A stretch of DNA of 64,000 nucleotides. It comes from Hymenobacter cellulosilyticus (GTDB lineage: Bacteria > Bacteroidota > Bacteroidia > Cytophagales > Hymenobacteraceae). Made by a program: the position numbers and the translations under genes. This document shows, piece by piece, positions 1-64,000 of the stretch. The notes under the pieces were generated by a model. It had not been told where the DNA came from, did not search any database, and saw nothing but the letters and a program-made list of their open reading frames with translations. The stretch lies in assembly GCF_022919215.1 (NCBI RefSeq), contig NZ_CP095046.1, positions 806,001 through 870,000 of the forward strand. The letters run 5' to 3'. Every line of letters begins with the position of its first letter. Within the stretch, counting starts at the first letter, position 1.

Positions 1-718
1 AAGTCTGCTCGCCTATGAACAAGAAAATGAACAGGTTATACACCACCATAATCAGCAGCACACCATAAAAGCCGCCGAGCATACCGTACTCGCTCTGGAA
101 GTGCGACGAGAGCATGGCCTCATTGCGTAGACGGCCCAGAAAGCTAGTCTTCGAGCTTGATTTTAGCCGCAGGTAGTAGGTGTGGGTCTGCCCTGGTTTC
201 AGGTGCAGGCTGAACAGGAAGTTCTTGTAAGCGTAAGGCCGGGTGGAAAAGGGAAAGTCGGCGCCGGTGCGTACCCCGGTGTACTGCCCGCTCGGACCGG
301 CCCCATAGAACGTCAGGTCATTGATGTGGGAGTCGAACATCTCTAGGTACCAGTGATGCTCATCGTAATCATCAGTATGCACGCTGATGCGCAGCCAGTA
401 GGCCGACTCGGTGTTCTCAATGTTGCCGGCCTGCTTGCCACCGGAGGTCACGTCGCCCGACTGGAAACGGCTATTCCACTGCGGGCTAAGCACATCCTGA
501 ATGGTGAGCCTACCCGAAGGGTCCTCGAGCACGCTATAGTATACCGGTTTGACATACAGCTCATTGATACCAGCGTGAATGCGCAGCGTATCTTCGTGCG
601 GAGCCGCTCGGGCGGCCGTGGCGAAGCAGAAAAAGAGCAGGCTCAGGTAGCCTAAAAATTGCCAGATGGGAAGACCAGCAGCCTGAAGTCGGGGGAATTT
701 GCAGATGTAGGGCCTCAT
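1..718 (-). CDS. 7TM-DISM sensory receptor, N-terminal part (partial)
   Basis: Only the first 239 codons lie in the window; the gene continues past position 1. The protein starts at an ATG (716-718) preceded by a purine-rich GGGAGC. A hydrophobic signal segment lies at about residues 18-36. A periplasmic beta-rich domain follows (about 40-190) with the 7TMR-DISMED2-like motifs YWLRISV and YYLRLKS. The first transmembrane helix of a 7TM bundle is reached at about residue 217 (GFYGVLLIMVVYNLFIF). Family members of this build bind an unknown ligand, often thought to be carbohydrate, and signal through a C-terminal kinase, cyclase or phosphatase domain that cannot be seen here. It lies downstream of two secreted glycanases on the same strand, so a role in sensing their products is possible but inferred. 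Confidence 0.8.
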   Translation of the reverse strand, partial: MRPYICKFPRLQAAGLPIWQFLGYLSLLFFCFATAARAAPHEDTLRIHAGINELYVKPVYYSVLEDPSGRLTIQDVLSPQWNSRFQSGDVTSGGKQAGNIENTESAYWLRISVHTDDYDEHHWYLEMFDSHINDLTFYGAGPSGQYTGVRTGADFPFSTRPYAYKNFLFSLHLKPGQTHTYYLRLKSSSKTSFLGRLRNEAMLSSHFQSEYGMLGGFYGVLLIMVVYNLFIFLFIGEQT

Positions 719-836
719 GTAGCTCCCAATTTAAGGAAACCAACGCAGGGCTGCCAGTAGCGCCGAAATTGGAAGTTGCTTTTGACCAGCTACTGGCACG
801 CAGAGGTCAAGAAAGCAGCGGCTGGCTGAGCGCGGG

Positions 837-2702
837 TTATTGCCCGCCCTGGGTGGTTGGGGTGGTAGTTGGGTTGAATTGCAGCCAGCTCACGCTGGCG
901 CCCGGCTGCTCCACATAGAGCTGCAGGGTATGCTTGCCAACTGGCAAAGCAGTGGTAGGCACAGAAATGGTAGTCCAAGATGAGGCCGCCGCCGCTTGGG
1001 GAACTGTCAGCGTGCCGACCACGGCCGCATCCAGCTTGACGGTGAGCTTGGCCGGGGCGCTGGTATCATTTTTCACCCGGGCCTGCAGCGTGTAAGTGCC
1101 GGCTTTAGCTACGGTGACGGTGTAGTTGATCCATTCACCGGCAGCCATGTCACTGATGGCGAATCCGTTGGAAAGCTTGTCGGAGTTGATCTGGATGTCG
1201 ATACCGTCGTTGCGGTATACGCTGCCGTTGTTGGTGGGTGCCTCCTTGCGGTAGTCGATTCGCTCGGCGTAGGCATCCTGGTACGCAATGCCATTGCGGC
1301 CCATGTCGTAGTCGGTGGCGTGAATGGTGCCGGGGATGCGCAGGGCAGTGTAAGGCACGCGGGCTGTAGCGGGGCCGGTGAGGGCCGCAATAACGTCGCG
1401 GTTGGGTACGCACTCCTTGAACTGGATATTGCGCAGCAGTGCGGCGCGGCCTTCCGGCGTGAGGATGCTACCGTAGTTGCGCACCCGCAGCAGGCTTGTG
1501 ACGCCCTCCACCCGCTTCAGGTTCCAGTGACACCAGCCAATATTTTGGTTATTAAGCCCTTGCACGGCCCCGGCAAACCACTCGTTGGAATTTTCGCCCG
1601 TTTCCCCCACCCATACAGGTACCTGCCATTTGTCGCGGAAAGCGGCCAGGTTAGCCAGCAGGTTGATCTGGTTCGGGTTGGGGTCGGTGGCGGCGGGGTC
1701 GTTGGGGCACCAGTAGCGGTGGGCGTTGTAGACGAGGTTCGTCCGGTCCTGAACCTGGAGCTTGTCGGGCGTGAGGTTAGTGTACTCGTTACCGTAACCG
1801 TTGCCTTCGAGCAACACCAAGTGCTGGTCGCCCTGGCGGCGCACGGCGTTGATCAGGCGGCTGTAGAGTCCGTTGATTTCCGCATTGTCGTTAGACAACC
1901 CATTCTCGGCATTGACTTTATGCGGCTCGTTAATAAAGTCGTACATGGCCACCCGCGGGTCTTTCTGGTATCGGGCCGCCAGCTTTTCCCAGAGCCGCAC
2001 CGTGATGTCCTGGTAAATCAGGCGGCCTTTGGCGTCTTTGCGCTTCCACAGGTCCAGGGGCAGGAAGTTGTCGTTGATGTTGCGGTCGAAGCCCTGGCCG
2101 CCGGGTGCCGCGTGCAGGTCCAGAATGACGTACATGTTGCGGGCCGCGCACCAGTTCAGCACCTGGTCGATGATGCGGAAACCGTCGAGGTTCTGCGAGT
2201 CGGTAAAGAGCCGGTCCTGGTCGTACCACTGGGTCAGGCTCTGCACGTAGGCATCCAGGTTGCGGCGGCTGCGGCTCACCTTATTACGCTCCAGACGTTG
2301 CTCCCGGGTCAGAAACAGGTCGTAGTGAAACGGCAGCCGGACGCAGTTGAAGCCCTGAGCCGCCACGAAGTCGATGTCGGCCTTGGTCACGAATTTGGCC
2401 CGGTAATCGGCGTAGAAATCTTCCAGTTCCTTATCCGACATGGTGCGCAGCAAGCCACCCCGGATGCGGGCCTGGGAGTCGAGGGTGTCGGTTTTGAGAA
2501 TGTAGCTTTCCTGCAGCAGCCAGCCGCCCACATTGAAACCCCGCAGCACAATCTCCTTACCGCGGGCATCCACGGTCTTACCGCCCTGGGCGCGGAGCAT
2601 GGTCAGGTTCTGGGCGTGAGCTTGCCCAACGTTCAGCAGGGCGAGAGAAAGGGCGAGCTGAGAAAGCCGGCTACGCAGCCGCTGCCAATTAAGAGTGTTC
2701 AT
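837..2702 (-). CDS. Secreted GH5 glycanase with C-terminal CBM6
   Basis: A 621-residue secreted glycoside hydrolase of family 5 (clan GH-A, retaining). The ATG at 2702 is preferred because a signal peptide (about 1-30, ending AQA/HAQ) follows it directly; an upstream in-frame ATG at 2801 would add an unlikely extension. The catalytic barrel spans about 40-440, with acid/base Glu259 in FINEPH and nucleophile Glu367 in VGETGEN. GFNVGGWLLQES near the start resembles exo-1,3-glucanase-like GH5 members. A carbohydrate-binding module of family 6 occupies about 460-615 (YRNDGIDIQ, AGEWINYTV, GKHTLQLYV). No T9SS sorting domain is present. The neighbouring GH16 gene ends 149 bp upstream on the same strand, so the two probably act together on beta-glucan. 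The exact substrate cannot be settled from sequence. Confidence 0.88.
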   Translation of the reverse strand: MNTLNWQRLRSRLSQLALSLALLNVGQAHAQNLTMLRAQGGKTVDARGKEIVLRGFNVGGWLLQESYILKTDTLDSQARIRGGLLRTMSDKELEDFYADYRAKFVTKADIDFVAAQGFNCVRLPFHYDLFLTREQRLERNKVSRSRRNLDAYVQSLTQWYDQDRLFTDSQNLDGFRIIDQVLNWCAARNMYVILDLHAAPGGQGFDRNINDNFLPLDLWKRKDAKGRLIYQDITVRLWEKLAARYQKDPRVAMYDFINEPHKVNAENGLSNDNAEINGLYSRLINAVRRQGDQHLVLLEGNGYGNEYTNLTPDKLQVQDRTNLVYNAHRYWCPNDPAATDPNPNQINLLANLAAFRDKWQVPVWVGETGENSNEWFAGAVQGLNNQNIGWCHWNLKRVEGVTSLLRVRNYGSILTPEGRAALLRNIQFKECVPNRDVIAALTGPATARVPYTALRIPGTIHATDYDMGRNGIAYQDAYAERIDYRKEAPTNNGSVYRNDGIDIQINSDKLSNGFAISDMAAGEWINYTVTVAKAGTYTLQARVKNDTSAPAKLTVKLDAAVVGTLTVPQAAAASSWTTISVPTTALPVGKHTLQLYVEQPGASVSWLQFNPTTTPTTQGGQ

Positions 2703-2850
2703 AAAGTAAAAGTAGGGGGTCGAAGTGCCGGAAATAGAAACGGGACGGGAAGATCCCGCCCCGTTTCGGTGAAGCCCACCCAGGGTCTTCACCTCTCCCA
2801 TTTACTATTGTGAAGCACTGCCAGCGGTAGTCATCAGGCTGGGCATGCGC

Positions 2851-5800
2851 TTAATTCTTCATGATTTTTTGCACCTCTACCCCACTGCCGCTCTGCACGG
2901 TCAGGAAGTACACGCCGCCGGGCAGCGTGCTCAGGTCCAGGGTAGCGGTGGAGGCCCCCGCGGCGGCCGTCAGGGTGCGAACCGTAGCCCCATGCACATC
3001 CGTCACGGTCAGGCGGTGAGCCGAGGCGCCGCGTAGCTCTACGGTCAGAGCTTTAGTCACCGGGTTGGGGTAAGCGGCGCTCAGCACGCTGCCTTTCGTA
3101 GTGGTGGCAGCCAAGGTCGCCTGGGCCGGCGCGCAGGTAGTACCCACAGTATAGCTGTGCGGGGTGGCGCTGGAGTTACGCTCGGTGCCGCTGGTTCCTA
3201 CCCGGTAAGTGAAGTAGAACGACAGGGCTGCACCGGCCATCTGGGGCTGGGAAAACACGAAGTCGGAGCCCGATGCTGTCATGTTATACCCTGCGTAGCC
3301 GCCGGTGCCCACTTTCACATACAGCAGCGCCATATTGCTGCCCGCAATGGAGTAAGCGGCACAAACTTCCAGCTTACAGTCCCGTTGGTGGTGCTGACCT
3401 CATAGCGGTAGTCGCCGTTGGCCACCGTACCGCCGCACACCGTGCTGCTGGTGCTGGCCGGCGTGCCGTACACTTCCAGCTCGTAGAGCGAGTAGCCATA
3501 GGTAGTGCCGCGGGCAGTACCATAGATGCGCACGTAACGCCCGGCGCCGCTTAGGCCGGTGTGGTCATTAGTCAGCGTGGTATTGCCGGTTACAGTTTTC
3601 ACGGTAGTCCAGGAAGCCGCGTCGTTGGAAACCTGCACCAGGTAGTCTTTGCCGTGGGCAGCTTCCCAGCTCAACTTTACCCGGCTCACGTTGTAGCGGG
3701 CACCGAGGTCCACGTAAATCCACTGCGGATCGGCCCAGGCGCTGGCCCAGCGGGTAGTAGCGTTGCCGTCCACGGCCAGGGCGCCGCCAAACTCAGGCGC
3801 TTCGGTAGAGGACGTCGTAGTGGGCTTGTTCAAGGCCAAGTTGGTTCCGCTCGGGGCCCCGGCTACAGTGATGCTCACAGCTGTCGAGGTGGTAACGGCC
3901 CCGGCGTTGTCGGTGGCTTTGGCCGTCAGGGAATATGAGCCGGCAGTAGCTCCGGTCCAGCTGAAGCTATAGGGAGCCGTCAGGTCTTCGCCCAACTTAG
4001 TGGTGCCCTGGAAGAACTCGACTTTGCTCACCGCCCCGTCGGCGTCGGCGGCGTTGGCGGTAATCGTCACGCTGGCCGGAGCCGTGAAGCTGCTGCCGTT
4101 GGCTGGGGCCGTAATGCTGACCGTAGGAGCCGTGTTGCCGGCTGCGTTTACCGTTACGCTCACGGCCGAGGAAGTCGTGGAAGCCCCGGCATTGTCGGTG
4201 GCTTTGGCCGTAATCGAGTAAGTACCAGCTGCCACGCCCGTCCAGGTGTAGCTGTAGGGGCTGCTCGTATCCGTATTCAGAAGCGTGCTGCCGTTGTAAA
4301 ACTCTACTTTGGCCACGGTGCCATCGGAATCAGCGGCGTTGGCACTGATGGTAATGCTGCCCGGGGCCGTAAACGTGGCTCCACCGGCTGGCGAAGTCAG
4401 GCTAACCGACGGCGCAGCGTTGGTAGGCGGCGGGGTGCCAGTCTTGACCAGGCTGCGGATGTTGTCGATGTGGTAAGTAGCGCTGGTCGTCGAGTTGGGA
4501 GCAAACAGGAACACGAGCTTGTCCACGTCGATGTCGGCCGTGCCCAGGTCCGGGGCGCTGGCGAAAGTGAAGGTGAGCGTGTGCCAGGCGTTGGTTTGCT
4601 TCACGGCAGCCTGATAGATGCTGTGGCGGCCGGTGGGGTAGTTGCCGGTATTCGACTGGGCCACATTTTCCAGCTGGCAGGAAACGACCGTGCCGACGGG
4701 CGCCGTTGTGTACAGGTCAATGGCAAACACCTTGTCGCCCTTCTTATAAGCGCTGCCGTCTTTGATGGCACCGGTGCGGAAGGAAAGCACGTCATACGTA
4801 GCCGTGGCGTTGCGGGCGTAGCGGCCCACCCGGGCAGAGGTGTTGGGGGCTACAGCGGCCGGGTTAGCCACCGTGGGCGTGTAGGTACCGTCGGCGCTGA
4901 GGAAGGTCAGGTTGTGCGTGGCCTCGTAGTCCTCAAACATGGTTCCGGCCGTGTAAGTTGGGGTGCCGCATACTTCGCCACCCGGATGTTGTCGACATAA
5001 TACGTGTCGCTGGTGCGGGAATTGTTGGCAAACAGGAAAGCTAGCTGGTCGATGCTCACGTTGGCCGTGCCCGCGTCGGGCGACGAGGTATAGGAAAAGG
5101 CCAGGGTTTCCCAACCGTTCTGTTTGGTAGTGCGGGCCTCGTAGCTGCTGTTGCGGCCGGCCGGGTACGTGCCAGCAGCGGCAGCCTTGTTCTGCAGGTT
5201 CAGCACCACCGGCGTTCCTACGGGCGCTGAGGTGTAGACGTCCACCAGAATCTGGTTGGTTTGGTCCTTAAACAAGCTGGCATCCTCAATTACACTGCCC
5301 GGCGTGCCGGCCGTAAAAAACAGAACATCATACTGTTCCACCGAGTTGCGCACGTACCGGGCCACTTTAGCCGAGGTGTTGGGCGCGGTGGCACTGGGGT
5401 TGGCCACCGCCGGCGTGTAAGCGCCATTGGTTAGCGTAGCGTCGAAGGTAATCCGGCTGGTGCCGTCGTAGTTTTCCAGAACGTCGGTGGCTACAACCGG
5501 CGCGTCGGGCTTCTTCTTGACCAGGATGTTATCCAGGTAGAACGTAGCGCCCGAGGTAACGCCCGGCTGAAACAGGAACACCACGTTGTCGATGTCATAC
5601 ACGCTGGTGCCGGCGTCGATAACCTTCTCAAAATCAAACTCTAGCGTTTCCCAGGCGTTTTGCCGACTGGTAGTAGCGTAGTAGGAGCTTTGCCGGCCGG
5701 TGGGGTAGTTGGTAGCCAGTACGGTGCGGCTGTTTTCAAACTGCATGGTAATCTTGCTGCCTACCGGCGCAGTGGAATACACGTCCATGTACACCTTGCG

Positions 5801-7141
5801 GCGGCCGGCGGCAAAGTCGGCGGCATTGCTTACGGTCAGGCCGCGCACGTACAGCACGTCGTACTGCTCAGAGCCATTACGTACGTACCTGCCGACTGTG
5901 GAAGACGTGTTTGGGGCGGCCGGGGCCGGGTTGGCAGTGGTCTGGGTCAGCACCCCGGTCATGGTGCCGTAGGTCAGGGCACGGTTAGCTTCGTAGTCTT
6001 CATACACCCGGTCGAGCTGCAAAGGGGTGCTTACCGTTACGACCTTGGTGTAAGTCGTAGCCGCACAGCCATTTACTGCCACACTAGCCGTTACGTCGCC
6101 GCCAGTAGTCCCCCAGTTTACCTGGATAGAGCTGGTGCCCTGCCCGCTGGTAATGGTGGCGCCGGCCGGTACCGTCCAGCTATAAGTCGCGCCGGCAATG
6201 GGGTCGAGGCGGTAGGTTTTGCCCTGCTCACCCTGGAACACCTGTCCGTCGCCGTACACGGCATAGTTCGAAGGACCGGTATACACCCGCACGTAATCCA
6301 CCTGGGTGGTGCTGGGGTAATCAGCGGGATTAGGAGCCGTGTTGCCGGTGAACGGCGTGCCGGGGCCTCCCACAGCCGTATTCAGAATCAGGTAGTAGTT
6401 GTTGGTGTTGAAAGGCCAGGCGTTGCCGAAAGTTGTAGCGGGCGAGGCCGTGTGGTAGAGCGTGCCGTCCACAAACCACTTGATCTGGTCGGGGCCCCAC
6501 TCGATGGTATACACGTGAAAATCAGCCGACAAGTCAACCGTACCGCTGTACTCCCGACCCGTGAAGTGCCAGCCGCCCGCGTCGTAGTGAATGGTACCCG
6601 CCACCGACTTCGGATTCTTGTGCTTGGCCTCCATGATGTCAATCTCGCCGGTGTAGGGCCAGTTGCCGGGGTCGGCCAGCATCCAGAAGGCGGGCCAAAT
6701 ACCCTGGGCCGAAGGCAGCTTCATGCGGGCTTCAATCTTGCCGTACTTGAAGGTTTGCAGGGCGCCGCTGGCCGTTTTCGACTGCAGCTTGGCGGAGGTA
6801 TAATTGTAGGTGCGGCCGCCAACTACCGTGTTTTCGTACCGGGTGGCGATGTTCAGAAAGCCGCCCGTGACGGTTGCATTGGCGGCCCGGTAGGCTTGCA
6901 GCTCGGCATTGCCGAAGTTGCAGTTGCCCACGTTGCAGCCGTCGCCCTCGTACACCTGCCACTTACTCAGGTCACCGGGCGTATTGAATTCATCGGCCCA
7001 CACGAGTTGGTTGCACTGAGCCCACACTGCGGCTGGAGTGCCAAACAGGCATAGGGCCGTCAGCATAAGCTGTCGGACACTTCGGCCCCATAAAGTCGGG
7101 GCGTCGTGCGCCGCCCGTTGTGCGTAGAGTTGAGTTCTCAT
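2851..7141 (-). CDS. Giant modular GH16 beta-glucanase with T9SS domain (two frameshifts)
   Basis: When two one-base losses are repaired (near 4960-4963 and 3362-3372), a single protein of about 1430 residues appears. Order: signal peptide (1-42); GH16 catalytic domain (about 43-295) with the retaining motif EIDIME near 165; a PKD/Ig-like domain (300-378); three copies of an about 175-residue module beginning YEDYEANRALTYG, LENYDGTS and FEDYEATHNLTF, each ending YxxDNI; two bacterial Ig-like domains (about 910-1090); an F5/8 type C (CBM32-like) domain (about 1100-1225); a segment resembling the beta-1,3-glucan-binding CBM56; and a T9SS C-terminal sorting domain (YPNPV, GVYFL, final KIMKN). 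It is likely displayed on the cell surface to cut laminarin-like glucan. As written, the sequence gives three out-of-frame pieces. The repeats keep intact coding sense on both sides of each break, which argues for sequence error rather than decay. Confidence 0.85.
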
Positions 7142-7735
7142 ATTGCTTAAGCTGGATTGGTGGGGAATCAGCATTGAGACCGTAGCCCGGGCGGGCCATA
7201 GCAGCAATAGGTGGGATGAGACAAGGGTAGAAAGCAGAGCGGAGGTAAACAGAGCAGAGTGCAAAAGCTCGAACACCTTAGAGCGTCAGATTCGGGAGTT
7301 AAGTCTTAAGCCGGCTCTGACTGATCCTTGCGGAACAAGGTGCCACAAACGTTTGCGGGAGGTCAAATATTCAGACGTTGTTTGGGAAATGCAAACCTAA
7401 AAACCCTCTCTTTTGCCTTTAAACGACGTTTTTAAACTTGCATCACACGTAACCTATACACTTATAGCACACGCAAAGTCCCTTCTTGCTTCTTTCCACC
7501 CGGTTCTGTCTTTGCTTCCTGCCCCAGATAAAAAACAATGAAATTCCTCCCTGTTTCGCCTGATTTTTATGCAATTAATTTTTCGTGCCCTCCAATTTCC
7601 TTCCTTCTTGGCAGTAATTGTTTGGAACTGCAGTAGCGTGGTCCGTGGCTTTCACTTTTCCTGTTCCTTATATCTGGATTCTGTTTTGACCTTAGGTAAC
7701 AAGAGATTATCCGGCACCTATAGTACCTTGGACTC
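7142..7735. other. Divergent intergenic region without a gene
   Basis: This 594-bp stretch separates the divergent GH16 and metal-response regulator genes. It turns AT-rich from about 7380 onward, as expected for two facing promoters. Short open frames here have no recognisable protein features. I see no clear inverted repeat, RNA element or known operator. Confidence 0.5.
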
Positions 7736-8413
7736 ATGAAAATCCTACTCGTGGAAGACGAGCCGAAAGTTTCCGCCTTCATCCGGCGCGGCCTGGAAGA
7801 GGAGAACTATGAGGTTGAAGTAGCCTACGACGGTCGTTTCGGCCGGCAGCTGGCATTGTCTCACGCTTACGAGTTGATTATTCTGGATGTCATTCTTCCC
7901 CACTTCAGCGGCTTGGAGGTCTTGCAAGCTATCCGGGCCCAGGACCAGCAGGTTCCCATCCTGATGCTCACGGCTCTGGGCACTACCACCGACAAGCTGC
8001 AAGGCTTCGATGGGGGCGCCGATGACTACCTCGTCAAGCCCTTCGACTTTTCGGAACTCTTGGCCCGGGTGCGGGCCCTGACCCGCCGACGCGGCCACGA
8101 ATCCAAAGGGGCCACGCTTACTTTGGCTGACCTAATCCTGGATACTGCCGCCAAAACCGTTACCCGCAGTGGGCAGCCCATCAAGCTTACAGCTCGGGAG
8201 TTTGGTTTACTCGAGTTGTTTATGCGGCACAAGGGCCGGGTCCTGAGCCGGGCCGAAATTGCGGAGAACTCCTGGGAAGACTCCCTCGATTCCGGCTCCA
8301 ACGTTATTGACGTGTACGTCAACTACTTGCGCAACAAAATCGACAAAGGCTTCGACTCAAAGCTAATTCATACCGTGGTAGGAATGGGCTACGTGATGCG
8401 CGAGGAAGCATAG
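7736..8413 (+). CDS. OmpR-family response regulator of the metal efflux operon
   Basis: A 225-residue two-component response regulator. The receiver domain (1-about 118) has acidic Glu7/Asp8, phospho-acceptor Asp50 in IILDVILP and Lys100 in LVKPF. The C-terminal half is a winged-helix DNA-binding domain (about 128-222; LTAREFGLLELF, VIDVYVNYLRNKID, TVVGMGYVM), as in CusR/CzcR/CopR. It is followed by a histidine kinase 70 bp downstream and then by the efflux genes, so it probably activates czcCBA when metal is sensed. A candidate binding array lies at 9941-9978. The start codon is the only sensible ATG, and the protein has the usual family length. Confidence 0.93.
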   Translation: MKILLVEDEPKVSAFIRRGLEEENYEVEVAYDGRFGRQLALSHAYELIILDVILPHFSGLEVLQAIRAQDQQVPILMLTALGTTTDKLQGFDGGADDYLVKPFDFSELLARVRALTRRRGHESKGATLTLADLILDTAAKTVTRSGQPIKLTAREFGLLELFMRHKGRVLSRAEIAENSWEDSLDSGSNVIDVYVNYLRNKIDKGFDSKLIHTVVGMGYVMREEA

Positions 8414-8483
8414 ACTATTCACTAGGGCCCGGCCGGAACCCATTCATCTTTGTAGCACACTCTTCACCTTGGCGCCATAAACC

Positions 8484-9852
8484 GTGACAATCCGCAACCG
8501 CCTGACCTGGCTATTTTTGGGAATTGTTGCCGTGATTTTGCTGGCGGCTATGGGGTGGTATATATTCTGCAGGCCGACTACACGCACGAGGAGTTTCACC
8601 AGCGCCTGCGCGACCGGGCCGAAGTGACGGGCTACGTGTTTCTGGAACAGGATGAGCTGCGGGCCGAGGCCTTTCGGGAGTTTCAGCGCCGTTACCTCCG
8701 CACCCTGGTGGGCGAGGTGCTACAGATTTATGATGCCCGGCTGCAGCCCCGCTTTATTGAGCAGGACCGCCGCATCAATATTCCCGACCATATTCTGGCC
8801 CGCATCCTGACCGAGAAGGAAGTGTACTTCGATATTGGGCCGCGGCAGGCAGTAGGTATTTTCTACCGCGACAATCAGGGCGAGTATATTATTGTGGCGG
8901 CAGCCGAAAACCTGTCAGGCCGCAAGCGGCTGGAACACTTGACCACTATTCTAGCCTGTATCTTCGCGGGTAGCCTGGCCGTTATTTACGTGGCCGGACG
9001 GGTATTTGCCGGCCGGGCCCTTGCGCCCATTGCGGCCGTCAACGACCAGGTAGACCGGATTACGGCCCACGACTTACACCTGCGCGTGGATGAGCAAGGC
9101 CTGAGCCGCAGTGAGCAGGACGAAATAACCCGCCTAGCCCGCACCTTTAATAGAATGCTCGAGCGGCTGGAGGAAGGCTTCCAAGGTCAGCGCACCTTCG
9201 TCAGCAACGCCTCCCACGAGCTGCGTACTCCCCTGACGGCCACTATCGGCGAAATTCAGGTGCTGCTTAACCGGGACCGGGAGCCGGCCGCCTACCGGGA
9301 GGCGCTGACTTCCGTGCTGCAGGAGCTGCAACACCTTAAGTCCTTGCTCAATAACCTGCTGGAGCTTACCCAAACCGAAGGTGCCGCGGGGTCAGGCGAG
9401 GAAATCCGGCTTGACGAGCTGCTCTGGGAGGCCCGGGAAGCCTTGCCCCCGGCAGTGCGCCGCCGGGTCCAGATTACGATGGGCGAACTGCCCCAACGCC
9501 CGAGCAGCTGGAACTCAGGGGCAACCGTCAGCTGCTAAGCCGGGCCCTGACCAACTTGCTCGACAACGCGCTAAAGTATTCCGACAACCAGCTGGTGCTC
9601 GTGCGTTTCGGCTATGAGGGTGCTCAGGTCCATATCCGTATTGAGGACCGGGGAATCGGTATTGCGCCCACCGATATGAGTCACATCTTTCAGCCTTTCT
9701 TTCGCGCCGACAACGCGCGGTCTGTGGTAGGTCACGGCGTGGGACTGCCCCTGGCCCGGCGCATTATCGAGCTGCACGGGGGCAAGCTGCTCATTCGGTC
9801 CCGGCTGGGAGCCGGAACGGTAGCCGAAGCAGTATTTTCACCAGGGCGCTAA
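8484..9852 (+). CDS. Metal-sensing histidine kinase (two frameshifts)
   Basis: Repairing one-base losses in G4 (8552-8555) and C4 (9491-9494) restores a 456-residue membrane histidine kinase starting at GTG 8484. TM1 is at about 8-28, a periplasmic sensor region at about 30-150, TM2 at about 155-178, and a HAMP linker follows. The phospho-accepting His lies near residue 245 in NASHELRTPL. The ATPase domain has LTNLLDNALKYS (N box), IEDRGIGI and GHGVGLPLARRI. Without repair, the first frame lacks TM1 and stops before the N box, and the ATPase domain is a separate frame. It is probably the partner of the preceding regulator and senses periplasmic metal, as CusS/CzcS do. The product would be inactive if the second break were real. 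Confidence 0.85.
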
Positions 9853-9927
9853 TCGGCTTTTCGGTTGCCACTCGATTTTATTTGCTGTAAAAACCGCCCC
9901 TAAACGGGTAATAATCGGCTTTTCGGT
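9850..9927. repeat. Pair of 16-bp direct repeats before czcC
   Basis: The 16-mer TAATCGGCTTTTCGGT occurs twice without mismatch, at 9850-9865 and 9912-9927, 62 bp apart start to start. The first copy overlaps the kinase stop codon. Both lie upstream of the phased array at 9941. The function is unknown; it could be a second regulator site or a recent local duplication. Confidence 0.7.
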
Positions 9928-9940
9928 AAAATATTTGGCT

Positions 9941-9978
9941 TCTAACCTGTTTCTAATGCCCCTCTAATTCGGGCCTAA
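9941..9978 (+). promoter_or_regulatory. Four-unit 11-bp-phased TCTAA array (candidate regulator operator)
   Basis: TCTAA occurs at 9941, 9952 and 9963, and CCTAA at 9974, each exactly 11 bp from the last. The array ends 43 bp before the czcC start. Direct repeats at helical spacing are the usual binding pattern of OmpR/PhoB-family regulators (Pho box type), and the operon encodes such a regulator. Binding by that regulator is inferred. It suggests that czcCBA has its own inducible promoter inside the gene group. Confidence 0.6.
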
Positions 9979-10021
9979 TACGGCCGGCGTACTCTTGCAT
10001 ATCAATCTTCCTAACCAGGAT

Positions 10022-11302
10022 ATGCAACGCCTCCTCTCTCTGCTGCCGGCTCTGCTGCTGACCAGCGCCACCTACGCCGCCGGGCCGGTTGCCGCCCCCG
10101 ACACAACTCAGCTGACCCTACCCCAGGCCGAGCAGCGCTTCGTGCAAAACAACCTGGCCCTGCTGGCCCAGCGCTACAACGTCACGGCGGCCGAGGCTCA
10201 GATTGTGCAGGCCCGCCTCTGGGACAACCCCACGGTCAGCGTCGAGCAGAACACCTACAACCCCCAGACCCGCAAGGTGCTGGACGTGACGCGCACCGGC
10301 AACACCACCGTGCAGGTGCAGCAGCTTTTTGCGCTGGCCGGCCGCCGCAAAGCCGCCGCGGGCGTGGCCCAGCAAAACGCTCTGGTCGAGCAGTTCACCT
10401 TTGAAGACCTGCAGCGCAATCTGCGCTACCAGCTGCGTACTACCTTCTATGATCTGTACTTCAAGCAGCAGACCATCGGGGTGTACGACCTGGAAATCAG
10501 TACGTTCCAGCGCACTGTGGCCCAGTACCAGAGCCAGTACGACAAAGGCAACATTGCCCTGAAGGAGGTGATTCGCCTCAAAGCCTTCCTGTTTCAGCTT
10601 CAGAACGAAAAGCAAGCCCTGCTGGCCGACCTTGCCCGGCAGCAGGCTGATTTCCATGTGCTGCTGCGCGACGACTCGGGCACTTACTACCGGCCGGTGG
10701 CGGCCCCGAATGCCCTGCGCAGCCTGACGCTGGGCGCCTATACCGAGCAGCAACTCACCGATTCGGCCCTGGTGCAGCGCGCCGACCTGAAAGCCCGTCA
10801 GGCCTATGCCGAGCAGCAAGCCCGAAACCTGCGCCTGCAGCGCGCCCTGGCTACTCCGGACCTGGCCCTGGGCTACGCCTACGACCGGGCCGGTAACTAT
10901 ATCCAGAACTACAACGCCGTGACCGTAGGGCTGGCCGTGCCCCTGTTCAACCGCAACCAGGGCAATATCCGCACCGCCCGGGCCCTCATTGAGGGCAGCA
11001 AGGCCCAGGCCGACCAGCAGCAGCTCGTGGTGCAAACCGACGTGCGCCAGGCCTACCAGCTGGCCCGCCAAACCGACCAGCTCTACCAAAGCTCCAGCCG
11101 CGACACCGGCGACTTTGACCGGCTCATCGGCGGCATCGAGCAGAGCTACGCCAAGCGCAACCTGACCACCGTGGAGTTTCTGGACTTCTACGAGAGCTAC
11201 AAAAACAACCTCGTGCAGCTCAACAACCTGCGGGCCAGCCGGGTGCGGGCCTTCGAGCAGCTCAACTTTGCCGTGGGCCGGCCGGTGTTCAAAGCCGAAT
11301 AG
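10022..11302 (+). CDS. czcC: TolC-like outer-membrane channel of metal RND pump
   Basis: About 426 residues if started at ATG 10022, where a signal peptide (LLSLLPALLLTSATYAAG) begins directly; an in-frame ATG at 9995 would add nine residues. It has the two-repeat outer membrane efflux protein architecture: LTLPQAEQRFVQNN opens the first repeat, long alpha-helical coiled segments follow, and GLAVPLFNRNQGNIRTA is the conserved turn found in the second repeat. The protein forms the trimeric exit duct of the CzcCBA tripartite pump. It is 32 bp from czcB. The gene symbol reflects the divalent-metal type of the pump (see czcA); CusC would be an alternative name. Confidence 0.88.
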   Translation: MQRLLSLLPALLLTSATYAAGPVAAPDTTQLTLPQAEQRFVQNNLALLAQRYNVTAAEAQIVQARLWDNPTVSVEQNTYNPQTRKVLDVTRTGNTTVQVQQLFALAGRRKAAAGVAQQNALVEQFTFEDLQRNLRYQLRTTFYDLYFKQQTIGVYDLEISTFQRTVAQYQSQYDKGNIALKEVIRLKAFLFQLQNEKQALLADLARQQADFHVLLRDDSGTYYRPVAAPNALRSLTLGAYTEQQLTDSALVQRADLKARQAYAEQQARNLRLQRALATPDLALGYAYDRAGNYIQNYNAVTVGLAVPLFNRNQGNIRTARALIEGSKAQADQQQLVVQTDVRQAYQLARQTDQLYQSSSRDTGDFDRLIGGIEQSYAKRNLTTVEFLDFYESYKNNLVQLNNLRASRVRAFEQLNFAVGRPVFKAE

Positions 11303-11334
11303 CCTGCCTCCTGATTTCTTCTAACCGACATTTC

Positions 11335-12438
11335 ATGCCAACTCCTATGAACCGCTTTGCCCCTCTCCTGCCCCTTGCCCTGAGCCTTGCGCTGACCGGC
11401 TGCTCCCAATCCGAAGCCGAAGTTCAACCCAAGCCGGAAGCAGGCTTTTCGTTGTCGGATACCATGCTGCGCGAGCTGAAGACGGACACGGTGCGCGCCG
11501 AGCCGGTCCGCAACGAGCTGACGCTTTCGGGCCAGATTGCCACCGACGGCGACAAAACCGCCAAGGTATTTCCGCTGGTAGGCGGCGTGGTGGAAGACCT
11601 GCGCGTGGAACTCGGCGACTACGTGCAGAAAGGGCAGGTGCTGGCCATTATTCGCTCGGGCGAAATTGCCGACCTGCAAAACCAAGGCAGCGCCGCCGGC
11701 ACCGACCTCGACATTGCCCGCAAAAATCTGGAGGTGCTCGAAGACCAGTATCAGGCTGGCCTGGCCTCGGAGCGCGACGTGACCCTGGCCCGCAAGGAGT
11801 TGCAGAAGGCCCAGGGCAATGTGGGCAAGTCGCGCAAGCAGCTGGGCGTCTACGGCGTTTCGGCCGACGGCAAGTACACCATCAAGGCCCCGATTTCGGG
11901 CTTTATCACGGAGAAGAATGTAACGGAGAACATGCAGTACAACGACGACAACGTCAGCAACTTCTTCACCATCGCCAACCTCGACGAGGTCTGGATTATG
12001 GCCAACGTGTTCGAGTCGGACATTGCCAAGGTCAAGGAAGGCTACGCCGCCGACGTGACCACCCTCTCCTACCCCGACCAGCACTTCACGGGCAAAATCG
12101 ACAAGGGTTTCAACGTGCTCGACCCCGACTCGAAGGTGATGAAGGTGCGCGTGAAGCTCGCCAATCCCGGCTACCTGCTCAAGCCCGAGATGTACGCCCA
12201 GATCAAAGTGCTGAACACCGAAAACCGGAAGATGCTGGCCGTACCGGCCCAGGCCGTCATCTTCGATAAGGACCGAAACTACGTGATGGTCTACAAAAAC
12301 CGCCAGCAGGTAGAAACCCGTGAGGTGAAGGTGGATAAAACCGTGGGCGAGGTCAGCTACCTGACCTCGGGCGTGCAAGCCGGCGACGTGATTATCGCCA
12401 AAAACCAGCTCCTCGTCTACAACGAGCTGAACAACTAA
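11335..12438 (+). CDS. czcB: Periplasmic adaptor (membrane fusion) lipoprotein of metal RND pump
   Basis: A 367-residue membrane-fusion protein that links the RND pump to the outer-membrane channel. The N terminus has a lipoprotein signal (LALSLALTGCS, lipobox LTGC). An internal ATG at 11347 is an equally good start. Family features are the barrel-sandwich hybrid (VGGVVEDLRVELGDYVQKGQVLAII), a helical hairpin (LDIARKNLEVLEDQYQAG) and a beta-barrel region (IANLDEVWIMANVFESDIAKV). The order channel-adaptor-pump and close spacing indicate one transcript. The frame is unbroken. Confidence 0.92.
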   Translation: MPTPMNRFAPLLPLALSLALTGCSQSEAEVQPKPEAGFSLSDTMLRELKTDTVRAEPVRNELTLSGQIATDGDKTAKVFPLVGGVVEDLRVELGDYVQKGQVLAIIRSGEIADLQNQGSAAGTDLDIARKNLEVLEDQYQAGLASERDVTLARKELQKAQGNVGKSRKQLGVYGVSADGKYTIKAPISGFITEKNVTENMQYNDDNVSNFFTIANLDEVWIMANVFESDIAKVKEGYAADVTTLSYPDQHFTGKIDKGFNVLDPDSKVMKVRVKLANPGYLLKPEMYAQIKVLNTENRKMLAVPAQAVIFDKDRNYVMVYKNRQQVETREVKVDKTVGEVSYLTSGVQAGDVIIAKNQLLVYNELNN

Positions 12439-12560
12439 CCTTTAAGCAGGCAGCAGCCCACCGCCAGTACTCGCCCGCGCAGGGCTGACGGCTACTGCCG
12501 TGCCGTGCAGGAGCCCTTGCGCCCATCGGCTCCCGGCTTTCCACCTCTCTGTCCTGATCT

Positions 12561-15500
12561 ATGAATAAGTTCATTCAAGGCATCATCGCCTTTTCGCTTA
12601 AAAACCGCGGGTTCGTCTTTCTGATGACCATCTTGACCATCGTGGCCGGGGTGGTGAGCTACCGCCACACGCCCATCGAGGCCTTTCCCGACGTGACGAA
12701 CACCGAAATCACCATCATTACCCAGTGGCCCGGCCGCTCGGCCGAGGAGGTTGAGAAGTTCGTGACGGCGCCCATTGAAATCGGGCTCAACCCGGTGCAG
12801 AAGAAAACGAGTGTACGTTCCACCTCCCTCTTCGGCCTGTCGGTGGTCAAGGTCATATTCGACGACGGCGTAGAAGACTTTTTCGCCCGGCAGCAAGTCA
12901 ACAACCTGCTGGCCGGCGTCGATTTGCCGGACGGCCTCGACCCGGAAGTGCAGCCGCCCTACGGGCCTACCGGCGAAATTTACCGCTACACCCTGGAAAG
13001 CCCCGGCAAAACGGCCCGGGAGCTGAAAACCATTCAGGACTGGGTGGTGGAGCGCAATCTGAAAGCCGTGCCCGGCGTGGCCGACGTGAACAGCTTTGGC
13101 GGCGAGGTAAAAAGCTACGAAATCAGCGTGAACCCCACCAAGCTCCAAACCTTCGGCATCACGCCCCTCGACGTGTACGAGGCTATTCAGCGCTCCAACA
13201 TCAACGTGGGCGGCGACGTGATTCAGCAGGGCCAACAGAACTTCGTGGTGCGCGGCATCGGGCTGCTCAACAACATCGGCGACATCAACAATACGGTCAT
13301 CAAGAACGTCCACGGGGCCCCGATTCTGATAAAGAGCGTGGCGGAGGTGCAGGAATCGGCCTTGCCGCGGCTGGGCAAGGTGGGCCGGGGCCTGAACGAC
13401 GACATGGTGGAAGGCATCGTGGTGATGCGCAAGGGCGAAAACCCGTCCGAGGTTATTGCCAGCCTGCAGGCCAAGGTGCAGGAGCTCAACGAGAAGATTC
13501 TGCCCCGCGACGTGCAGATCAAGACCTTCTACGACCGGCAGCAGCTTATTGACTTCAGCACCGAAACCGTGCTCCACAACCTGCTCGAAGGCATTGTGCT
13601 CGTCACCGTCATCGTGTTCCTGTTCATGGCCGACTGGCGCACCACGGTCATTGTGTCGGTCATTATTCCGCTGGCTTTGCTGTTTGCCTTCATCTGCCTG
13701 CGACTCAAGGGTATGTCTGCCAACCTGCTCAGCATGGGCGCCATCGACTTCGGCATCATCATCGACGGGGCCGTGGTCATGGTGGAAGGACTCTTCGTGG
13801 CCCTCGACCACCGGGCGCACAAGGTGGGCATGCCGAAGTTTAACAACCTGGCCAAGCTGGGCTTGATCAAGAAAACCGGCCGCGACATGGGCAAGGCCAT
13901 TTTCTTTTCCAAGGCCATCATCATCACCGCTTTGCTGCCGATTTTCTCCTTTGAAAAGGTAGAAGGCAAGATGTTCTCCCCCCTGGCCTGGACCCTGGGC
14001 TTTGCCTTGCTCGGCGCCCTGATCTTCACCCTCACGCTGGTGCCGGTACTGACGAGCATTCTGCTGAAGAAAGACGTGCGGGAAAAAGACAACTTCTTCG
14101 TTCGCGGCATCAATCGTGGGGCCCAACGCTTCTTCCGCCTGACGTATGGCCACAAAACCTTTAGCCTGCTGCTGGCGGCGGTGGTGGTAGCCGGAGGCCT
14201 GGGTGCTTTCCGGCTGCTGGGCTCGGAGTTCTTGCCCGAGCTCAACGAAGGCTCGATTTACGTGCGGGCCCAGTTGCCGCTGAGCATCGGGCTGGATGAG
14301 TCGAACAAGCTTTGCAACGAGATGCGCCAGGTGTTTCTGTCCTATTCTGAGGTGTCGGACGTGGTCAGCCAGACCGGCCGCCCCAACGACGGCACCGACC
14401 CGACAGGCTTCTACAACAACGAGTTCCTGGTCCAGATCAAGCACACCAAGGAAGTGCAGGACAAGATGAAGCATGCCGCTTACCGCGAGCAGCTTATCGA
14501 GAACATGAAAGGCCAGCTGGCCCGCTTCCCCGGCGTCAACTTCAACTTCTCCCAACCCATCATGGACAACGTGGAGGAAGCCGCTTCGGGCGTGAAAGGC
14601 TCCATTGCCGTCAAGATTTACGGCACCGACCTGCAGTTGATGGAAAACAAGGCCGGCGAGGTCTACAACGTCCTGAAAAGCATCAACGGCGTCGACGACC
14701 TGGGTTTGCTGCGCAACATTGGGCAGCCCGAGCTGCACGTGGAACTGGATGAGCAGCTCATGGCCAGCTACGGCGTGAACAAGGCCGATGCCAACGCCGT
14801 GCTCGAAATGGCCGTGGGCGGCAAGCAGGCCACCCAGCTCTACGAGGGCGAGCGAAAATTCCCGGTGCGGGTGCGCTACGAGAAGCAATACCGCCAGACC
14901 CCGGCCGAAATCAGCCGCCTGATGGTGCCTACCCAGTCGGGCAAAATGGTCCCGATTTCGGAAATCTCCCACATCGGTCCCGTCAACGGCCCCTCCCTGA
15001 TTTACCGCGACGACAACAAACGGTTTTCGGCCGTCAAGTTCAGCATCCGGGGCCGCGACATGGGCTCGACCATCGAGGAAGCCCAGAAAAAGGTGAATCA
15101 GGTGGTGAACTTGCCCAAAGGCTACTCCATGAAGTGGACCGGCGACTTCGAAAACCAGCGCCGTGCCACCGAGCGCCTCATGCAGGTGGTGCCCATCTCG
15201 CTCGGCCTCATTTTCTTCATCCTGTTCATTCTCTTCGGCAACCTCAAGGACGCCGGACTGGTGCTGCTGAACGTGCCCTTTGCCATCATCGGCGGCATCG
15301 CCTCGCTGCTGCTCACCCACACCAATTTCTCGATTTCGGCCGGCATCGGTTTCATTGCGTTGTTCGGTATCTGCATTCAGAACGGGGTCATTCTCATCAC
15401 CGTCTTCAAACAAAATATGCTCCGCAAGATGAGCCTCGACGCCAGCCTGCAGGACGGCGTGACGAGCCGGGTGAGGCCCGTGGTCATGACGGCCCTGATG

Positions 15501-15721
15501 GCCACTATCGGCCTGCTGCCGGCCGCGCTCAGCACCGGCATCGGCTCCGAAACCTCCAAGCCGCTGGCCATCGTCGTTATCGGCGGCCTGATTACCGGCA
15601 CGATCCTGACGCTGTTTATCTTCCCCTCATTTTCGAGCGGGCTTACCGCGCCGAGCACAGCAAATACGGCCCCCAGGAACCCGAGACAGTACCGGAGCCC
15701 GAGCTGGCGCTGCACCACTAG
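12561..15721 (+). CDS. czcA: Heavy-metal efflux RND pump, CzcA family (frameshift near the end)
   Basis: A proton-driven inner-membrane pump of the heavy-metal RND family, about 1053 residues, the normal size. TM4 carries the acidic motif DFGIIIDGAVVMVE (Asp396, Asp402, Glu409). This form is linked to divalent cations such as Co, Zn, Cd or Ni, unlike the CusA type for Cu/Ag. Large periplasmic porter domains lie between TM1-2 and TM7-8. One C is missing in the run at 15623-15626; repairing it changes the tail to FPLIFERAYRAEHS and ends in ELALHH at 15721, as expected for the family. As written, the last 35 or so residues are out of frame. A terminator follows at 15747. Confidence 0.93.
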
Positions 15722-15746
15722 CAGTTGTCAGTAGTATAGTATCATC

Positions 15747-15781
15747 AAAAAGGCCGACAGATTTGCTCTGTCGGCCTTTTT
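15747..15781. terminator. Bidirectional intrinsic terminator after czcA
   Basis: AAAAAGGCCGACAGA and its inverse TCTGTCGGCCTTTTT form a 15-bp stem with a five-base loop and T/A tracts on both sides. It can serve czcA on the plus strand and the M28 peptidase gene on the minus strand. Confidence 0.9.
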
Positions 15782-15808
15782 CGTTGTCTATAGTCTGGCC
15801 AGGAAGCC

Positions 15809-17317
15809 TTACCGCTCCAGCTTAGCCCCGGGGTCTACCGTTACCCGCTGGACAGTGTTCGATACGGCCCAGCCTGTGGCGTACATCCAGCGCGTCATGC
15901 GGGCCAGCTTGGTGATGTCGATGCGCGAAGCCTCGTCCTTGGGCGTGTGGTAGTCGGGGTGCAGCAGCGTGGTGAAGAACAGGGCCGGAATGCCGGCCCG
16001 CACGTAGGGCACATGGTCGCTGCGAAAGTACCAGCCCTCGGGGTGCTTGGGGTCGTCCCAGGAGGTGTCGATGGTAAACTTGGCGAACTGCTCATTGGCT
16101 TTCAGCGCCATGTCAACCAGGGGTGTAGAGTTGCGGTGCGGACCGGTAGAGCCGAGCAGCGCTGCCGAATCGGGGGCGTTGCGCCCGATCATGTCGCCAT
16201 TGAGCACGGCTACGATGGACGACTTGGGCACGGTGGGGTGTTCGGCGTACCAGCGCGAGCCCAGCAGACCACGCTCCTCGGCCCCGTGCCACACAAACAG
16301 CGCCGAGCGTTGGCCGGGCCGCTGTTTCCAGGCCCGGGCAATGGCCAGCATAGCCACGCTCACTGTGGCATTGTCGTCGGCCCCGTTCCAGATAGAGTCG
16401 CCTTCTACCGGGTCCCCGACGCCGTCGTGGTCGTGGTGGCCGCTAAACAGCACGCTTTCCTGCCGCAGGGCGGCATCAGCCCCGGGAGCCCGGGCAATGA
16501 CGTTCACGGACGGATAAAGGAAGGTGTTGGCATCGAGCTCGGCTTTGAGCTGGGCCTTGCCCGACTTAAGCGGAGCCCCAGCGGCCTGCCGCACCAACAG
16601 CACAGGCACGGTGGGTGCGGCTGTCGCCATGGCCGGCAGCTGGTAAACTCCATCCTTATAGCGGTGCCCCACAAACCCCAGCTGCGGCTCGGCGGTGTTA
16701 TCGGCCACGAGCACAATGGCGGCCACTCCTTGCCGTCGCAGCACCGTGGTTTGCTGATTCAGGGCGGCCAGAATGTAGCGGAAGCCCCAGAGGCTCATTT
16801 TGGGCGCGGGCAGCGGCCGGGGAGGCAGCAGCGTCATGGCCACCACCTTGCCCCGCAGACTTCCCCGGGCCGTGTCGGCCAAGGAGTTGAGCCAGGTGAC
16901 GGGGGCATCCAGGCGGGATTCGATGGGCGCCGTCACCCAGGCGTCCTGCCACAAGGCCAGGGGCTGCCCGTTGATGCGCACCTGGGTGGTAGCGGCCACG
17001 GTAAGCCGGCGCAGCGGGTAAAACTGAAAGTAGGTTCCGTCGTCGCCGGCGGGCTCCAGGCCAAGCTGCCGGGCCCGCTCAGCCACCCACACGGCGGCCC
17101 GCAGTTCATCGGCAGTGCCGGCACGGCGGCCCCGCAGACTGTCGCTGGCCAGCTCAAAGAGGTCTTTGCGCAATTCGGCTTCCTGAATGGCGTCGAAGGC
17201 GGGTGGGGCAGTGGCGGCAATGGGCAGGCGGGCACAACCGGCAAACAGGCTGCCTACCAGCAGCAGGGCGGTCAGGATTTGCGCCGGCACAGCCAACGGC
17301 GAGGAAAGTTTTTTCAC
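15809..17317 (-). CDS. M28-family zinc peptidase lipoprotein
   Basis: A 502-residue secreted lipoprotein aminopeptidase-like enzyme. The GTG at 17317 gives MKKLSSPLAV and a lipobox (SLFAGC, Cys28); the longer upstream frame lacks a sensible N terminus. A protease-associated (PA) insert lies in the middle (about 130-270). The M28 catalytic part has the zinc ligands in SGHHDHDG, WNGADDNATV, WHGAEERGLLGS, LNGDMIGRN and HPDYHTPKDE. It probably trims peptides in the periplasm or at the outer-membrane surface. It lies 105 bp downstream of the response regulator on the same strand and may be co-transcribed with it, but the functional link is unclear. Confidence 0.9.
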   Translation of the reverse strand: MKKLSSPLAVPAQILTALLLVGSLFAGCARLPIAATAPPAFDAIQEAELRKDLFELASDSLRGRRAGTADELRAAVWVAERARQLGLEPAGDDGTYFQFYPLRRLTVAATTQVRINGQPLALWQDAWVTAPIESRLDAPVTWLNSLADTARGSLRGKVVAMTLLPPRPLPAPKMSLWGFRYILAALNQQTTVLRRQGVAAIVLVADNTAEPQLGFVGHRYKDGVYQLPAMATAAPTVPVLLVRQAAGAPLKSGKAQLKAELDANTFLYPSVNVIARAPGADAALRQESVLFSGHHDHDGVGDPVEGDSIWNGADDNATVSVAMLAIARAWKQRPGQRSALFVWHGAEERGLLGSRWYAEHPTVPKSSIVAVLNGDMIGRNAPDSAALLGSTGPHRNSTPLVDMALKANEQFAKFTIDTSWDDPKHPEGWYFRSDHVPYVRAGIPALFFTTLLHPDYHTPKDEASRIDITKLARMTRWMYATGWAVSNTVQRVTVDPGAKLER

Positions 17318-17421
17318 GGAGCAGCAGACAGAAAGTGGAGCCTGACCAGGCAGGCAGCGGCAAGCTACTACCGCCAAAGTGTTGTACGCAACCCAGGCTT
17401 GTTCCGACCACTGCTCCCCGC

Positions 17422-18099
17422 TCAGACGATAAGCTTGTAGCCGATGCCGCGGATATTGAGAATTTGGACCTGGGGGTCATCCTTGACGTAGCGGCGCAGG
17501 CGGGTAATAAACACGTCGAGGCTGCGGCCATTAAAGAAACTGTCGTCGCCCCAGAGCTCCCGCAGCACGGTGGTGCGCTCCAGCACCTGGTTGCGCTGGT
17601 CGTAGAGGCGCTTGAGCAACTCAGCCTCCCGGTTGGAGAGGTCGGCGCTGTGGCCGTCCAGGCAGAGTTTCTGCTTGGGATAGTCGAAGCGGTAACGGCC
17701 GATGGGCAGCGGGCCGACCGGTGCCGGGGCTGCGGCGGGCTGCCGGCTCAGCAGGGCATGGATGCGCACGATGAGCTCGTCCATGCTGAAGGGCTTTTTC
17801 AGGTAGTCGTTGCCGCCCAGCTCGAAGCCGTGCACCACGTCGGCGGTTTGGGAGCGGGCCGTCAGGAAGATGATGGGCACGGTCTGGTTCTGGGTCCGAA
17901 TCTGGCGGGCCAGCGCAAACCCGTCGAGCTTGGGCATCATCACGTCGGCCACCACAATGTCGGGCGGGCCGGCCTGAAACAGGCGCAGACCTTCTTCCCC
18001 ATCGGCGGCGTATTCTACCCGGAAGCCGCGCACCTCCAGGCTGTCTTTCACAATAAGCCCCAAGGCGGCTTCGTCTTCAATGAGCAGAACGGTAGGCAT
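17422..18099 (-). CDS. OmpR-family response regulator
   Basis: A 225-residue regulator with a receiver (Glu8/Asp9, phospho-acceptor Asp52 in VVADVMMP, Lys102 in LKKPF) and a C-terminal winged helix (LSNREAELLKRLY, LDVFITRLRRYV, NIRGIGYKLIV). It lies 73 bp downstream of its kinase and they form one unit. The likely target is the 10-bp-phased TTAACA array at 19682-19717 between the kinase and the divergent GLPGLI gene. That would make the kinase/regulator pair autoregulated while also controlling the outer-membrane pair. The link is inferred from position and repeat spacing. Confidence 0.92.
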   Translation of the reverse strand: MPTVLLIEDEAALGLIVKDSLEVRGFRVEYAADGEEGLRLFQAGPPDIVVADVMMPKLDGFALARQIRTQNQTVPIIFLTARSQTADVVHGFELGGNDYLKKPFSMDELIVRIHALLSRQPAAAPAPVGPLPIGRYRFDYPKQKLCLDGHSADLSNREAELLKRLYDQRNQVLERTTVLRELWGDDSFFNGRSLDVFITRLRRYVKDDPQVQILNIRGIGYKLIV

Positions 18100-18172
18100 T
18101 TCCGGAGCAGGTTACTTAATCAGTAGAAATCTGGTTTCCCTCCTATAAGATAAGCAGGAGAGTTGTCGTGCC

Positions 18173-19619
18173 TTAGGCCGGAAGCCAGAAGGAAAATTCG
18201 CTGCCCTGCTCCGGCTCACTGCGCACCTGAATCTGGCCCCCGTGGCGCTCCACTACCTGACGCACGTAGTAAAGCCCCAGACCGAAACCCTTCACGGCGT
18301 GCAGGTTACCGGTCGGCACCCGGAAGAACCGGTCGAAAATTGCTTCCTGGTAGGACCGCGGAATGCCGATACCGTCGTCGGTAACGGTGAGGCGCCAGCC
18401 GCCGTTTTCCGCCTCGCCCCGGATACCGATGGTAACCTGCTCGCCGGAGTACTTGATGGCGTTGTCGATAAGGTTGCTGATGACGTTGCCCACGTGCAGC
18501 CGGTCGAAGCGCACGGGGCCGGTGGCGGGCAGGCTCACCTGAAAGCGCACCGGCTTGGGGGCCTTCAGCTGATGCCGGGCTACCAGCTCCTGCACCAACT
18601 CGGCGGGCTGCACCGGCTCGGGGTGCAACTCCAGGGTCTGGCGCTCTTCCACGGCAATGGTGAGCACCTTCTCCACCAGGTCGGACAGGCGCTGGAGCTC
18701 CTGCCGGGAAATGGCCAGGTACTGCTCGGTTTTCTGCGGGTCGTGCAGGGCCCGAAGTGCTGCAGGGCCTCCACCGCCGCCGACACCGTCGCCAGGGGCG
18801 TTTTCAGCTCGTGGGTCATGTTGTTGATGAAGTCGTTCTTGACTTCCGACAGCTTTTTCTGCTTGAGAATAGTAGTCAGCATCAGCCCAAAGCAGCCCGT
18901 GGTGAGGCCCAGCAGCAGCACCGAGCCAGCCAGCAGCCCGCCCATGCGGCGTAGCACATAGGAAGTGGGGCCCCAAACGAGGCCTGCACGTACTGGTCGC
19001 GCACGGGGTTGAGCAGCATCGGCGGCGTGCTGAAGGCCCTGTTTGGCGACTGAGGCGGCTGTACAAACCGCACTATTTGTACGCCCCCTCTTCGGGCGAG
19101 CTGGGGGCGAATGGTGAGCGTGTCGAGGGTGAAGGGCGCGTCGGCCTGGCGCAGGCGCAGCTCGGTCCGGTAGGCCCGGGTAAGCTCGGCCAGGTTTACG
19201 GGGCGCTTATCCGACCAGTCGTGGAGCAGTAGCTGGGTCAGGTTGCGGGCCAGCGTGTCGGCGGCGGGCAGCGGGCCGGGGCGGCGGCGTAGCTCCCGTT
19301 GCACGCTCACAGTTTGCAGCTGGCCGTCAGCAGTGGTGGTTTGGCGGGTAGTAGTCAGCTCTAGCTGGTCGGGGCCACCTTCGCCGAGCTGGCGCACAAA
19401 TACGCGCACGGGCTTTTTGCCGGCACCGGCGGGCAGCAGCTCCCGGGCCTGACGCAACTGCTGCTGCAGCAGCACGGTGCGCAGCGCCTCGCGCGCGGTG
19501 CGCTCCAGCTGGGAGTTGGTGAGCTGGTAGGTGTTGTAGAGCCAGTACGCCTGGAAGCCGTTGATGCCCAGAATGCAGAGCGTCATAAGCCAGAAGATGG
19601 AGCGGATGCGCCGTTTCAT
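18173..19619 (-). CDS. Sensor histidine kinase (two frameshifts)
   Basis: Repair of one-base losses at about 18967-18974 and 18748-18753 joins three frames into one 482-residue kinase. TM1 is at about 6-28, a periplasmic sensor domain at about 29-220, and TM2 reads [19 protein letters not shown]. There is no obvious HAMP domain. The H box is [17 protein letters not shown], and the ATPase domain shows [19 protein letters not shown] and [12 protein letters not shown]. The protein ends FSFWLPA. Sequences on each side of both breaks line up with the expected family order ([13 protein letters not shown] and [13 protein letters not shown]). It is transcribed divergently from the GLPGLI gene, with its own regulator downstream. 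Confidence 0.85.
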
Positions 19620-19681
19620 GGGGCGGGAGGGCTAAAGGTCGAGGACGAAAATAGCTGGTCCCGAGGGGTTTTGGTGGCCCG

Positions 19682-19717
19682 TTAACACTGTTTAACATTC
19701 TATAACAGTGCTTAACA
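19682..19717. promoter_or_regulatory. Four-unit 10-bp-phased TTAACA array in divergent promoter
   Basis: TTAACA is found at 19682, 19692 and 19712, with the near match ATAACA at 19702, so four units sit exactly 10 bp apart. The block is also nearly an inverted repeat: GTTAACACTGTT at 19681 against AACAGTGCTTAAC at 19704. It lies 63 bp before the kinase start and 46 bp before the GLPGLI start. An OmpR-family regulator binding several repeats on one helix face is the natural reading. The adjacent regulator is the first candidate. Confidence 0.65.
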
Positions 19718-19762
19718 CGCCAAAGCCGGAGGTTTGAGCCATCAACTATCTGCTCATTTCCC

Positions 19763-20545
19763 ATGAAAAAGCTTTTCCTCCTACTTAGCGCCAGCACCTT
19801 GCTGCTGCTGACCCGCGCCCAGGCCCAAACGGCGGGCCTCATTCAGTTCGAAGTAACCCAGAAGGTGGACCCTTCGCAAATGCGGGTGGTAATCAACGGG
19901 CAGGCAGTAAAGCCCGGCAGCCCCGATTTCCCCGCCGACATTTCCGACGTGCGCAGCTTTCCCATGACGCTGAGCTTCGCCGGAGGCTTTGCCAAGGAAG
20001 AACGCCAGAACGCGGCCATGCGCACCGTGGTGGAAGGCGGCCCCGGCGCGGCCCCGCAGGTCACCAACCTGGGCCGGCCCTACGAGGAAGCGGTGTACGT
20101 GAACCTGGCCGAAAACAAGCTCACCACGGTGTTGACCATCAAAAAAGGTGAGGTCACGACCAGCTACCGTACCGACGCGCCCTTCAGCAAAGCTCCCGGC
20201 TGGCAAACGACCGACCAAACCAAGAAAATTGCCGGCTACACCTGCCGCAAAGCCACCGTGCCCTTCAAGCAGGAAACCTACACCGTGTGGTACACCACCG
20301 AGCTGCCCTTCACCTACTCGCCGGTAAAAGAACTACTGCCCGAGAAAGGCGTGGTGCTGGCCCTGGAAGGAGCCCGGGAACAGTACCGGGCCACCAAGGT
20401 GAATCTGAAAGCCGTGGCCGAGGCCGAAGTAAAGCCTACCGCTGAGGCTCAGCTGGTAACGGCGGCCCAACTGCAGGACCTGCGCGAAAAAGCCCGGGCC
20501 GACTTCCGGCAGCGCCTCTTCGACCAGGAGCAGCGCGGTAACTAG
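19763..20545 (+). CDS. GLPGLI family secreted protein
   Basis: A 260-residue protein with a signal peptide (MKKLFLLLSASTLLLL, cut near RAQAQ). It has the GLPGLI-family pattern: an N-terminal beta-rich region, the IAGYTCRKATV motif followed by TVWYTTELPF, and a degenerate version of the naming motif (ELLPEKGVVLALEG). The biochemical function of this family is not established. Members usually stand next to an outer-membrane beta-barrel gene, as here (9 bp gap), so the two probably work as one envelope unit. Expression is likely controlled by the divergent kinase/regulator pair through the repeat array upstream. Confidence 0.85.
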   Translation: MKKLFLLLSASTLLLLTRAQAQTAGLIQFEVTQKVDPSQMRVVINGQAVKPGSPDFPADISDVRSFPMTLSFAGGFAKEERQNAAMRTVVEGGPGAAPQVTNLGRPYEEAVYVNLAENKLTTVLTIKKGEVTTSYRTDAPFSKAPGWQTTDQTKKIAGYTCRKATVPFKQETYTVWYTTELPFTYSPVKELLPEKGVVLALEGAREQYRATKVNLKAVAEAEVKPTAEAQLVTAAQLQDLREKARADFRQRLFDQEQRGN

Positions 20546-20554
20546 GCTCCGGCA

Positions 20555-23356
20555 ATGCGCTTTTTCCTGCTTCTCCTGCTGGTCGGACTCCTGGGCAGCC
20601 CGGCCGCCCGCGCCCAGAAAGCGCCGACCGGCAAAGGCACTATCACCGGTACCGTCGTCGACTCGGTAAGCGGCAAGGTGCTGCGCGAGGCGTCGGTGTC
20701 GCTGCTGGCCGCCCGCGACTCTTCGTACCTGACCTTCACTATCACCGACGGCGACGGGCAGTTTGGGCTGCGCAACGTAGCCCCGGGTCAGTATCTGGTC
20801 CTCATCACGTTTCTGGGCTACAAAAGCCGGCTCGTGCCAGTGCGCGTGGCCGAAGGCAGCCCTACCGTAACGCTGGGCGTGCTGCCGCTACGGGCCCAGT
20901 CGCACACGCTGGGCGAGGTGGTAGTGGAGCAGGAACGGGCCCCGGTGGCGGTGCAGGGCGACACGCTGGCTTTTAGCGCCCGGGCTTTCAAAACCCAGCC
21001 CAACGCTGCCGTGGAGGCTTTACTTAAGAAGCTGCCGGGCGTGGAAGTCGACCGGGCCGGCAACATCCGGGCCCAGGGCCAGGCCGTGAGCCGGGTGCTG
21101 GTCGATGGCAAGCCCTTCTTCGGCGACGACCCCAAAATGGCGACCCGCAACCTGCCCGCCGACATCATCGACCAGGTGCAGCTCTACAGCCAGCGCAGCG
21201 ACCAGGCCGCCTTTTCGGGCATCGACGACGGCAACCAGCAGCGCACCCTGAACCTAGTAACCAAGCGCGACAAGCGCCGGGGCTACTTTGGCACTAACAG
21301 CGCGGGCGCAGGCACCAACGGCCGCTACCAGACCCGCCTGGGCATCAACCGCTTCAACAACGGCCGGCAGATTTCGGCGCTGGGCATGGCCAATAACATC
21401 AACCAGCAGGGCTTTTCCGACAATGGCGGCCCGGCCACGGTTTCTGTGGGGCCGCCGGCCAACGGGCCGGGCGGGGGCACGGCCCGCGTCCGGGTGGGAG
21501 GAGGCAGCCGCGCCGCCAGCTCCGACAACGAGCAGCCTGATAACATACTGGAATCGGGGGCGGTGGGGCTCAACTACCGCGACGCCTGGGGCAAGCGGGC
21601 CGAGGTGGCGACCAGCTACCTGGGCAGCCGCACGAACGTGGTAACCGACCAGCAGAGCCGGCGCCAGAACGCCACGGCCGGACCCGACCAGGCCGGCGAA
21701 GCGGCGGCCCCTCTGCTGACCGACCAGCATCTGTATTCGCGCGAAACCACGCCCGGCCACCGCTTCAACCTGCGCCTCGACTACACCTTCGACTCCCTGA
21801 CCACGGTGCGCCTCACGCCGTTTGGCTCGTGGCAGCGGCTGGAGCAGGAGCGCCGCAGCGAGCAGCAGACCGCCCGCGCCGGGCAGCTGCTCAATCAGGG
21901 CCAGGTGCGCTACACCAGCCGCACGCCCGGCTGGAACGGGGCCAACAACCTGCTGCTCATGCGCCGGTTTCAAACCACGGGCCGCACCTTTTCCCTGAAC
22001 CTGAACACGACCCTCAACGACCAGCGCGAGCAAACGCTCAACCAGGCTGCCAACACGCTGTATGCCGAAGACGGAACGGCCCGCAACCGCAGCCTTGACC
22101 AGCAGATCGGGGAAAGCACGGCTGGCCTGACCAATGTGCTGAACCTGTCGTGGACCGAGCCGCTGTCCTTAACGCGCAAGCTGGAAAGCCACTACAACCT
22201 GACGGCTACTCAGGACCGCGCCAACCGAACCGTGCTGGACTACCGCGAAGCTACCGGCCGCTACGACGCCCTGAACCCGCTGCTGAGCAATCAGTTTACC
22301 AGCCAGTTTGTGGCCAACAGGGCCGGCCTGCTGCTGCAAACGCGCCGCCTGCGTTACACCTACAGCCTGGGCCTCGATGCCCAACAGTCGGGCCTGCGGG
22401 TGCAGAACCAGACGGCCGACTCCGTGCTCAGCCGCCGCTTTCAGCACTTGCTGCCCAACGCCCTGCTTAGCTACAACGGCAGCCAGAGCCGCACGCTGCG
22501 CCTCAACTACCGCACCCGGCTGAACGCGCCCACGGCCACTCAGCTGCAGCCCGTAGCCGACAACTCCAACCCGCTCACTATTCAGGTGGGCAACCCCGCG
22601 CTGCGGCCCGAGTACGTGCACGCCCTGGTAGGCTCCTTTTCGCAATTCAATGCCCGTACTAACCGCAGCCTGTTTGCCCGCCTCGACGCGGCCCAGGTGC
22701 AGGACCGGATTGTAACCTCCACGTATTTCAGCGCCGCCGGCGTGCAAACCACCCGGCCCGTGAATGCCGACGGCTACCGGGTCCTGAATGGCTTTCTGGC
22801 CTGGGGGCAGCGGCTGGCAACGCACAAAGTAAACCTGAACCTAACCACCAACGGCAGCCTGACCCGGGGCCGCAGCTTCGTCAACGATGCGCCGAACGTG
22901 GCCCGCACCTGGAGCCTGGGCCAGGGCCTAAGCCTCAACTCTACTTACAACGACCGGCTGGAATTCGGCTTCAGCGCCAACCTGACTTATCAGAATGCCC
23001 GCTATTCCCTCTTGCCCGAGCAGAATACGGCCTACTTCACCCAGACGCTCACGGCCGATGGGTTTTACCAGCTGCCGGGCCACGTGGTATTGACTTCCGA
23101 CGTGTGGTTTGTGAACAACTCAGGCCGGGCCGCTGGCTATAACCAGCGCGTGGGCTTGTGGAACATGGGCCTGGCCAAGCAATTCTTAACCAACCAGCAG
23201 GGCGAGCTAAAGCTGCAGGTGTACGACATCCTGAACCAGAACCGCAGCGTGGTACGCAACGTGACGGACACCTACCTGGAAGACGTGCGCAGCCGGGTGC
23301 TCACGCGCTACGTGCTGCTGAGCTTCACATATACTCTGCGCAAATTCGGGGTGTAG
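20555..23356 (+). CDS. Outer-membrane beta-barrel protein, TonB-receptor-like
   Basis: A 933-residue outer-membrane protein. After a signal peptide (about 1-22) comes a carboxypeptidase-regulatory-like domain (about 25-110; GTITGTVVDSVSGK, GQYLVLITFLGYKS) typical of Bacteroidota TonB-dependent receptors. A plug-like region follows (VSRVLVDGKPFFGDDP), then a long beta-barrel of the OMP_b-brl_3 type with a closing strand near the C terminus (YVLLSFTYTLRKFGV). The substrate is unknown; no SusD partner is present. It is paired with the preceding GLPGLI gene. Confidence 0.87.
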   Translation: MRFFLLLLLVGLLGSPAARAQKAPTGKGTITGTVVDSVSGKVLREASVSLLAARDSSYLTFTITDGDGQFGLRNVAPGQYLVLITFLGYKSRLVPVRVAEGSPTVTLGVLPLRAQSHTLGEVVVEQERAPVAVQGDTLAFSARAFKTQPNAAVEALLKKLPGVEVDRAGNIRAQGQAVSRVLVDGKPFFGDDPKMATRNLPADIIDQVQLYSQRSDQAAFSGIDDGNQQRTLNLVTKRDKRRGYFGTNSAGAGTNGRYQTRLGINRFNNGRQISALGMANNINQQGFSDNGGPATVSVGPPANGPGGGTARVRVGGGSRAASSDNEQPDNILESGAVGLNYRDAWGKRAEVATSYLGSRTNVVTDQQSRRQNATAGPDQAGEAAAPLLTDQHLYSRETTPGHRFNLRLDYTFDSLTTVRLTPFGSWQRLEQERRSEQQTARAGQLLNQGQVRYTSRTPGWNGANNLLLMRRFQTTGRTFSLNLNTTLNDQREQTLNQAANTLYAEDGTARNRSLDQQIGESTAGLTNVLNLSWTEPLSLTRKLESHYNLTATQDRANRTVLDYREATGRYDALNPLLSNQFTSQFVANRAGLLLQTRRLRYTYSLGLDAQQSGLRVQNQTADSVLSRRFQHLLPNALLSYNGSQSRTLRLNYRTRLNAPTATQLQPVADNSNPLTIQVGNPALRPEYVHALVGSFSQFNARTNRSLFARLDAAQVQDRIVTSTYFSAAGVQTTRPVNADGYRVLNGFLAWGQRLATHKVNLNLTTNGSLTRGRSFVNDAPNVARTWSLGQGLSLNSTYNDRLEFGFSANLTYQNARYSLLPEQNTAYFTQTLTADGFYQLPGHVVLTSDVWFVNNSGRAAGYNQRVGLWNMGLAKQFLTNQQGELKLQVYDILNQNRSVVRNVTDTYLEDVRSRVLTRYVLLSFTYTLRKFGV

Positions 23357-23408
23357 CGGCAGTGGATTCCCGGCCCGGTATTCGCTGATTGTGAGAGGAA
23401 AGAACCTG

Positions 23409-23436
23409 TTAGCCAAACAATATACTGTTTGGCTAA
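23409..23436. promoter_or_regulatory. Perfect 11-bp inverted repeat before the TPR kinase
   Basis: TTAGCCAAACA and TGTTTGGCTAA form a perfect palindrome with a six-base AT spacer (23420-23425). It starts 53 bp after the barrel gene and ends 22 bp before the kinase start. There is no strong T tract after it, so a dimeric repressor site is as likely as a weak terminator. Confidence 0.6.
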
Positions 23437-23458
23437 TAGTTGTTTCTTACTTTTACAC

Positions 23459-25531
23459 ATGCGGAAACTACTTCCCATACTATTTTTCAGCTTCTGGACC
23501 TTATTCGGCACGCTGGCTCAGGCCCAAAGTCCGCAGACGGCGGGACTACGGGCAGCGCTGGCCGGGGCCCGGCACGACACAACCCGCGTACTGCTACTGG
23601 CCGACCTGAGCGCCACCTACCGTTACTCCCGCTTCGACTCGGTGCTATGGTATGCCCGGCAGGGCCTGCAACTGGCCCGCAAGATTGAGTATGCCAAAGG
23701 CGAAGGACGCTGCTTGTCCCGCCTGGGCATTCTGATGGGAGAGCGGGGCAACCTGCCCCAGGCCCTGCGCATCGACTTGCAGGCCCTGCAGCTCCACGAA
23801 CAAAGCCACGACCTGGAAGCCATGGCTCGTACCCTCAACCAGATGGGCTTGCTCTACCACGCCCTGGAAGACTACCGCCCGGCCCTGTCGTATTATTTTC
23901 GTGCTAAAAGGATTTACGAGCAAGGATTCGGCGACGATTCCCAACTCATCAGCGTGCTTACCAACCTGGGCGCCAGCTACGAGGGCCGGGGGCAGCTTGA
24001 TTCGGCCCAGTATTTCCTGAACCGTGCCTACGAGCTGACCCGAAGCTCCAAAACCGTCAACCAGAGCTGCTGGGGCAACCCGCTGCCGTATGTGCTGCGG
24101 GAAATAGGTCTGCTCCGCGCCTCCCGGGGCCAGCCCGCTGAGGGTCTGGCTTACTACCGGCGCAGCGCCCAGGCCGCCTTTCCTGAGAATGACCGGCGTA
24201 GCGCCTGCCGGGCCTACCAATACATGGCCGAGCTTTACTACAGCCGGCAGCAGCTCGATTCCAGCGTGTTCTACGCTCGTAAGTCCCTGATGCTGGCGCA
24301 GTCGCTGCCGTTTATCATCGGGGTAGTGCGCACCAGCGAGCTGCTCACCGAGGCTTTTCAGGCCCGGCAACGCACCGACAGCACGCTCAAGTACATGCGC
24401 ATTATGCTGCAGGCCGAAGACAGCCTTTACAATCCGCAGCGAATCAAGCAGCTCGACGCCATTGGCTTTGCCGAGCAGCAGCGCCTGCGGGAGCTGGAAC
24501 TGGAGCATGCTCAGTTTGAGGCCCGCAACCGGCTCTATATTCTGGCCGGCGTGCTGGGTAGCCTCCTACTGGTGGCCCTGCTGCTGTGGCGCAACAACCG
24601 CCTGCAACAGCGGGCTAATACCCGATTATCGGCTTTAAATCAGGAAATTACCAACCAGCGCGACAGTCTGGGCCGGATGCTGCACGAGCTCAAGCTTACC
24701 CAAAGCCAGCTGGTGCTGCGCGAAAAAATGGCCTCCCTGGGCGAGTTGATGGCCGGCGTGGCCCACGAGATTCAGACGCCCGTCAATAATGTGCGGGACC
24801 TGGCTGGCGTCAGTGCCGATCTGGTGGAAAATCTGCGCCGGGAACTGGTGCGCCTCGGAGCCGTGGCCGAGCCCGACACCGTAGCCGATAACCTGCAGGC
24901 GCTAAGCCAATACCAGCACAACATTGTGCGCTCCAGCCAGCGGGCGGCGTCCATTGTGGGCGGTATGCTGGAATATTCGAGCACCAGCCCCGGCCCGCAC
25001 CAGCCTACCGACGTCAACGCCTTCGTGGAAGATTACCTCCGGCTGACTTACCACGACACCCGGGCCAAGAGCCGCTCTTTCTACTCGGCGCTGCTGCCTA
25101 CCCTGGACCCAGCCGTGGGCAACCTCTCCATTATCCGCCACGACCTGGGCCGGGTTCTTATCAGCCTGTTTACTAATGCCTTTCAGGCCGTGCAGCAGCG
25201 CCAGCGGATGGGTCAGGAGGGCTACATCCCGCAGGTGGCCGTCAGTACGCGCAATGCTGGCAGCCACATCGAAATCCGGGTGCGCGACAATGGCATGGGG
25301 ATTCCGCCGGAGCTGCTGCCCAAGGTATTCGAACGGTTTTTCTCGACCACAGCTCCCGAGGCAGGCACCAGCCTGGGCCTGGCCCTGAGCCACGACTTGA
25401 TAACCAAAGGTCACGGCGGCACGCTCACGGTGGAAACCGAGCCGGGCGAGTATACCGAGTTTGTCATCACCTTGCCCCTGACCGTTCAGCCCAGTTTTGC
25501 CAACTCCGCTGCGCCGCTGGCCATCAGCTAG
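23459..25531 (+). CDS. TPR-repeat sensor histidine kinase
   Basis: A 690-residue kinase starting at ATG 23459, which is followed by a signal peptide (MRKLLPILFFSFWTLFGTLAQA). The periplasmic part (about 25-350) is built of tetratricopeptide-like repeats (for example RTLNQMGLLYHALEDYRPA and LTNLGASYEGRGQLDSA). One transmembrane helix lies at about 360-382 (LYILAGVLGSLLLVALLLW), followed by a coiled-coil linker. The kinase H box is MAGVAHEIQTPVNNV. The ATPase domain has LFTNAFQAVQ, VRDNGMGIP and GTSLGLALSHDLI. No partner regulator is adjacent. TPR kinases of this build are common in Bacteroidota; the signal is unknown. Confidence 0.9.
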   Translation: MRKLLPILFFSFWTLFGTLAQAQSPQTAGLRAALAGARHDTTRVLLLADLSATYRYSRFDSVLWYARQGLQLARKIEYAKGEGRCLSRLGILMGERGNLPQALRIDLQALQLHEQSHDLEAMARTLNQMGLLYHALEDYRPALSYYFRAKRIYEQGFGDDSQLISVLTNLGASYEGRGQLDSAQYFLNRAYELTRSSKTVNQSCWGNPLPYVLREIGLLRASRGQPAEGLAYYRRSAQAAFPENDRRSACRAYQYMAELYYSRQQLDSSVFYARKSLMLAQSLPFIIGVVRTSELLTEAFQARQRTDSTLKYMRIMLQAEDSLYNPQRIKQLDAIGFAEQQRLRELELEHAQFEARNRLYILAGVLGSLLLVALLLWRNNRLQQRANTRLSALNQEITNQRDSLGRMLHELKLTQSQLVLREKMASLGELMAGVAHEIQTPVNNVRDLAGVSADLVENLRRELVRLGAVAEPDTVADNLQALSQYQHNIVRSSQRAASIVGGMLEYSSTSPGPHQPTDVNAFVEDYLRLTYHDTRAKSRSFYSALLPTLDPAVGNLSIIRHDLGRVLISLFTNAFQAVQQRQRMGQEGYIPQVAVSTRNAGSHIEIRVRDNGMGIPPELLPKVFERFFSTTAPEAGTSLGLALSHDLITKGHGGTLTVETEPGEYTEFVITLPLTVQPSFANSAAPLAIS

Positions 25532-25543
25532 ACCCAACCTATT

Positions 25544-26065
25544 CTACAGCTCTTTTTCCAGAACCAGAAGCTCCAGCGGCTGCCGGGGAATGCCGAACCG
25601 GGGATTGTCGGGAAAGGGCACGGTGGCGCCGGTGCGGTGGTAGCCGTGCCGCTCATACCAGGCCAGCAGCTCGTGGCGCACCGCTATTACCGTGATTTTC
25701 ATACGGCTACACTTCTGGCGGCGGGCGTAGTCGTCGGCGGCTCCGAGCAGAAATTTGCCAATGCCCCCACCTTGCCGCGTGGCATCCACTGAGAGCATGC
25801 CCAGGTACATGACATCGGCTTGTTTCTGCAGGTATACCGAGCCGACCAGCTCCCCGACCTCGTTGCGGCTCATGAGCAGGGTAGCACCCTCGGCTACCAG
25901 CATTTCCGCCAAGGATTCGGCATCGATACGCGGGCCGTCGAGCAGGTGGGCCTCGGTGGTCCAGCCTTGCTTGGAGTTTTCGCCGCGGTACACGCTATTG
26001 ACAAAGGAAACCAGGGCGGGAATGTCGCTGGCCGCAGCCGGCGCGGTAGTCAGGGTCGGGTTCAT
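25544..26065 (-). CDS. GNAT family N-acetyltransferase
   Basis: A 173-residue single-domain acyltransferase. The acetyl-CoA loop is RQGGGIGKFLL (motif A), preceded by the beta strand MYLGMLSV, and the C-terminal strand has WYERHGYHRTG. It would transfer an acetyl group from acetyl-CoA to an amine; the acceptor cannot be predicted. It converges with the TPR kinase gene (12-bp gap) and is divergent from the ABC importer operon. Confidence 0.9.
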   Translation of the reverse strand: MNPTLTTAPAAASDIPALVSFVNSVYRGENSKQGWTTEAHLLDGPRIDAESLAEMLVAEGATLLMSRNEVGELVGSVYLQKQADVMYLGMLSVDATRQGGGIGKFLLGAADDYARRQKCSRMKITVIAVRHELLAWYERHGYHRTGATVPFPDNPRFGIPRQPLELLVLEKEL

Positions 26066-26134
26066 AGCACAAAAGTATACCTTGACGGTTGTAGCCTCGA
26101 CTTCCGCCTGTTTTTCCCGATTACGCCCTTCCGC

Positions 26135-27078
<944 letters not shown>

Positions 27079-27091
<13 letters not shown>

Positions 27092-28650
27092 CCGAGCTGC
27101 TTTCTTTCTGGCACACCCAGGCCGGCAAGCTGGGCGAGCAAACCCTGCAGCACATTGGCCTGACGGCGGCTTCCCTGCTGCTGGCCGTGGTGCTGGGCGT
27201 GCCGCTGGGGTTGCTGCTCACCCGCCGGCCACGCTGGGCCCCGGCCGTGCTGGGAGTGGCCGGAGCCCTGCAAACCGTGCCCAGCATTGCGTTGCTCGGC
27301 TTCCTGATTCCACTGCTGGGCATCGGGCCCCGGCCCGCCATTTTTGCGCTGTTTCTGTACTCCTTGCTGCCCATCATCCGCAATACGCTGACCGGTATTC
27401 AGGGCGTGAGTCCGGCGGCGGTGGAAGCAGCCCGCGGCCTGGGCCTGACCGACGCACAGGTGCTGCGCCGGGTGGAATTGCCGCTGGCCTTGCCGGTGCT
27501 GTTTGCCGGTATTCGTACTGCCACGGTTATCAACGTGGGCGTAGCTACGCTGGCGGCCTACGTGGCGGCCGGTGGTCTGGGCGAGTTTATCTTCGGCGGC
27601 ATTGCGCTGAATAACCCGGTCATGATTCTGGCTGGGGCCCTGCCGGCCGCGGCGTTGGCACTGGCTTTTGATGCCGCCCTGGCGGGCTTGCAGCGGCTGA
27701 GCACCCGGCGACTGGTGCGCGTGGGCGCCGTACTGCTGGTTTTGCTACCGCTGTTGGGTGCCCTGTATCTGCTGCCTCGGGCGGCGGGCAAGCTGTTGGC
27801 GGGCTTCAGTCCCGAGTTTGTGGGCCGGGCCGACGGACTGCCGGGTTTGCAGAGCGCCTACCGGCTGCGCCGCCTGCCCAGCGTGGTGCTGGCTCCGGCC
27901 CTGGTGTATGAAGCCGCCCGCCACCACGATGTCGACCTGATTGACGGCTACTCGACCGATGGCCGCATCCGGGCTTACCACTTGCAGGTGCTGCAGGACG
28001 ATAGGCGCGTGTTTCCGCCCTACTATGCTGCCCCGGTGATTCGGCCGGCCATGCTGCGGCAGCATCCGGAGCTTGGCGCCGTACTGGCCCAGCTGGCCGG
28101 GCAGATTTCGGACTCGGTAATGACTAACCTCAATTACCGCGTGGACTACCTGCACCAGGAGCCGCGGGCTGTAGCCCAAGCGTTTCTGCGGCGGCGGGGG
28201 TTGTGGCGGGAGCCCCGCACGTTGCCGGCCGGGGCCCCGGTAGTGCGGCTGGGCTCCAAGATTTTTGCCGAACAGTATATTCTGCTGGAAATGTACGCGG
28301 CCCTTATTCGGGGCAACACGGAGCTAGCCGTGGAAACCAAAACCGGGCTCGGCGGCACCACTATCTGCTTCGAAGCCCTGCGTACCGGCGCCATCGACAT
28401 GTACCCGGAGTACACCGGCACGGGCTTACTGGTGCTGCTGCAGCCCTCCCCCGCCGTGCTTGACTCGCTTGGGGGCCAGCCGCCGGCGGTGTTTCGCTAC
28501 GTTCAGCAGGAGTTTCGGCGGCGCTACGGCCTGGAGTGGCTGGCCCCGCTGGGCTTCAACAACACCTATGCACTGCTGATGCGGAAGCAGCAGGCCCGGG
28601 AGCTGGGTATCAGCTCTATTTCGCAGCTCAGCCGCTACCTGCAGCCCTGA
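27079..28650 (+). CDS. ABC permease fused to substrate-binding domain (OpuC/OpuA-like)
   Basis: A 523-residue fusion. The first about 215 residues are the permease: five to six helices with the conserved EAA-like loop VEAARGLGLTDAQVLRRVELPLALP and AAGGLGEFIFGG. A further helix leads into an extracytoplasmic binding domain. The halves of that domain are in swapped order compared with OpuCC/ProX: the part normally C-terminal comes first (FSPEFVGRADGLPGL, GYSTDGRI, FPPYYAAPVI), and the normally N-terminal part comes last (LGSKIFAEQYILLEM, IDMYPEYTGTGLL, GFNNTYALLMR). Both lobes are complete, so this looks like a circular permutation and not a truncation. Together with the preceding ATPase it makes a two-gene importer. 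Confidence 0.87.
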
Positions 28651-28668
28651 CTGGTGCCATTTTTCGCC

Positions 28669-29907
28669 CTAAGCCGGTTGATTCAGAAAGATGCGGAACG
28701 TGGTACCCACGCCCAGCTCACTTTCTACGGCTATATGACCTCCCTGGGCCTGCACCAAGCGGTTTACCAGGAACAAGCCTACGCCGGTGCCTTCCCCGGC
28801 CTCGGGGTGGAAGCGCCGAAACAGGTGAAACAGCTCCGCGCCGTCCCGCTCCAGGTCGATGCCCAGGCCGTTGTCCTGCACTTCCACTACGGCCTGGCCT
28901 TCTACCAGACGGCTGCGCACCCAAATCTGCGGGGGGCGCTCCGGGTGGCGGTACTTTACTGCGTTGGCCAATAGGTTCAGGAGCACGGTCCGTAAGCTAG
29001 TGCGCACAGCTACTACCTCGGGCAGAACTTCAAATTCGGTGCGCACGGTGCCCTGGGCGTCGAGCAGCTGGGGGCGCAGGGTTTGGAGCACGTCGGCGGT
29101 GAGGTCGGCCAGGGCCACGGGCTCGGTGTCCTGCTCGCCCGGGGCGCGGTCTACCTGCACCACGGCCGACAAATCAGTAACGGTGGTAGTCAGGTCGCGC
29201 AGGGAGTCGTCGACCAGGCGCAGCACTTCGGCTTCCTCGGGGTCGTCGAAGGTGGCGGAGCGGCGTAGCTCGTCAAACAGGCCCCGCAGGTTGTTGATGG
29301 GCTGCTTCAGGTCGTGGGAAGCGGCGTACACAAAGTTGTCCAGGTCGCGGTTGGTACGGGCCAACTCTTTGTTGCGGGCCTCCACTTCCTGATTGGCCGC
29401 CAGCAGCCGGGCGTTTGTAAGCTGCACCTGCTGCCGGGCTTCGGTAAGCTCCTCCAACGACTCGCGCAGCTGCTGATTCACGGTTTGCAGTTGCCCGTGG
29501 TAGCGGGCCACATACTGGCGCCACTCGTTTTTCTCAATGGCGTGCATCACCGTTTTGCACAGCAGCTCCTGATCGAAGCGCTGCTTGACCAGGTAATCCA
29601 GGGCGCCGGTATTGAGGGCGCGCACGGCCAGCTCCTCGCTACCGCCGCCCGTAATCATGACCACGCACAGGGTATCGACCGGGGTAAACTGCTTCAGATC
29701 CTGCAGCAGAGTCAGGCCGTCGGTGTCGAGCAGGTTATGGTCGAGCAGAACACAGTCGGGCCGTTCCCGCCGAAACAGGGCAATGCCTTCCTCGCCCGAG
29801 GTAGCCTCAACTATTTCCAACCGCTCATGCCCTATCTGCTTGCCCAGATAGCGCTTATACAACATCCGGTCATGCTCGTTGTCGTCAACGAGTAAGATTT
29901 TTTTCAC
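28669..29907 (-). CDS. Response regulator-histidine kinase hybrid (receiver first)
   Basis: A 412-residue cytoplasmic protein. An N-terminal receiver (Asp9, phospho-acceptor Asp56 in VLLDHNLL) is joined by a coiled coil (about 140-190) to a histidine kinase with His198 in AASHDLKQPINN. The ATPase domain has LLNLLANAVKYR, VQDNGLGID and GTGVGLFLVNRLVQ. There is no membrane segment. Receiver-first hybrids act as relay kinases whose activity is set by phosphorylation of the receiver. It follows the phytochrome and its single-domain regulator in the same operon (12-bp gap), so it is a plausible downstream element of light signalling. No separate DNA-binding output is present. Confidence 0.9.
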   Translation of the reverse strand: MKKILLVDDNEHDRMLYKRYLGKQIGHERLEIVEATSGEEGIALFRRERPDCVLLDHNLLDTDGLTLLQDLKQFTPVDTLCVVMITGGGSEELAVRALNTGALDYLVKQRFDQELLCKTVMHAIEKNEWRQYVARYHGQLQTVNQQLRESLEELTEARQQVQLTNARLLAANQEVEARNKELARTNRDLDNFVYAASHDLKQPINNLRGLFDELRRSATFDDPEEAEVLRLVDDSLRDLTTTVTDLSAVVQVDRAPGEQDTEPVALADLTADVLQTLRPQLLDAQGTVRTEFEVLPEVVAVRTSLRTVLLNLLANAVKYRHPERPPQIWVRSRLVEGQAVVEVQDNGLGIDLERDGAELFHLFRRFHPEAGEGTGVGLFLVNRLVQAQGGHIAVESELGVGTTFRIFLNQPA

Positions 29908-29919
29908 GCGAGCAATAAC

Positions 29920-30366
29920 CTAATTGGTCGAGGGTAATTCTGAGGTATTGAGCCAGTAGCGCACCAATAGTCGGGTTTTTTCTTCCAGGGCCGCGTACTC
30001 AATGGGTTTGGTCAGGTAGCTGTTGGCCCCCAGCCGGTAGCAATCTTCGATATCCCGACTGTTGGTGGAGGTGCTGAAGATAATCACTGGAATTGACTGC
30101 AAACGAGGGTCGCGCTTCAAGGTTTCGAGCACGGTGCGTCCGTCTGTGCCGGGCAGGTTCAGGTCCAGCAGCACAAACACGGGCAGCTGGGGCGGCCAGT
30201 CGGCGTGCTTGCCATAGCCCTGCAGGTACTCCAGCGCCTGGTCGCCGTCTTCGCAGCGCAACAGCTGGTTGGGCAGGGCATGCTTGCGAAAGGCCCGGCC
30301 CAGAGCCGTGAAGTCTTCCACGCTGTCTTCCACCACCAAGATGGGCTTGTGAGTTGAGGCTATCAC
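29920..30366 (-). CDS. Single-domain response regulator (Rcp1-like)
   Basis: A 148-residue receiver with no output domain: Glu13/Asp14, phospho-acceptor Asp68 in VLLDLNLPG and Lys120 in LTKPI. Regulators of this type (Rcp1 of cyanobacterial phytochromes) are the usual phosphate acceptors of phytochrome kinases. The GTG start (30364-30366) directly abuts the phytochrome stop codon (30367-30369), indicating translational coupling. Confidence 0.92.
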   Translation of the reverse strand: MIASTHKPILVVEDSVEDFTALGRAFRKHALPNQLLRCEDGDQALEYLQGYGKHADWPPQLPVFVLLDLNLPGTDGRTVLETLKRDPRLQSIPVIIFSTSTNSRDIEDCYRLGANSYLTKPIEYAALEEKTRLLVRYWLNTSELPSTN

Positions 30367-32681
30367 TTACAGGTGCTTTGAGATGGAAAAATAGAATGTG
30401 GCGCCATTGCCCAGCACCGAGTCGACCCAGAGCTCACCGTCCTGCTTCTCCACCATTTTCCGGGCTATTGCAAGGCCCGCGCCCGTACCCCCACCGTACT
30501 TTTCCTGGGGGTGCAAACGCTTGAAAATCTTGAAGATGGCTTCATGATGCTTCGGATCGATACCGATACCGTTGTCCTGAACATAAAACACATAAAAATC
30601 CTCCCTTCGTCCTGTTCCTTTCGGTCCCAGAATACCTTCGGGAGCCAAACCCACGCGAATCTGCTTCTCAGCATTGTTGCTGTAGCGCATCGCGTTGGTG
30701 AGCAGGTTATTGAACACTTCCCGTACCCGGATTCGGTCGCAGCGGAAGGTGGGCAGCGCATCGACGATGGTGACGTGGGTGCTGGTTTGCTCGAAGCGTG
30801 GGTGCAGCAGGTCAACTACTTCCTCCACCAGTTCCTGCACGTTGGTCTCTTCGATGGTCATTTCCTGGCGGCCCACGCGGGAAAGCTGGAGCAAGGACTC
30901 AATCAAAGACTCCATGCGCTGGCTGAGGCGCACCAGGGTTTCGAGCCGACCAACGCCTTCAGCATCAAGCTTATCGGCGTAATCTTCGAGCAGAAAGATG
31001 GAGTAGTTGTGAATGCCGCGCAGGGGCTCTTTCAGGTCGTGGGAGGCCACGTAGGCAAAGGAATCCAGCTCGTCGTTGCTGCGCTCCAGCTGCGAATTGA
31101 GGCGCACCAGACTGGCAGCGCGGGTTTGCAGCTCGTTGAACACTTTCAGACGTACATCCGAGAGGTGCAGCCGAATTTCCTGGGCAGCCTCCACTTCCAG
31201 GGGCTGCCACGGAGCCGAGGTATTGACTACCGTTTGGGCCCAGGCCTCAAACGACTGCCGGGGCGAGAGTTTGAGCTGCCCGTCCTGCAGCACTTCCGCT
31301 TTCTGCGCCTTACCCGCCCAGGTTACGGTCTGAATCTGCTCGGGGCGGAACCAGATGATATAATCGCCGGCTTCCTGGGCCAGCGAAATGGCAATAAAGC
31401 CGCTGGCTACCCCACGAATGGCCAGGCCCTCCGGGTTGTGCTTCACGTAGGAATCGGTGTAGAACACGTCGTCCGTCACGTTGGCCTTCAGCCACTCGGT
31501 TAGCTCTTTGATCTGCTCCTGGCTGGGCGTAGTGCCAAGCATGATAATGTCGCCCTCGAAGCAGATGGCCGCCCCGCCGCAGCTAAAGGCGTCGCGGATG
31601 GTGGGCATGCGCTGGTAGAGGCCTTCCACGAAATTGCTGTGCCGGCCGACCAGCTCAAACAGGCGCACCTGGGTGTCGCGGATGTGCAGGCGGTAGGCCT
31701 GCTCGTCCTGCTGCTGCTTGGTTTTGAGCAGGGCCGAGAAGGTTTTGCCCAGGAACAGGCACAGCTCGCGCAGCTCGTAGCTCACCAGGCGGGGCACCAT
31801 GTGGTGGCAGGTAATGAGGCCCCAGAGCACGCCTTCCTGAATGATGGAAATGGTCATGGTAGCGGCCACGCCCATGTTGCGCATGTATTCCAGGTGAATC
31901 GGCGACACGCTGCGCAGCACGGCGTAGGTCATGTCGGGCGGGCGGTTGGCCTGCGGATGCAGCACGGGCACGAGCTTGGCCGGCTCGTAATTCACGTTGG
32001 GAATAAAGCGCAGCCAGTTTTTGAGGTACAGGGCCCGGGCCTGCTGCGGAATATCGGTGGCGGGGTAGTGCAGGCCCATAAAGGGCTCCAGGTCGTCGCG
32101 CTTGGCTTCGGCCACTACTTCGCCGCTGGCGTCTTCGGCAAACTTGTACATCAACACCCGGTCGAAGCCCGTGATTTCGCGGACCTGCTCCACAGCCAAC
32201 TGGCAGAACTCCAGCACCGAGGAGGCCCCCATCATCTGGCCCAGACTCTGGTTGAGGGAAGACAAGTCGACGCCCGTGGCTGCCGTTTCCTCCACCGGCT
32301 CAAATTCCAGCCATAGCAACTGGTCGTAGCAGTGCAGGATGATTTTGTAGAACGGCTGCCCGGCTACTTGCTCTAGGCGGGCACCCAGCAGCCGGGTCGT
32401 TTCGGTAAGCGTAGGCAGCAGCTTCTCGATTTCGGCAATGGTAGCGGCGCCCAGCACTTGGTCGAGGCCCCGGCCCACGAGGTCTTCGGCGGCCACGCCA
32501 ATGAGGGCCAGCGTGTTTTCGCTGGCGTGCACCACCTGCCGGGTTTCGGGCAACAGGCACAGCAGAAAGCCGTAGGGCTGCACCGAGCCAGGAATGTGAA
32601 TAGGCTCCCGGTCGCAGTTGGTCAGCGTAATGGGGAGTTAAGCAGACTCTCGTCGCTGTAGATTACAGTTTCTCGATCCAC
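30367..32681 (-). CDS. bphP: Bacteriophytochrome histidine kinase (frameshift near start)
   Basis: A 771-residue red/far-red photoreceptor when one lost base in the run at 32632-32635 is repaired. The start is then GTG 32681, overlapping the heme oxygenase end by 19 bp. The restored N terminus contains LTNCDREPIHIPGSVQPYG; Cys23 is the expected biliverdin attachment residue. PAS, GAF (YPATDIPQQAR, the phytochrome DIP motif) and PHY domains follow. The kinase has H box YVASHDLKEPLRG and ATPase motifs NLLTNAMRYS, VQDNGIGID and GTGAGLAIARKMV. Without repair, only a GTG at 32583 is available and the chromophore Cys is lost. Heme oxygenase next door would supply biliverdin. Confidence 0.9.
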
Positions 32682-33229
32682 GCGTGCAGGGTTTGAAACG
32701 TTGAGGCAGCCGAAGCCACGATTTGCGCTTGATTATCTTCGGTAGCGGCCTCAGCCAGCAGCTGGCAGAAACTTTTCCATAGCGGGCCGGTCTGGTCACC
32801 ATTACCCATAAAATACGTCCGGCTTTCTATTCCGGCCTTGGCCAGCTGGCGGGCTAATACCTGCCCGCCGAGCGTGGAGCCTTCCAATACGTACATAGCG
32901 CCCAACAGTTGAGCTCGGGTGCCAAGCTCGGGCATAGCCAGGCACAGCGGCAACTCGGCCGCGGCCACACCTAGGTCCTGGGGGATGAGGTGGGCCCGCA
33001 GCCGCTGCTCTACCTGCCACTCGGGGCCCAGCTCCAGCTGGCGCAGGCGGGCTTCGTAAGGCACCAGGAAGCCGTAGAGCTTGGCCAGAAACCGCCGGGT
33101 AACGGCCTCAGTAACCGTACCTTGCTGCAGCATCTGGTTGAACTTATTCTGTTCCAGCGCATCGTGGTACGGCCGGGTTTCGGTACGTAATTGCTCTAGA
33201 ATAGCCGGGCGGTGAAGGGTAGTGGGCAT
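32663..33229 (-). CDS. bphO: Heme oxygenase (biliverdin-forming, phytochrome-linked)
   Basis: A 188-residue heme oxygenase-like protein that opens heme to biliverdin, CO and iron. The ATG at 33229 is chosen because MPTTLHRPAILEQLR matches the family start; the upstream extension is rich in aromatic residues and Cys and has no support. The proximal heme ligand is expected at His22 (RPYHDALEQ). The distal-helix region reads YVLEGSTLGGQVLARQ, as in BphO/HmuO relatives. It is the first gene of the phytochrome operon and overlaps bphP. AT-rich DNA lies upstream. Confidence 0.87.
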   Translation of the reverse strand: MPTTLHRPAILEQLRTETRPYHDALEQNKFNQMLQQGTVTEAVTRRFLAKLYGFLVPYEARLRQLELGPEWQVEQRLRAHLIPQDLGVAAAELPLCLAMPELGTRAQLLGAMYVLEGSTLGGQVLARQLAKAGIESRTYFMGNGDQTGPLWKSFCQLLAEAATEDNQAQIVASAASTFQTLHAWIEKL

Positions 33230-33568
33230 GCAGTACGGGCAGGTATAGAAGGTAAAGATAAAGCAAGGACAACGGAATTCCCGCCCAAGTGAGTTCAAGA
33301 CATTTCCTTGCTACGGTTGATTTTTAATGAAAAATCTAGCTGATATATTTAAAACAAGCCCGTATTATTTAGCAATCCGTTATTCTAGAACATTCTATTT
33401 TATTTAATTACCATTGCTTTGACACTATTTTAAAGTTATGATTAGGCACATTACTTTTATCTTCCACAACACGAACAAAGGTTTACTGAGTACTATCCAT
33501 TTTGTTAAAATCGACACCTCGGCGCCCTACTTTCGTATGCAGCAAAAGTTAAATACCGAAGGCTAGAT
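33230..33568. other. AT-rich intergenic region without a gene
   Basis: From about 33300 the base composition drops sharply compared with the G+C-rich neighbours and stays low to about 34225. I find no gene, repeat or clear terminator in this part. It should hold the bphO promoter, since bphO reads away from it, and may mark one edge of a transferred segment together with the next gene. Confidence 0.5.
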
Positions 33569-34084
33569 CTAATTATTTTTAAACACAAGACTATTATTGT
33601 TAACAACTTCGTAAGCTAGTCCAGCTTCGTCTAGAAATTTTCTGAACAAAAGAATATACTCCGACTTAGACGAATTGAAATATTCATGAATAAGATCATT
33701 AGACCGTATTTCCACAAACTCATAATCAATTCCCAGGTGATTCATCACATATTCTAGTTCATCAAAATTAAGATGCTGCCTTGCTTTGACAGACCTAATA
33801 ATTTCATCCAAACTTGGCACAGGCTCTTCTTTGAAATATTTCTGTATCTCATCTATGTGCGAATGATTCTCTATATAGTCTACCACGCCTAATATCTTAT
33901 GAGTTCTTGTGCTTTTATTATAACACAAAGGCCCTGATCCAATCAATAAAAATTGATCATTGCCACCACTTTCGTGATATTCTTTTGAAACAAAGAAAAT
34001 GTAAATATTCTCTTTTGCATCGACTACATCTCTAACGACGTATTTTTCGCCCAATATTTGCTCCCAAAAATCTTTTTCCATCAT
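33569..34084 (-). CDS. Orphan AT-rich gene, possible Imm35-like immunity protein
   Basis: A 171-residue soluble, acidic protein with no signal peptide or membrane helix. Codon usage is strongly AT-biased, unlike every neighbour. The N-terminal half (about 20-70: IYIFFVSKEYHESG, LIGSGPLCYNKSTRTHKILG) resembles the pattern of Imm35/YrhB-type immunity proteins, where a GxGPxxVxK-like turn follows a two-strand hairpin; this is a weak resemblance by eye. The C-terminal half is helical. No toxin gene is adjacent. If the assignment is right, this is a stand-alone immunity gene kept against toxins of other strains. Otherwise it is an unknown horizontally acquired gene. Confidence 0.6.
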   Translation of the reverse strand: MMEKDFWEQILGEKYVVRDVVDAKENIYIFFVSKEYHESGGNDQFLLIGSGPLCYNKSTRTHKILGVVDYIENHSHIDEIQKYFKEEPVPSLDEIIRSVKARQHLNFDELEYVMNHLGIDYEFVEIRSNDLIHEYFNSSKSEYILLFRKFLDEAGLAYEVVNNNSLVFKNN

Positions 34085-34227
34085 TCAATTTTTTTCTCAC
34101 GCCCACCTATTCGGAATTTATCTAATTCACTCCGAAAAGATATACTCCACTTCTTTTTTTATCATAACAAAGATATGGCCTCACAATCCTGCTATTTGTA
34201 TGAGCTGCGAGTTGGCTATTAAACAAC

Positions 34228-35093
34228 CTACCTGCCACCCTGCCGGAAAGCCTCCGGCGTCTGGCCCACGTACTTTTTGAAGTAGCGGGCAAAGTAGGAG
34301 GCATCCTCAAAGCCCACGGCGTCAGCTACCTGCGCCACCGACTGGGCCGAGTGGGTAAGCTGGCGCTTGGCCTCGGCCACCACCCGCTCGTGAATCAGGT
34401 CACTGGCGGTTTTGTTGAGCACCCGGCGGCAGATGGCGTTGAGGTGGTTAGCCGTCAGGGCCAGCTGGTCGGCGTAGTAGCGCACCGATTTTTCCTGCCG
34501 GAAATGCTCGTCGAGCAGCTGTCCGAACTCGCGCACCTGCTGCAGACCGTAGGCGGGCAGCTGGGCCGGTTCCTGCGGTGGATACGCCCGGGCGGCCAGT
34601 TCCAGAATCAGGTACACGTAGGCACCCACCACTTCGTCGCGGTGGGAGGCAGCGGCCTGCTCTTCCCCGTAAATCCGCTCAAACAGGGGTATAATCTGCG
34701 TTTCGGCGGGTTCCAGGTACACCACCGGCGCCTGTCCGGGCGCGAAAAACGGATATTCGGCCAGGCGGCTGGCCGGGTAGTGCTGCAGGTAGAATTCGGC
34801 GGTAAAAAACAGAATAAAGCCTCGGGCCTCGGCCGACAGCGCCCAGGCGTGCACCTGTCCCGGGCCAGAAAGAAAAGGCCGCCGGGCCGGATATCGTGGG
34901 TAACCAGGTCAATGGTATGGGTGCCCTGTCCGTGGGTGATGTAGAGCAGCAGGTAGAAGTTGTGGGCGTGAGGCTCACTCACGTGCGGAAACTGCTGCAC
35001 ATGGGTTTCCAGCTGCTGAATGTAGTACCAATGATTGTTGCCGGCGTGCGGAAACGCGTCGAGGGCCAGAACGGGCAGGTTGGGAGCTTTCAT
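34228..35093 (-). CDS. AraC-family transcriptional regulator (frameshift)
   Basis: A 288-residue regulator once one lost base at 34859-34864 is restored (LARDRCTPG becomes LAPGQVHAWAL). The N-terminal cupin-like sensor domain has VSEPHAHNFYLLLYITHGQG. The C-terminal domain carries the two helix-turn-helix motifs of AraC (LALTANHLNAICRRVLNK and SVAQVADAVGFEDASYFARYF, ending KYVGQTPEAF). It starts at ATG 35093, 98 bp downstream of cydB on the same strand. The ligand and target are unknown. Control of cydAB is possible but not shown. Confidence 0.85.
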
Positions 35094-35191
35094 GCGGGAA
35101 GCAAGTCCCGGCCTTTTCCCGGCCCGAAACCTGCTGGGCCGCAAGCTACGCACGGAGTGTTTGCGGAGCCACGTCGCCGCGAAAGTTCGGC

Positions 35192-36235
35192 CTACGGCAC
35201 CGGCGCGGCTTCGGGTGCCGCGCTCTGCGGCCTCGACACATGCTGGAAGCTGTAGTACAAGTAGCCCAGGGCAGGCAGAATAAACAGGCTACCCAGCAGC
35301 AGGGCCCAGCCCAGGGCCGCAATGGTTTTGGCCGGGGCCAACTGCTCAAACAACGACAGGTGCTCCCCGTTGCGCAGGCGGATGAAGTCGGGGAAGTGGG
35401 CGTACCCGACGGCCAGCAGAATCATCGTGACCTGAAAGCCGGCCAGCACCCGGGGCAGCCAGGTGCGGCTGTCCCGGCCCAGCACGTACCACAGCAACCC
35501 CAGCGAAATGGTAGCCAGCCCAATAGCCGCTATGCCCACTGGGTTACCGAAAATCCAGGTTAGCAGCGGCAAGCCTTCGTAATAAGCAGCCACGAATACC
35601 AGGGCCCCGGCGGCAAAGGCCATAATCGTGAGTAGGCGGGTTTTGCGGATAAAGCGTTGCCGGTCGGCTTCGGTAGTGGCTTCTCCTATGGTATACACCG
35701 AGGCCAGGTAGCCGCACAGGGCTACGGTGAACACGCCCACGGCCACTCCAAACCAGTGCATCCAGCTCCAGACGTAAGCCGAGAGAAAATCGGGGGCGGC
35801 GGGGTCCACGTAGCCGGCCAGGGCGCTGCCGGCCAGAATGCCGATGAAGAGCGGGGTGACCAGGCTGGAATACACGAAAATGGTGGCGTAAATGCCCTGC
35901 ATCCGGTCGTGCACCGCGTCGTAGTGGCGGAAGACGAAGGCCGTGCCCCGGGCAATAATACCCAGCAGCAAGAGCAGCAGCGGAATGTGCAGGCTTACCG
36001 ACATCACGCTGTAGACGCGCGGAAAGCCCACGAACAGAATCACAATGGCAATGATGAGCCACATGTGGTTGGCTTCCCAGATGGGCCCAATGGCCTGGTA
36101 GAGCGTTTCGTGGGTTACGCGGCGGTTTTTTCGGGACGTGAACAGCTCGATGATGCCCGCGCCAAAGTCGGCGCCGCCTAGCAGCAGGTAAAGCAGAATG
36201 GCCAGGTAGAGAAAGGTGATAACGACGTAGTCCAT
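35192..36235 (-). CDS. cydB: Cytochrome bd oxidase subunit II
   Basis: A 347-residue integral membrane protein with about eight to nine helices. It has the family N terminus (YVVITFLYLAILLYLLLGGADFGAG) and IGPIWEANHMWLIIAIVILF. With CydA it forms the quinol oxidase that reduces O2 to water at low oxygen. It starts 11 bp after the cydA stop. No small CydX-like gene is evident after it. Confidence 0.95.
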   Translation of the reverse strand: MDYVVITFLYLAILLYLLLGGADFGAGIIELFTSRKNRRVTHETLYQAIGPIWEANHMWLIIAIVILFVGFPRVYSVMSVSLHIPLLLLLLGIIARGTAFVFRHYDAVHDRMQGIYATIFVYSSLVTPLFIGILAGSALAGYVDPAAPDFLSAYVWSWMHWFGVAVGVFTVALCGYLASVYTIGEATTEADRQRFIRKTRLLTIMAFAAGALVFVAAYYEGLPLLTWIFGNPVGIAAIGLATISLGLLWYVLGRDSRTWLPRVLAGFQVTMILLAVGYAHFPDFIRLRNGEHLSLFEQLAPAKTIAALGWALLLGSLFILPALGYLYYSFQHVSRPQSAAPEAAPVP

Positions 36236-36246
36236 ACAGGCAGCAG

Positions 36247-37590
36247 CTAGGCGTGGGCGGGTTCGGGTTCGGGGGTACCGGCGGGCACGTCATACAGCTC
36301 GGGTACCATCCGGATCTGGCGGTAGAGCAGGAAGATAACGACCAGGCTCAAGGACAGATACACGGCCGTAAACAGGTAAAACGAGTAGGCAATGCCCGGC
36401 ATGGGCGTTACGGCGTCGGCCGTGCGCATCACCCCGTTGATAATCCAGGGCTGCCGGCCAACTTCGGTTACCGTCCAGCCCGCTTCCACGGCAATGAAGC
36501 CGGCGGGCGTGGCGGCCACAAACAAGCCCAAAAGCCAGCGGCTCGTGAGCCACTGCTTTTTGCGCCACAAAGCCAGGAAGTACACCGCCGCTATGCCCAT
36601 CATCAGCGTGCCCAGGCCCACCATGAGTTGAAACGCAATGTGGGGCACAACTACCGGCGGCCGGTTTTCCGGAGCAATCCGGTCGAGGCCGGTGACTTCC
36701 TGCTCGAAGTTGCCGTGGGCCAGAAAGCTCAGCATCCCGGGAATCTTAAGGGCGTAGTCTACGCGCTGCTTATCCTCGTTAGGCAAACCGCCCAGCACCA
36801 GGGAGGCCGACTTTTCGGTGTGAAAGTGAGCTTCCATAGCCGCCAGCTTGGCGGGCTGGCGGCGGGCCACGTCCTTGGCCGAAAAGTCGCCGCTCAGGGG
36901 CTGAAGCAGGGCGGCCACGGCCCCGAAGGCGGCGGCAATGCGGAAGGCGCGGGTGTGAAAGGCCAGGTTGCGGCCCCGGCGCAGCATCAGGGCGTGCACG
37001 CCGGCCACGGCAAACCCGGTGGCGGCAAAGGCGGCCAGGGTCATGTGCAGGGCCTGGGAAAGCCAGGCGTCGTTGAACATGGCCGCAATGGGGTCAATAT
37101 TGAGGTATTGGCCGTTCACGTAGTCGAAGCCGGCGGGGCTGTTCATCCAGGCGTTGGCGGCCACCACCAAGATGCCCGAGGCCAGCCCACTCACGCCCAC
37201 CACGACGCCCGTAAACCAGTGAAACCAGGGGTTGAACCGGTCCCAGCCGTACAGGAAAAAGCCCAGGGCAATGGCCTCGATAAAGAAAGCCGTGCCTTCC
37301 AGGGAAAACGGCATCCCGAAAATAGGTCCGGCGTGCTCCATGAACTTGGGCCAGAGCAAGCCTAGCTCAAACGACAGCACCGTGCCCGACACGGCGCCGG
37401 TGGCGAAGAAAATAGCTACGCCTTTGCTCCAGGCCCGGGTCACGTTTTTGTAAGTCACGTCCTGGGTCCGGAGCCAGTAGTAGTGGGCCACAGCCATAAA
37501 AAACGGCATGACCATGCCGATGCAGGAAAAGATGATGTGAAAGCCCAGCGACAGGGCCATTTGGGAGCGGGCAGCAAGAAAATCATCCAT
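36247..37590 (-). CDS. cydA: Cytochrome bd oxidase subunit I
   Basis: A 447-residue heme-carrying subunit. It starts at ATG 37590 (MDDFLAARSQMALSLGFH), where His18 matches the heme ligand of the first helix. The signature GRQPW is present in VTEVGRQPWIING, and the loop between helices 6 and 7 is short, as in many Bacteroidota enzymes (short Q-loop type). Heme b558, b595 and d would be bound. The operon is cydA-cydB, preceded by a terminator that separates it from the DUF983 gene. Confidence 0.95.
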   Translation of the reverse strand: MDDFLAARSQMALSLGFHIIFSCIGMVMPFFMAVAHYYWLRTQDVTYKNVTRAWSKGVAIFFATGAVSGTVLSFELGLLWPKFMEHAGPIFGMPFSLEGTAFFIEAIALGFFLYGWDRFNPWFHWFTGVVVGVSGLASGILVVAANAWMNSPAGFDYVNGQYLNIDPIAAMFNDAWLSQALHMTLAAFAATGFAVAGVHALMLRRGRNLAFHTRAFRIAAAFGAVAALLQPLSGDFSAKDVARRQPAKLAAMEAHFHTEKSASLVLGGLPNEDKQRVDYALKIPGMLSFLAHGNFEQEVTGLDRIAPENRPPVVVPHIAFQLMVGLGTLMMGIAAVYFLALWRKKQWLTSRWLLGLFVAATPAGFIAVEAGWTVTEVGRQPWIINGVMRTADAVTPMPGIAYSFYLFTAVYLSLSLVVIFLLYRQIRMVPELYDVPAGTPEPEPAHA

Positions 37591-37644
37591 ACTGGTGGGG
37601 CTGGGCCGGAAAGCAGGCAAGGTAGCCGGCCGATAACAAGAAAA

Positions 37645-37677
37645 AGCCCCGCCGCCAGAATTTCTGACAGCGGGGCT
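37645..37677 (-). terminator. Stem-loop between the DUF983 gene and cydA
   Basis: AGCCCCGC (37645-37652) pairs with GCGGGGCT (37670-37677). On the minus strand the stem is followed by a short T run (TTTTTC), so it can end the DUF983 transcript, whose stop codon is five bases upstream. Confidence 0.7.
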
Positions 37678-37681
37678 ACGG

Positions 37682-38119
37682 TTACAAAGCAGCGGGGGCG
37701 TTGGCCCGGTTTCGTTGGGAAGAATCTGGTTCGAGCCGTTGATAACTCGGGTCGTACTTGATGCCGCCAAACAAGTACAGCATAATGGCCCGGGAGTAGC
37801 GCAGCGTGGCCGGGGCCGTCAGGAGCACCAGCACCGTGACCAGCAGCATGTATACCCACACCGAGGGGTTGTTGAAGAGGTAGTACGCCGCTACCCCGCC
37901 GATGGCAAACCAGGCAACCGAAAAGGCGTAGCTCACGAACATGGCGCCCCAGTAGAAGCCGGGCTCGGGCTCGTAGGCCACGCTGCACACCGGGCACCGC
38001 TCGGGCATCACGGCGTACTTGGTCAGCTTGTAGGCCGGATAGGAAAACAGCTGGCCCTGGTGGCAGCGCGGGCAGCGCAAATCGAGCAAGGCCAGGGTGG
38101 ACGAATCTATGGGTTTCAT
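37682..38119 (-). CDS. DUF983 family membrane protein
   Basis: A 145-residue protein. The ATG at 38119 gives MKPIDSSTLALLDLRCPRC. An N-terminal zinc ribbon (CPRC and CPVC, about residues 14-45) is followed by the family motif EPGFYWGAMFVSYAFSV, and two transmembrane helices follow. DUF983 proteins are often found near respiratory genes in Bacteroidota, and this copy is next to cydAB. The molecular function is not known. Confidence 0.88.
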   Translation of the reverse strand: MKPIDSSTLALLDLRCPRCHQGQLFSYPAYKLTKYAVMPERCPVCSVAYEPEPGFYWGAMFVSYAFSVAWFAIGGVAAYYLFNNPSVWVYMLLVTVLVLLTAPATLRYSRAIMLYLFGGIKYDPSYQRLEPDSSQRNRANAPAAL

Positions 38120-38263
38120 AACGCGGAGGCTGAAGTCAGATAACACTACAAAACTACCTACGGCACGCACGCCAAGTAAGACACAAACCCGCGTATCTAC
38201 CGCACAAATCAACGATGCGCCGGGCCCCGGCAACTACAGCAGCAGGCCGCCGGGCGTATTGTT

Positions 38264-38314
38264 ATAACCTAAGAAAGGCCGCCGGGAGTTTCCCAACGGC
38301 CTTTCTTAGGTTAT
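38264..38314. terminator. Long stem-loop terminator after the GH2 gene
   Basis: ATAACCTAAGAAAGGCCG and its inverse (38297-38314) form an 18-bp stem with a 15-base loop. It lies 30 bp past the GH2 stop codon on the minus strand. The AT-rich outer stem resembles a bidirectional terminator. Confidence 0.85.
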
Positions 38315-38344
38315 TCAAGTTTCCGGAAAAGCTTGTGCTACAGA

Positions 38345-40816
38345 CTACTTCGCGCTGCCGGTCTGAATGGTCACGGCCGCGCTTTTCAGCCCTTTGCCGG
38401 TGGCTTGCAGCTGCACGTTGCCGGCTTTGTCGGAGGCTTGCACTACGGCTACCAGCTGGCCCTGAAACGCCTTCATGTGGGGCTCGTGAAACAGCTCCAG
38501 GCTGGCGGCATTGCCGTTGGCCGCGGCCCGGAACTTGCCCGCGCCGCTGACCTTGAACTGCACTTCGTTGGCGGCTTCGGGGCAAAGGTTGCCCTGGGCG
38601 TCTTCCACCCGCACCGTCACGTAGGCCAAATCCTGCCCGTCGGCGACCAGGCTGCTGCGGTCCGTGACCAGCTTGATGTGGTGGGGCTTGCCGGCGGTGC
38701 GCACTTCTTCCTCACCCACGGCTTTGCCCTGGGCGTCGTAGGCCACCACTTTCAGACTGCCGGGTGCGTATTTCACGTCGCTCCACATCAGGCGGTAGCG
38801 GGTTTGGGGCTTGTCGGACGGGCCCTTGGTTTGCCGGCCCTGGCTCACGCCGTTCACGAACAGCTCGGCCGAAGGGTAGTTCGTGTAGCAGAACACCGGC
38901 GTAGTCTGGCCTTCGCGGCCGGGCCAGGTCCAGTGGGGCAGCAGGTGGAGCGTGGGCGCGGTGGGATTCCAGCGGGAGCGGTACAGGTAAAACCGGTCTT
39001 TGGGCAAGCCGGCCAGGTCCATAATGCCGAAGTAGGAGCTGTGCGAAGGCCAGGACTCATCATACGGAGTCGGCTCGCCGAGGTAATCGAAGCCGGTCCA
39101 GACGAATTCGCCCATCAGGTAGTTCAGCGCATCCTGCTGCACAAATTCCTCGTCCGGCGTCTGGGACCAGTTGCAGGCTTCCAGGTCGTAGGACGACGAC
39201 TGGTTATCGGGGTATTTCTTGTCCTTGGCCACGACCACCGGAAACTTGTACACCCCGCGGGAGCTGACCGTAGAAGCCGTTTCGGAGCCCAGCATCAAAG
39301 CTTGAGGCAGCTTGGTGTAAGCTTCGGGGTAGCGGTGGGGCTTGTAGTTGAAGCCCGGCACGTCGAGCAAGGCCGCAAAGCCGTTGTTGACTACCGCGTC
39401 GAACTGGTCCATGCCGGCCGTGACGGGCCGGGTCGGGTCTTCGCGGTGCACAATGTCCTGCAGGCGCTTGGCAATCTTGGTGCCGCCGGGGGCCCACTGG
39501 TCGGGCACCTCGTTGCCGATGCTCCACATAATCACCGACGGATGATTCCGGTCCCGGTGCACCATGTTTACCACGTCGCGCTCCGACCACTCGTCGAAAT
39601 ACTGGCTGTAGCCGTTCTTGACCTTGGGCTTTTTCCACTCGTCAAACGACTCGACAATCAGCATAAAGCCCATTTCGTCGGCCAAACTCACCAGCTCGGG
39701 CGCCGGCATGTTGTGCGTCGTCCGGATGGCGTCGGCGCCCAGGTCTTTGAGCAAGGTCAGCTGCCGGCGCAGGGCCGCCGTGTTGATGGCGGCACCCAGC
39801 GGGCCCAGGTCGTGGTGGTTGCACACGCCCCGGAAGCGGCGCAGCTGCCCGTTCAGGGAGAAGCCCTTGTTGGCCTCGAAGGTAAAGGAGCGGATGCCGA
39901 AGCGGGTCTGGTACTCGTCTTTCAGCGCCGAGCCGGCGTACAGCTTCGAGGAAGCCGTGTAGAGCACCGGCGTTTCCGGCGACCAAAGCCGGGGCTGGGG
40001 CACCACCAGGTTTTGCTCAAACTGCTGCCCGTCGGTAGCAGCCAAGGCGGTGCTCAGCGTAGCTACTACCGTGCCCGCCGCGTCCCGGATTTCGGTGTCG
40101 AGGCGCAGATTCTGGGTTACCGAGCCCCCGGCCACTTCGGTGCGCAGCTTCACTTTAGCAAAGTCGGCGGTGATGTCGGGCGTCGTGATGTAAGTGCCCC
40201 ACACCGGAATATGTACCTCGTCGGTGACCAGCAGATGCACGTTGCGGTACAGCCCGGCCCCGGGGTACCAGCGCGAGGCTTCCGGCTGGTTTTCCAGGCG
40301 CACGGCCAGGGTATTGTCGCCGCTGGGATTGAGAAACGAGGTAATGTCGAAGTGAAACGAGTTGTAGCCGTAGGGCCAGTAGCCTACTTCCTTGCCGTTC
40401 ACAAACACGTGGGCATTGCTCATGGCTCCGTCGAAAACCAGCTCGGCGCGCTTGCCCGGTCCGAAGCCCGGCACCGCCAACCGTCGCCGGTACCAGCCCG
40501 TGCCGATAAAGGGCAGCCCGCCGGTGCGGCCGGCCTTGGTAGTGGCCTGCTTCTCGTTGTTCTGCTCAATTTTGACTTGCTGCAAGTCGTTGGTGCTGCT
40601 AAACGGACCGTAGATGGCCCAGTCGTGGGGCACGCTCACGGTTTGCCACTTGTCGTCTTTAAAGCCGGGCTGGGCCGCGTTGGCCACGTCGCCCTTGGTG
40701 AATTTCCAGTTGGAAGTCAGCAGAATATCCTGCCGCGACTGGGCCGCGGCCGGGTTGGTCAGGGTGAGCAGCAGGGCCAGGCCCGGCAGGGACAGAAAGG
40801 AAGGAAAAAAGCGCAT
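38345..40816 (-). CDS. Secreted GH2 beta-galactosidase
   Basis: An 823-residue enzyme with a signal peptide (1-25, cut near AAAQS). Domains: a jelly-roll sugar-binding domain (about 30-215; WYRRRLAVPG, NGKEVGYWPYGYNSF), an Ig-like domain, and a TIM barrel (about 315-610) with acid/base Glu436 in WSIGNEVP and nucleophile Glu512 in LMLGSETAST. C-terminal Ig-like/DUF4982 domains follow (about 620-823). GH2 enzymes of this build remove beta-linked galactose from oligosaccharides. Downstream of a GH53 galactanase on the same strand, it would finish the breakdown of beta-1,4-galactan. Other beta-glycoside substrates cannot be excluded. Confidence 0.9.
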   Translation of the reverse strand: MRFFPSFLSLPGLALLLTLTNPAAAQSRQDILLTSNWKFTKGDVANAAQPGFKDDKWQTVSVPHDWAIYGPFSSTNDLQQVKIEQNNEKQATTKAGRTGGLPFIGTGWYRRRLAVPGFGPGKRAELVFDGAMSNAHVFVNGKEVGYWPYGYNSFHFDITSFLNPSGDNTLAVRLENQPEASRWYPGAGLYRNVHLLVTDEVHIPVWGTYITTPDITADFAKVKLRTEVAGGSVTQNLRLDTEIRDAAGTVVATLSTALAATDGQQFEQNLVVPQPRLWSPETPVLYTASSKLYAGSALKDEYQTRFGIRSFTFEANKGFSLNGQLRRFRGVCNHHDLGPLGAAINTAALRRQLTLLKDLGADAIRTTHNMPAPELVSLADEMGFMLIVESFDEWKKPKVKNGYSQYFDEWSERDVVNMVHRDRNHPSVIMWSIGNEVPDQWAPGGTKIAKRLQDIVHREDPTRPVTAGMDQFDAVVNNGFAALLDVPGFNYKPHRYPEAYTKLPQALMLGSETASTVSSRGVYKFPVVVAKDKKYPDNQSSSYDLEACNWSQTPDEEFVQQDALNYLMGEFVWTGFDYLGEPTPYDESWPSHSSYFGIMDLAGLPKDRFYLYRSRWNPTAPTLHLLPHWTWPGREGQTTPVFCYTNYPSAELFVNGVSQGRQTKGPSDKPQTRYRLMWSDVKYAPGSLKVVAYDAQGKAVGEEEVRTAGKPHHIKLVTDRSSLVADGQDLAYVTVRVEDAQGNLCPEAANEVQFKVSGAGKFRAAANGNAASLELFHEPHMKAFQGQLVAVVQASDKAGNVQLQATGKGLKSAAVTIQTGSAK

Positions 40817-40965
40817 GAGTTGGGGATTGGACGCGAACTGGCAAGCACTATACCGGCCTGCATGGGTTAGGCCAGGTGATTTTGCAGCCGAGGTTCAGCG
40901 TCTGATATAAGCTTAAGTTGGAGAAGAGCCCGCGGCGGGGAACCAGGCAAACAGCATTGCGTCAG

Positions 40966-42714
40966 CTAGTATTTGATGAGGCGCTGGACGGTGTGCTGGC
41001 CGCCGTGGGAGATGCTGAGCAGATATACGCCCGACGCCACCGCGCTGCCCAGCTCCACCGCTTGCCGATGGGTACCAGATGCCATGCGCCGGGCGGGCTG
41101 CAGCGTGCGCAGGTGCTGGCCGGTGAGGCTGTAGAGGTCCAGCTGCACGGTTTCGGGTTGGGCCAGCGTGTAGCTAATCGTGCACTGCTGGCTTACGGGG
41201 TTGGGGAAAATCCGCGCGTCGAGGCCGTTGGCAGCGGCAGTTTGACCTACGGCGGTCACGGCGTTGGGCACAAACTCCACGTCGTCGAGGGAGCAGAAGT
41301 CGTTGGCATTGGCGTCGGAGCGCAGCCCGATTTCGCACTGCCCGTTGGTTACCACTACCCCAGGCACCTGCAGCTGCTGCCAGGTGCCGCTGGTGCCGAC
41401 AATGGCCGCCGTGCGCTCAGCGCCCCCGAAACCCGAAGCGTAGAGCTGGCACAGCTTCTGGCCGCCGCTGCTCTGCACCCAGGCGCGCAGCGTGTACGTG
41501 CCGTTGGGTACCGCCGTCAGCAGCTGGTAGGTGCGCACCTGGTAGGCCGTAGCCTGATAGTGCACGAGCTGCAAGGGGCTGGTGCGGCCGTAGCTCTGGG
41601 TAAAATTAGCGGTGGCGTTGGGGCCCGCGGTACTCCAGCCCACCGGCGTCTGGGTCACGGCCGTGTATTCGAAACTGGGGTTATACACCAGCCCGTCGGA
41701 AGGCGGCGTGTCGCGGAAAGCATCCATAGCCGCGGTGGGCCGGCCGGTGTTGCTCCAGGCGCTCAGACTGTAGCCCTGCCAGTTGTAGGCCTGGGGCTCC
41801 CAGTACAGCACGCCCAGGCCCTTGTTGCCGGGCACGGCCCGCACCTTGCTCATCAAATCCAGCAGCATTTGCCGGGCTGGAATGGGGGCATCAGCTGGCA
41901 TGCCGGTTTCTACCAGCATAACTTCCTTGCCGGGGTAGCGCGTCACCAGGTCGTTCATGTTGGCCTGGCACTGGGCCGTCAGCAGGGGCCAGTCGGTGGT
42001 GGTTGGGTAGAGCGACATGCCGATGACGTCGTAGCGGGCCCCATGCGTGGTAAGCCCGTCGAATACGCTGCGGAATAAGCTGCTATTGAATCCGTTGGAA
42101 ATGTGCACAATGACTTTAGAAGTCGGATTCACGGCTTTCACGGCCGCGTAGCCCTGGTCAATCAGAGCGGCAAAATTCTGCGGGTTGGTAGTGCGCCGGC
42201 CATCGGGCCACAGCATTCCGTCGTTGGTTTCGTTGCCTACCTGCACCCACTCCGGCACGATGCCGTTGTCCTTGAGGGAGTCCAGCACGTCATAAGTATG
42301 GTTGTAGAGGGCCGTTTTCAGGTCGGCAAAGCCCAGGTTGCGCCAGGCGGCGGGCTTGGCCTGCTGGCCCGGGTCGGCCCAACTGTCGCTGTAGTGAAAG
42401 TCAATCAGCAGCCGGAAGCCCCGGTTGCGGGCCCGGATGGCTTTGGCTACCACGTCGTTTTTGCCGTTCCAGCCGCCCGCAGGGTTTACCCACACCCGCA
42501 GCCGGATGGTATTCATATCGTAGTCGTCCAGAATCTGCAGCAAATCCTGGGGCGTGCCGGCCGAGTTGTAGAACTGGCGGCCCGCGGCTTCCATTTCGGT
42601 CAGCCAGCCTACATCGGCCCCTTTGGCAAAGGCCGGATTTTGGGCCCGTACCGCCGCGCCGAAGCCAGCGTACAGCAGCAGAATTAGCAGAAAGAGTACA
42701 AGTCTGTTTTTCAT
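40966..42714 (-). CDS. GH53 endo-beta-1,4-galactanase with T9SS domain
   Basis: A 582-residue secreted enzyme that cuts the beta-1,4-galactan side chains of pectin (arabinogalactan I). The signal peptide is about 1-24. The GH53 barrel (about 28-355) shows KGADVGWLTEME, acid/base Glu162 in QVGNETNDGMLW and nucleophile Glu269 in EVMLVETG. A beta-sandwich, probably a carbohydrate-binding domain, covers about 355-490. The end is a T9SS sorting domain (IFPNPVSQQ, GVYLLSI, VQRLIKY), so the enzyme should be exported across the outer membrane and anchored or released. Genes for a GH-A clan glycanase and GH2 flank it on the same strand. Confidence 0.93.
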   Translation of the reverse strand: MKNRLVLFLLILLLYAGFGAAVRAQNPAFAKGADVGWLTEMEAAGRQFYNSAGTPQDLLQILDDYDMNTIRLRVWVNPAGGWNGKNDVVAKAIRARNRGFRLLIDFHYSDSWADPGQQAKPAAWRNLGFADLKTALYNHTYDVLDSLKDNGIVPEWVQVGNETNDGMLWPDGRRTTNPQNFAALIDQGYAAVKAVNPTSKVIVHISNGFNSSLFRSVFDGLTTHGARYDVIGMSLYPTTTDWPLLTAQCQANMNDLVTRYPGKEVMLVETGMPADAPIPARQMLLDLMSKVRAVPGNKGLGVLYWEPQAYNWQGYSLSAWSNTGRPTAAMDAFRDTPPSDGLVYNPSFEYTAVTQTPVGWSTAGPNATANFTQSYGRTSPLQLVHYQATAYQVRTYQLLTAVPNGTYTLRAWVQSSGGQKLCQLYASGFGGAERTAAIVGTSGTWQQLQVPGVVVTNGQCEIGLRSDANANDFCSLDDVEFVPNAVTAVGQTAAANGLDARIFPNPVSQQCTISYTLAQPETVQLDLYSLTGQHLRTLQPARRMASGTHRQAVELGSAVASGVYLLSISHGGQHTVQRLIKY

Positions 42715-42773
42715 GATCTTAGCTGTTCAGATAGTGAATTCCGTGACCATAGCCGCCAGTGACAGGCAAGAGC

Positions 42774-45369
42774 TTATTGGAGGTAAACGGCTTCGATATC
42801 AACCTGTACCGGAGCTGCTGCCGAGGGCGAAGCCGCGTCGACGAGCACCTGCAGTACCTCGGTATCGGCCAGCCGCAGCGGGCCCTTCCCCCACTCTGGA
42901 AGCGCAGCGGCAGGAAGCCCGGATACGGCCGCGGACTAAGCAGCAGGGCGCCAGGCTGCAGGGCGCTCAGCGGAACCCGCACCTCGCGCAGCTCGGTGGT
43001 AAGAGGCACCGGGGCGGCAAAAGCGGCGGCATCTTGGTTGGCTAGCACCACCTGCACGCCTATTGGCTGGCTAGCCCGGGCCTTTACCACCACTTCCGTA
43101 AAGCCGCTCAGGTCGCCGAGGCGACCCAGTAGCTTGTCGCCGTAGTAGGCGCGCAGGCTGGCAGCCGGCCCGATTTCCGCGGCCGAAGCTCCGCTCTTGG
43201 TGGCATCCTGCACAAAGCGCAGGGCCAGGGCGCCGGCCGCTTCCGTGGTAACGTAGTCGGTCCAGCTGCTGCGGCTCAGGCTGCGGGCTTCCCCTGCTCT
43301 TTGTCAGTAGCGGCCTGAAACAAGAACAAGGGGGTTTTAGGCGCTACTAAGGGCACTTCCCAATGCTCCCGGGGGAAATAGTCCCAGTCGCGCGGGGAGC
43401 CGCCGAAGCCGCCGGGAAACGTGAGCGGCTGCCCGGCTTTTTTCAGCACAATCCAGTAGCGCAGCAACCCGGCGTAGGTCAGTTCGGCTGGCACGGTAGC
43501 TTCCACGGTGGCGTAGGCCGGCTGCCGCATGGGCAGGACCTGGGTGCGGCCGTAGTAGTGTTGGGCAATCAGAAAAACGCTGTCGGTAGGCGCAATTCCG
43601 GTCATGGTGGCCCGGATGGTCAGGGGCTGGCCGGCCGCGGCTTGCGCGAAAGGCGTGTGCCGCACCTGAGGCCCTAGCGCCGTGGGCGCGGGAGCCGCAT
43701 ATTCGCCCAGGCGCAAACTGCCCAGCCGCGAATCGGCCGTCCAGGAGCTGGTCTTCTTGCCGGCCGCGGCCAGCAGGTACACGCCCGGCCGCACCGTAAC
43801 GCGCCCATCCTGGGCCTGGGCCTGGGCAGTATTGCCTTCGTTGAGCCCGCGCAGGCTGAAGCGGCGGCCCAGTTCCGGCAGCAGCAGGCGTAAGGGCTGG
43901 TCGTTCCACAGAATCTGGGTGACCGGCTTTTTCAGGGAAGCTGTTTCAAACGGGTCCCGGATAGGCACCGCGTCGGGCAGCACTTCCAGGCGCCACACCC
44001 CAGGAGCCAGCCGGTCCAGGAAATAGGCCCCGGAGCCGCCGTATTGCACTACGGGTGAGCTACCTGCGCCGGCAACGTGGCGTAATTTCGAGGCTTTTTT
44101 AGCAAACGATTGTGTAGATGAGGTGTAATAAAATTCCTCCTCGGTGTTCATCTCACTGAGCCCCTGCCGATAGCTGACGCAGAAGGCGTCAAACACGGAG
44201 TCGGCAGGGTAGCGGCTGAAGGTTTGCCCCCGACCCACCCGGTGAAATACCTTGCTGGCAATCAGCAAACTCAGGGCTTTGGCCGGCGTGTAGGCTAGGT
44301 TGAGGTAGTGCGTCTGGTACTCGGTGTTGGCGTAGGCAATGGCCAACGGGTCGTAGGCAAACTGCGTGGCCCACTGAAACCCAGCCTCCCGGAAGCTGCG
44401 GGCCATAAACGGGTACATGACCGGCTGGATAATGTCGCCCGACTCAAACTCATACACCATCTTGGCCCGGCGCTGAAACCGCGGGTCCTGCCGAAACGGA
44501 ATAGGGTACTGGTCTACGTGCGGCAGCAGGTTGCCGCGCAGCGTGTGCCCGCTCACCAGGCCAGCCGGGTACCACTGAAAGGTCAGCCCATCCACGTTGG
44601 CGGCCAGAATGGCTTCTTCCACTCCCGGGTTTTCGGCAATGTTATAGAAGATGGGCTTGCGGTAGCCGGTAGCCCGCATGGCGGCCACCATCCGGTTGGC
44701 AAAGGCTGTTACCTCGGCCTCGGGCTGATGGTAGCGGGGCTCGTTGCACACTTCGTACGCCAGAATATCCGGGTCCTCGCGGTTCAGTTGCTGAGTGTAC
44801 TGGTTACGGTGGTTGAGAAACTGCGTGAGGTAGTTTTCCTGGGCCCGGATAGCCCGCGGATTGGTGTAGGCCTGCACCTTGGAGTAAATGCTGGAGAAGC
44901 CCGTGCCCGAATCCGGCTCGGGGTAGCCGTTGTTCCAGTAGGCAATGGGCGTCAGGATAATCTTGATGCCGCGCTGCTTGAGCTGGGCCACCAGGTAATC
45001 GAGCAGGCGCAGGTGCTCATTCTGCTGCAGGTTGCCGAGCGTGTCGGTGATTTCGACGTCCCACACGTGAATGCGGAAAGCATCCAGGCCCAGGCGCGAG
45101 AGGTGATATACGTCTTGGTCAATGGCCTTTTCGGGGCTGCCTCCCACCGTCCGCTGGGCCCGGTACGCGTGGGCAAACGGGGCAGTGTAATTGACGCCAA
45201 ACAGGGCTACTTCCTGCTTGGTTTGCTGCCAGCGCAGGACACCCTGCCCGTCCACGTACACGTCGCCGGTGGGTTGGCGGGCCGTGGCCGGCGTTTGGGC
45301 CAAAGCGGCGGAGCTACTGCCAAAGGTCAGAAGGGACAGGCAAAGAAACCAAGTAAGAAAGGATGGCAT
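42774..45369 (-). CDS. GH-A clan (GH5-like) glycanase with C-terminal binding domain (two frameshifts)
   Basis: An 865-residue protein after restoring one base in each of two runs (43291-43294 and 42888-42892). The ATG at 45369 opens a signal peptide (FLTWFLCLSLLTFGSSSAALA). The TIM barrel (about 35-430) resembles cellulase-family GH5 enzymes: LFGVNYTAPFAH, acid/base Glu210 in YEVCNEPRY and nucleophile Glu307 in MVYEFESGD. Beta-sandwich domains follow. The restored tail (about 700-865; SSWTDYVTTEAAGALALRF to IEAVYLQ) looks like a carbohydrate-binding domain. As written, the frame stops early at KPAA and the tail is in other frames. It is the first gene of the galactan locus, 59 bp before GH53. 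The exact family and substrate are uncertain. Confidence 0.78.
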
Positions 45370-45739
45370 AGGGGAATGTGGCGGTGGCGGTGGCTGTACC
45401 TTACCTGATACGACACTGCTTACGGATGAATGCCCTAACAGTGACGAGCAGCACCTGGTTGTGCCGGCTGTCGGCCCACATCCTTCCGGTTTGTTACCCT
45501 GCCGCTCTGGGCTGTTGCCTCTACTAAATAGCCGGTAAAGGAAGTGGGTTGAACTATCAGGCGTATGTACCTGCTTAAGTCCTGCAATTACGCCTTTTGG
45601 TCCTCCCAATCAAAGTGTTGATACGGCACTATTCCAATACGCTAGGAATTCCAGTCTTAACCCTGCTACTTGACCCTGCCTTCACTGCTCTGCAGGTGTA
45701 GAGCATTATAAAATTATACTGTAAGGCATATCTATTATT
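45370..45739. other. Divergent intergenic region before the lanthipeptide cluster
   Basis: This 370-bp stretch separates the minus-strand glycanase operon from the first precursor gene. No protein-coding sense is visible. The last 60 bp are AT-rich and contain the palindromic leader described at 45686-45705. The rest should hold the promoter of the glycanase operon. Confidence 0.5.
45686..45705 (+). promoter_or_regulatory. Palindromic leader element of precursor 1
   Basis: TGCTCT and AGAGCA flank an eight-base spacer, 35 bp before the ATG. The AT-rich stretch ATTATAAAATTATAC follows. The same palindrome with a different spacer precedes precursor 2 (46223-46242), so it is conserved while its loop varies. 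It could be a repressor site or an RNA hairpin in the 5' leader. Confidence 0.55.
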
Positions 45740-45979
45740 ATGGAAAAGAAACTGATGACCATCCGTGCGTGGAAAGATGCTGAGTACCGCGCTACCCTTA
45801 CCCCCGAGCAGTTGGCCCTAATTGAGCCCAACCCCGTGGGCACCGCCCTCACCGAAGAGGAACTCGCCCAGAACACTGGCGGACAGTTCTTCGAATTGGT
45901 TGGCCCGGGTATGTTCCTCACCATTAGCGGTGAATGCAATGGCGGCACCTGCTGCAACCCATTCGGCTCAGGCCGATAA
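45740..45979 (+). CDS. Class II lanthipeptide precursor 1 (mersacidin-type leader)
   Basis: A 79-residue precursor peptide. The leader (1-48) has the mersacidin/lichenicidin-family pattern RAWKDAEYRATLTPEQ, NPVG and EEEL, and ends in the double-glycine site NTGG cleaved by C39 peptidases. The predicted core is 31 residues, from Gln49 to Arg79. It contains TISGEC, which matches the lipid II-binding ring motif (T-x-S/T-x-E-C; TISHEC in lacticin 481), then NGGTCCNPFGSGR. Three Cys and four Ser/Thr allow up to three (methyl)lanthionine rings. LanM and LanT are encoded downstream. A hairpin follows at 46004. The assignment rests on leader motif, cleavage site, ring motif and context together. Confidence 0.93.
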   Translation: MEKKLMTIRAWKDAEYRATLTPEQLALIEPNPVGTALTEEELAQNTGGQFFELVGPGMFLTISGECNGGTCCNPFGSGR

Positions 45980-46003
45980 TCTAAGCCGCTTGCTTGCAGT
46001 AAG

Positions 46004-46024
46004 AAGCTGAGTGCCACTCAGCTT
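46004..46024 (+). terminator. Hairpin after precursor 1
   Basis: AAGCTGAGTG and CACTCAGCTT form a 10-bp stem with almost no loop; in practice the top pairs would open. Only GCTTTAAA follows, so it is a weak terminator or a transcript-stabilising 3' hairpin 24 bp past the precursor 1 stop. Confidence 0.45.
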
Positions 46025-46222
46025 GCTTTAAAGTACGCGTACCTTATTTTTACCAGCATAATTACAGCCTTTGCATAATCGGGCAACGCTCTTTTCTATA
46101 AAAAAGACTGCCATTATCTATACTAGCAACAGCCTGTCTAATTAGCAAAGTGAATAGTAAGGCCGAGGGAAAATTCAACCCCTGCAGCAATTCGTTGAAT
46201 TATTTTTTGCTTGTGCCTTGAC

Positions 46223-46242
46223 TGCTCTGCGGTTGTAGAGCA
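46223..46242 (+). promoter_or_regulatory. Palindromic leader element of precursor 2
   Basis: TGCTCT and AGAGCA are again eight bases apart (spacer GCGGTTGT), 33 bp before the second ATG. TTGACT overlaps its left edge (46218-46223). Arms conserved between copies and a changed spacer point to selection on the palindrome. Confidence 0.55.
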
Positions 46243-46274
46243 TTGTAAAATTATAGTAAGGCATATCTATTATT

Positions 46275-46507
46275 ATGGAAAAGAAACTGATGACCATCCG
46301 CGCTTGGAAAGATGCCGAGTACCGCGCTACCCTCACCCCCGAGCAGTTGGCCCTAATTGAGCCCAACCCGTGGGCACCGCCCTCACCGAAGAAGAGCTTG
46401 CCCAGAATGCTGGTGGCCTGCGGGTTGGCGACGGCTGGTTTACCACCATTAGCGGCGAATGCAACGGTGGCACCTGCTGCAACCCATTCGGCTCAAACCT
46501 TCCTTAG
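46275..46507 (+). CDS. Class II lanthipeptide precursor 2 (frameshift in leader)
   Basis: With one C restored in the run at 46367-46369 (the first copy has four C's at the same place), this encodes a 77-residue precursor. The leader of 48 residues is nearly identical to precursor 1 and ends NAGG. The core is 29 residues, from Leu49 to Pro77: LRVGDGWFT, then the shared TISGECNGG, TCCNPFGS and NLP. As written, the frame shifts after NP and reads an unrelated 86-residue product. Perfect conservation of core codons after the break shows that the correct frame is the restored one. Two related cores could give two independent peptides or, less likely given their similarity, a two-component lantibiotic. 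Confidence 0.88.
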
Positions 46508-46539
46508 TAACTGTAGAAAGCTGACAAGTCAGTGAGTAG

Positions 46540-46582
46540 CAGGGAGCATTTGGGCATTCGGTTCAAATGCTCCCTGTTTTTT
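46540..46582 (+). terminator. Strong terminator/attenuator between precursors and lanM
   Basis: CAGGGAGCATTTG and CAAATGCTCCCTG form a perfect 13-bp stem with an 11-base loop, followed by six T's. It lies 33 bp after the precursor 2 stop and 64 bp before the lanM start. Partial read-through would give many precursor transcripts per modification-enzyme transcript. Confidence 0.92.
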
Positions 46583-46646
46583 ACGAGTGAGAGTGCCTTT
46601 ATATTATTCTATTATATCCTTATCACTAGTTTCTATTCTCATCCTT

Positions 46647-49600
46647 ATGAGCGACAAAACCGTTGGTCTCGCCGAGCGGGTTGTGCACCTGCGCCGTACA
46701 TCTGTTCACGGCAAACTCCGCTTGAATAGCGCTGAGGGAACGTCTCATTTCCGCGTCAAGGCGTGGTTGGAGACGTTGCGACACCCCGGCATTTTAGAAA
46801 AACGGCTCAAGGGCATCGGGCTAAGCCAGGATGAGTTTACTGCTATTATTAGCCAACCAACTGAGGAGAGCCAAGCTGTAAATGAGGCTATTGCTACGGT
46901 ACTGGCCGAGCTCCACTCTGCCGATTGGCAACAACCCACGGACCGACTGTCCCATTTTTTCCGGCAGGAATATCCGGTGGCCGCCTTCTTCGATGTGGTC
47001 GAGCCTATCCTGTTCTGGCAGCAACAGTTGCTGCTACAGGAGCTGGCCCAGCGCCACCCGGCCCACGCTGAGGTGTGCCGCACGAGCGTTCTGCAATGTA
47101 AGCGGGGCCTGGGCGCCATCCTGTTTGAAATCATCAACCGCACGTTGGTGCTAGACTTGAATGTGTCGCGGGAACTGGGTTTGCTACAAGGTGCAACCCC
47201 GGCCGAGCGTTTCGCCTTTTATTTAAAATCGTTAAGCAACCCCGACAAAATCGGAAGCTTATACGAAGAATATCCGGCCCTTTTCAAAGTACTCTATGTC
47301 ACTCTAAAAAACTGGCGTCATAATAGCGCCGATTTAATTAGCCGCTTTATTGCTGATAAAGCTGAAATCGAAAAAGAATTTGGCATTACAGCCGATACAA
47401 TTATAAAGGTGCAGTTAGGCGCCGGCGATGCGCACAATGGAGGGAAGTCGGTATCTATTATTACGTTTAAATCGGGTAGCAAAGTCGTCTACAAGCCCCG
47501 CTCCCTCGATACGGACGAAAAATTCCACGACATCATTCGCTGGATAAACACCCAGCAGTTGGGCTTCACACTCAAAACGGTCCGGATTATTGGCCGGCCC
47601 GAGTACGGCTGGGTTGAGCACATCGACCAGCTGCCCTGTCGGAGTGAAGCCGAAGTAGCCAGCTTCCATGAGAAGCTGGGGGCCTTACTGGCCCTGCTGC
47701 ACCTTACCAATGCCACCGACTTTCATTACGAAAACCTAATTGCGCACGGCTCCGACCCAACGCTGATTGACCTGGAAACCCTGGTAACGCCCAACATGAA
47801 ACCTCTTGATTCCATTGAGGGAATTTTGGAGGATTCCGTGTTGAAGATTGCCATCCTACCCACGTGGCGCTACGACACCCAGGCCCGTAAGCGGGTCGAC
47901 TTGAGCGGCATCAGCGTGGCCCAGGATCAGAAGAGCCTGACGCTACGGCCGGCCTGGAATGCCTTCGAAACCGACGAGATGCGCATTGAGCCCCAGGAAA
48001 TGCCGCTGGGCCGGGGCAAAAATAACCCGACTCTGAACGGCCAAAAGGTGAAGGTATCCGACTACCTCCCGCAGCTGGAAGCCGGCTTCCGGGCCGTTTA
48101 TTCGCTTACTGAGCGCAACAAAGCCTTGTTTATGGGCCCGAATGGCTTTGTAGATGCGTTCAACCATACGGCGGTGCGCGTGCTGCTCCGCAATACCAGC
48201 ACCTACGGCGACCTGCTATACGCCAGCTACCACCCCGACTATCTGATTCATTCCCTGGACCGCGACCGGCTGTTTGACCGACTGTGGCACCAAACCGAGT
48301 CTGACCGCTTGCCCGCGGCCTTGATTCAGCTGGAGCACGAGGCCCTGACCCGGCAGGACGTACCGCTGTTTACGACCTATCCGGCCTCCCGGGATTTGTG
48401 GCTGGACCATGCCCACTGCTTTCCCAACTTTTACGCCGCCTCGGGCGCCGATTGCTGCAAGGAGAAAATAGCCCGCATGAGCAACACGGACTTGGAACGG
48501 CAGTGCTGGCTGATCCGCTCCACTATTGCCTCGGCCCTGCCCAACCAAATCAACTTCTCCACCCTGCGCTACCTGGAAGACGGGATGCTGCCGGTAACGC
48601 CGGCGCTGCTGCTGCAAGAGGCCCGAATGATTGGGGACCGGCTGAGCGAGCTGGCTATTCATTCGAGCGAGGGCACGGTGAGCTGGCTGGGCTTTTCCAT
48701 GAAGGGCGAGGTGTACGAAATATGGCCCGTGGGCGTAGACCTCTACAGTGGCCTGCCGGGTATTATCCTGTTCTTGACTCACTTGAGCAAACTCACTGGC
48801 GAGGCCAAGTACGGCGAGCTGGCCGAGAAAACGCTGGGCTGTTTCAACGGCTTCGTGGATAATATCCTGGCCCAGAAACGACCTTTGACCAACAGTATCG
48901 GGGTATTCGACGGGGTTGGGGGCTGGATCTACTTCTACTCGCAGCTAGCAGCTCTTTCCGGCGACACGGCTTTGGCCGAACGGGCCCACCACCTCGGGGA
49001 CCTAGCCGCCGCCGCCATTGAGGGCAGCACGAACTTCGACATTATCAACGGTTTCGCCGGGCTGATTCTTGCCTACCTGGGCTTGCACCAAACTACGGGC
49101 TCGGCCTCGGCACTACGCCACGCTACCCGCTGCGGGGAAATGCTGCTGCAGCAAGCCAAGCCGATGCCCCACGGCGTTGGGTGGCTTTCGTACAGTGCTC
49201 AGCCCCTCACTGGCTTTGGCCACGGCACCAGCGGGGTAGCCCTGGCCCTGGCCAAGCTGCACCACGCCACGGCTGATGCCCGCTTCCAAACGCTGCTGCA
49301 AGAAGCCCTGACCTATGAGCGCAGCCAATTTTTGCCCGGTAAAGGCAACTGGGCCGATTTGCGCAACCTCAACGTGGAGGCCGGCAACAGCAACAACGAA
49401 ATGGTAAACATGACGGCTTGGTGCGCCGGGGCCACCGGGGTGGGCCTGAGCCGCCTTGCCATGCGGCCGTTTTACCAGGATGAGCAGCTGGCCCAGGAAG
49501 CTAAAATTGCCCTGGACACCACGCTGCGCTACGGCATGGGCTGGAACCACTCCTTGTGCCACGGCGACTTTGGCAGCCTGGAATACCTGCTGCAGTACCA

Positions 49601-49814
49601 GCAGGCCCATCCCGAAGCCCAGCTGGATGCTACCCTGACGCAATTGTTAGGTGCCGTGCGCTACAGCTTCCAACAACACGGCCCGATTTCGGGCGTGGCC
49701 CTGGGCATCGAAAACCCGGGCCTGATGACTGGCCTGGCCGGCATTGGCTACCAGCTGCTGCGCCTGGCCCGGCCCGAGCAAGTACCCGCCGTGCTGCTGC
49801 TGGAGTCCTTATAA
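46647..49814 (+). CDS. lanM: Class II lanthionine synthetase LanM
   Basis: A 1055-residue bifunctional enzyme that dehydrates Ser/Thr in the precursor and closes thioether rings with Cys. The ATG at 46647 (MSDKTVGLAERVVHLRR) is preferred over an upstream in-frame ATG that would add a hydrophobic stretch. The dehydratase half (about 1-640) has GDAHNGGKSVSIITFKSG, VVYKPRSLD, TDFHYENLIA and LIDLETLVTP, the LanM kinase-like phosphate-transfer core. The cyclase half (about 690-1055) is LanC-like, with zinc ligands Cys in TAWCAGATG (near residue 925) and Cys-His in SLCHGDFG (near 970). Codons in the first third are somewhat more AT-rich than elsewhere. The full frame is intact. Confidence 0.96.
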   Translation: MSDKTVGLAERVVHLRRTSVHGKLRLNSAEGTSHFRVKAWLETLRHPGILEKRLKGIGLSQDEFTAIISQPTEESQAVNEAIATVLAELHSADWQQPTDRLSHFFRQEYPVAAFFDVVEPILFWQQQLLLQELAQRHPAHAEVCRTSVLQCKRGLGAILFEIINRTLVLDLNVSRELGLLQGATPAERFAFYLKSLSNPDKIGSLYEEYPALFKVLYVTLKNWRHNSADLISRFIADKAEIEKEFGITADTIIKVQLGAGDAHNGGKSVSIITFKSGSKVVYKPRSLDTDEKFHDIIRWINTQQLGFTLKTVRIIGRPEYGWVEHIDQLPCRSEAEVASFHEKLGALLALLHLTNATDFHYENLIAHGSDPTLIDLETLVTPNMKPLDSIEGILEDSVLKIAILPTWRYDTQARKRVDLSGISVAQDQKSLTLRPAWNAFETDEMRIEPQEMPLGRGKNNPTLNGQKVKVSDYLPQLEAGFRAVYSLTERNKALFMGPNGFVDAFNHTAVRVLLRNTSTYGDLLYASYHPDYLIHSLDRDRLFDRLWHQTESDRLPAALIQLEHEALTRQDVPLFTTYPASRDLWLDHAHCFPNFYAASGADCCKEKIARMSNTDLERQCWLIRSTIASALPNQINFSTLRYLEDGMLPVTPALLLQEARMIGDRLSELAIHSSEGTVSWLGFSMKGEVYEIWPVGVDLYSGLPGIILFLTHLSKLTGEAKYGELAEKTLGCFNGFVDNILAQKRPLTNSIGVFDGVGGWIYFYSQLAALSGDTALAERAHHLGDLAAAAIEGSTNFDIINGFAGLILAYLGLHQTTGSASALRHATRCGEMLLQQAKPMPHGVGWLSYSAQPLTGFGHGTSGVALALAKLHHATADARFQTLLQEALTYERSQFLPGKGNWADLRNLNVEAGNSNNEMVNMTAWCAGATGVGLSRLAMRPFYQDEQLAQEAKIALDTTLRYGMGWNHSLCHGDFGSLEYLLQYQQAHPEAQLDATLTQLLGAVRYSFQQHGPISGVALGIENPGLMTGLAGIGYQLLRLARPEQVPAVLLLESL

Positions 49815-49874
49815 GACCCCGGCTGACAATGCCTTTTGATTGATTAGGCTCTAGGTGTATTTGGCTATTATTCG

Positions 49875-52049
49875 ATGAAAAAATTTCCTTTCTATCGGCA
49901 GCAGGACGAAATGGACTGCGGGCCTACCTGCCTACGGATGGTGGCCAAGCACTATGGCCGCGACTATTCCCGGCAGTATCTGCGGCAGCATAGTTTCCTA
50001 AACCGTTCGGGGGCCTCTTTGCTGGGGCTGAGCGAAGCGGCGGAAGGCATCGGGCTGCGCAGTCTGGGCGTGAAGCTGACGGTGGAGCAGCTGACCACCG
50101 AAACCCAGCTTCCCTGCATCCTGCACTGGGACCAGCAGCACTTCGTAGTCTTGCACAAAGTTGCCCGTGGTCAGTATCACATTGCCGACCCGGGCCTGGG
50201 CCCCATTACCTGTACCCGCGCCGAGCTGGAGCAGCATTGGCAGGGCAGGGCGAATGTGGGCATTGCCCTGTTGCTGGAACCCACGCCCGCCTTTCACGAG
50301 CGCGACGAGGAAGCCGGCGACGCAGCCCTGAGTGGCTGGGCCCTGCTGCGCACCTACCTGCGGGTGCACCGGCCCCTGCTGGTGCAGCTCTTCATTGGCC
50401 TGCTCATTGGCAGCATTATCCAGCTGGCACTGCCCTTTCTAACCCAGGCCATTGTGGACACCGGCATCCGGACCCGGAACCTGAATTTCATTTACCTGAT
50501 TCTCATTGCCCAGATTACGCTGTTTGCCGGCCGCACCGGCGTAGAACTGCTGCGCCGCTGGATCTTGCTGCACCTGAGCACCCGCATCAACGTGGCGCTG
50601 GTGTCCGACTTCCTGACCAAGCTGCTTAAGCTGCCGGTGGCCTTTTTTGAAGCCAAGCGCATCGGCGACCATCTGCAGCGCATCCGGGACCACGACCGGG
50701 TGGAAAGCTTCCTGAGCACGTCGTCCCTGAACGTGGTGTTTTCGCTGTTCAACCTGGTGCTTTTTGGAGCGGTGCTGGGCTATTACGACTTGACTATTCT
50801 GCTCATCTTTTTGGGCGGCAGCGCGCTCTATGCCTTGTATATCACGTTTTTCCTGAAGCGGCGCAAAAAGCTGGACCAACTCCGCTTTCACCAGCTGGCG
50901 CAAAACCAGAGCACCCTGATTCAGCTGCTGCACGGCATGACGGAAATCAAGCTCAACGGCTGCGAAGTCCGGCGCCGCTGGGACTGGGAAGCCATTCAGG
51001 CCAAGCTCTTTCGCCTGAACGTGCGCACCACGGCCCTGAACCAATACCAGCAGGTAGGCAGCGCCTTTATCAACGAGCTCAAAAACATCATCATCACCTT
51101 CGTAGCCGCTCAGGCCGTCATCAATGGCGACATGACGCTGGGCATGATGCTGTCGGTGCAGTTTATCATTGGGCAGCTCAATGCGCCGGTGAATGATTTT
51201 ATCGGCTTCGTTCAGGAAATGCAGGACGCCAACACGAGCCTGGAGCGCATCAGCGAAATTCATTCCCTGGCCAATGAAGAAGACGCGCAGACGGCCGTGC
51301 CCGCCCGCCGCCAGCAGGATATCTACCTGCAGCACCTCAACTTCCGCTACGACGGTCCGGGCTCCCCTCTGGTCCTCGACGACCTGTCGCTGTTCATTCC
51401 CAAAGGTAAAGTAACGGCCATTGTGGGCTCTAGCGGCAGCGGCAAAACCACGCTGCTCAAACTCCTGCTCAAGTTTTACCCGCTCACCGGCGGGCACGTG
51501 CTGGTGGGCAGCACCCCGCTCGACCAACTCAGCTCGAAGGAATGGCGGCGCAAATGCGGCGTGGTGATGCAGGATGGCTTCCTCTTTTCCGACACCATTG
51601 CCAACAACATTGCCGTGTCGGACGAGGAAGTTGATCCGCACAAGCTGAGCCATGCAGTGCAGGTGGCCAACATTGAGGAGTTTATTCAGTCCTTGCCGCT
51701 GGGCTTCCACACCAAAATCGGGAGTGACGGAATTGGCTTGAGTCAGGGGCAGAAGCAGCGTTTGCTCATTGCCCGGGCCGTGTATAAAGACCCCGACTAC
51801 TTGTTTTTCGACGAGGCTACCTCCGCCCTGGACTCGACCAACGAGAAGGTAATTATGCAAAACCTGAACGAGTTCTTCGAGGACCGGACCGTGGTGGTTA
51901 TTGCCCACCGGCTGAGCACCGTGAAAAATGCCGACCAGATTGTGATGCTGCACCGCGGCAAAATTGTGGAAGTGGGCACCCATGCCGAGCTAACCCGCTC
52001 CCAGGGCGCCTATTATTCCCTGGTGCGCAACCAGCTGGAGCTGGCGTAA
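49875..52049 (+). CDS. lanT: C39 peptidase-ABC exporter LanT
   Basis: A 724-residue transporter that removes the double-glycine leader and exports the mature peptide. The N-terminal C39 peptidase (1-about 140) has catalytic Cys15 in DEMDCGPTC, His89 in QQHFVVL and Asp105 in IADPG. Six transmembrane helices follow (about 165-450). The ATPase domain has Walker A GSSGSGKTT near 516, signature LSQGQKQR near 622 and Walker B YLFFDEATSALD near 642. It lies 60 bp downstream of lanM. The exporter's peptidase class fits the GG sites of both precursors. Confidence 0.96.
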   Translation: MKKFPFYRQQDEMDCGPTCLRMVAKHYGRDYSRQYLRQHSFLNRSGASLLGLSEAAEGIGLRSLGVKLTVEQLTTETQLPCILHWDQQHFVVLHKVARGQYHIADPGLGPITCTRAELEQHWQGRANVGIALLLEPTPAFHERDEEAGDAALSGWALLRTYLRVHRPLLVQLFIGLLIGSIIQLALPFLTQAIVDTGIRTRNLNFIYLILIAQITLFAGRTGVELLRRWILLHLSTRINVALVSDFLTKLLKLPVAFFEAKRIGDHLQRIRDHDRVESFLSTSSLNVVFSLFNLVLFGAVLGYYDLTILLIFLGGSALYALYITFFLKRRKKLDQLRFHQLAQNQSTLIQLLHGMTEIKLNGCEVRRRWDWEAIQAKLFRLNVRTTALNQYQQVGSAFINELKNIIITFVAAQAVINGDMTLGMMLSVQFIIGQLNAPVNDFIGFVQEMQDANTSLERISEIHSLANEEDAQTAVPARRQQDIYLQHLNFRYDGPGSPLVLDDLSLFIPKGKVTAIVGSSGSGKTTLLKLLLKFYPLTGGHVLVGSTPLDQLSSKEWRRKCGVVMQDGFLFSDTIANNIAVSDEEVDPHKLSHAVQVANIEEFIQSLPLGFHTKIGSDGIGLSQGQKQRLLIARAVYKDPDYLFFDEATSALDSTNEKVIMQNLNEFFEDRTVVVIAHRLSTVKNADQIVMLHRGKIVEVGTHAELTRSQGAYYSLVRNQLELA

Positions 52050-52095
52050 CAAGCAATTAGTATCTAGATAGTTACCTGCCAATCAGTTATCAGCC

Positions 52096-53356
52096 ATGCC
52101 TACTCAGTTCACCGACCGGAGCGACGGTATTCAGGAAATTATTGGCACTTCCCCGTCCTGGCTGCTCCGGGCCGGGGCCGGCTATTTATTCGGGCTGCTG
52201 CTACTGGTGCTCGTGCTCAGCGGCGCGGTGCGCTACCCCGACGTGCTGCCCGCTTCCATTGTGGTAACCAGCGAGGTAGCTCCCTTCACGGCCGTTACCC
52301 GCGTCAATGGGCCGCTGCAGCTCCTCGTGCGGGAAGGCCAGCGAGTACAGCCCAACCAGCCCCTGGGCTACGTCGAAAGTGCGGCTTCGTATGGGCAAGT
52401 ACAAGCGCTGAAAAAGCGCCTAGCCGAAGCTCCCGCCACGGCCGGCATCTGGACCCGATTCGACCAGTTTAAGCAGCTGGGCGAGCTGCAATCCGCCTAC
52501 GAGACTTTCCGCAAGGCCACGGCCGACTATCAGCACTTCGAGCAGCTGGATGAGTACAGTCAGCAGGTACGGTCCCTGAGCTACGAAGTGGCGGCCTACG
52601 AAGCCCTTAACCGTAACCTGGCCGGCCAGAAGGAGCTCCAAACCCAGGAGCTAGCTCTGGCCAGCAAACGGTATGCAATTGACGACCGTCTACTTACCAG
52701 CAAAGTAATTGCAGAAACTGACCTGGAAGCCTCCCGGCGAACCCTGCTTCAGCAGAAGAAAAGCGTGGCCAGCTCCCAGGCCAATATTATTGCCAATACC
52801 ATTACCGCCTCTGAGCTGCGCCGCCGCATGGGAGAGTTGCGGCTGCAGCGCGACGAACGGCAGCAACAGTTGCTCCTGACCCAGGAGCAAACGGCCCGCT
52901 CCCTACGCAATGCCATTGCCCAGTGGGAAGCCGACCACGTGCTGCTGACCAAGCAGGCCGGGACGGTGACTTTGCTCAAGGAATGGGTGGTGGGCCAATT
53001 TGTGCCGGCCGCCACACCCGTCCTCTCCGTGCTCATTCGTAGCACGGCCATGACGGGGCGCCTGCGCTTACCGGTGCAGGGCTCCGGCAAGGTGAAAGCA
53101 GGACAGCGCGTCAATATTATGCTAGACAACTACCCGGCCGAGCAGTATGGCATGCTGGAAGGCCTTGTGGCCCGGGTGGCTCCCCTGCCACACGGCAACT
53201 CCTACGACGTCATAGTAAAGCTCCCGTCCCAATTGGTTACAACCTACCGCAAGCCCATAGCCTTTAAGCAGCAGTTGCAGGGCAGGCCGAAATCATTACC
53301 GAGGATTTATCTTTATTACAGCGCGTATTCTATCAATTCCGGGGCTGTGGCAGTAA
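52096..53356 (+). CDS. HlyD-family secretion adaptor (two frameshifts near the end)
   Basis: A membrane-fusion protein that would bridge LanT to the outer membrane, as needed in a Gram-negative host. One helix near the N terminus (about 24-46; LFGLLLLVLVLSGAV) is followed by a biotinyl-lipoyl-like region (VNGPLQLLVREGQRVQPNQPLGYV) and a long coiled coil (about 100-290). As written, the frame runs to 53418 and overlaps the next gene with an unusual tail. Adding one G at 53280-53282 and one at 53341-53344 gives QLQGQAEIITEDLSLLQRVFYQFRGLWQ split by a normal stop at 53354-53356 (421 residues). That tail matches the usual family end. The repair is inferred. Confidence 0.82.
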
Positions 53357-53399
53357 GCCGGAAAGCTGTTCTTCTCTACTTACACCAGGGTCAGAAGCT

Positions 53400-54035
53400 A
53401 TGCGTATTCAGGAGCTAAAACAGTCTGCATTGCTGCAGCTCGCCGTCATTTACACCCGTTACCTACTGGGCGGGGCCTTCGTATTTGCCAGTTTGATTAA
53501 GATAAAGGGCCACCGGTTTACTTCCAGCAACGGTGCCTTGAGTCCAATCCACAGCGCGGCGCATTTCTTCGAGACCTTGTACCAGTCGGGCCTGTATTGG
53601 CAATTCATCGGCGTAGGGCAGTTCGTGGCGGGTATGCTGCTCCTGACCCAGCGGTATGCCCTGCTCGGAGCCCTGCTGTTCTTGCCCATCATTGCCAACG
53701 TATTCGTTATTACCATTTCCTACGACTTCGCTTTCACGCCCGTCATTACCGGCGCTATGCTACTGGCAACCCTCGGTTTGCTTGGCTGGGACTGGAACAG
53801 CCTACGGCCGCTCGTCAACAAACCCGCGCTGGTACTACCGACCTCGCCGCTGTATGAGAGTCGAATCTGGGAAGTAGTTGGTTTGCTGTTATTTGTATAC
53901 ACGGCAGGCTACCGGGCCCTTACCGACACCTACAACGTTCTGCTGTGGTTTGGCATTTGCGCGGGTATCTCGGGTACTGGCTTGCTAGTAGCCTGGAGCC
54001 GCTACAAAAGCAATCCTTACTTAGCCAAAGCCTAG
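53400..54035 (+). CDS. DoxX/MauE-like membrane protein of the lanthipeptide cluster
   Basis: A 211-residue integral membrane protein with about five to six helices. TYTRYLLGGAFVFASLIKIKGHRF opens the first helix and resembles the DoxX/MauE family start (the first 20 residues are ionisable to hydrophobic). Conserved-looking features are the first-helix Arg, the FIGVGQFVAGMLLLTQ helix and the GALLFLPIIANVFVI helix. It is the last gene of the cluster, 43 bp after the adaptor, and ends before a terminator, so it is co-transcribed with the exporter. No LanFEG or LanI immunity gene is present, which makes this a candidate self-protection or export-linked protein. That role is inference. Confidence 0.75.
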   Translation: MRIQELKQSALLQLAVIYTRYLLGGAFVFASLIKIKGHRFTSSNGALSPIHSAAHFFETLYQSGLYWQFIGVGQFVAGMLLLTQRYALLGALLFLPIIANVFVITISYDFAFTPVITGAMLLATLGLLGWDWNSLRPLVNKPALVLPTSPLYESRIWEVVGLLLFVYTAGYRALTDTYNVLLWFGICAGISGTGLLVAWSRYKSNPYLAKA

Positions 54036-54062
54036 TGGCTTGGAGTCACTTGGCTAAAAAGA

Positions 54063-54095
54063 AAAAGGGCGTTTCCGTATTGGAAACGCCCTTTT
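54063..54095. terminator. Bidirectional terminator after the lanthipeptide cluster and the tRNA
   Basis: AAAAGGGCGTTTCC pairs with GGAAACGCCCTTTT (14-bp stem, five-base loop). It lies 27 bp past the DoxX-like gene on the plus strand and immediately past the 3' end of the tRNA on the minus strand, so it serves both. Confidence 0.92.
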
Positions 54096-54098
54096 AGG

Positions 54099-54171
<73 letters not shown>

Positions 54172-54413
54172 CTGTTTGGTGATGCAAATGTAAGAGGGTT
54201 TTTCGGAAAAGCGTCCTACCAGTCTACATTATACCCTTTTCCTAGGCTTTCAACCTGATTATCAGGGACAAAATTTTTCACAAAAGCATCATACCCTGAT
54301 AGAGAATTCATAATCCCTATTCTACTATCCTATTCAAACAGGTAATTGTTCAAACATTAACCTCGACAGGGCGTACAGGTGGATAAGCTCAACCATTCTT
54401 ACACAACCACACT

Positions 54414-55573
54414 ATGACACCTTCTTTTTCCATCTCCAGCCGCCCTACGTGGCTGGCTACTGCCCTGTTTGCCTCCACGCTGGGCTTAGCCTCCTGCGGC
54501 AACTCCAGCACGAGTGAGCAAACTACCGAAACTACCGCTACCACTGAAGCTGCCGCTGCCGACACGGCTGCTACGGCTGGCGCTAAGCCGGTGAAGCCCG
54601 CCGGCCCCGCCCCAGCCTGGGCCCCGAACATTGCGCCCGAAATGCAGACCGTCATCGAGAAGCTGGCGGCACTGCAGGGCCCTACGCCGCCCGAAACCCT
54701 CACGCCAGCCGAAGTGCGCAAGGCCCCTTCCGCTACCGACGCCACCATGGCCGTCATGAAGGACTTTGGCATTCCTACCCCTCCCTCTCCGCTCGATACC
54801 ATGAGCCGGGAAGTAGCCCCGGGCGTGAAAGCCCGGATTTATGTTCCTAAGGGGGCTACCGGCCCTTTGCCCGTGGTGGTCTATTACCACGGCGGGGCTG
54901 GGTTATTGCCAACCTCGACACGTATGACCCATCGGTGCGGGCCCTGGCCGAGAAAACCAACGCTGTTTTTGTTTCGGTGGCTTACCGGCAGGCCCCGGAA
55001 AACAAGTTTCCCACGGCGCATAACGACTCGTTTGCGGCCTATCAGTGGGTGTTGAAGAATGCGGCCTCCATCAAGGGTGACCCTAAGCGGGTAGCCGTAG
55101 CCGGCGAAAGTGCCGGCGGCAACCTGGCCGCGGCCGTTTGCATGATGGCCCGCGACAAAGGGGTGATGCAGCCCAAGCACCAGCTGCTGGTATACCCCAT
55201 TGCCGACTATAGCATGAACACGGAGTCGTACCAGAAGAATGCCCAGGCCAAGCCCCTGAGCAAGCCCTTCATGGGCTGGTTCTTCAAGCACTACCTGCGC
55301 ACCCCTGCCGACGGCAACAGCCCGCTGATTTCGCTGGTAAAAGCTCCGAATGTAAAAGGCTTGGCACCAGCCACGGTCATCACAGCCGGCATCGACCCAC
55401 TGATGAGCGAAGGCAAGGCCTATGCCGACAAGCTGCAGGCCGCTGGCATTGCCGTCAAGTACCAGAACTACGACAACGTAACGCACGAGTTCTTCGGAAT
55501 GGGTGCCGTGGTGCCCCAGGCCAAGGAAGCCCAGGACCTGGCCGCTGGCGAACTAAAAAACGCGCTGAAGTAA
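54414..55573 (+). CDS. HSL-type alpha/beta hydrolase lipoprotein (frameshift)
   Basis: One G missing at 54894-54897 splits a 386-residue esterase. Restored, the break reads YYHGGGWVIANLDTYD, the HGGGW oxyanion-hole motif of hormone-sensitive-lipase-like enzymes. The nucleophile Ser is in GESAGGN, the acid is expected at ITAGIDPLM, and the His lies in THEFFGM. The N terminus is a lipoprotein signal (LGLASC, Cys28) followed by a Thr/Ala-rich linker. It would hydrolyse small acyl esters in the cell envelope. It is preceded by a promoter region and followed by a clear terminator, so it is a single-gene unit. Confidence 0.88.
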
Positions 55574-55599
55574 GCTAACAGTTGCCTGTTTTAACACAG

Positions 55600-55632
55600 A
55601 AAGCCCGCGCTGGAAATCAGGGCGGGCTTTTC
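55600..55632. terminator. Intrinsic terminator after the esterase gene
   Basis: AAAGCCCGC and GCGGGCTTT form a 9-bp stem, followed by TT on the plus strand. It lies 27 bp past the esterase stop and 20 bp from the stop of the convergent Omp85-like gene, so it can serve both. Confidence 0.88.
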
Positions 55633-55651
55633 TATGCGCTGACAAGTTTGG

Positions 55652-57526
55652 TCAGAACCGGCTGATAATACCGAAGTGAATCTTGGAGTTGCTGAGCGAC
55701 ATCCGCTGATTCTCGGAACGGCCCACCGAGTATACGAACTGGAACAGGCCGGCCCCGGTGCGGAAGCTCAGCCCGGCGCCCAGGCCGGTGGGCGCCTCGC
55801 TGGTTTTGTCGTTCTGCAGGTCGCGGCGCAGGTAGGCCTGATCCACGAACAGGAACACGAAGGAGTCGGCGCCGGTGAACTGCCGGAATTCGGCCGTACC
55901 AATGCCGTAAGTGTTGGCGTAAAAGGCGTATTCGTTGAACCCCCGCAGCGTGGCCAGGCCGCCGATGCGGAACATGTCGTTCAGAAACAGCCGCTCATTG
56001 ACCAAGGACTGCCCCCGCAGGCGGGTGAGCAGCACGCCGTTGCGCCCGACGCGGAAGTAGCGTTCCAGCCGCAGGCCCAGGGTTATTTGCGTGGTTTGCA
56101 AGGGCACCCGGTTGTAGAGCGAGTCTTCCAGGTCGGCGTTTTTGGTGATGCGCTTCGTACCCACGGCGGCCTGCCCGGCCGCCAGAAAGCCCCGGCGCGG
56201 AAACAGCAAATCGTCGAGGCTATTCCAATTGTAGTCGAGGCCGTAGGAGTTGTACTGGGAGTCAATATTGTCGGGCAGCACGTCCAGCTCCTTTAGGTTG
56301 CGGGCCGTGTCGGCCAGCAGGCGGGAGCTGCGCCGTTCGGTAAAGAAGCTAATGCGCCCGGCCCGCACCGTGGGGTACGTCACCTGTAAGCGGGGCTGCA
56401 CGGTCAGAAAAGAGTTGGACTGCTTGTAGAGCTCGAAGTTGGCGCCCAGCTCCAGGGGCGTACCGAAGAAGTTGGGATGCACGTAGTGGGCCGCTAGCTG
56501 CTGGGAGGCCACGTCGAGCTTGCGCCACTGCAGCCCCACTTGCTTGCCGCCCCCGCTCAGGTTGCGCAGGTTGATGTTGACGTCGCCGGTGAGCTGCAGT
56601 TTTTTCTGGCCCACTCCCGGCGACGGGTTAGGTAGCACGCCCACAATGGCGTCGAACTGGTTTGAGGGCCTATCCTCCAGCAGCAGATACAGGCGGGCCT
56701 TGCCCTGGGAAAACCGCACCTCGGGCTCGGCCTGCACCTGCAGATACGGCAGCTGCCGCAGCAGGCGGGTTGCCGCGTCCACGCGCTGCTGGTTGTAGGG
56801 CTGGTTCGGAAATATCTGCAGGTACTTGGTCAGAAACCGCTTCTTTGTCTTGGTTTTGCCTACTATCTGAATCGAGTCGAACACCACCAGCCGGCCCCGG
56901 TCCAGCACCACCCGCCCGCTGATATCGGCTCCGCGCAGCTCCAGGGAGTCCAGGCGGACGGCGGCAAACGGGTAGCCCTGGTTTTCGGCTTCGGCCAGGA
57001 TGTTTTGCTGAAGTTTATGCCACTCGTTGGGCTCGAAGGGAGTGCGGTTAAAGAATTTTTCCCGGTATCCGGCCCGGGTCATGAGCCCGTCGCCGAGGTT
57101 GCCGTTGCGCAGGCGGGCCCAGCGGAACTTCTCGCCCACGTACAGCTGCACCCGCAGCGTGTCGTGGCTCCAGCGCATGTTGTCGGCCGAGGCCGTCAGG
57201 TAGGAAGCGGCTTGCAGAGCCAGTACCAAGTCCCGCACCTCGTGGAAGGCAGTCAGGGAATCGGGGACGGTGGTGCGGTACCGGTAGCGGCGCAGCACGG
57301 CCTGGTCGGCAGCTTCGGTTGCCAGGCGGATAACCGTCCGGCTGGCGTTGCGCCCGGCCCGGGTTCGGGCGCTGGAATCGGGCCGGGCGGTGGCGGGTGG
57401 GGCGGGCGTAGTCAGGCCCGGCTGGTTGGGCACCGGCAACGTCGGCGTCTGGGCCCGCGCTGCGCCCGGCCAGCCGCAGAGCAGCCAGCTGCCAAGCAGC
57501 AGGAAAACGAGGGCACGGGCGTACAT
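55652..57526 (-). CDS. Omp85/TamA-like outer-membrane protein
   Basis: A 624-residue protein with a signal peptide (about 1-26; VFLLLGSWLLCGWPGAARA) if started at ATG 57526. POTRA-like domains lie at about 100-270 (LYVGEKFRWARLRNGN, GRLVVFDSIQIVGKTK, YNQQRVDAATRLLRQLPYLQV). The C-terminal barrel (about 280-624) ends in FGIISRF, with a terminal Phe as in outer-membrane proteins. Near the end is RGFNEYAF, the region of the Omp85 RGF/Y motif (VRGF/Y). It probably assists insertion or transport of proteins or lipids at the outer membrane. Too short for BamA; a TamA-like or surface-lipoprotein assembly role is more likely. Confidence 0.85.
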   Translation of the reverse strand: MYARALVFLLLGSWLLCGWPGAARAQTPTLPVPNQPGLTTPAPPATARPDSSARTRAGRNASRTVIRLATEAADQAVLRRYRYRTTVPDSLTAFHEVRDLVLALQAASYLTASADNMRWSHDTLRVQLYVGEKFRWARLRNGNLGDGLMTRAGYREKFFNRTPFEPNEWHKLQQNILAEAENQGYPFAAVRLDSLELRGADISGRVVLDRGRLVVFDSIQIVGKTKTKKRFLTKYLQIFPNQPYNQQRVDAATRLLRQLPYLQVQAEPEVRFSQGKARLYLLLEDRPSNQFDAIVGVLPNPSPGVGQKKLQLTGDVNINLRNLSGGGKQVGLQWRKLDVASQQLAAHYVHPNFFGTPLELGANFELYKQSNSFLTVQPRLQVTYPTVRAGRISFFTERRSSRLLADTARNLKELDVLPDNIDSQYNSYGLDYNWNSLDDLLFPRRGFLAAGQAAVGTKRITKNADLEDSLYNRVPLQTTQITLGLRLERYFRVGRNGVLLTRLRGQSLVNERLFLNDMFRIGGLATLRGFNEYAFYANTYGIGTAEFRQFTGADSFVFLFVDQAYLRRDLQNDKTSEAPTGLGAGLSFRTGAGLFQFVYSVGRSENQRMSLSNSKIHFGIISRF

Positions 57527-57675
57527 TTGGAAACACAAACGCGAAACCGCGCTTTTAATTTCCCGAAAATACGGGCCCGGACCTATTCAGCAGTTCCACG
57601 AGTGAACGAAGCACCGGGCCGCCGCTGTTTTCCAGCGTTAGCCGCTTCCGTAGGGCGGCGCCTTTTTCCCCTTCC

Positions 57676-58817
57676 ATGGCTGGCATCTACCTTCACATTC
57701 CTTTTTGCAAACAGGCCTGTCACTACTGCGACTTTCACTTCAGCACATCCATGGGCTTGAAAACCAGCTTGGTGGAAGCCCTGGTGCGGGAGCTGGAAAT
57801 CCGGCGCGACTACCTGGGGCCGGCTGCCACGCTGGAAACCATTTACTTCGGCGGCGGCACGCCTTCCTTGCTGACGGAAGCGGAGCTGCACACGCTCTTT
57901 GAGGCCATTTACCGGCATTTTGCGGTGAGCCCGCAGGTGGAAATTACCCTGGAAGCCAACCCCGACGACCTGACCCCGACCAAGCTGCGGGAGCTGGCCG
58001 CTTCGCCCATCAACCGGCTTAGCATCGGCCTGCAAAGCTTCCACGAGCCCCACTTGCGCCTAATGAACCGGGCCCACTCGGCCCAGGAGTCGACGCTGGC
58101 TGTGCGCCATGCTCAGGATGCGGGCTTTGAGAATATTTCCGTGGATCTGATTTACGGCGTGCCCGCGCCCGACCACCGCCTCTGGGAGCAGGATATGGCC
58201 GCGGCTTTCGCTCTGAACGTGCCCCACCTTTCCTGCTACGCCCTGACCATCGAGCCCGACACGGTGTTTGGCCGCCGGCTGCGCAAGGGTTCCTTCGCTG
58301 CCCCACCCGATGATTTCGTGGCCCAGCAGTTTGAAATGCTGCTCACCAGCCTGCCCATGCAGGGCTACGAGCAGTACGAAATATCGAACTTCTGCCGCCC
58401 CGGCCGGGAGTCGCGCCACAACTCGAACTACTGGCGCGGCGTGCCTTACCTGGGTTTGGGTCCCAGTGCCCACTCGTTTAATGGCAGCAGCCGGCAGTAC
58501 GCCGTAGCCAACAATCCGCAGTACGTGAGCAGCGTGCTGGAACGCGGCGTGGTGCCGGCCACCGTGGAAACCCTGTCACCCACCGACCGGGCCAACGAGT
58601 ACCTGATGACCTCCCTGCGCACCAGCCGGGGCTGCGACCTGGACTACCTACACCACACCCTGGGCACCGACCTGCGCACGGGCCGGGCAGCCTACCTGCG
58701 GGAGCTGGAGCACAACGGCTGGGCCACCGTGCGCGGCCCCAGCTGGTACTCACCGACCGGGGCAAGCTGCTGGCCGACCAGATTACGCTGGAGCTCTTCT
58801 TGGAGGCGGAAGCGTAG
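57676..58817 (+). CDS. hemW: HemW, radical SAM heme chaperone (frameshift near the end)
   Basis: A 380-residue radical S-adenosylmethionine protein. The 4Fe-4S site is Cys11-x3-Cys15-x2-Cys18 in PFCKQACHYCDF. The barrel shows IYFGGGTPSLL (GGTP motif) and LEANPDDLT, and the C-terminal HemW domain has YEQYEISNFCRPG and GLGPSAHSFNG. HemW-type proteins bind heme and deliver it to target enzymes and were once named oxygen-independent coproporphyrinogen oxidase. One C missing at 58737-58740 alters the tail; restored, it reads RGPQLVLTDRGKLLADQ and stops at 58815-58817. Confidence 0.92.
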
Positions 58818-58850
58818 GACGAGCCCAGAACCAGCTGTTAAAAGGATACC

Positions 58851-59657
58851 ATGATGCGCCTCGAAATTGTCTCTGTTTGCCCTATCCCGCTGGAGACAAT
58901 TTCTTATTGGACAACTGCCCCGAACGAAACGGAGCCCCGGGAGTATGAGCTTCCTATCTACACGGGCACGATGCGGGGACTACCCGAAACGGTTAGTGCC
59001 CTGATTGTTGCTTCCGATTTGCAGGGCGTAGTGCCAACCGGAAATGAGGATGTTCTACTCGGGGAGGTCGTGGCAGATTATCTGGAGCTACTGTATGCGC
59101 TGTACTTCCCTGAGCTGGACAAGGAAAATACGCTGGCTTTGCTCTGCGGCGACCTGTACGCCAACAAATCCAAGCGCGGGGCAAGCGGGAATCCCAGCAG
59201 CGTGTGGAACAAGTTCAACGCGACTTTTGGGCGCACCGTTGGCATTGCCGGCAACCACGACGACTTCGGCCCCGCCCTCAGCCAGGTACAGGCCCTGGAC
59301 AAGGCACGCTTTCTGACCCAGGGCATTACACATGAGCATGGGCTGACCGTGGCGGGTATTAGCGGCATCATTGGAAGGCCCGATAAAAACTTCCGGCTGC
59401 CCGAAACGGCCTACTTGCGCGCGGTAACAACCTTACTGCAGCACCAGCCGGATATATTGCTAACGCACTTGTCGCCGGCCATTGCTGATAAAGGTTTTCA
59501 GGGTGAGGAGCAGCTAACGGCCGTCCTGACCAAAGGCAACCCGACGCTGGTCTTTTGTGGTCACTCGCACTGGCCCAGTACCGAGCCTGCGGTATTAGCC
59601 AATGGCACCCAAGTACTCAATGTGGATAGCAAGGTCTTTCTTTTCGGCCGGGCTTAA
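58851..59657 (+). CDS. Metallophosphoesterase
   Basis: A 268-residue calcineurin-like phosphoesterase with the five metal-binding blocks in order: ASDLQG (near 53), LCGDLYAN, GIAGNHDD, LLTHLSP and CGHSHW. A dinuclear metal centre would hydrolyse a phosphate ester; the substrate is unknown. No signal peptide, so cytoplasmic. A second Met at 58854 is an equally good start. It follows hemW by 33 bp on the same strand. Confidence 0.9.
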   Translation: MMRLEIVSVCPIPLETISYWTTAPNETEPREYELPIYTGTMRGLPETVSALIVASDLQGVVPTGNEDVLLGEVVADYLELLYALYFPELDKENTLALLCGDLYANKSKRGASGNPSSVWNKFNATFGRTVGIAGNHDDFGPALSQVQALDKARFLTQGITHEHGLTVAGISGIIGRPDKNFRLPETAYLRAVTTLLQHQPDILLTHLSPAIADKGFQGEEQLTAVLTKGNPTLVFCGHSHWPSTEPAVLANGTQVLNVDSKVFLFGRA

Positions 59658-59799
59658 CCCAGACCAGCCTGAGAGCCGCCATTTTTTAGGTTCTGCTTAA
59701 GTCCTTTCCTCTGAGCCGCTTGCCAAAACGGGCCGCCAAAATCGGGGAAATCTGCGTAATCAGCTTAGTTCGTGGCTTGGATTTACGTATGTTCAGAAG

Positions 59800-60219
59800 A
59801 TGAAACGCCTCGTTGATGCTCTTGTGGATGACACCGACTTTTTTGTCGAGCAAGTCCAGATTACAGCCATTGTCTTTGATAACACCGACGACGTGACGGT
59901 GTGGGCCACCACGTTTTTTGACGACGATATCCACTTTTTCCACCTGGGTCTGCAGTTCCCGGCCCTCGACTTACTCCTGCGCCTGGCTGGCTCCCGGGCC
60001 GAAGCGCTGCAGGAGCAGATAGCCGACGCCCTGGCCACCGTCACGGAGTGGCCCTGCCTGCTGGAATACACCACCGAGGACTCGCCACCGGTACCGCTGG
60101 ACGGTGTGGCCATGAAGCTCTCCTGCACCTACCCCGCCGACGAGCCCGAGGAAGACGAGGACAGCATGCCTCACAATATCTTTTACCTGGAGGGAGTATT
60201 CATGCGGCTGGAGCCGTGA
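59800..60219 (+). CDS. Hypothetical acidic protein
   Basis: A 139-residue soluble, acidic protein with no recognised family. It has a predicted alpha/beta character, with alternating strands (ITAIVFDNTDDVTVWATTFF) and a helix (DLLLRLAGSRAEALQEQIADA), and a cluster of acidic residues near the C terminus (ADEPEEDEDS). Codon usage matches the genome. It is translationally coupled to the next gene: its TGA stop overlaps the GTG start in GTGA. The coupling suggests a shared role but gives no function. Confidence 0.75.
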   Translation: MKRLVDALVDDTDFFVEQVQITAIVFDNTDDVTVWATTFFDDDIHFFHLGLQFPALDLLLRLAGSRAEALQEQIADALATVTEWPCLLEYTTEDSPPVPLDGVAMKLSCTYPADEPEEDEDSMPHNIFYLEGVFMRLEP

Positions 60220-60923
60220 AATGGCTGATTCTTGTTCTGACGCTAACCTTCTCCAACGTGTCTACCGCTGCCGCTTCCCGCGTCTTTTATCTGATTCCCG
60301 GCCTGGGCGCTGATGAGCGGGTCTTTCAAAATCTGCTGCCCCTGCTACAGGGTGAGGCACACGTAGTGCACTGGCTGACGCCCGAACCCGCCGAAACCCT
60401 GCCCCACTATGTAGCTCGCATGGCCCAGGCCGTACCACCCGAGCAGCCCTGCTTCGTGGTAGGGGTGTCGTTTGGGGGCGTGGTAGCGCTGGAAATTGCC
60501 CGCCTGCGTCCGCAGGCCCGGGCCGTATTGGTTTCCAGCATTCCCGACGCCGACGCTTTGCCCCGGTTGCTGCGCCTTATCCGGGCTACCAGGGTATACA
60601 AGCTGGTGCCACCCCAGGCTTTCAAACTATTTCCTCGGGCCGGACAGTGGTACTTCGGGGTCAATAATGGGGAGGAATACGAGGTCTTTAAGCAGATTCT
60701 GAAGGACATGGAGCCCCACTACACCCGTTGGGCCATCGACCGGCTCCTGCACTGGGACAGTACCAACGTGGGCCGTAGCATTCAGATTCTGGGCTCCCAC
60801 GATCGGGTGTTTCCGCCCGGTCCCACGCCGGTGGAGTACCTTATTCCGGGCGGCACGCACTTTATGGTCCTGAGCCACGCTGCGGAAATCAGCCGGATCC
60901 TCAACGCGCTGCCGCTAAACTAA
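60216..60923 (+). CDS. Alpha/beta hydrolase
   Basis: A 235-residue hydrolase starting at GTG 60216, overlapping the preceding gene by 4 bp. It has a short hydrophobic N terminus (LILVLTLTFSNVSTAAA) that may be a signal peptide, then the core strand VFYLIPGLGADERVF. The nucleophile elbow is GVSFGG, an acidic residue follows in ILGSHDRVFP, and the His is in GGTHFMVLS. It resembles small esterase/lipase-like enzymes; the substrate cannot be named. Confidence 0.82.
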   Translation: MKWLILVLTLTFSNVSTAAASRVFYLIPGLGADERVFQNLLPLLQGEAHVVHWLTPEPAETLPHYVARMAQAVPPEQPCFVVGVSFGGVVALEIARLRPQARAVLVSSIPDADALPRLLRLIRATRVYKLVPPQAFKLFPRAGQWYFGVNNGEEYEVFKQILKDMEPHYTRWAIDRLLHWDSTNVGRSIQILGSHDRVFPPGPTPVEYLIPGGTHFMVLSHAAEISRILNALPLN

Positions 60924-61044
60924 CCGCTTACTAGGCCGCAACTTGTACCCAGCGGCTTGGCGCTGGCAAGGAAAGGAAGGCGCGTTGTCGGCGGCCTTGC
61001 TGGCGCGCTGTTATCTTAGCCCTGTCCCCGACCGTCTTTTCCCT

Positions 61045-61826
61045 ATGTCTGCCACCTACCCTTACCACGGCCGCACCTTTTCATTTGACCCTGCTGCCCC
61101 GCTGGACATCTCTCTGCCGTTGGCACCCGGGCCCGAACAGGTAAGTTGCTGGTGGGCCGAGCCGGTGGAGTTTGAAACGATTCGCGTGGGCTCTTTTGTG
61201 GGCAGCGTGGCTTTGGGCGGTAGTACCAACTATCAGCGCGTGCACCTCACGCCCCACGGCAACGGCACCCACACCGAGTGCTATGGCCACATCAGCCCCG
61301 AGCCCGAGGCAACGCTCAACCGCTGCCTGCACCGCTTCCTTTTTGTCGCCCAACTGGTTTCGGTGGCTCCACAGGAGCAGCCAAACGGTGACTTGGTGAT
61401 ACTACTGGCCGATGTGCAGCCCCTGCTCGAAGCAACTGCTGCAGCCCCGGAGGCCCTGGTGCTGCGCACCCTGCCCAATGATGAAGCCAAGCGCCACCGT
61501 CAGTACTCGGGTACCAACCCTACCTATCTGGAGCCGGCCCTGGCGCACTACCTCGTCACGCAGAATATTCAGCACCTGCTGCTCGACCTGCCCAGCGTCG
61601 ACCGGGAGGAGGACCAGGGGCGCTGCTGGCCCACCACGCTTTCTGGCAGTACCCGGAGCGTACCCGCACCAGCTGCACGATTACTGAACTCATCTTCGTA
61701 CCCGACTCCGTAACCGACGGCTTGTATCTGCTCAACCTTCAGATTACCAGCCTGGAACTGGATGCCAGCCCCAGCAAGCCAGTGCTTTACCAACTCACGG
61801 AGGTTGCGGCAACAGGCTTGGTTTAG
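61045..61826 (+). CDS. Cyclase-family metal-dependent hydrolase (frameshift)
   Basis: A 260-residue protein of the cyclase family (kynurenine formamidase-like). It starts at ATG 61045 (MSATYPYHGRTF). The HxGTHxx metal-binding motif appears as HGNGTHTECYGHI, and LLLDLPSVDREEDQG is the next family block. One G is lost at 61617-61620; restored, the chain reads DQGALLAHHAFWQYP and runs to AATGLV with a stop at 61824-61826. As written, the end is out of frame and 37 residues shorter. Members hydrolyse amides such as N-formylkynurenine. The substrate is unconfirmed, and no tryptophan-degradation neighbours are seen. Confidence 0.83.
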
Positions 61827-61837
61827 GGCAACGCAAA

Positions 61838-61866
61838 AAGGGATAGCCCGGTAGGACTATCCCTTT
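61838..61866. terminator. Bidirectional terminator between cyclase gene and rpmA
   Basis: AAAGGGATAG and CTATCCCTTT form a 10-bp stem with a nine-base loop, with A and T tracts outside. It lies 11 bp after the cyclase stop (plus) and 39 bp after the rpmA stop (minus). Confidence 0.9.
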
Positions 61867-61905
61867 GTATACTCAACCAGCTCCGAAGAGCGGATGAGCA
61901 GTTAT

Positions 61906-62184
61906 TTAAGCAGCAACTTCAGCCGTTTCGCCAACCGGAACAACCGTCACGAACGAACGGTCCTTGCGGCCTTTGCGGAACTGAACCGTGCCGTCTACCA
62001 TAGCGAACAGCGTGTGGTCCTTGCCGATACCCACGTTCTGGCCGGGGTGGTGCTTGGTGCCGCGCTGACGCACGATGATGTTACCAGCAATGATATCTTG
62101 ACCGCCGAAGATCTTCACGCCCAAGCGCTTAGAATGTGATTCGCGGCCGTTGTTGGAGCTACCTACGCCTTTCTTGTGTGCCAT
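61906..62184 (-). CDS. rpmA: 50S ribosomal protein bL27
   Basis: A 92-residue ribosomal protein with the characteristic [16 protein letters not shown] start and the central [15 protein letters not shown]. It contacts the peptidyl transferase centre. It lies 103 bp after rplU; the rplU-rpmA order is conserved across bacteria. Confidence 0.98.
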
Positions 62185-62287
62185 TGTATTTAGTACTTAG
62201 TGCTTGGTTATCAGTGCTTAGAATGTCGCGTTAGAGCCGAACGACCCGGGCTTTCCCAGGTACCAGGCACTAACAACTAAGCTCTAA

Positions 62288-62593
62288 TTAGCCGATGCTG
62301 TTGATCATTACTTTGGTAAACTGCTGACGGTGACCGTTCAGCTTCTTGTAGCCCTTACGGCGCTTCTTCTTGAATACCAGTACTTTGTCACCCTGTACGT
62401 GCGACAGGATGGTACCGGTTACGGTTACGTCCAGCGTGGGGGCACCAATGGTGATGGTCCCGTCGCTGTCGGTCAGCAGGGCCTTGCCCAGCTCTACCGT
62501 ATCGCCGACGTTGCCAGCCAAACGGTGGGCGTATACAAATTTATTGGCTTCGACCTTGGTCTGCTTCCCGGCTATGTTGACAATTGCGTACAT
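62288..62593 (-). CDS. rplU: 50S ribosomal protein bL21
   Basis: A 101-residue protein with MYAIVNIAGKQTKVE at the start and FKKKRRKGYKKLNGHRQQF near the end, both typical of L21. It binds 23S rRNA. It is the first gene of the rplU-rpmA operon and is divergent from nrdB. Confidence 0.98.
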   Translation of the reverse strand: MYAIVNIAGKQTKVEANKFVYAHRLAGNVGDTVELGKALLTDSDGTITIGAPTLDVTVTGTILSHVQGDKVLVFKKKRRKGYKKLNGHRQQFTKVMINSIG

Positions 62594-63073
62594 CGGCGTC
62601 TTCGCGTTTTCTGAAAATTGGAAGGCAAAAGTAGAAGTATCATTTCACAAAACCAAACCTAACTCGTTAATCATCATTCAGTCGGGTCCCATGTAGGCTC
62701 TACTGTGGCATCAGCACCAGTCGGTAATAGTTCCTTAAGGAACGCCTGAGCGGGTGCACGCATAGTAATTTTGTGGATAATTCAGATTGTCCACAGGTGA
62801 AATGTGGATAACTTTTGTAAAACCGGGGTAAATCCAGGTTTTTCGCCCGATTTTCGTCTATACCGCCAGTGTGGATATCTGTAGGTCATACAGAAAAATT
62901 AGCGTAGAAAAAACGTGAATGAGGTGAAGCATGAGTTTATATTTGATGCTTCGACTCGGCTCAGTCCCCCTAAAAAGCGGCCAAACATTTCACCTTGGCC
63001 CGGGGTTGGCTAGCTGTTCTTCCTGCCCGTTCAGGTTTTGTCAGAAGATCTTTCCACGCCTTACTTCCTTGCT
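62594..63073. other. Divergent rplU/nrdB intergenic region
   Basis: This 480-bp region has no gene. It should contain the promoters of rplU (minus) and nrdB (plus). The middle carries a cluster of four DnaA-box-like sites (62772-62878), listed separately. No other repeat is obvious. Confidence 0.6.
62772..62878. promoter_or_regulatory. Cluster of DnaA-box-like sites upstream of nrdB
   Basis: TGTGGATAA, the inverse of the consensus box TTATCCACA, occurs perfectly at 62772-62780 and 62803-62811. TTGTCCACA (one mismatch, other strand) lies at 62787-62795, and TGTGGATAT (one mismatch) at 62870-62878. The last box ends 195 bp before nrdB. In E. coli the nrdAB promoter is controlled by DnaA, so regulation of deoxynucleotide synthesis by replication state is a natural inference. 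Confidence 0.7.
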
Positions 63074-64000
63074 ATGGAACCCTTGCTCGTCGAGAATCCC
63101 AACCGCTTCGTGCTCTTCCCCATCCAGAATGATGATGTGTGGCAGATGTACAAGAAGGCCGAGGCCTCCTTTTGGACCGCCGAAGAAATTGACCTCTCCC
63201 AGGATCAGAAAGACTGGGACAACCTCAACGACAACGAGAAGCACTTCATCTCCCACGTGCTGGCGTTCTTTGCTGCCTCCGACGGCATCGTGAACGAGAA
63301 CCTGGCCGTCAACTTCATGCAGGAGGTGCAGATGCCCGAAGCCCGCTGTTTCTACGGCTTCCAGATCATGATGGAAAACATTCACAGCGAAACCTATTCG
63401 CTGCTGATTGACACCTACATCAAGAACCCCCAGGAGAAAGACCGCCTCTTCAACGCGCTGGAAACCGTACCCTGCGTGAAGAAGAAAGGCGAGTGGGCCC
63501 TGAAGTGGATCAACTCCGAGAATTTTGCCGAGCGCATCATTGCCTTTGCCGCCGTGGAAGGCATCTTCTTCTCGGGCTCGTTCTGCTCCATCTTCTGGCT
63601 CAAGAAGCGCGGCCTGATGCCGGGTCTGACCTTCTCCAACGAGCTGATTTCGCGCGATGAGGGTCTGCACTGCGACTTCGCCTGCCTGCTTTACAGCTAC
63701 CTGCAGAACAAGCTCAGCGAGGAGCGCGTGCACAGCATCATCCGCGACGCGGTAAGCATCGAGCAGGAGTTCGTGACTGACGCCCTGCCCGTGAATCTGA
63801 TCGGCATGAATGCCAAGAGCATGGCCCAGTACATCGAGTTTGTGGCTGACCGCCTGCTGCAGAGCCTGGGCTACAGCAAGATCTACAACTCGACCAACCC
63901 CTTCGACTTCATGGAGATGATTTCGCTGCAGGGCAAAACCAACTTCTTCGAAAAGCGCGTGGCTGAGTACCAGAAAGCCGGCGTGATGAGCGAGCGGACC
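63074..64000 (+). CDS. nrdB: Ribonucleotide reductase class Ia, small subunit (partial)
   Basis: The first 309 residues are in the window; the end lies beyond 64000. This is an eukaryote-like R2 protein: [48 protein letters not shown] and [14 protein letters not shown] give the di-iron ligands, and the Tyr in CFYGFQ is the expected radical tyrosine. [17 protein letters not shown] supplies the second ligand set. The subunit makes the tyrosyl radical needed by NrdA to reduce ribonucleotides. It starts at ATG 63074. nrdA is expected downstream but is not visible. Confidence 0.97.

Follow-up and report, generated by a model that had tools for sequence, protein, structure and literature searches.

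A class II lanthipeptide biosynthetic cluster with a terminal DoxX-like gene in Hymenobacter cellulosilyticus

Layout of the cluster and its precursors

The window analysed here is a 64,000-nt stretch of Hymenobacter cellulosilyticus DNA (NZ_CP095046.1). Between positions 45677 and 54035 it holds an array, all on the + strand, that opens with a pair of near-identical precursors and continues with a complete LanM; next come a C39-ABC exporter and an HlyD-like adaptor, and a DoxX-like membrane protein closes the series. The first-pass annotation had read this one-strand array as a class II lanthipeptide cluster, and both layout and reading were upheld, with family matches for precursor, LanM, exporter and adaptor. 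The same cluster lies at the same place in a sister Hymenobacter genome, G015, with both precursors intact, and the core of a box preceding the precursors occurs exactly twice in the genome (see below); the cluster is therefore not due to chance and is confirmed as a real class II lanthipeptide biosynthetic cluster. Comparison with G015 indicates that selection on it is purifying, with dN/dS values of 0.14 for LanM, 0.05 for the ABC exporter, 0.125 for the HlyD-like adaptor, 0.127 for the DoxX-like protein and 0.11–0.15 for precursor 1. Class II lanthipeptides are best known from Gram-positive bacteria, and here a Gram-negative Hymenobacter carries the complete gene set for making and exporting an antibiotic-like ringed peptide.

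Each precursor is preceded by a box. Box 1 (45677..45718, +) is a 42-nt element and direct repeat upstream of precursor 1, with an inner hairpin GCTCTGC/GTAGAGC, an outer GCCTT/AAGGC pair extending to about 45728, and a fold z of −2.6. Box 2 (46214..46255, +; fold z −2.3) lies upstream of precursor 2 and matches box 1 at 90%. The 24-nt box core was found exactly 2 times in the 6.09 Mb genome with up to 3 mismatches allowed (0 for the reversed-pattern control), and the element also precedes both G015 precursors.

Precursor 1 (45740..45979, +) is an intact 79-aa protein, 84% identical to a G015 precursor, in which GG at residues 47–48 is followed by a 31-aa core with TISGECNGGTCCNPFGS. Residues 7–48 match the mersacidin/lichenicidin leader family TIGR03898 at 42.1 bits (cut-off 23.5). 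Precursor 2 (46275..46507, +) is frame-broken in this assembly, G015 having two intact precursors: its start and half of the leader are in the frame of 46275, and this first frame reaches 27 bits against TIGR03898 (cut-off 23.5), while the rest of the leader, the GG and the core are in the frame 46370–46507. Thus, of the two precursors with mersacidin-type leader and GG site described earlier, the first stands as described, but the second is not a single open frame here. TISGECNGGTCCNPFGS is present in both window cores, with 84% DNA identity over 73 nt, and the two precursors read as variants of one peptide. An alpha/beta two-component lantibiotic was ruled out, the two cores sharing TISGECNGGTCCNPFGS instead of being unlike.

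The mersacidin-type leader was borne out, but the nature of the core does not follow from it, and the core falls short of both the lacticin 481 and the plantaricin C model. The lacticin 481 family NF040664 (cut-off 46) scored the core piece of precursor 2 at 16.2 bits and listed no match for precursor 1; the plantaricin C family NF000539 (cut-off 29) gave only 12.5 bits for precursor 1. With the type-A lantibiotic family PF04604 (cut-off 21.7), the core piece of precursor 2 scored 21.9 bits and precursor 1 scored 14.7 bits. The window core carries TISGEC followed by a tail of its own, NGGxCCNPFxS, and it ends in SGR, not Cys.

The frame break in precursor 2 has a counterpart in the adaptor, where roughly 24 C-terminal residues of the G015 homologue fall in another frame. 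These two breaks could mean that this strain is losing the cluster, with one precursor left and the adaptor perhaps crippled. We consider this improbable: frame changes relative to G015 affect 8 of 36 genes around the cluster, the dN/dS values of 0.05–0.15 across the cluster speak against decay, and most of the differences between the precursor 2 core piece and precursor 1 are silent (ratio 0.26 over 45 codons). Since frame changes are this common in the neighbourhood, assembly error is the likely cause of both breaks.

Between precursor 2 and lanM lies a terminator-like hairpin (46540..46576, +), a 13-bp perfect inverted repeat followed by a T run, with a fold z of −4.5. The same gap contains hairpins of different sequence in G015 and in two further genomes (G511 and G516). 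Such a terminator would hold the level of the precursors above that of the enzyme.

Modification and export

The lanM gene (46647..49814, +; ATG at 46647) encodes 1055 aa. The claim of an intact LanM with dehydratase and zinc-dependent LanC parts was substantiated by a TIGR03897 match of 893 bits against a cut-off of 304, by domain scores of 382.7 bits for DUF4135 and 225.8 bits for LANC_like, and by the conservation of catalytic and zinc columns. In an alignment of 37 LanM rows, D261, H263, K283, D358, H360, N363, D375, R515 and T517 are identical throughout, E377, Cys926 and Cys971 are conserved in 36 rows and His972 in 35. The catalytic roles of LanM residues, and the zinc roles of Cys926, Cys971 and His972, are taken over from CylM. 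Relatives of the enzyme include LicM2 (6st5) and CylM (5dzt), and the LanMs paired with precursors of this kind do not form one clade. LanM would dehydrate Ser and Thr residues and close thioether rings in the two near-identical cores. No LanD was seen among the family-searched genes of the window cluster.

LanT (49875..52049, +), a peptidase-permease-ATPase of 724 aa that is 94% identical to its G015 counterpart, proved to be the C39-ABC exporter it had been taken for, with Peptidase_C39 (118.5 bits), ABC_membrane (88.8 bits) and ABC_tran (103.9 bits) all above cut-off. The HlyD-like adaptor (52096..53418, +) was likewise supported, scoring 36 bits against HlyD_3 (cut-off 22.2); against the HlyD type I adaptor model TIGR01843 it reached 68.4 bits, below the cut-off of 208.65. 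The C39 domain would cleave after GG, and the ABC transporter together with the adaptor would carry the peptide over both membranes; export through two membranes by way of such an adaptor is plausible.

Predicted rings and target

Ring covariation was analysed over 51 distinct cores of the precursor family. Where C0 is present, Ser or Thr stands at −5 in 30 of 31 cores, and where it is absent in 2 of 20; 9 of the 12 changes at C0 fall on branches where −5 also changes (2.7 expected). Most relatives are predicted to form an extra Ser(−5)–Cys(0) ring, absent from the line of the window. Similarly, all 33 cores with C11 have Ser or Thr at C12+5, as against 1 of 9 lacking C11, and 6 of 6 changes at C11 coincide with a change at C12+5 (0.9 expected). 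Covariation of the CC pair with the downstream Ser implies a reversed ring, predicted to link a Cys of the pair with the Ser that lies five residues further downstream. In the window peptide, Thr1 and Cys6 would then form the lipid-II motif ring, Ser3 would be joined to one member of the CC pair, and the second member would close the reversed ring.

Alternatively, one Cys of the pair may be free, in a disulfide or linked to Thr10 or Ser3, the downstream Ser being just dehydrated. Lacticin 481 joins its last two Cys to upstream residues, and some cores, that of the window among them, carry Thr at position 10. We regard a peptide lacking the reversed ring as rather unlikely, given that C11 and the residue at C12+5 change together and that some cores, including both from G015, have no spare upstream Ser or Thr. 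The G015 cores, if cut after GG, contain exactly three Ser/Thr and three Cys. Calculated monoisotopic neutral masses for precursor 1 cleaved at that site are 3224.419 for the linear core, 3170.387 after loss of three waters and 3152.376 after loss of four; the two G015 cores less three waters come to 2961.249 and 3336.385.

Among known systems, lacticin 481, like the window core, contains TISxEC and has its CC pair close to the C end. The window core differs from the lacticin 481 group (NF040664, PF04604) in its shorter spacer and in the Ser placed after, not before, the CC pair. Towards plantaricin C (NF000539, cut-off 29) the likeness is limited to a Chitinophaga relative, P0011, scoring 20.8 bits over its core. 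Precursors of H. chitinivorans and Chitinophaga, known here as database annotation, belong to the same family as the window precursor and are 84% and 49% identical to it; unlike the window, the Chitinophaga cluster has LanFE-like genes, no DoxX and a core with extra ring residues. Mersacidin (mrs) resembles the window system in the leader family TIGR03898, the GG cut by a C39 exporter and the TxTxEC-like ring, and one of its rings runs the opposite way (excerpt of PMC9127955). However, its C-terminal Cys is decarboxylated by LanD, whereas the window core has no C-terminal Cys and its cluster no visible LanD; the tail NGGxCCNPFxS is different, the predicted reversed ring lies at the C end and not the N end, and the window cluster has a Gram-negative host, an HlyD-like adaptor and a DoxX-like protein. 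Class II peptides from Gram-negative phyla, LanII-2A and the rhodanocins, have been made in E. coli, and the Discussion of that paper lists Actinomycetota, Pseudomonadota and Cyanobacteriota as the sources of its class II products (PMC9576775). LanII-2A is annotated there as mersacidin/lichenicidin because of its leader (PMC9576775), but the cores and ring patterns of these peptides are unlike those of the window. In the parts of the literature searched, none of the characterised class II lanthipeptides came from Bacteroidota. The class I pinensins are given as the sole lanthipeptides isolated from that phylum as of 2020 (excerpt of PMC7268733), and a review table ties the lanthipeptides deepflavo and deepginsen to Flavobacterium and Chitinophaga, their class not being given (excerpts of PMC8358304; PMC7369419).

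The window motif TISGEC (TxSxEC) is close to TxTxEC, the lipid-II motif of mersacidin (excerpt of PMC7268733), and it is because of this motif that we infer an antimicrobial product. The exported peptide would bind lipid II of competitors, most likely Gram-positive neighbours. A role as a signal, antifungal or surface-active agent has precedents in the signalling activity of some lanthipeptides (excerpt of PMC12715929) and in the antifungal pinensins of Chitinophaga (excerpt of PMC13060382). It nevertheless appears quite unlikely, as at least 90% of the cores in the alignment retain the lipid-II-type motif with its Glu (E65), and as lantibiotic-protection transporters are the best family matches for genes carried by relatives.

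The natural ring variants of the precursor family make up a compact set. Sequence shows which rings are present and which are lost, so that ring function is testable without design, and G015, with both precursors intact, provides a ready starting point.

The DoxX-like gene

The last gene (53400..54035, +) encodes an integral membrane protein of 211 aa with one Cys. A DoxX-like gene at this place, as annotated earlier, is present, but the protein misses the Pfam cut-off for DoxX (PF07681; 17.4 against 23.6 bits), as do homologues at 15.9, 18.8, 17.5 and 21.1 bits; 'DoxX-like' is therefore the furthest supportable label. In the proposed comparison across Hymenobacteraceae, in which G015 keeps both precursors, a DoxX-like gene closes 4 of 4 clusters, and LanFE is absent from the roughly 20 kb covered for each. 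All three Chitinophagales clusters have LanFE-like genes, whose proteins all score below their family cut-offs, and no DoxX. MutE, the sole LanFE-type family sought genome-wide in the window's own genome, gave at best 20.7 bits (cut-off 145.2).

From this pattern of exchange, the DoxX-like protein is proposed to give immunity, shielding the producer in place of LanFE. Our overall reading, to which we assign a probability of roughly 70%, is a working class II lanthipeptide operon with the predicted rings, two-membrane export, lipid II as target and a DoxX-like protein guarding the producer. Of this, the analysis demonstrates gene content, conservation and covariation, and we infer rings, target, antimicrobial action, termination and DoxX role. 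Counting against the reading are the two frame breaks in this assembly, the low core scores with the lacticin 481 and plantaricin C models, the LanMs not forming one clade, and the scores of the DoxX-like and LanFE-like proteins below their family cut-offs.

The DoxX-like protein might instead be a redox or maturation factor, acting on the balance between thiols and disulfides in the Cys-rich peptide or the C39 protease. The sviceucin lasso-peptide cluster has a DoxX-family protein next to a thioredoxin-like oxidoreductase, both thought to take part in forming disulfides (excerpt of PMC9266682), and MNIO RiPP clusters often contain DoxX genes (excerpt of PMC12452194). By eye, however, the ORF lists of the four DoxX clusters showed no thioredoxin-like partner, the window protein has a single Cys, 20 homologues share no invariant Cys, and exchange with LanFE-like genes fits protection better. 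We therefore hold a redox role possible but on the unlikely side.

The distribution of the family counts against the proposed immunity. It is widespread in Hymenobacter (72 of 120), so that the protein is not specific to lanthipeptides. Of 14 close homologues retrieved, 10 belong to a GntR-ABC operon, but the window protein is just as close to the four outside it (64–71%) as to those inside (61–66%). This operon, in which the doxX-like gene comes last, finds its best parallel in ytrGABCDEF of Bacillus, a likeness of plan only. It comprises a GntR-type repressor and an ABC transporter and is induced by lipid II cycle inhibitors, but it has no firmly established role in resistance (PMC12772383), which counts against immunity by the DoxX-like protein.

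The DoxX-like genes of the two genera form two separate subfamilies and seem to have entered the operon on two occasions. A more far-reaching proposal, which we offer as decidedly tentative, is a distinct Bacteroidota subfamily of lipid-II binders, in which Hymenobacter lacks the N-terminal ring, the C end bears a reversed ring, and DoxX-like immunity replaces LanFE, having been recruited independently in two genera; the Hymenobacter source would be a chromosomal family, most retrieved members of which lie in the GntR-ABC operon, a possible responder to envelope stress. If DoxX-like proteins do confer immunity, they would add a new class to the known lantibiotic immunity proteins, and a large membrane family would gain a testable role in tolerance to lipid-II binders.

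Gene content and integrity of the cluster

By every feature open to testing in the sequence, the genes at 45677–54035 form a class II lanthipeptide cluster on a single strand, as the first-pass annotation had proposed. On the forward strand, two precursor genes and lanM are followed by genes for the exporter (C39-ABC), the adaptor (HlyD-like) and a DoxX-like protein, and LanM matches TIGR03897 at 893 bits. The cluster lies on contig 1 of a 6.09 Mb genome, with a tRNA-Met gene downstream of the DoxX-like gene on the opposite strand. The start of lanM is best placed at the ATG at 46647, yielding 1055 residues; the homologue in G015, a sister Hymenobacter genome with the same cluster at the same place, has 1056. 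The solved enzymes LicM2 and CylM both match the window LanM. The enzyme is indeed intact, being full length and retaining in the alignment columns the dehydration and zinc-binding residues, whose roles we take to be those described for CylM.

LanM proteins dehydrate and cyclise their substrates, and C39 domains cleave at GG sites. In the proposed mechanism, the window LanM would act on the precursor cores, the C39 domain would cleave at GG, and export would proceed via the adaptor and a predicted outer-membrane channel; lipid II would be the target of the product and the DoxX-like protein would confer immunity. The observed basis of this scheme consists of genes, domains, conserved residues, selection and covariation.

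Of the two precursors, precursor 1 has an intact reading frame and precursor 2 is split, with its start in one frame and GG and core in another. The adaptor tail is also out of frame relative to G015. At least one frame change was found in 8 of the 36 genes paired between the window and the syntenic G015 stretch. Frame breaks are therefore common across this assembly, and the cluster is no special case. Many small indels seem to be present, and broken genes here need care.

The comparison with G015 shows selection that maintains the cluster as a functional whole, with replacement/silent ratios of 0.14 for LanM, 0.05 for the exporter, 0.125 for the adaptor (first 397 codons), 0.127 for the DoxX-like gene (silent sites near saturation, 1.6) and 0.11–0.15 for precursor 1 paired with either G015 precursor. 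Between precursor 1 and the core part of precursor 2 the ratio was 0.26 over 45 codons. Both precursors are intact in G015 and the flanking genes are as in the window; the cluster is therefore older than the split of the two species.

Two neighbouring genes may be mentioned. One, at 43276–45609, is large, is transcribed divergently from the cluster and looks glycoside-hydrolase-like by eye; G015 keeps it in the corresponding position (L039, 15889–18663), and the window copy shows a frame change. The other, an esterase-like gene (by eye; 54414–55573), is split over two frames where G015 has a single one; the two copies share 99% identity over the stretch that aligns best.

The precursor core and its predicted rings

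The leaders had been described as of mersacidin type, which holds, but the core departs from that type. Leader and lipid-II-type ring are common to mersacidin and the window peptide, whereas the C end of the core is not mersacidin's. In 13 aligned homologues the named positions of S-G-x-C-N-x-G-x-C-C-N-P-F-x-S are all fixed; among 40 aligned sequences the pattern is looser, with S63, C72 and N73 invariant. The lipid-II motif, given as TxTxEC in PMC7268733, agrees with the window T-I-S-G-E-C except that the second Thr is replaced by Ser. In the tests applied, the system came out as neither lacticin 481 nor plantaricin C nor two-component.

With the Thr of TISGEC as position 1, the last residue of the motif is Cys 6 and the CC pair occupies positions 11 and 12; Cys 0 and position −5 lie N-terminal. 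Among 51 distinct cores, Ser/Thr stands at −5 in 30 of 31 with Cys 0 and in 2 of 20 lacking it. No association with Ser/Thr appeared at the other offsets from Cys 0 (2–4 and 6–8; Fisher P ≥ 0.16). On a tree built from the leaders only, Cys 0 changed 12 times, in 9 cases on a branch that also carries a change at −5 (expected 2.7; equalled by 0 of 10,000 random placements); the sequences are related to one another, and such branch counts reduce, without removing, the effect of kinship. By this covariation, most relatives would have an N-terminal ring. Neither partner is present in the cores of the window, of G015 and of the nearest metagenomic sequences (P0004–P0007); P0031, another near core, keeps Ser at −5 and lacks Cys 0.

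At the other end, Ser/Thr lies five residues after Cys 12 in 33/33 cores with Cys 11 and in 1/9 with Ser at position 11, and each of the six changes of Cys 11 falls together with one of seven changes at Cys 12 +5 (expected 0.9). Wherever Cys 11 is absent (9 of 42 rows), Ser takes its place, as if position 11 could supply a thiol for a ring or, alternatively, a residue for dehydration. In each of the two G015 cores, Ser/Thr and Cys number exactly three apiece. Use of every Cys would thus require one ring to be closed between a Cys and a Ser that lies C-terminal to it. Such a reversed ring has a precedent in ring A of mersacidin (PMC9127955). The ring layout of the window peptide is thus a predicted one.

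Distribution, naming and regulatory elements

The precursor family is rare and scattered. Within the bacterial family, 4 of 204 genomes carry it (the window's own, G015, and the Hymenobacteraceae genomes G511 and G516); the order sample gave 2 of 390 (the window's own and G015) and the phylum-wide sample 1 of 395 (the window's own); samples for Chitinophaga tropicalis gave 1 of 294 for its family and 3 of 396 for its order. Among precursors with a species name, those of Hymenobacter chitinivorans come closest. NCBI labels these and the C. tropicalis precursors as mersacidin/lichenicidin family, a name that rests on the leader; PMC9576775 warns against leader-based naming for another peptide. 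The literature search, with most subscription papers outside its coverage, returned no characterised class II lanthipeptide from Bacteroidota, nor a Hymenobacter lanthipeptide or the core motif. The available parts of PMC8358304 and PMC7369419 tie lanthipeptides (deepflavo, deepginsen) to Flavobacterium and Chitinophaga, with no class given.

LanM matches above the family cut-off occur in 4 of 120 Hymenobacter genomes, full-length in the window's own, G015 and G107, and as a stand-alone dehydratase half in G062 (L041, 9913–11448; DUF4135, 295 bits). With the window LanM as query, tblastn found no cyclase half within 19.5 kb of the latter; genes for Methyltransf_24 and ThiF proteins lie close by. 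The G107 enzyme (L040) is 29% identical to the window LanM and its gene adjoins one for a DyP-type peroxidase (Dyp_perox_C, 36.7 bits). A Chitinophagales cluster (G1419, L068) carries LanM, LanFE-like genes and three precursor-like matches, with another C end to the core (GKNCW in the ORF read).

A 42-nt element lies upstream of each of the two precursors, and likewise of both G015 precursors. Its 24-nt core has two copies in the genome and none elsewhere at ≤3 mismatches. The element can form a nested hairpin (fold z −2.6 and −2.3) and is a candidate either for an operator at the DNA level or for a leader in the RNA. In the gap between precursor 2 and lanM, a 13-bp hairpin without mismatches is accompanied by a T run; it is read as a putative terminator that would make the precursor transcript more abundant than that of lanM. 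The corresponding gaps of G015, G511 and G516 hold strong hairpins (z −3.2, −6.4 and −6.5); those of G511 and G516 are alike and end in T runs, and that of G015 has a different sequence and no T run.

The DoxX-like protein and its proposed role in protecting the producer

Models of DoxX-like (built from the four Hymenobacteraceae clusters) and of the LanE permease and LanF ATPase (built from the three Chitinophagales clusters) were searched over about 20 kb of each of the seven. Comparison of cluster content across Hymenobacteraceae gave DoxX-like in 4/4, its own sources, and LanE and LanF in 0/4 (exporter ATPases aside); in Chitinophagales, DoxX-like was found in 0/3 and LanE and LanF each in 3/3, again their own sources. 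The remaining LanF matches (62–81 bits) are the ATPases of the exporters themselves. The three Chitinophagales LanF proteins best match the lantibiotic-protection ATPase TIGR03740 (216.6, 199.2 and 232.7 bits), and the three permeases lantibiotic-immunity permeases (52, 27.9 and 33.9 bits), all below curated cut-offs. The apparent exchange of DoxX-like for LanFE is a pattern and not proof, for the clusters are few, four in one group and three in the other.

The DoxX-like family occurs in 72 of 120 Hymenobacter genomes. Among 14 close homologues fetched of 15 found, ten end an ABC-permease-GntR-unknown-DoxX gene row; the other four, and four more distant homologues, stand outside it. The window protein is 61–71% identical to the close homologues (61–66% in the row, 64–71% outside). 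Those of G511 and G516 are 29% identical to the window's and 39–45% to another chromosomal type, and the branch between the two types has a FastTree support of 1.000. On the simplest view, the lan operon acquired DoxX-like proteins on two or more occasions. A single ancestral gene that diverged fast would be the alternative, and the adaptors of these clusters are likewise only 33% identical. Repeated acquisition makes it likely that their function is linked to the lanthipeptide. Protection of the producer, as a putative immunity protein, would be our first choice for that function, with a redox maturation factor as its rival.

The row itself, of ABC ATPase, permease, GntR regulator, unknown protein and DoxX-like protein, is a conserved Hymenobacter operon, seen at L087 (7017–10422) and at nine similar loci (L078, L079, L081–L084, L086, L089 and L090), and possibly serves in envelope stress.
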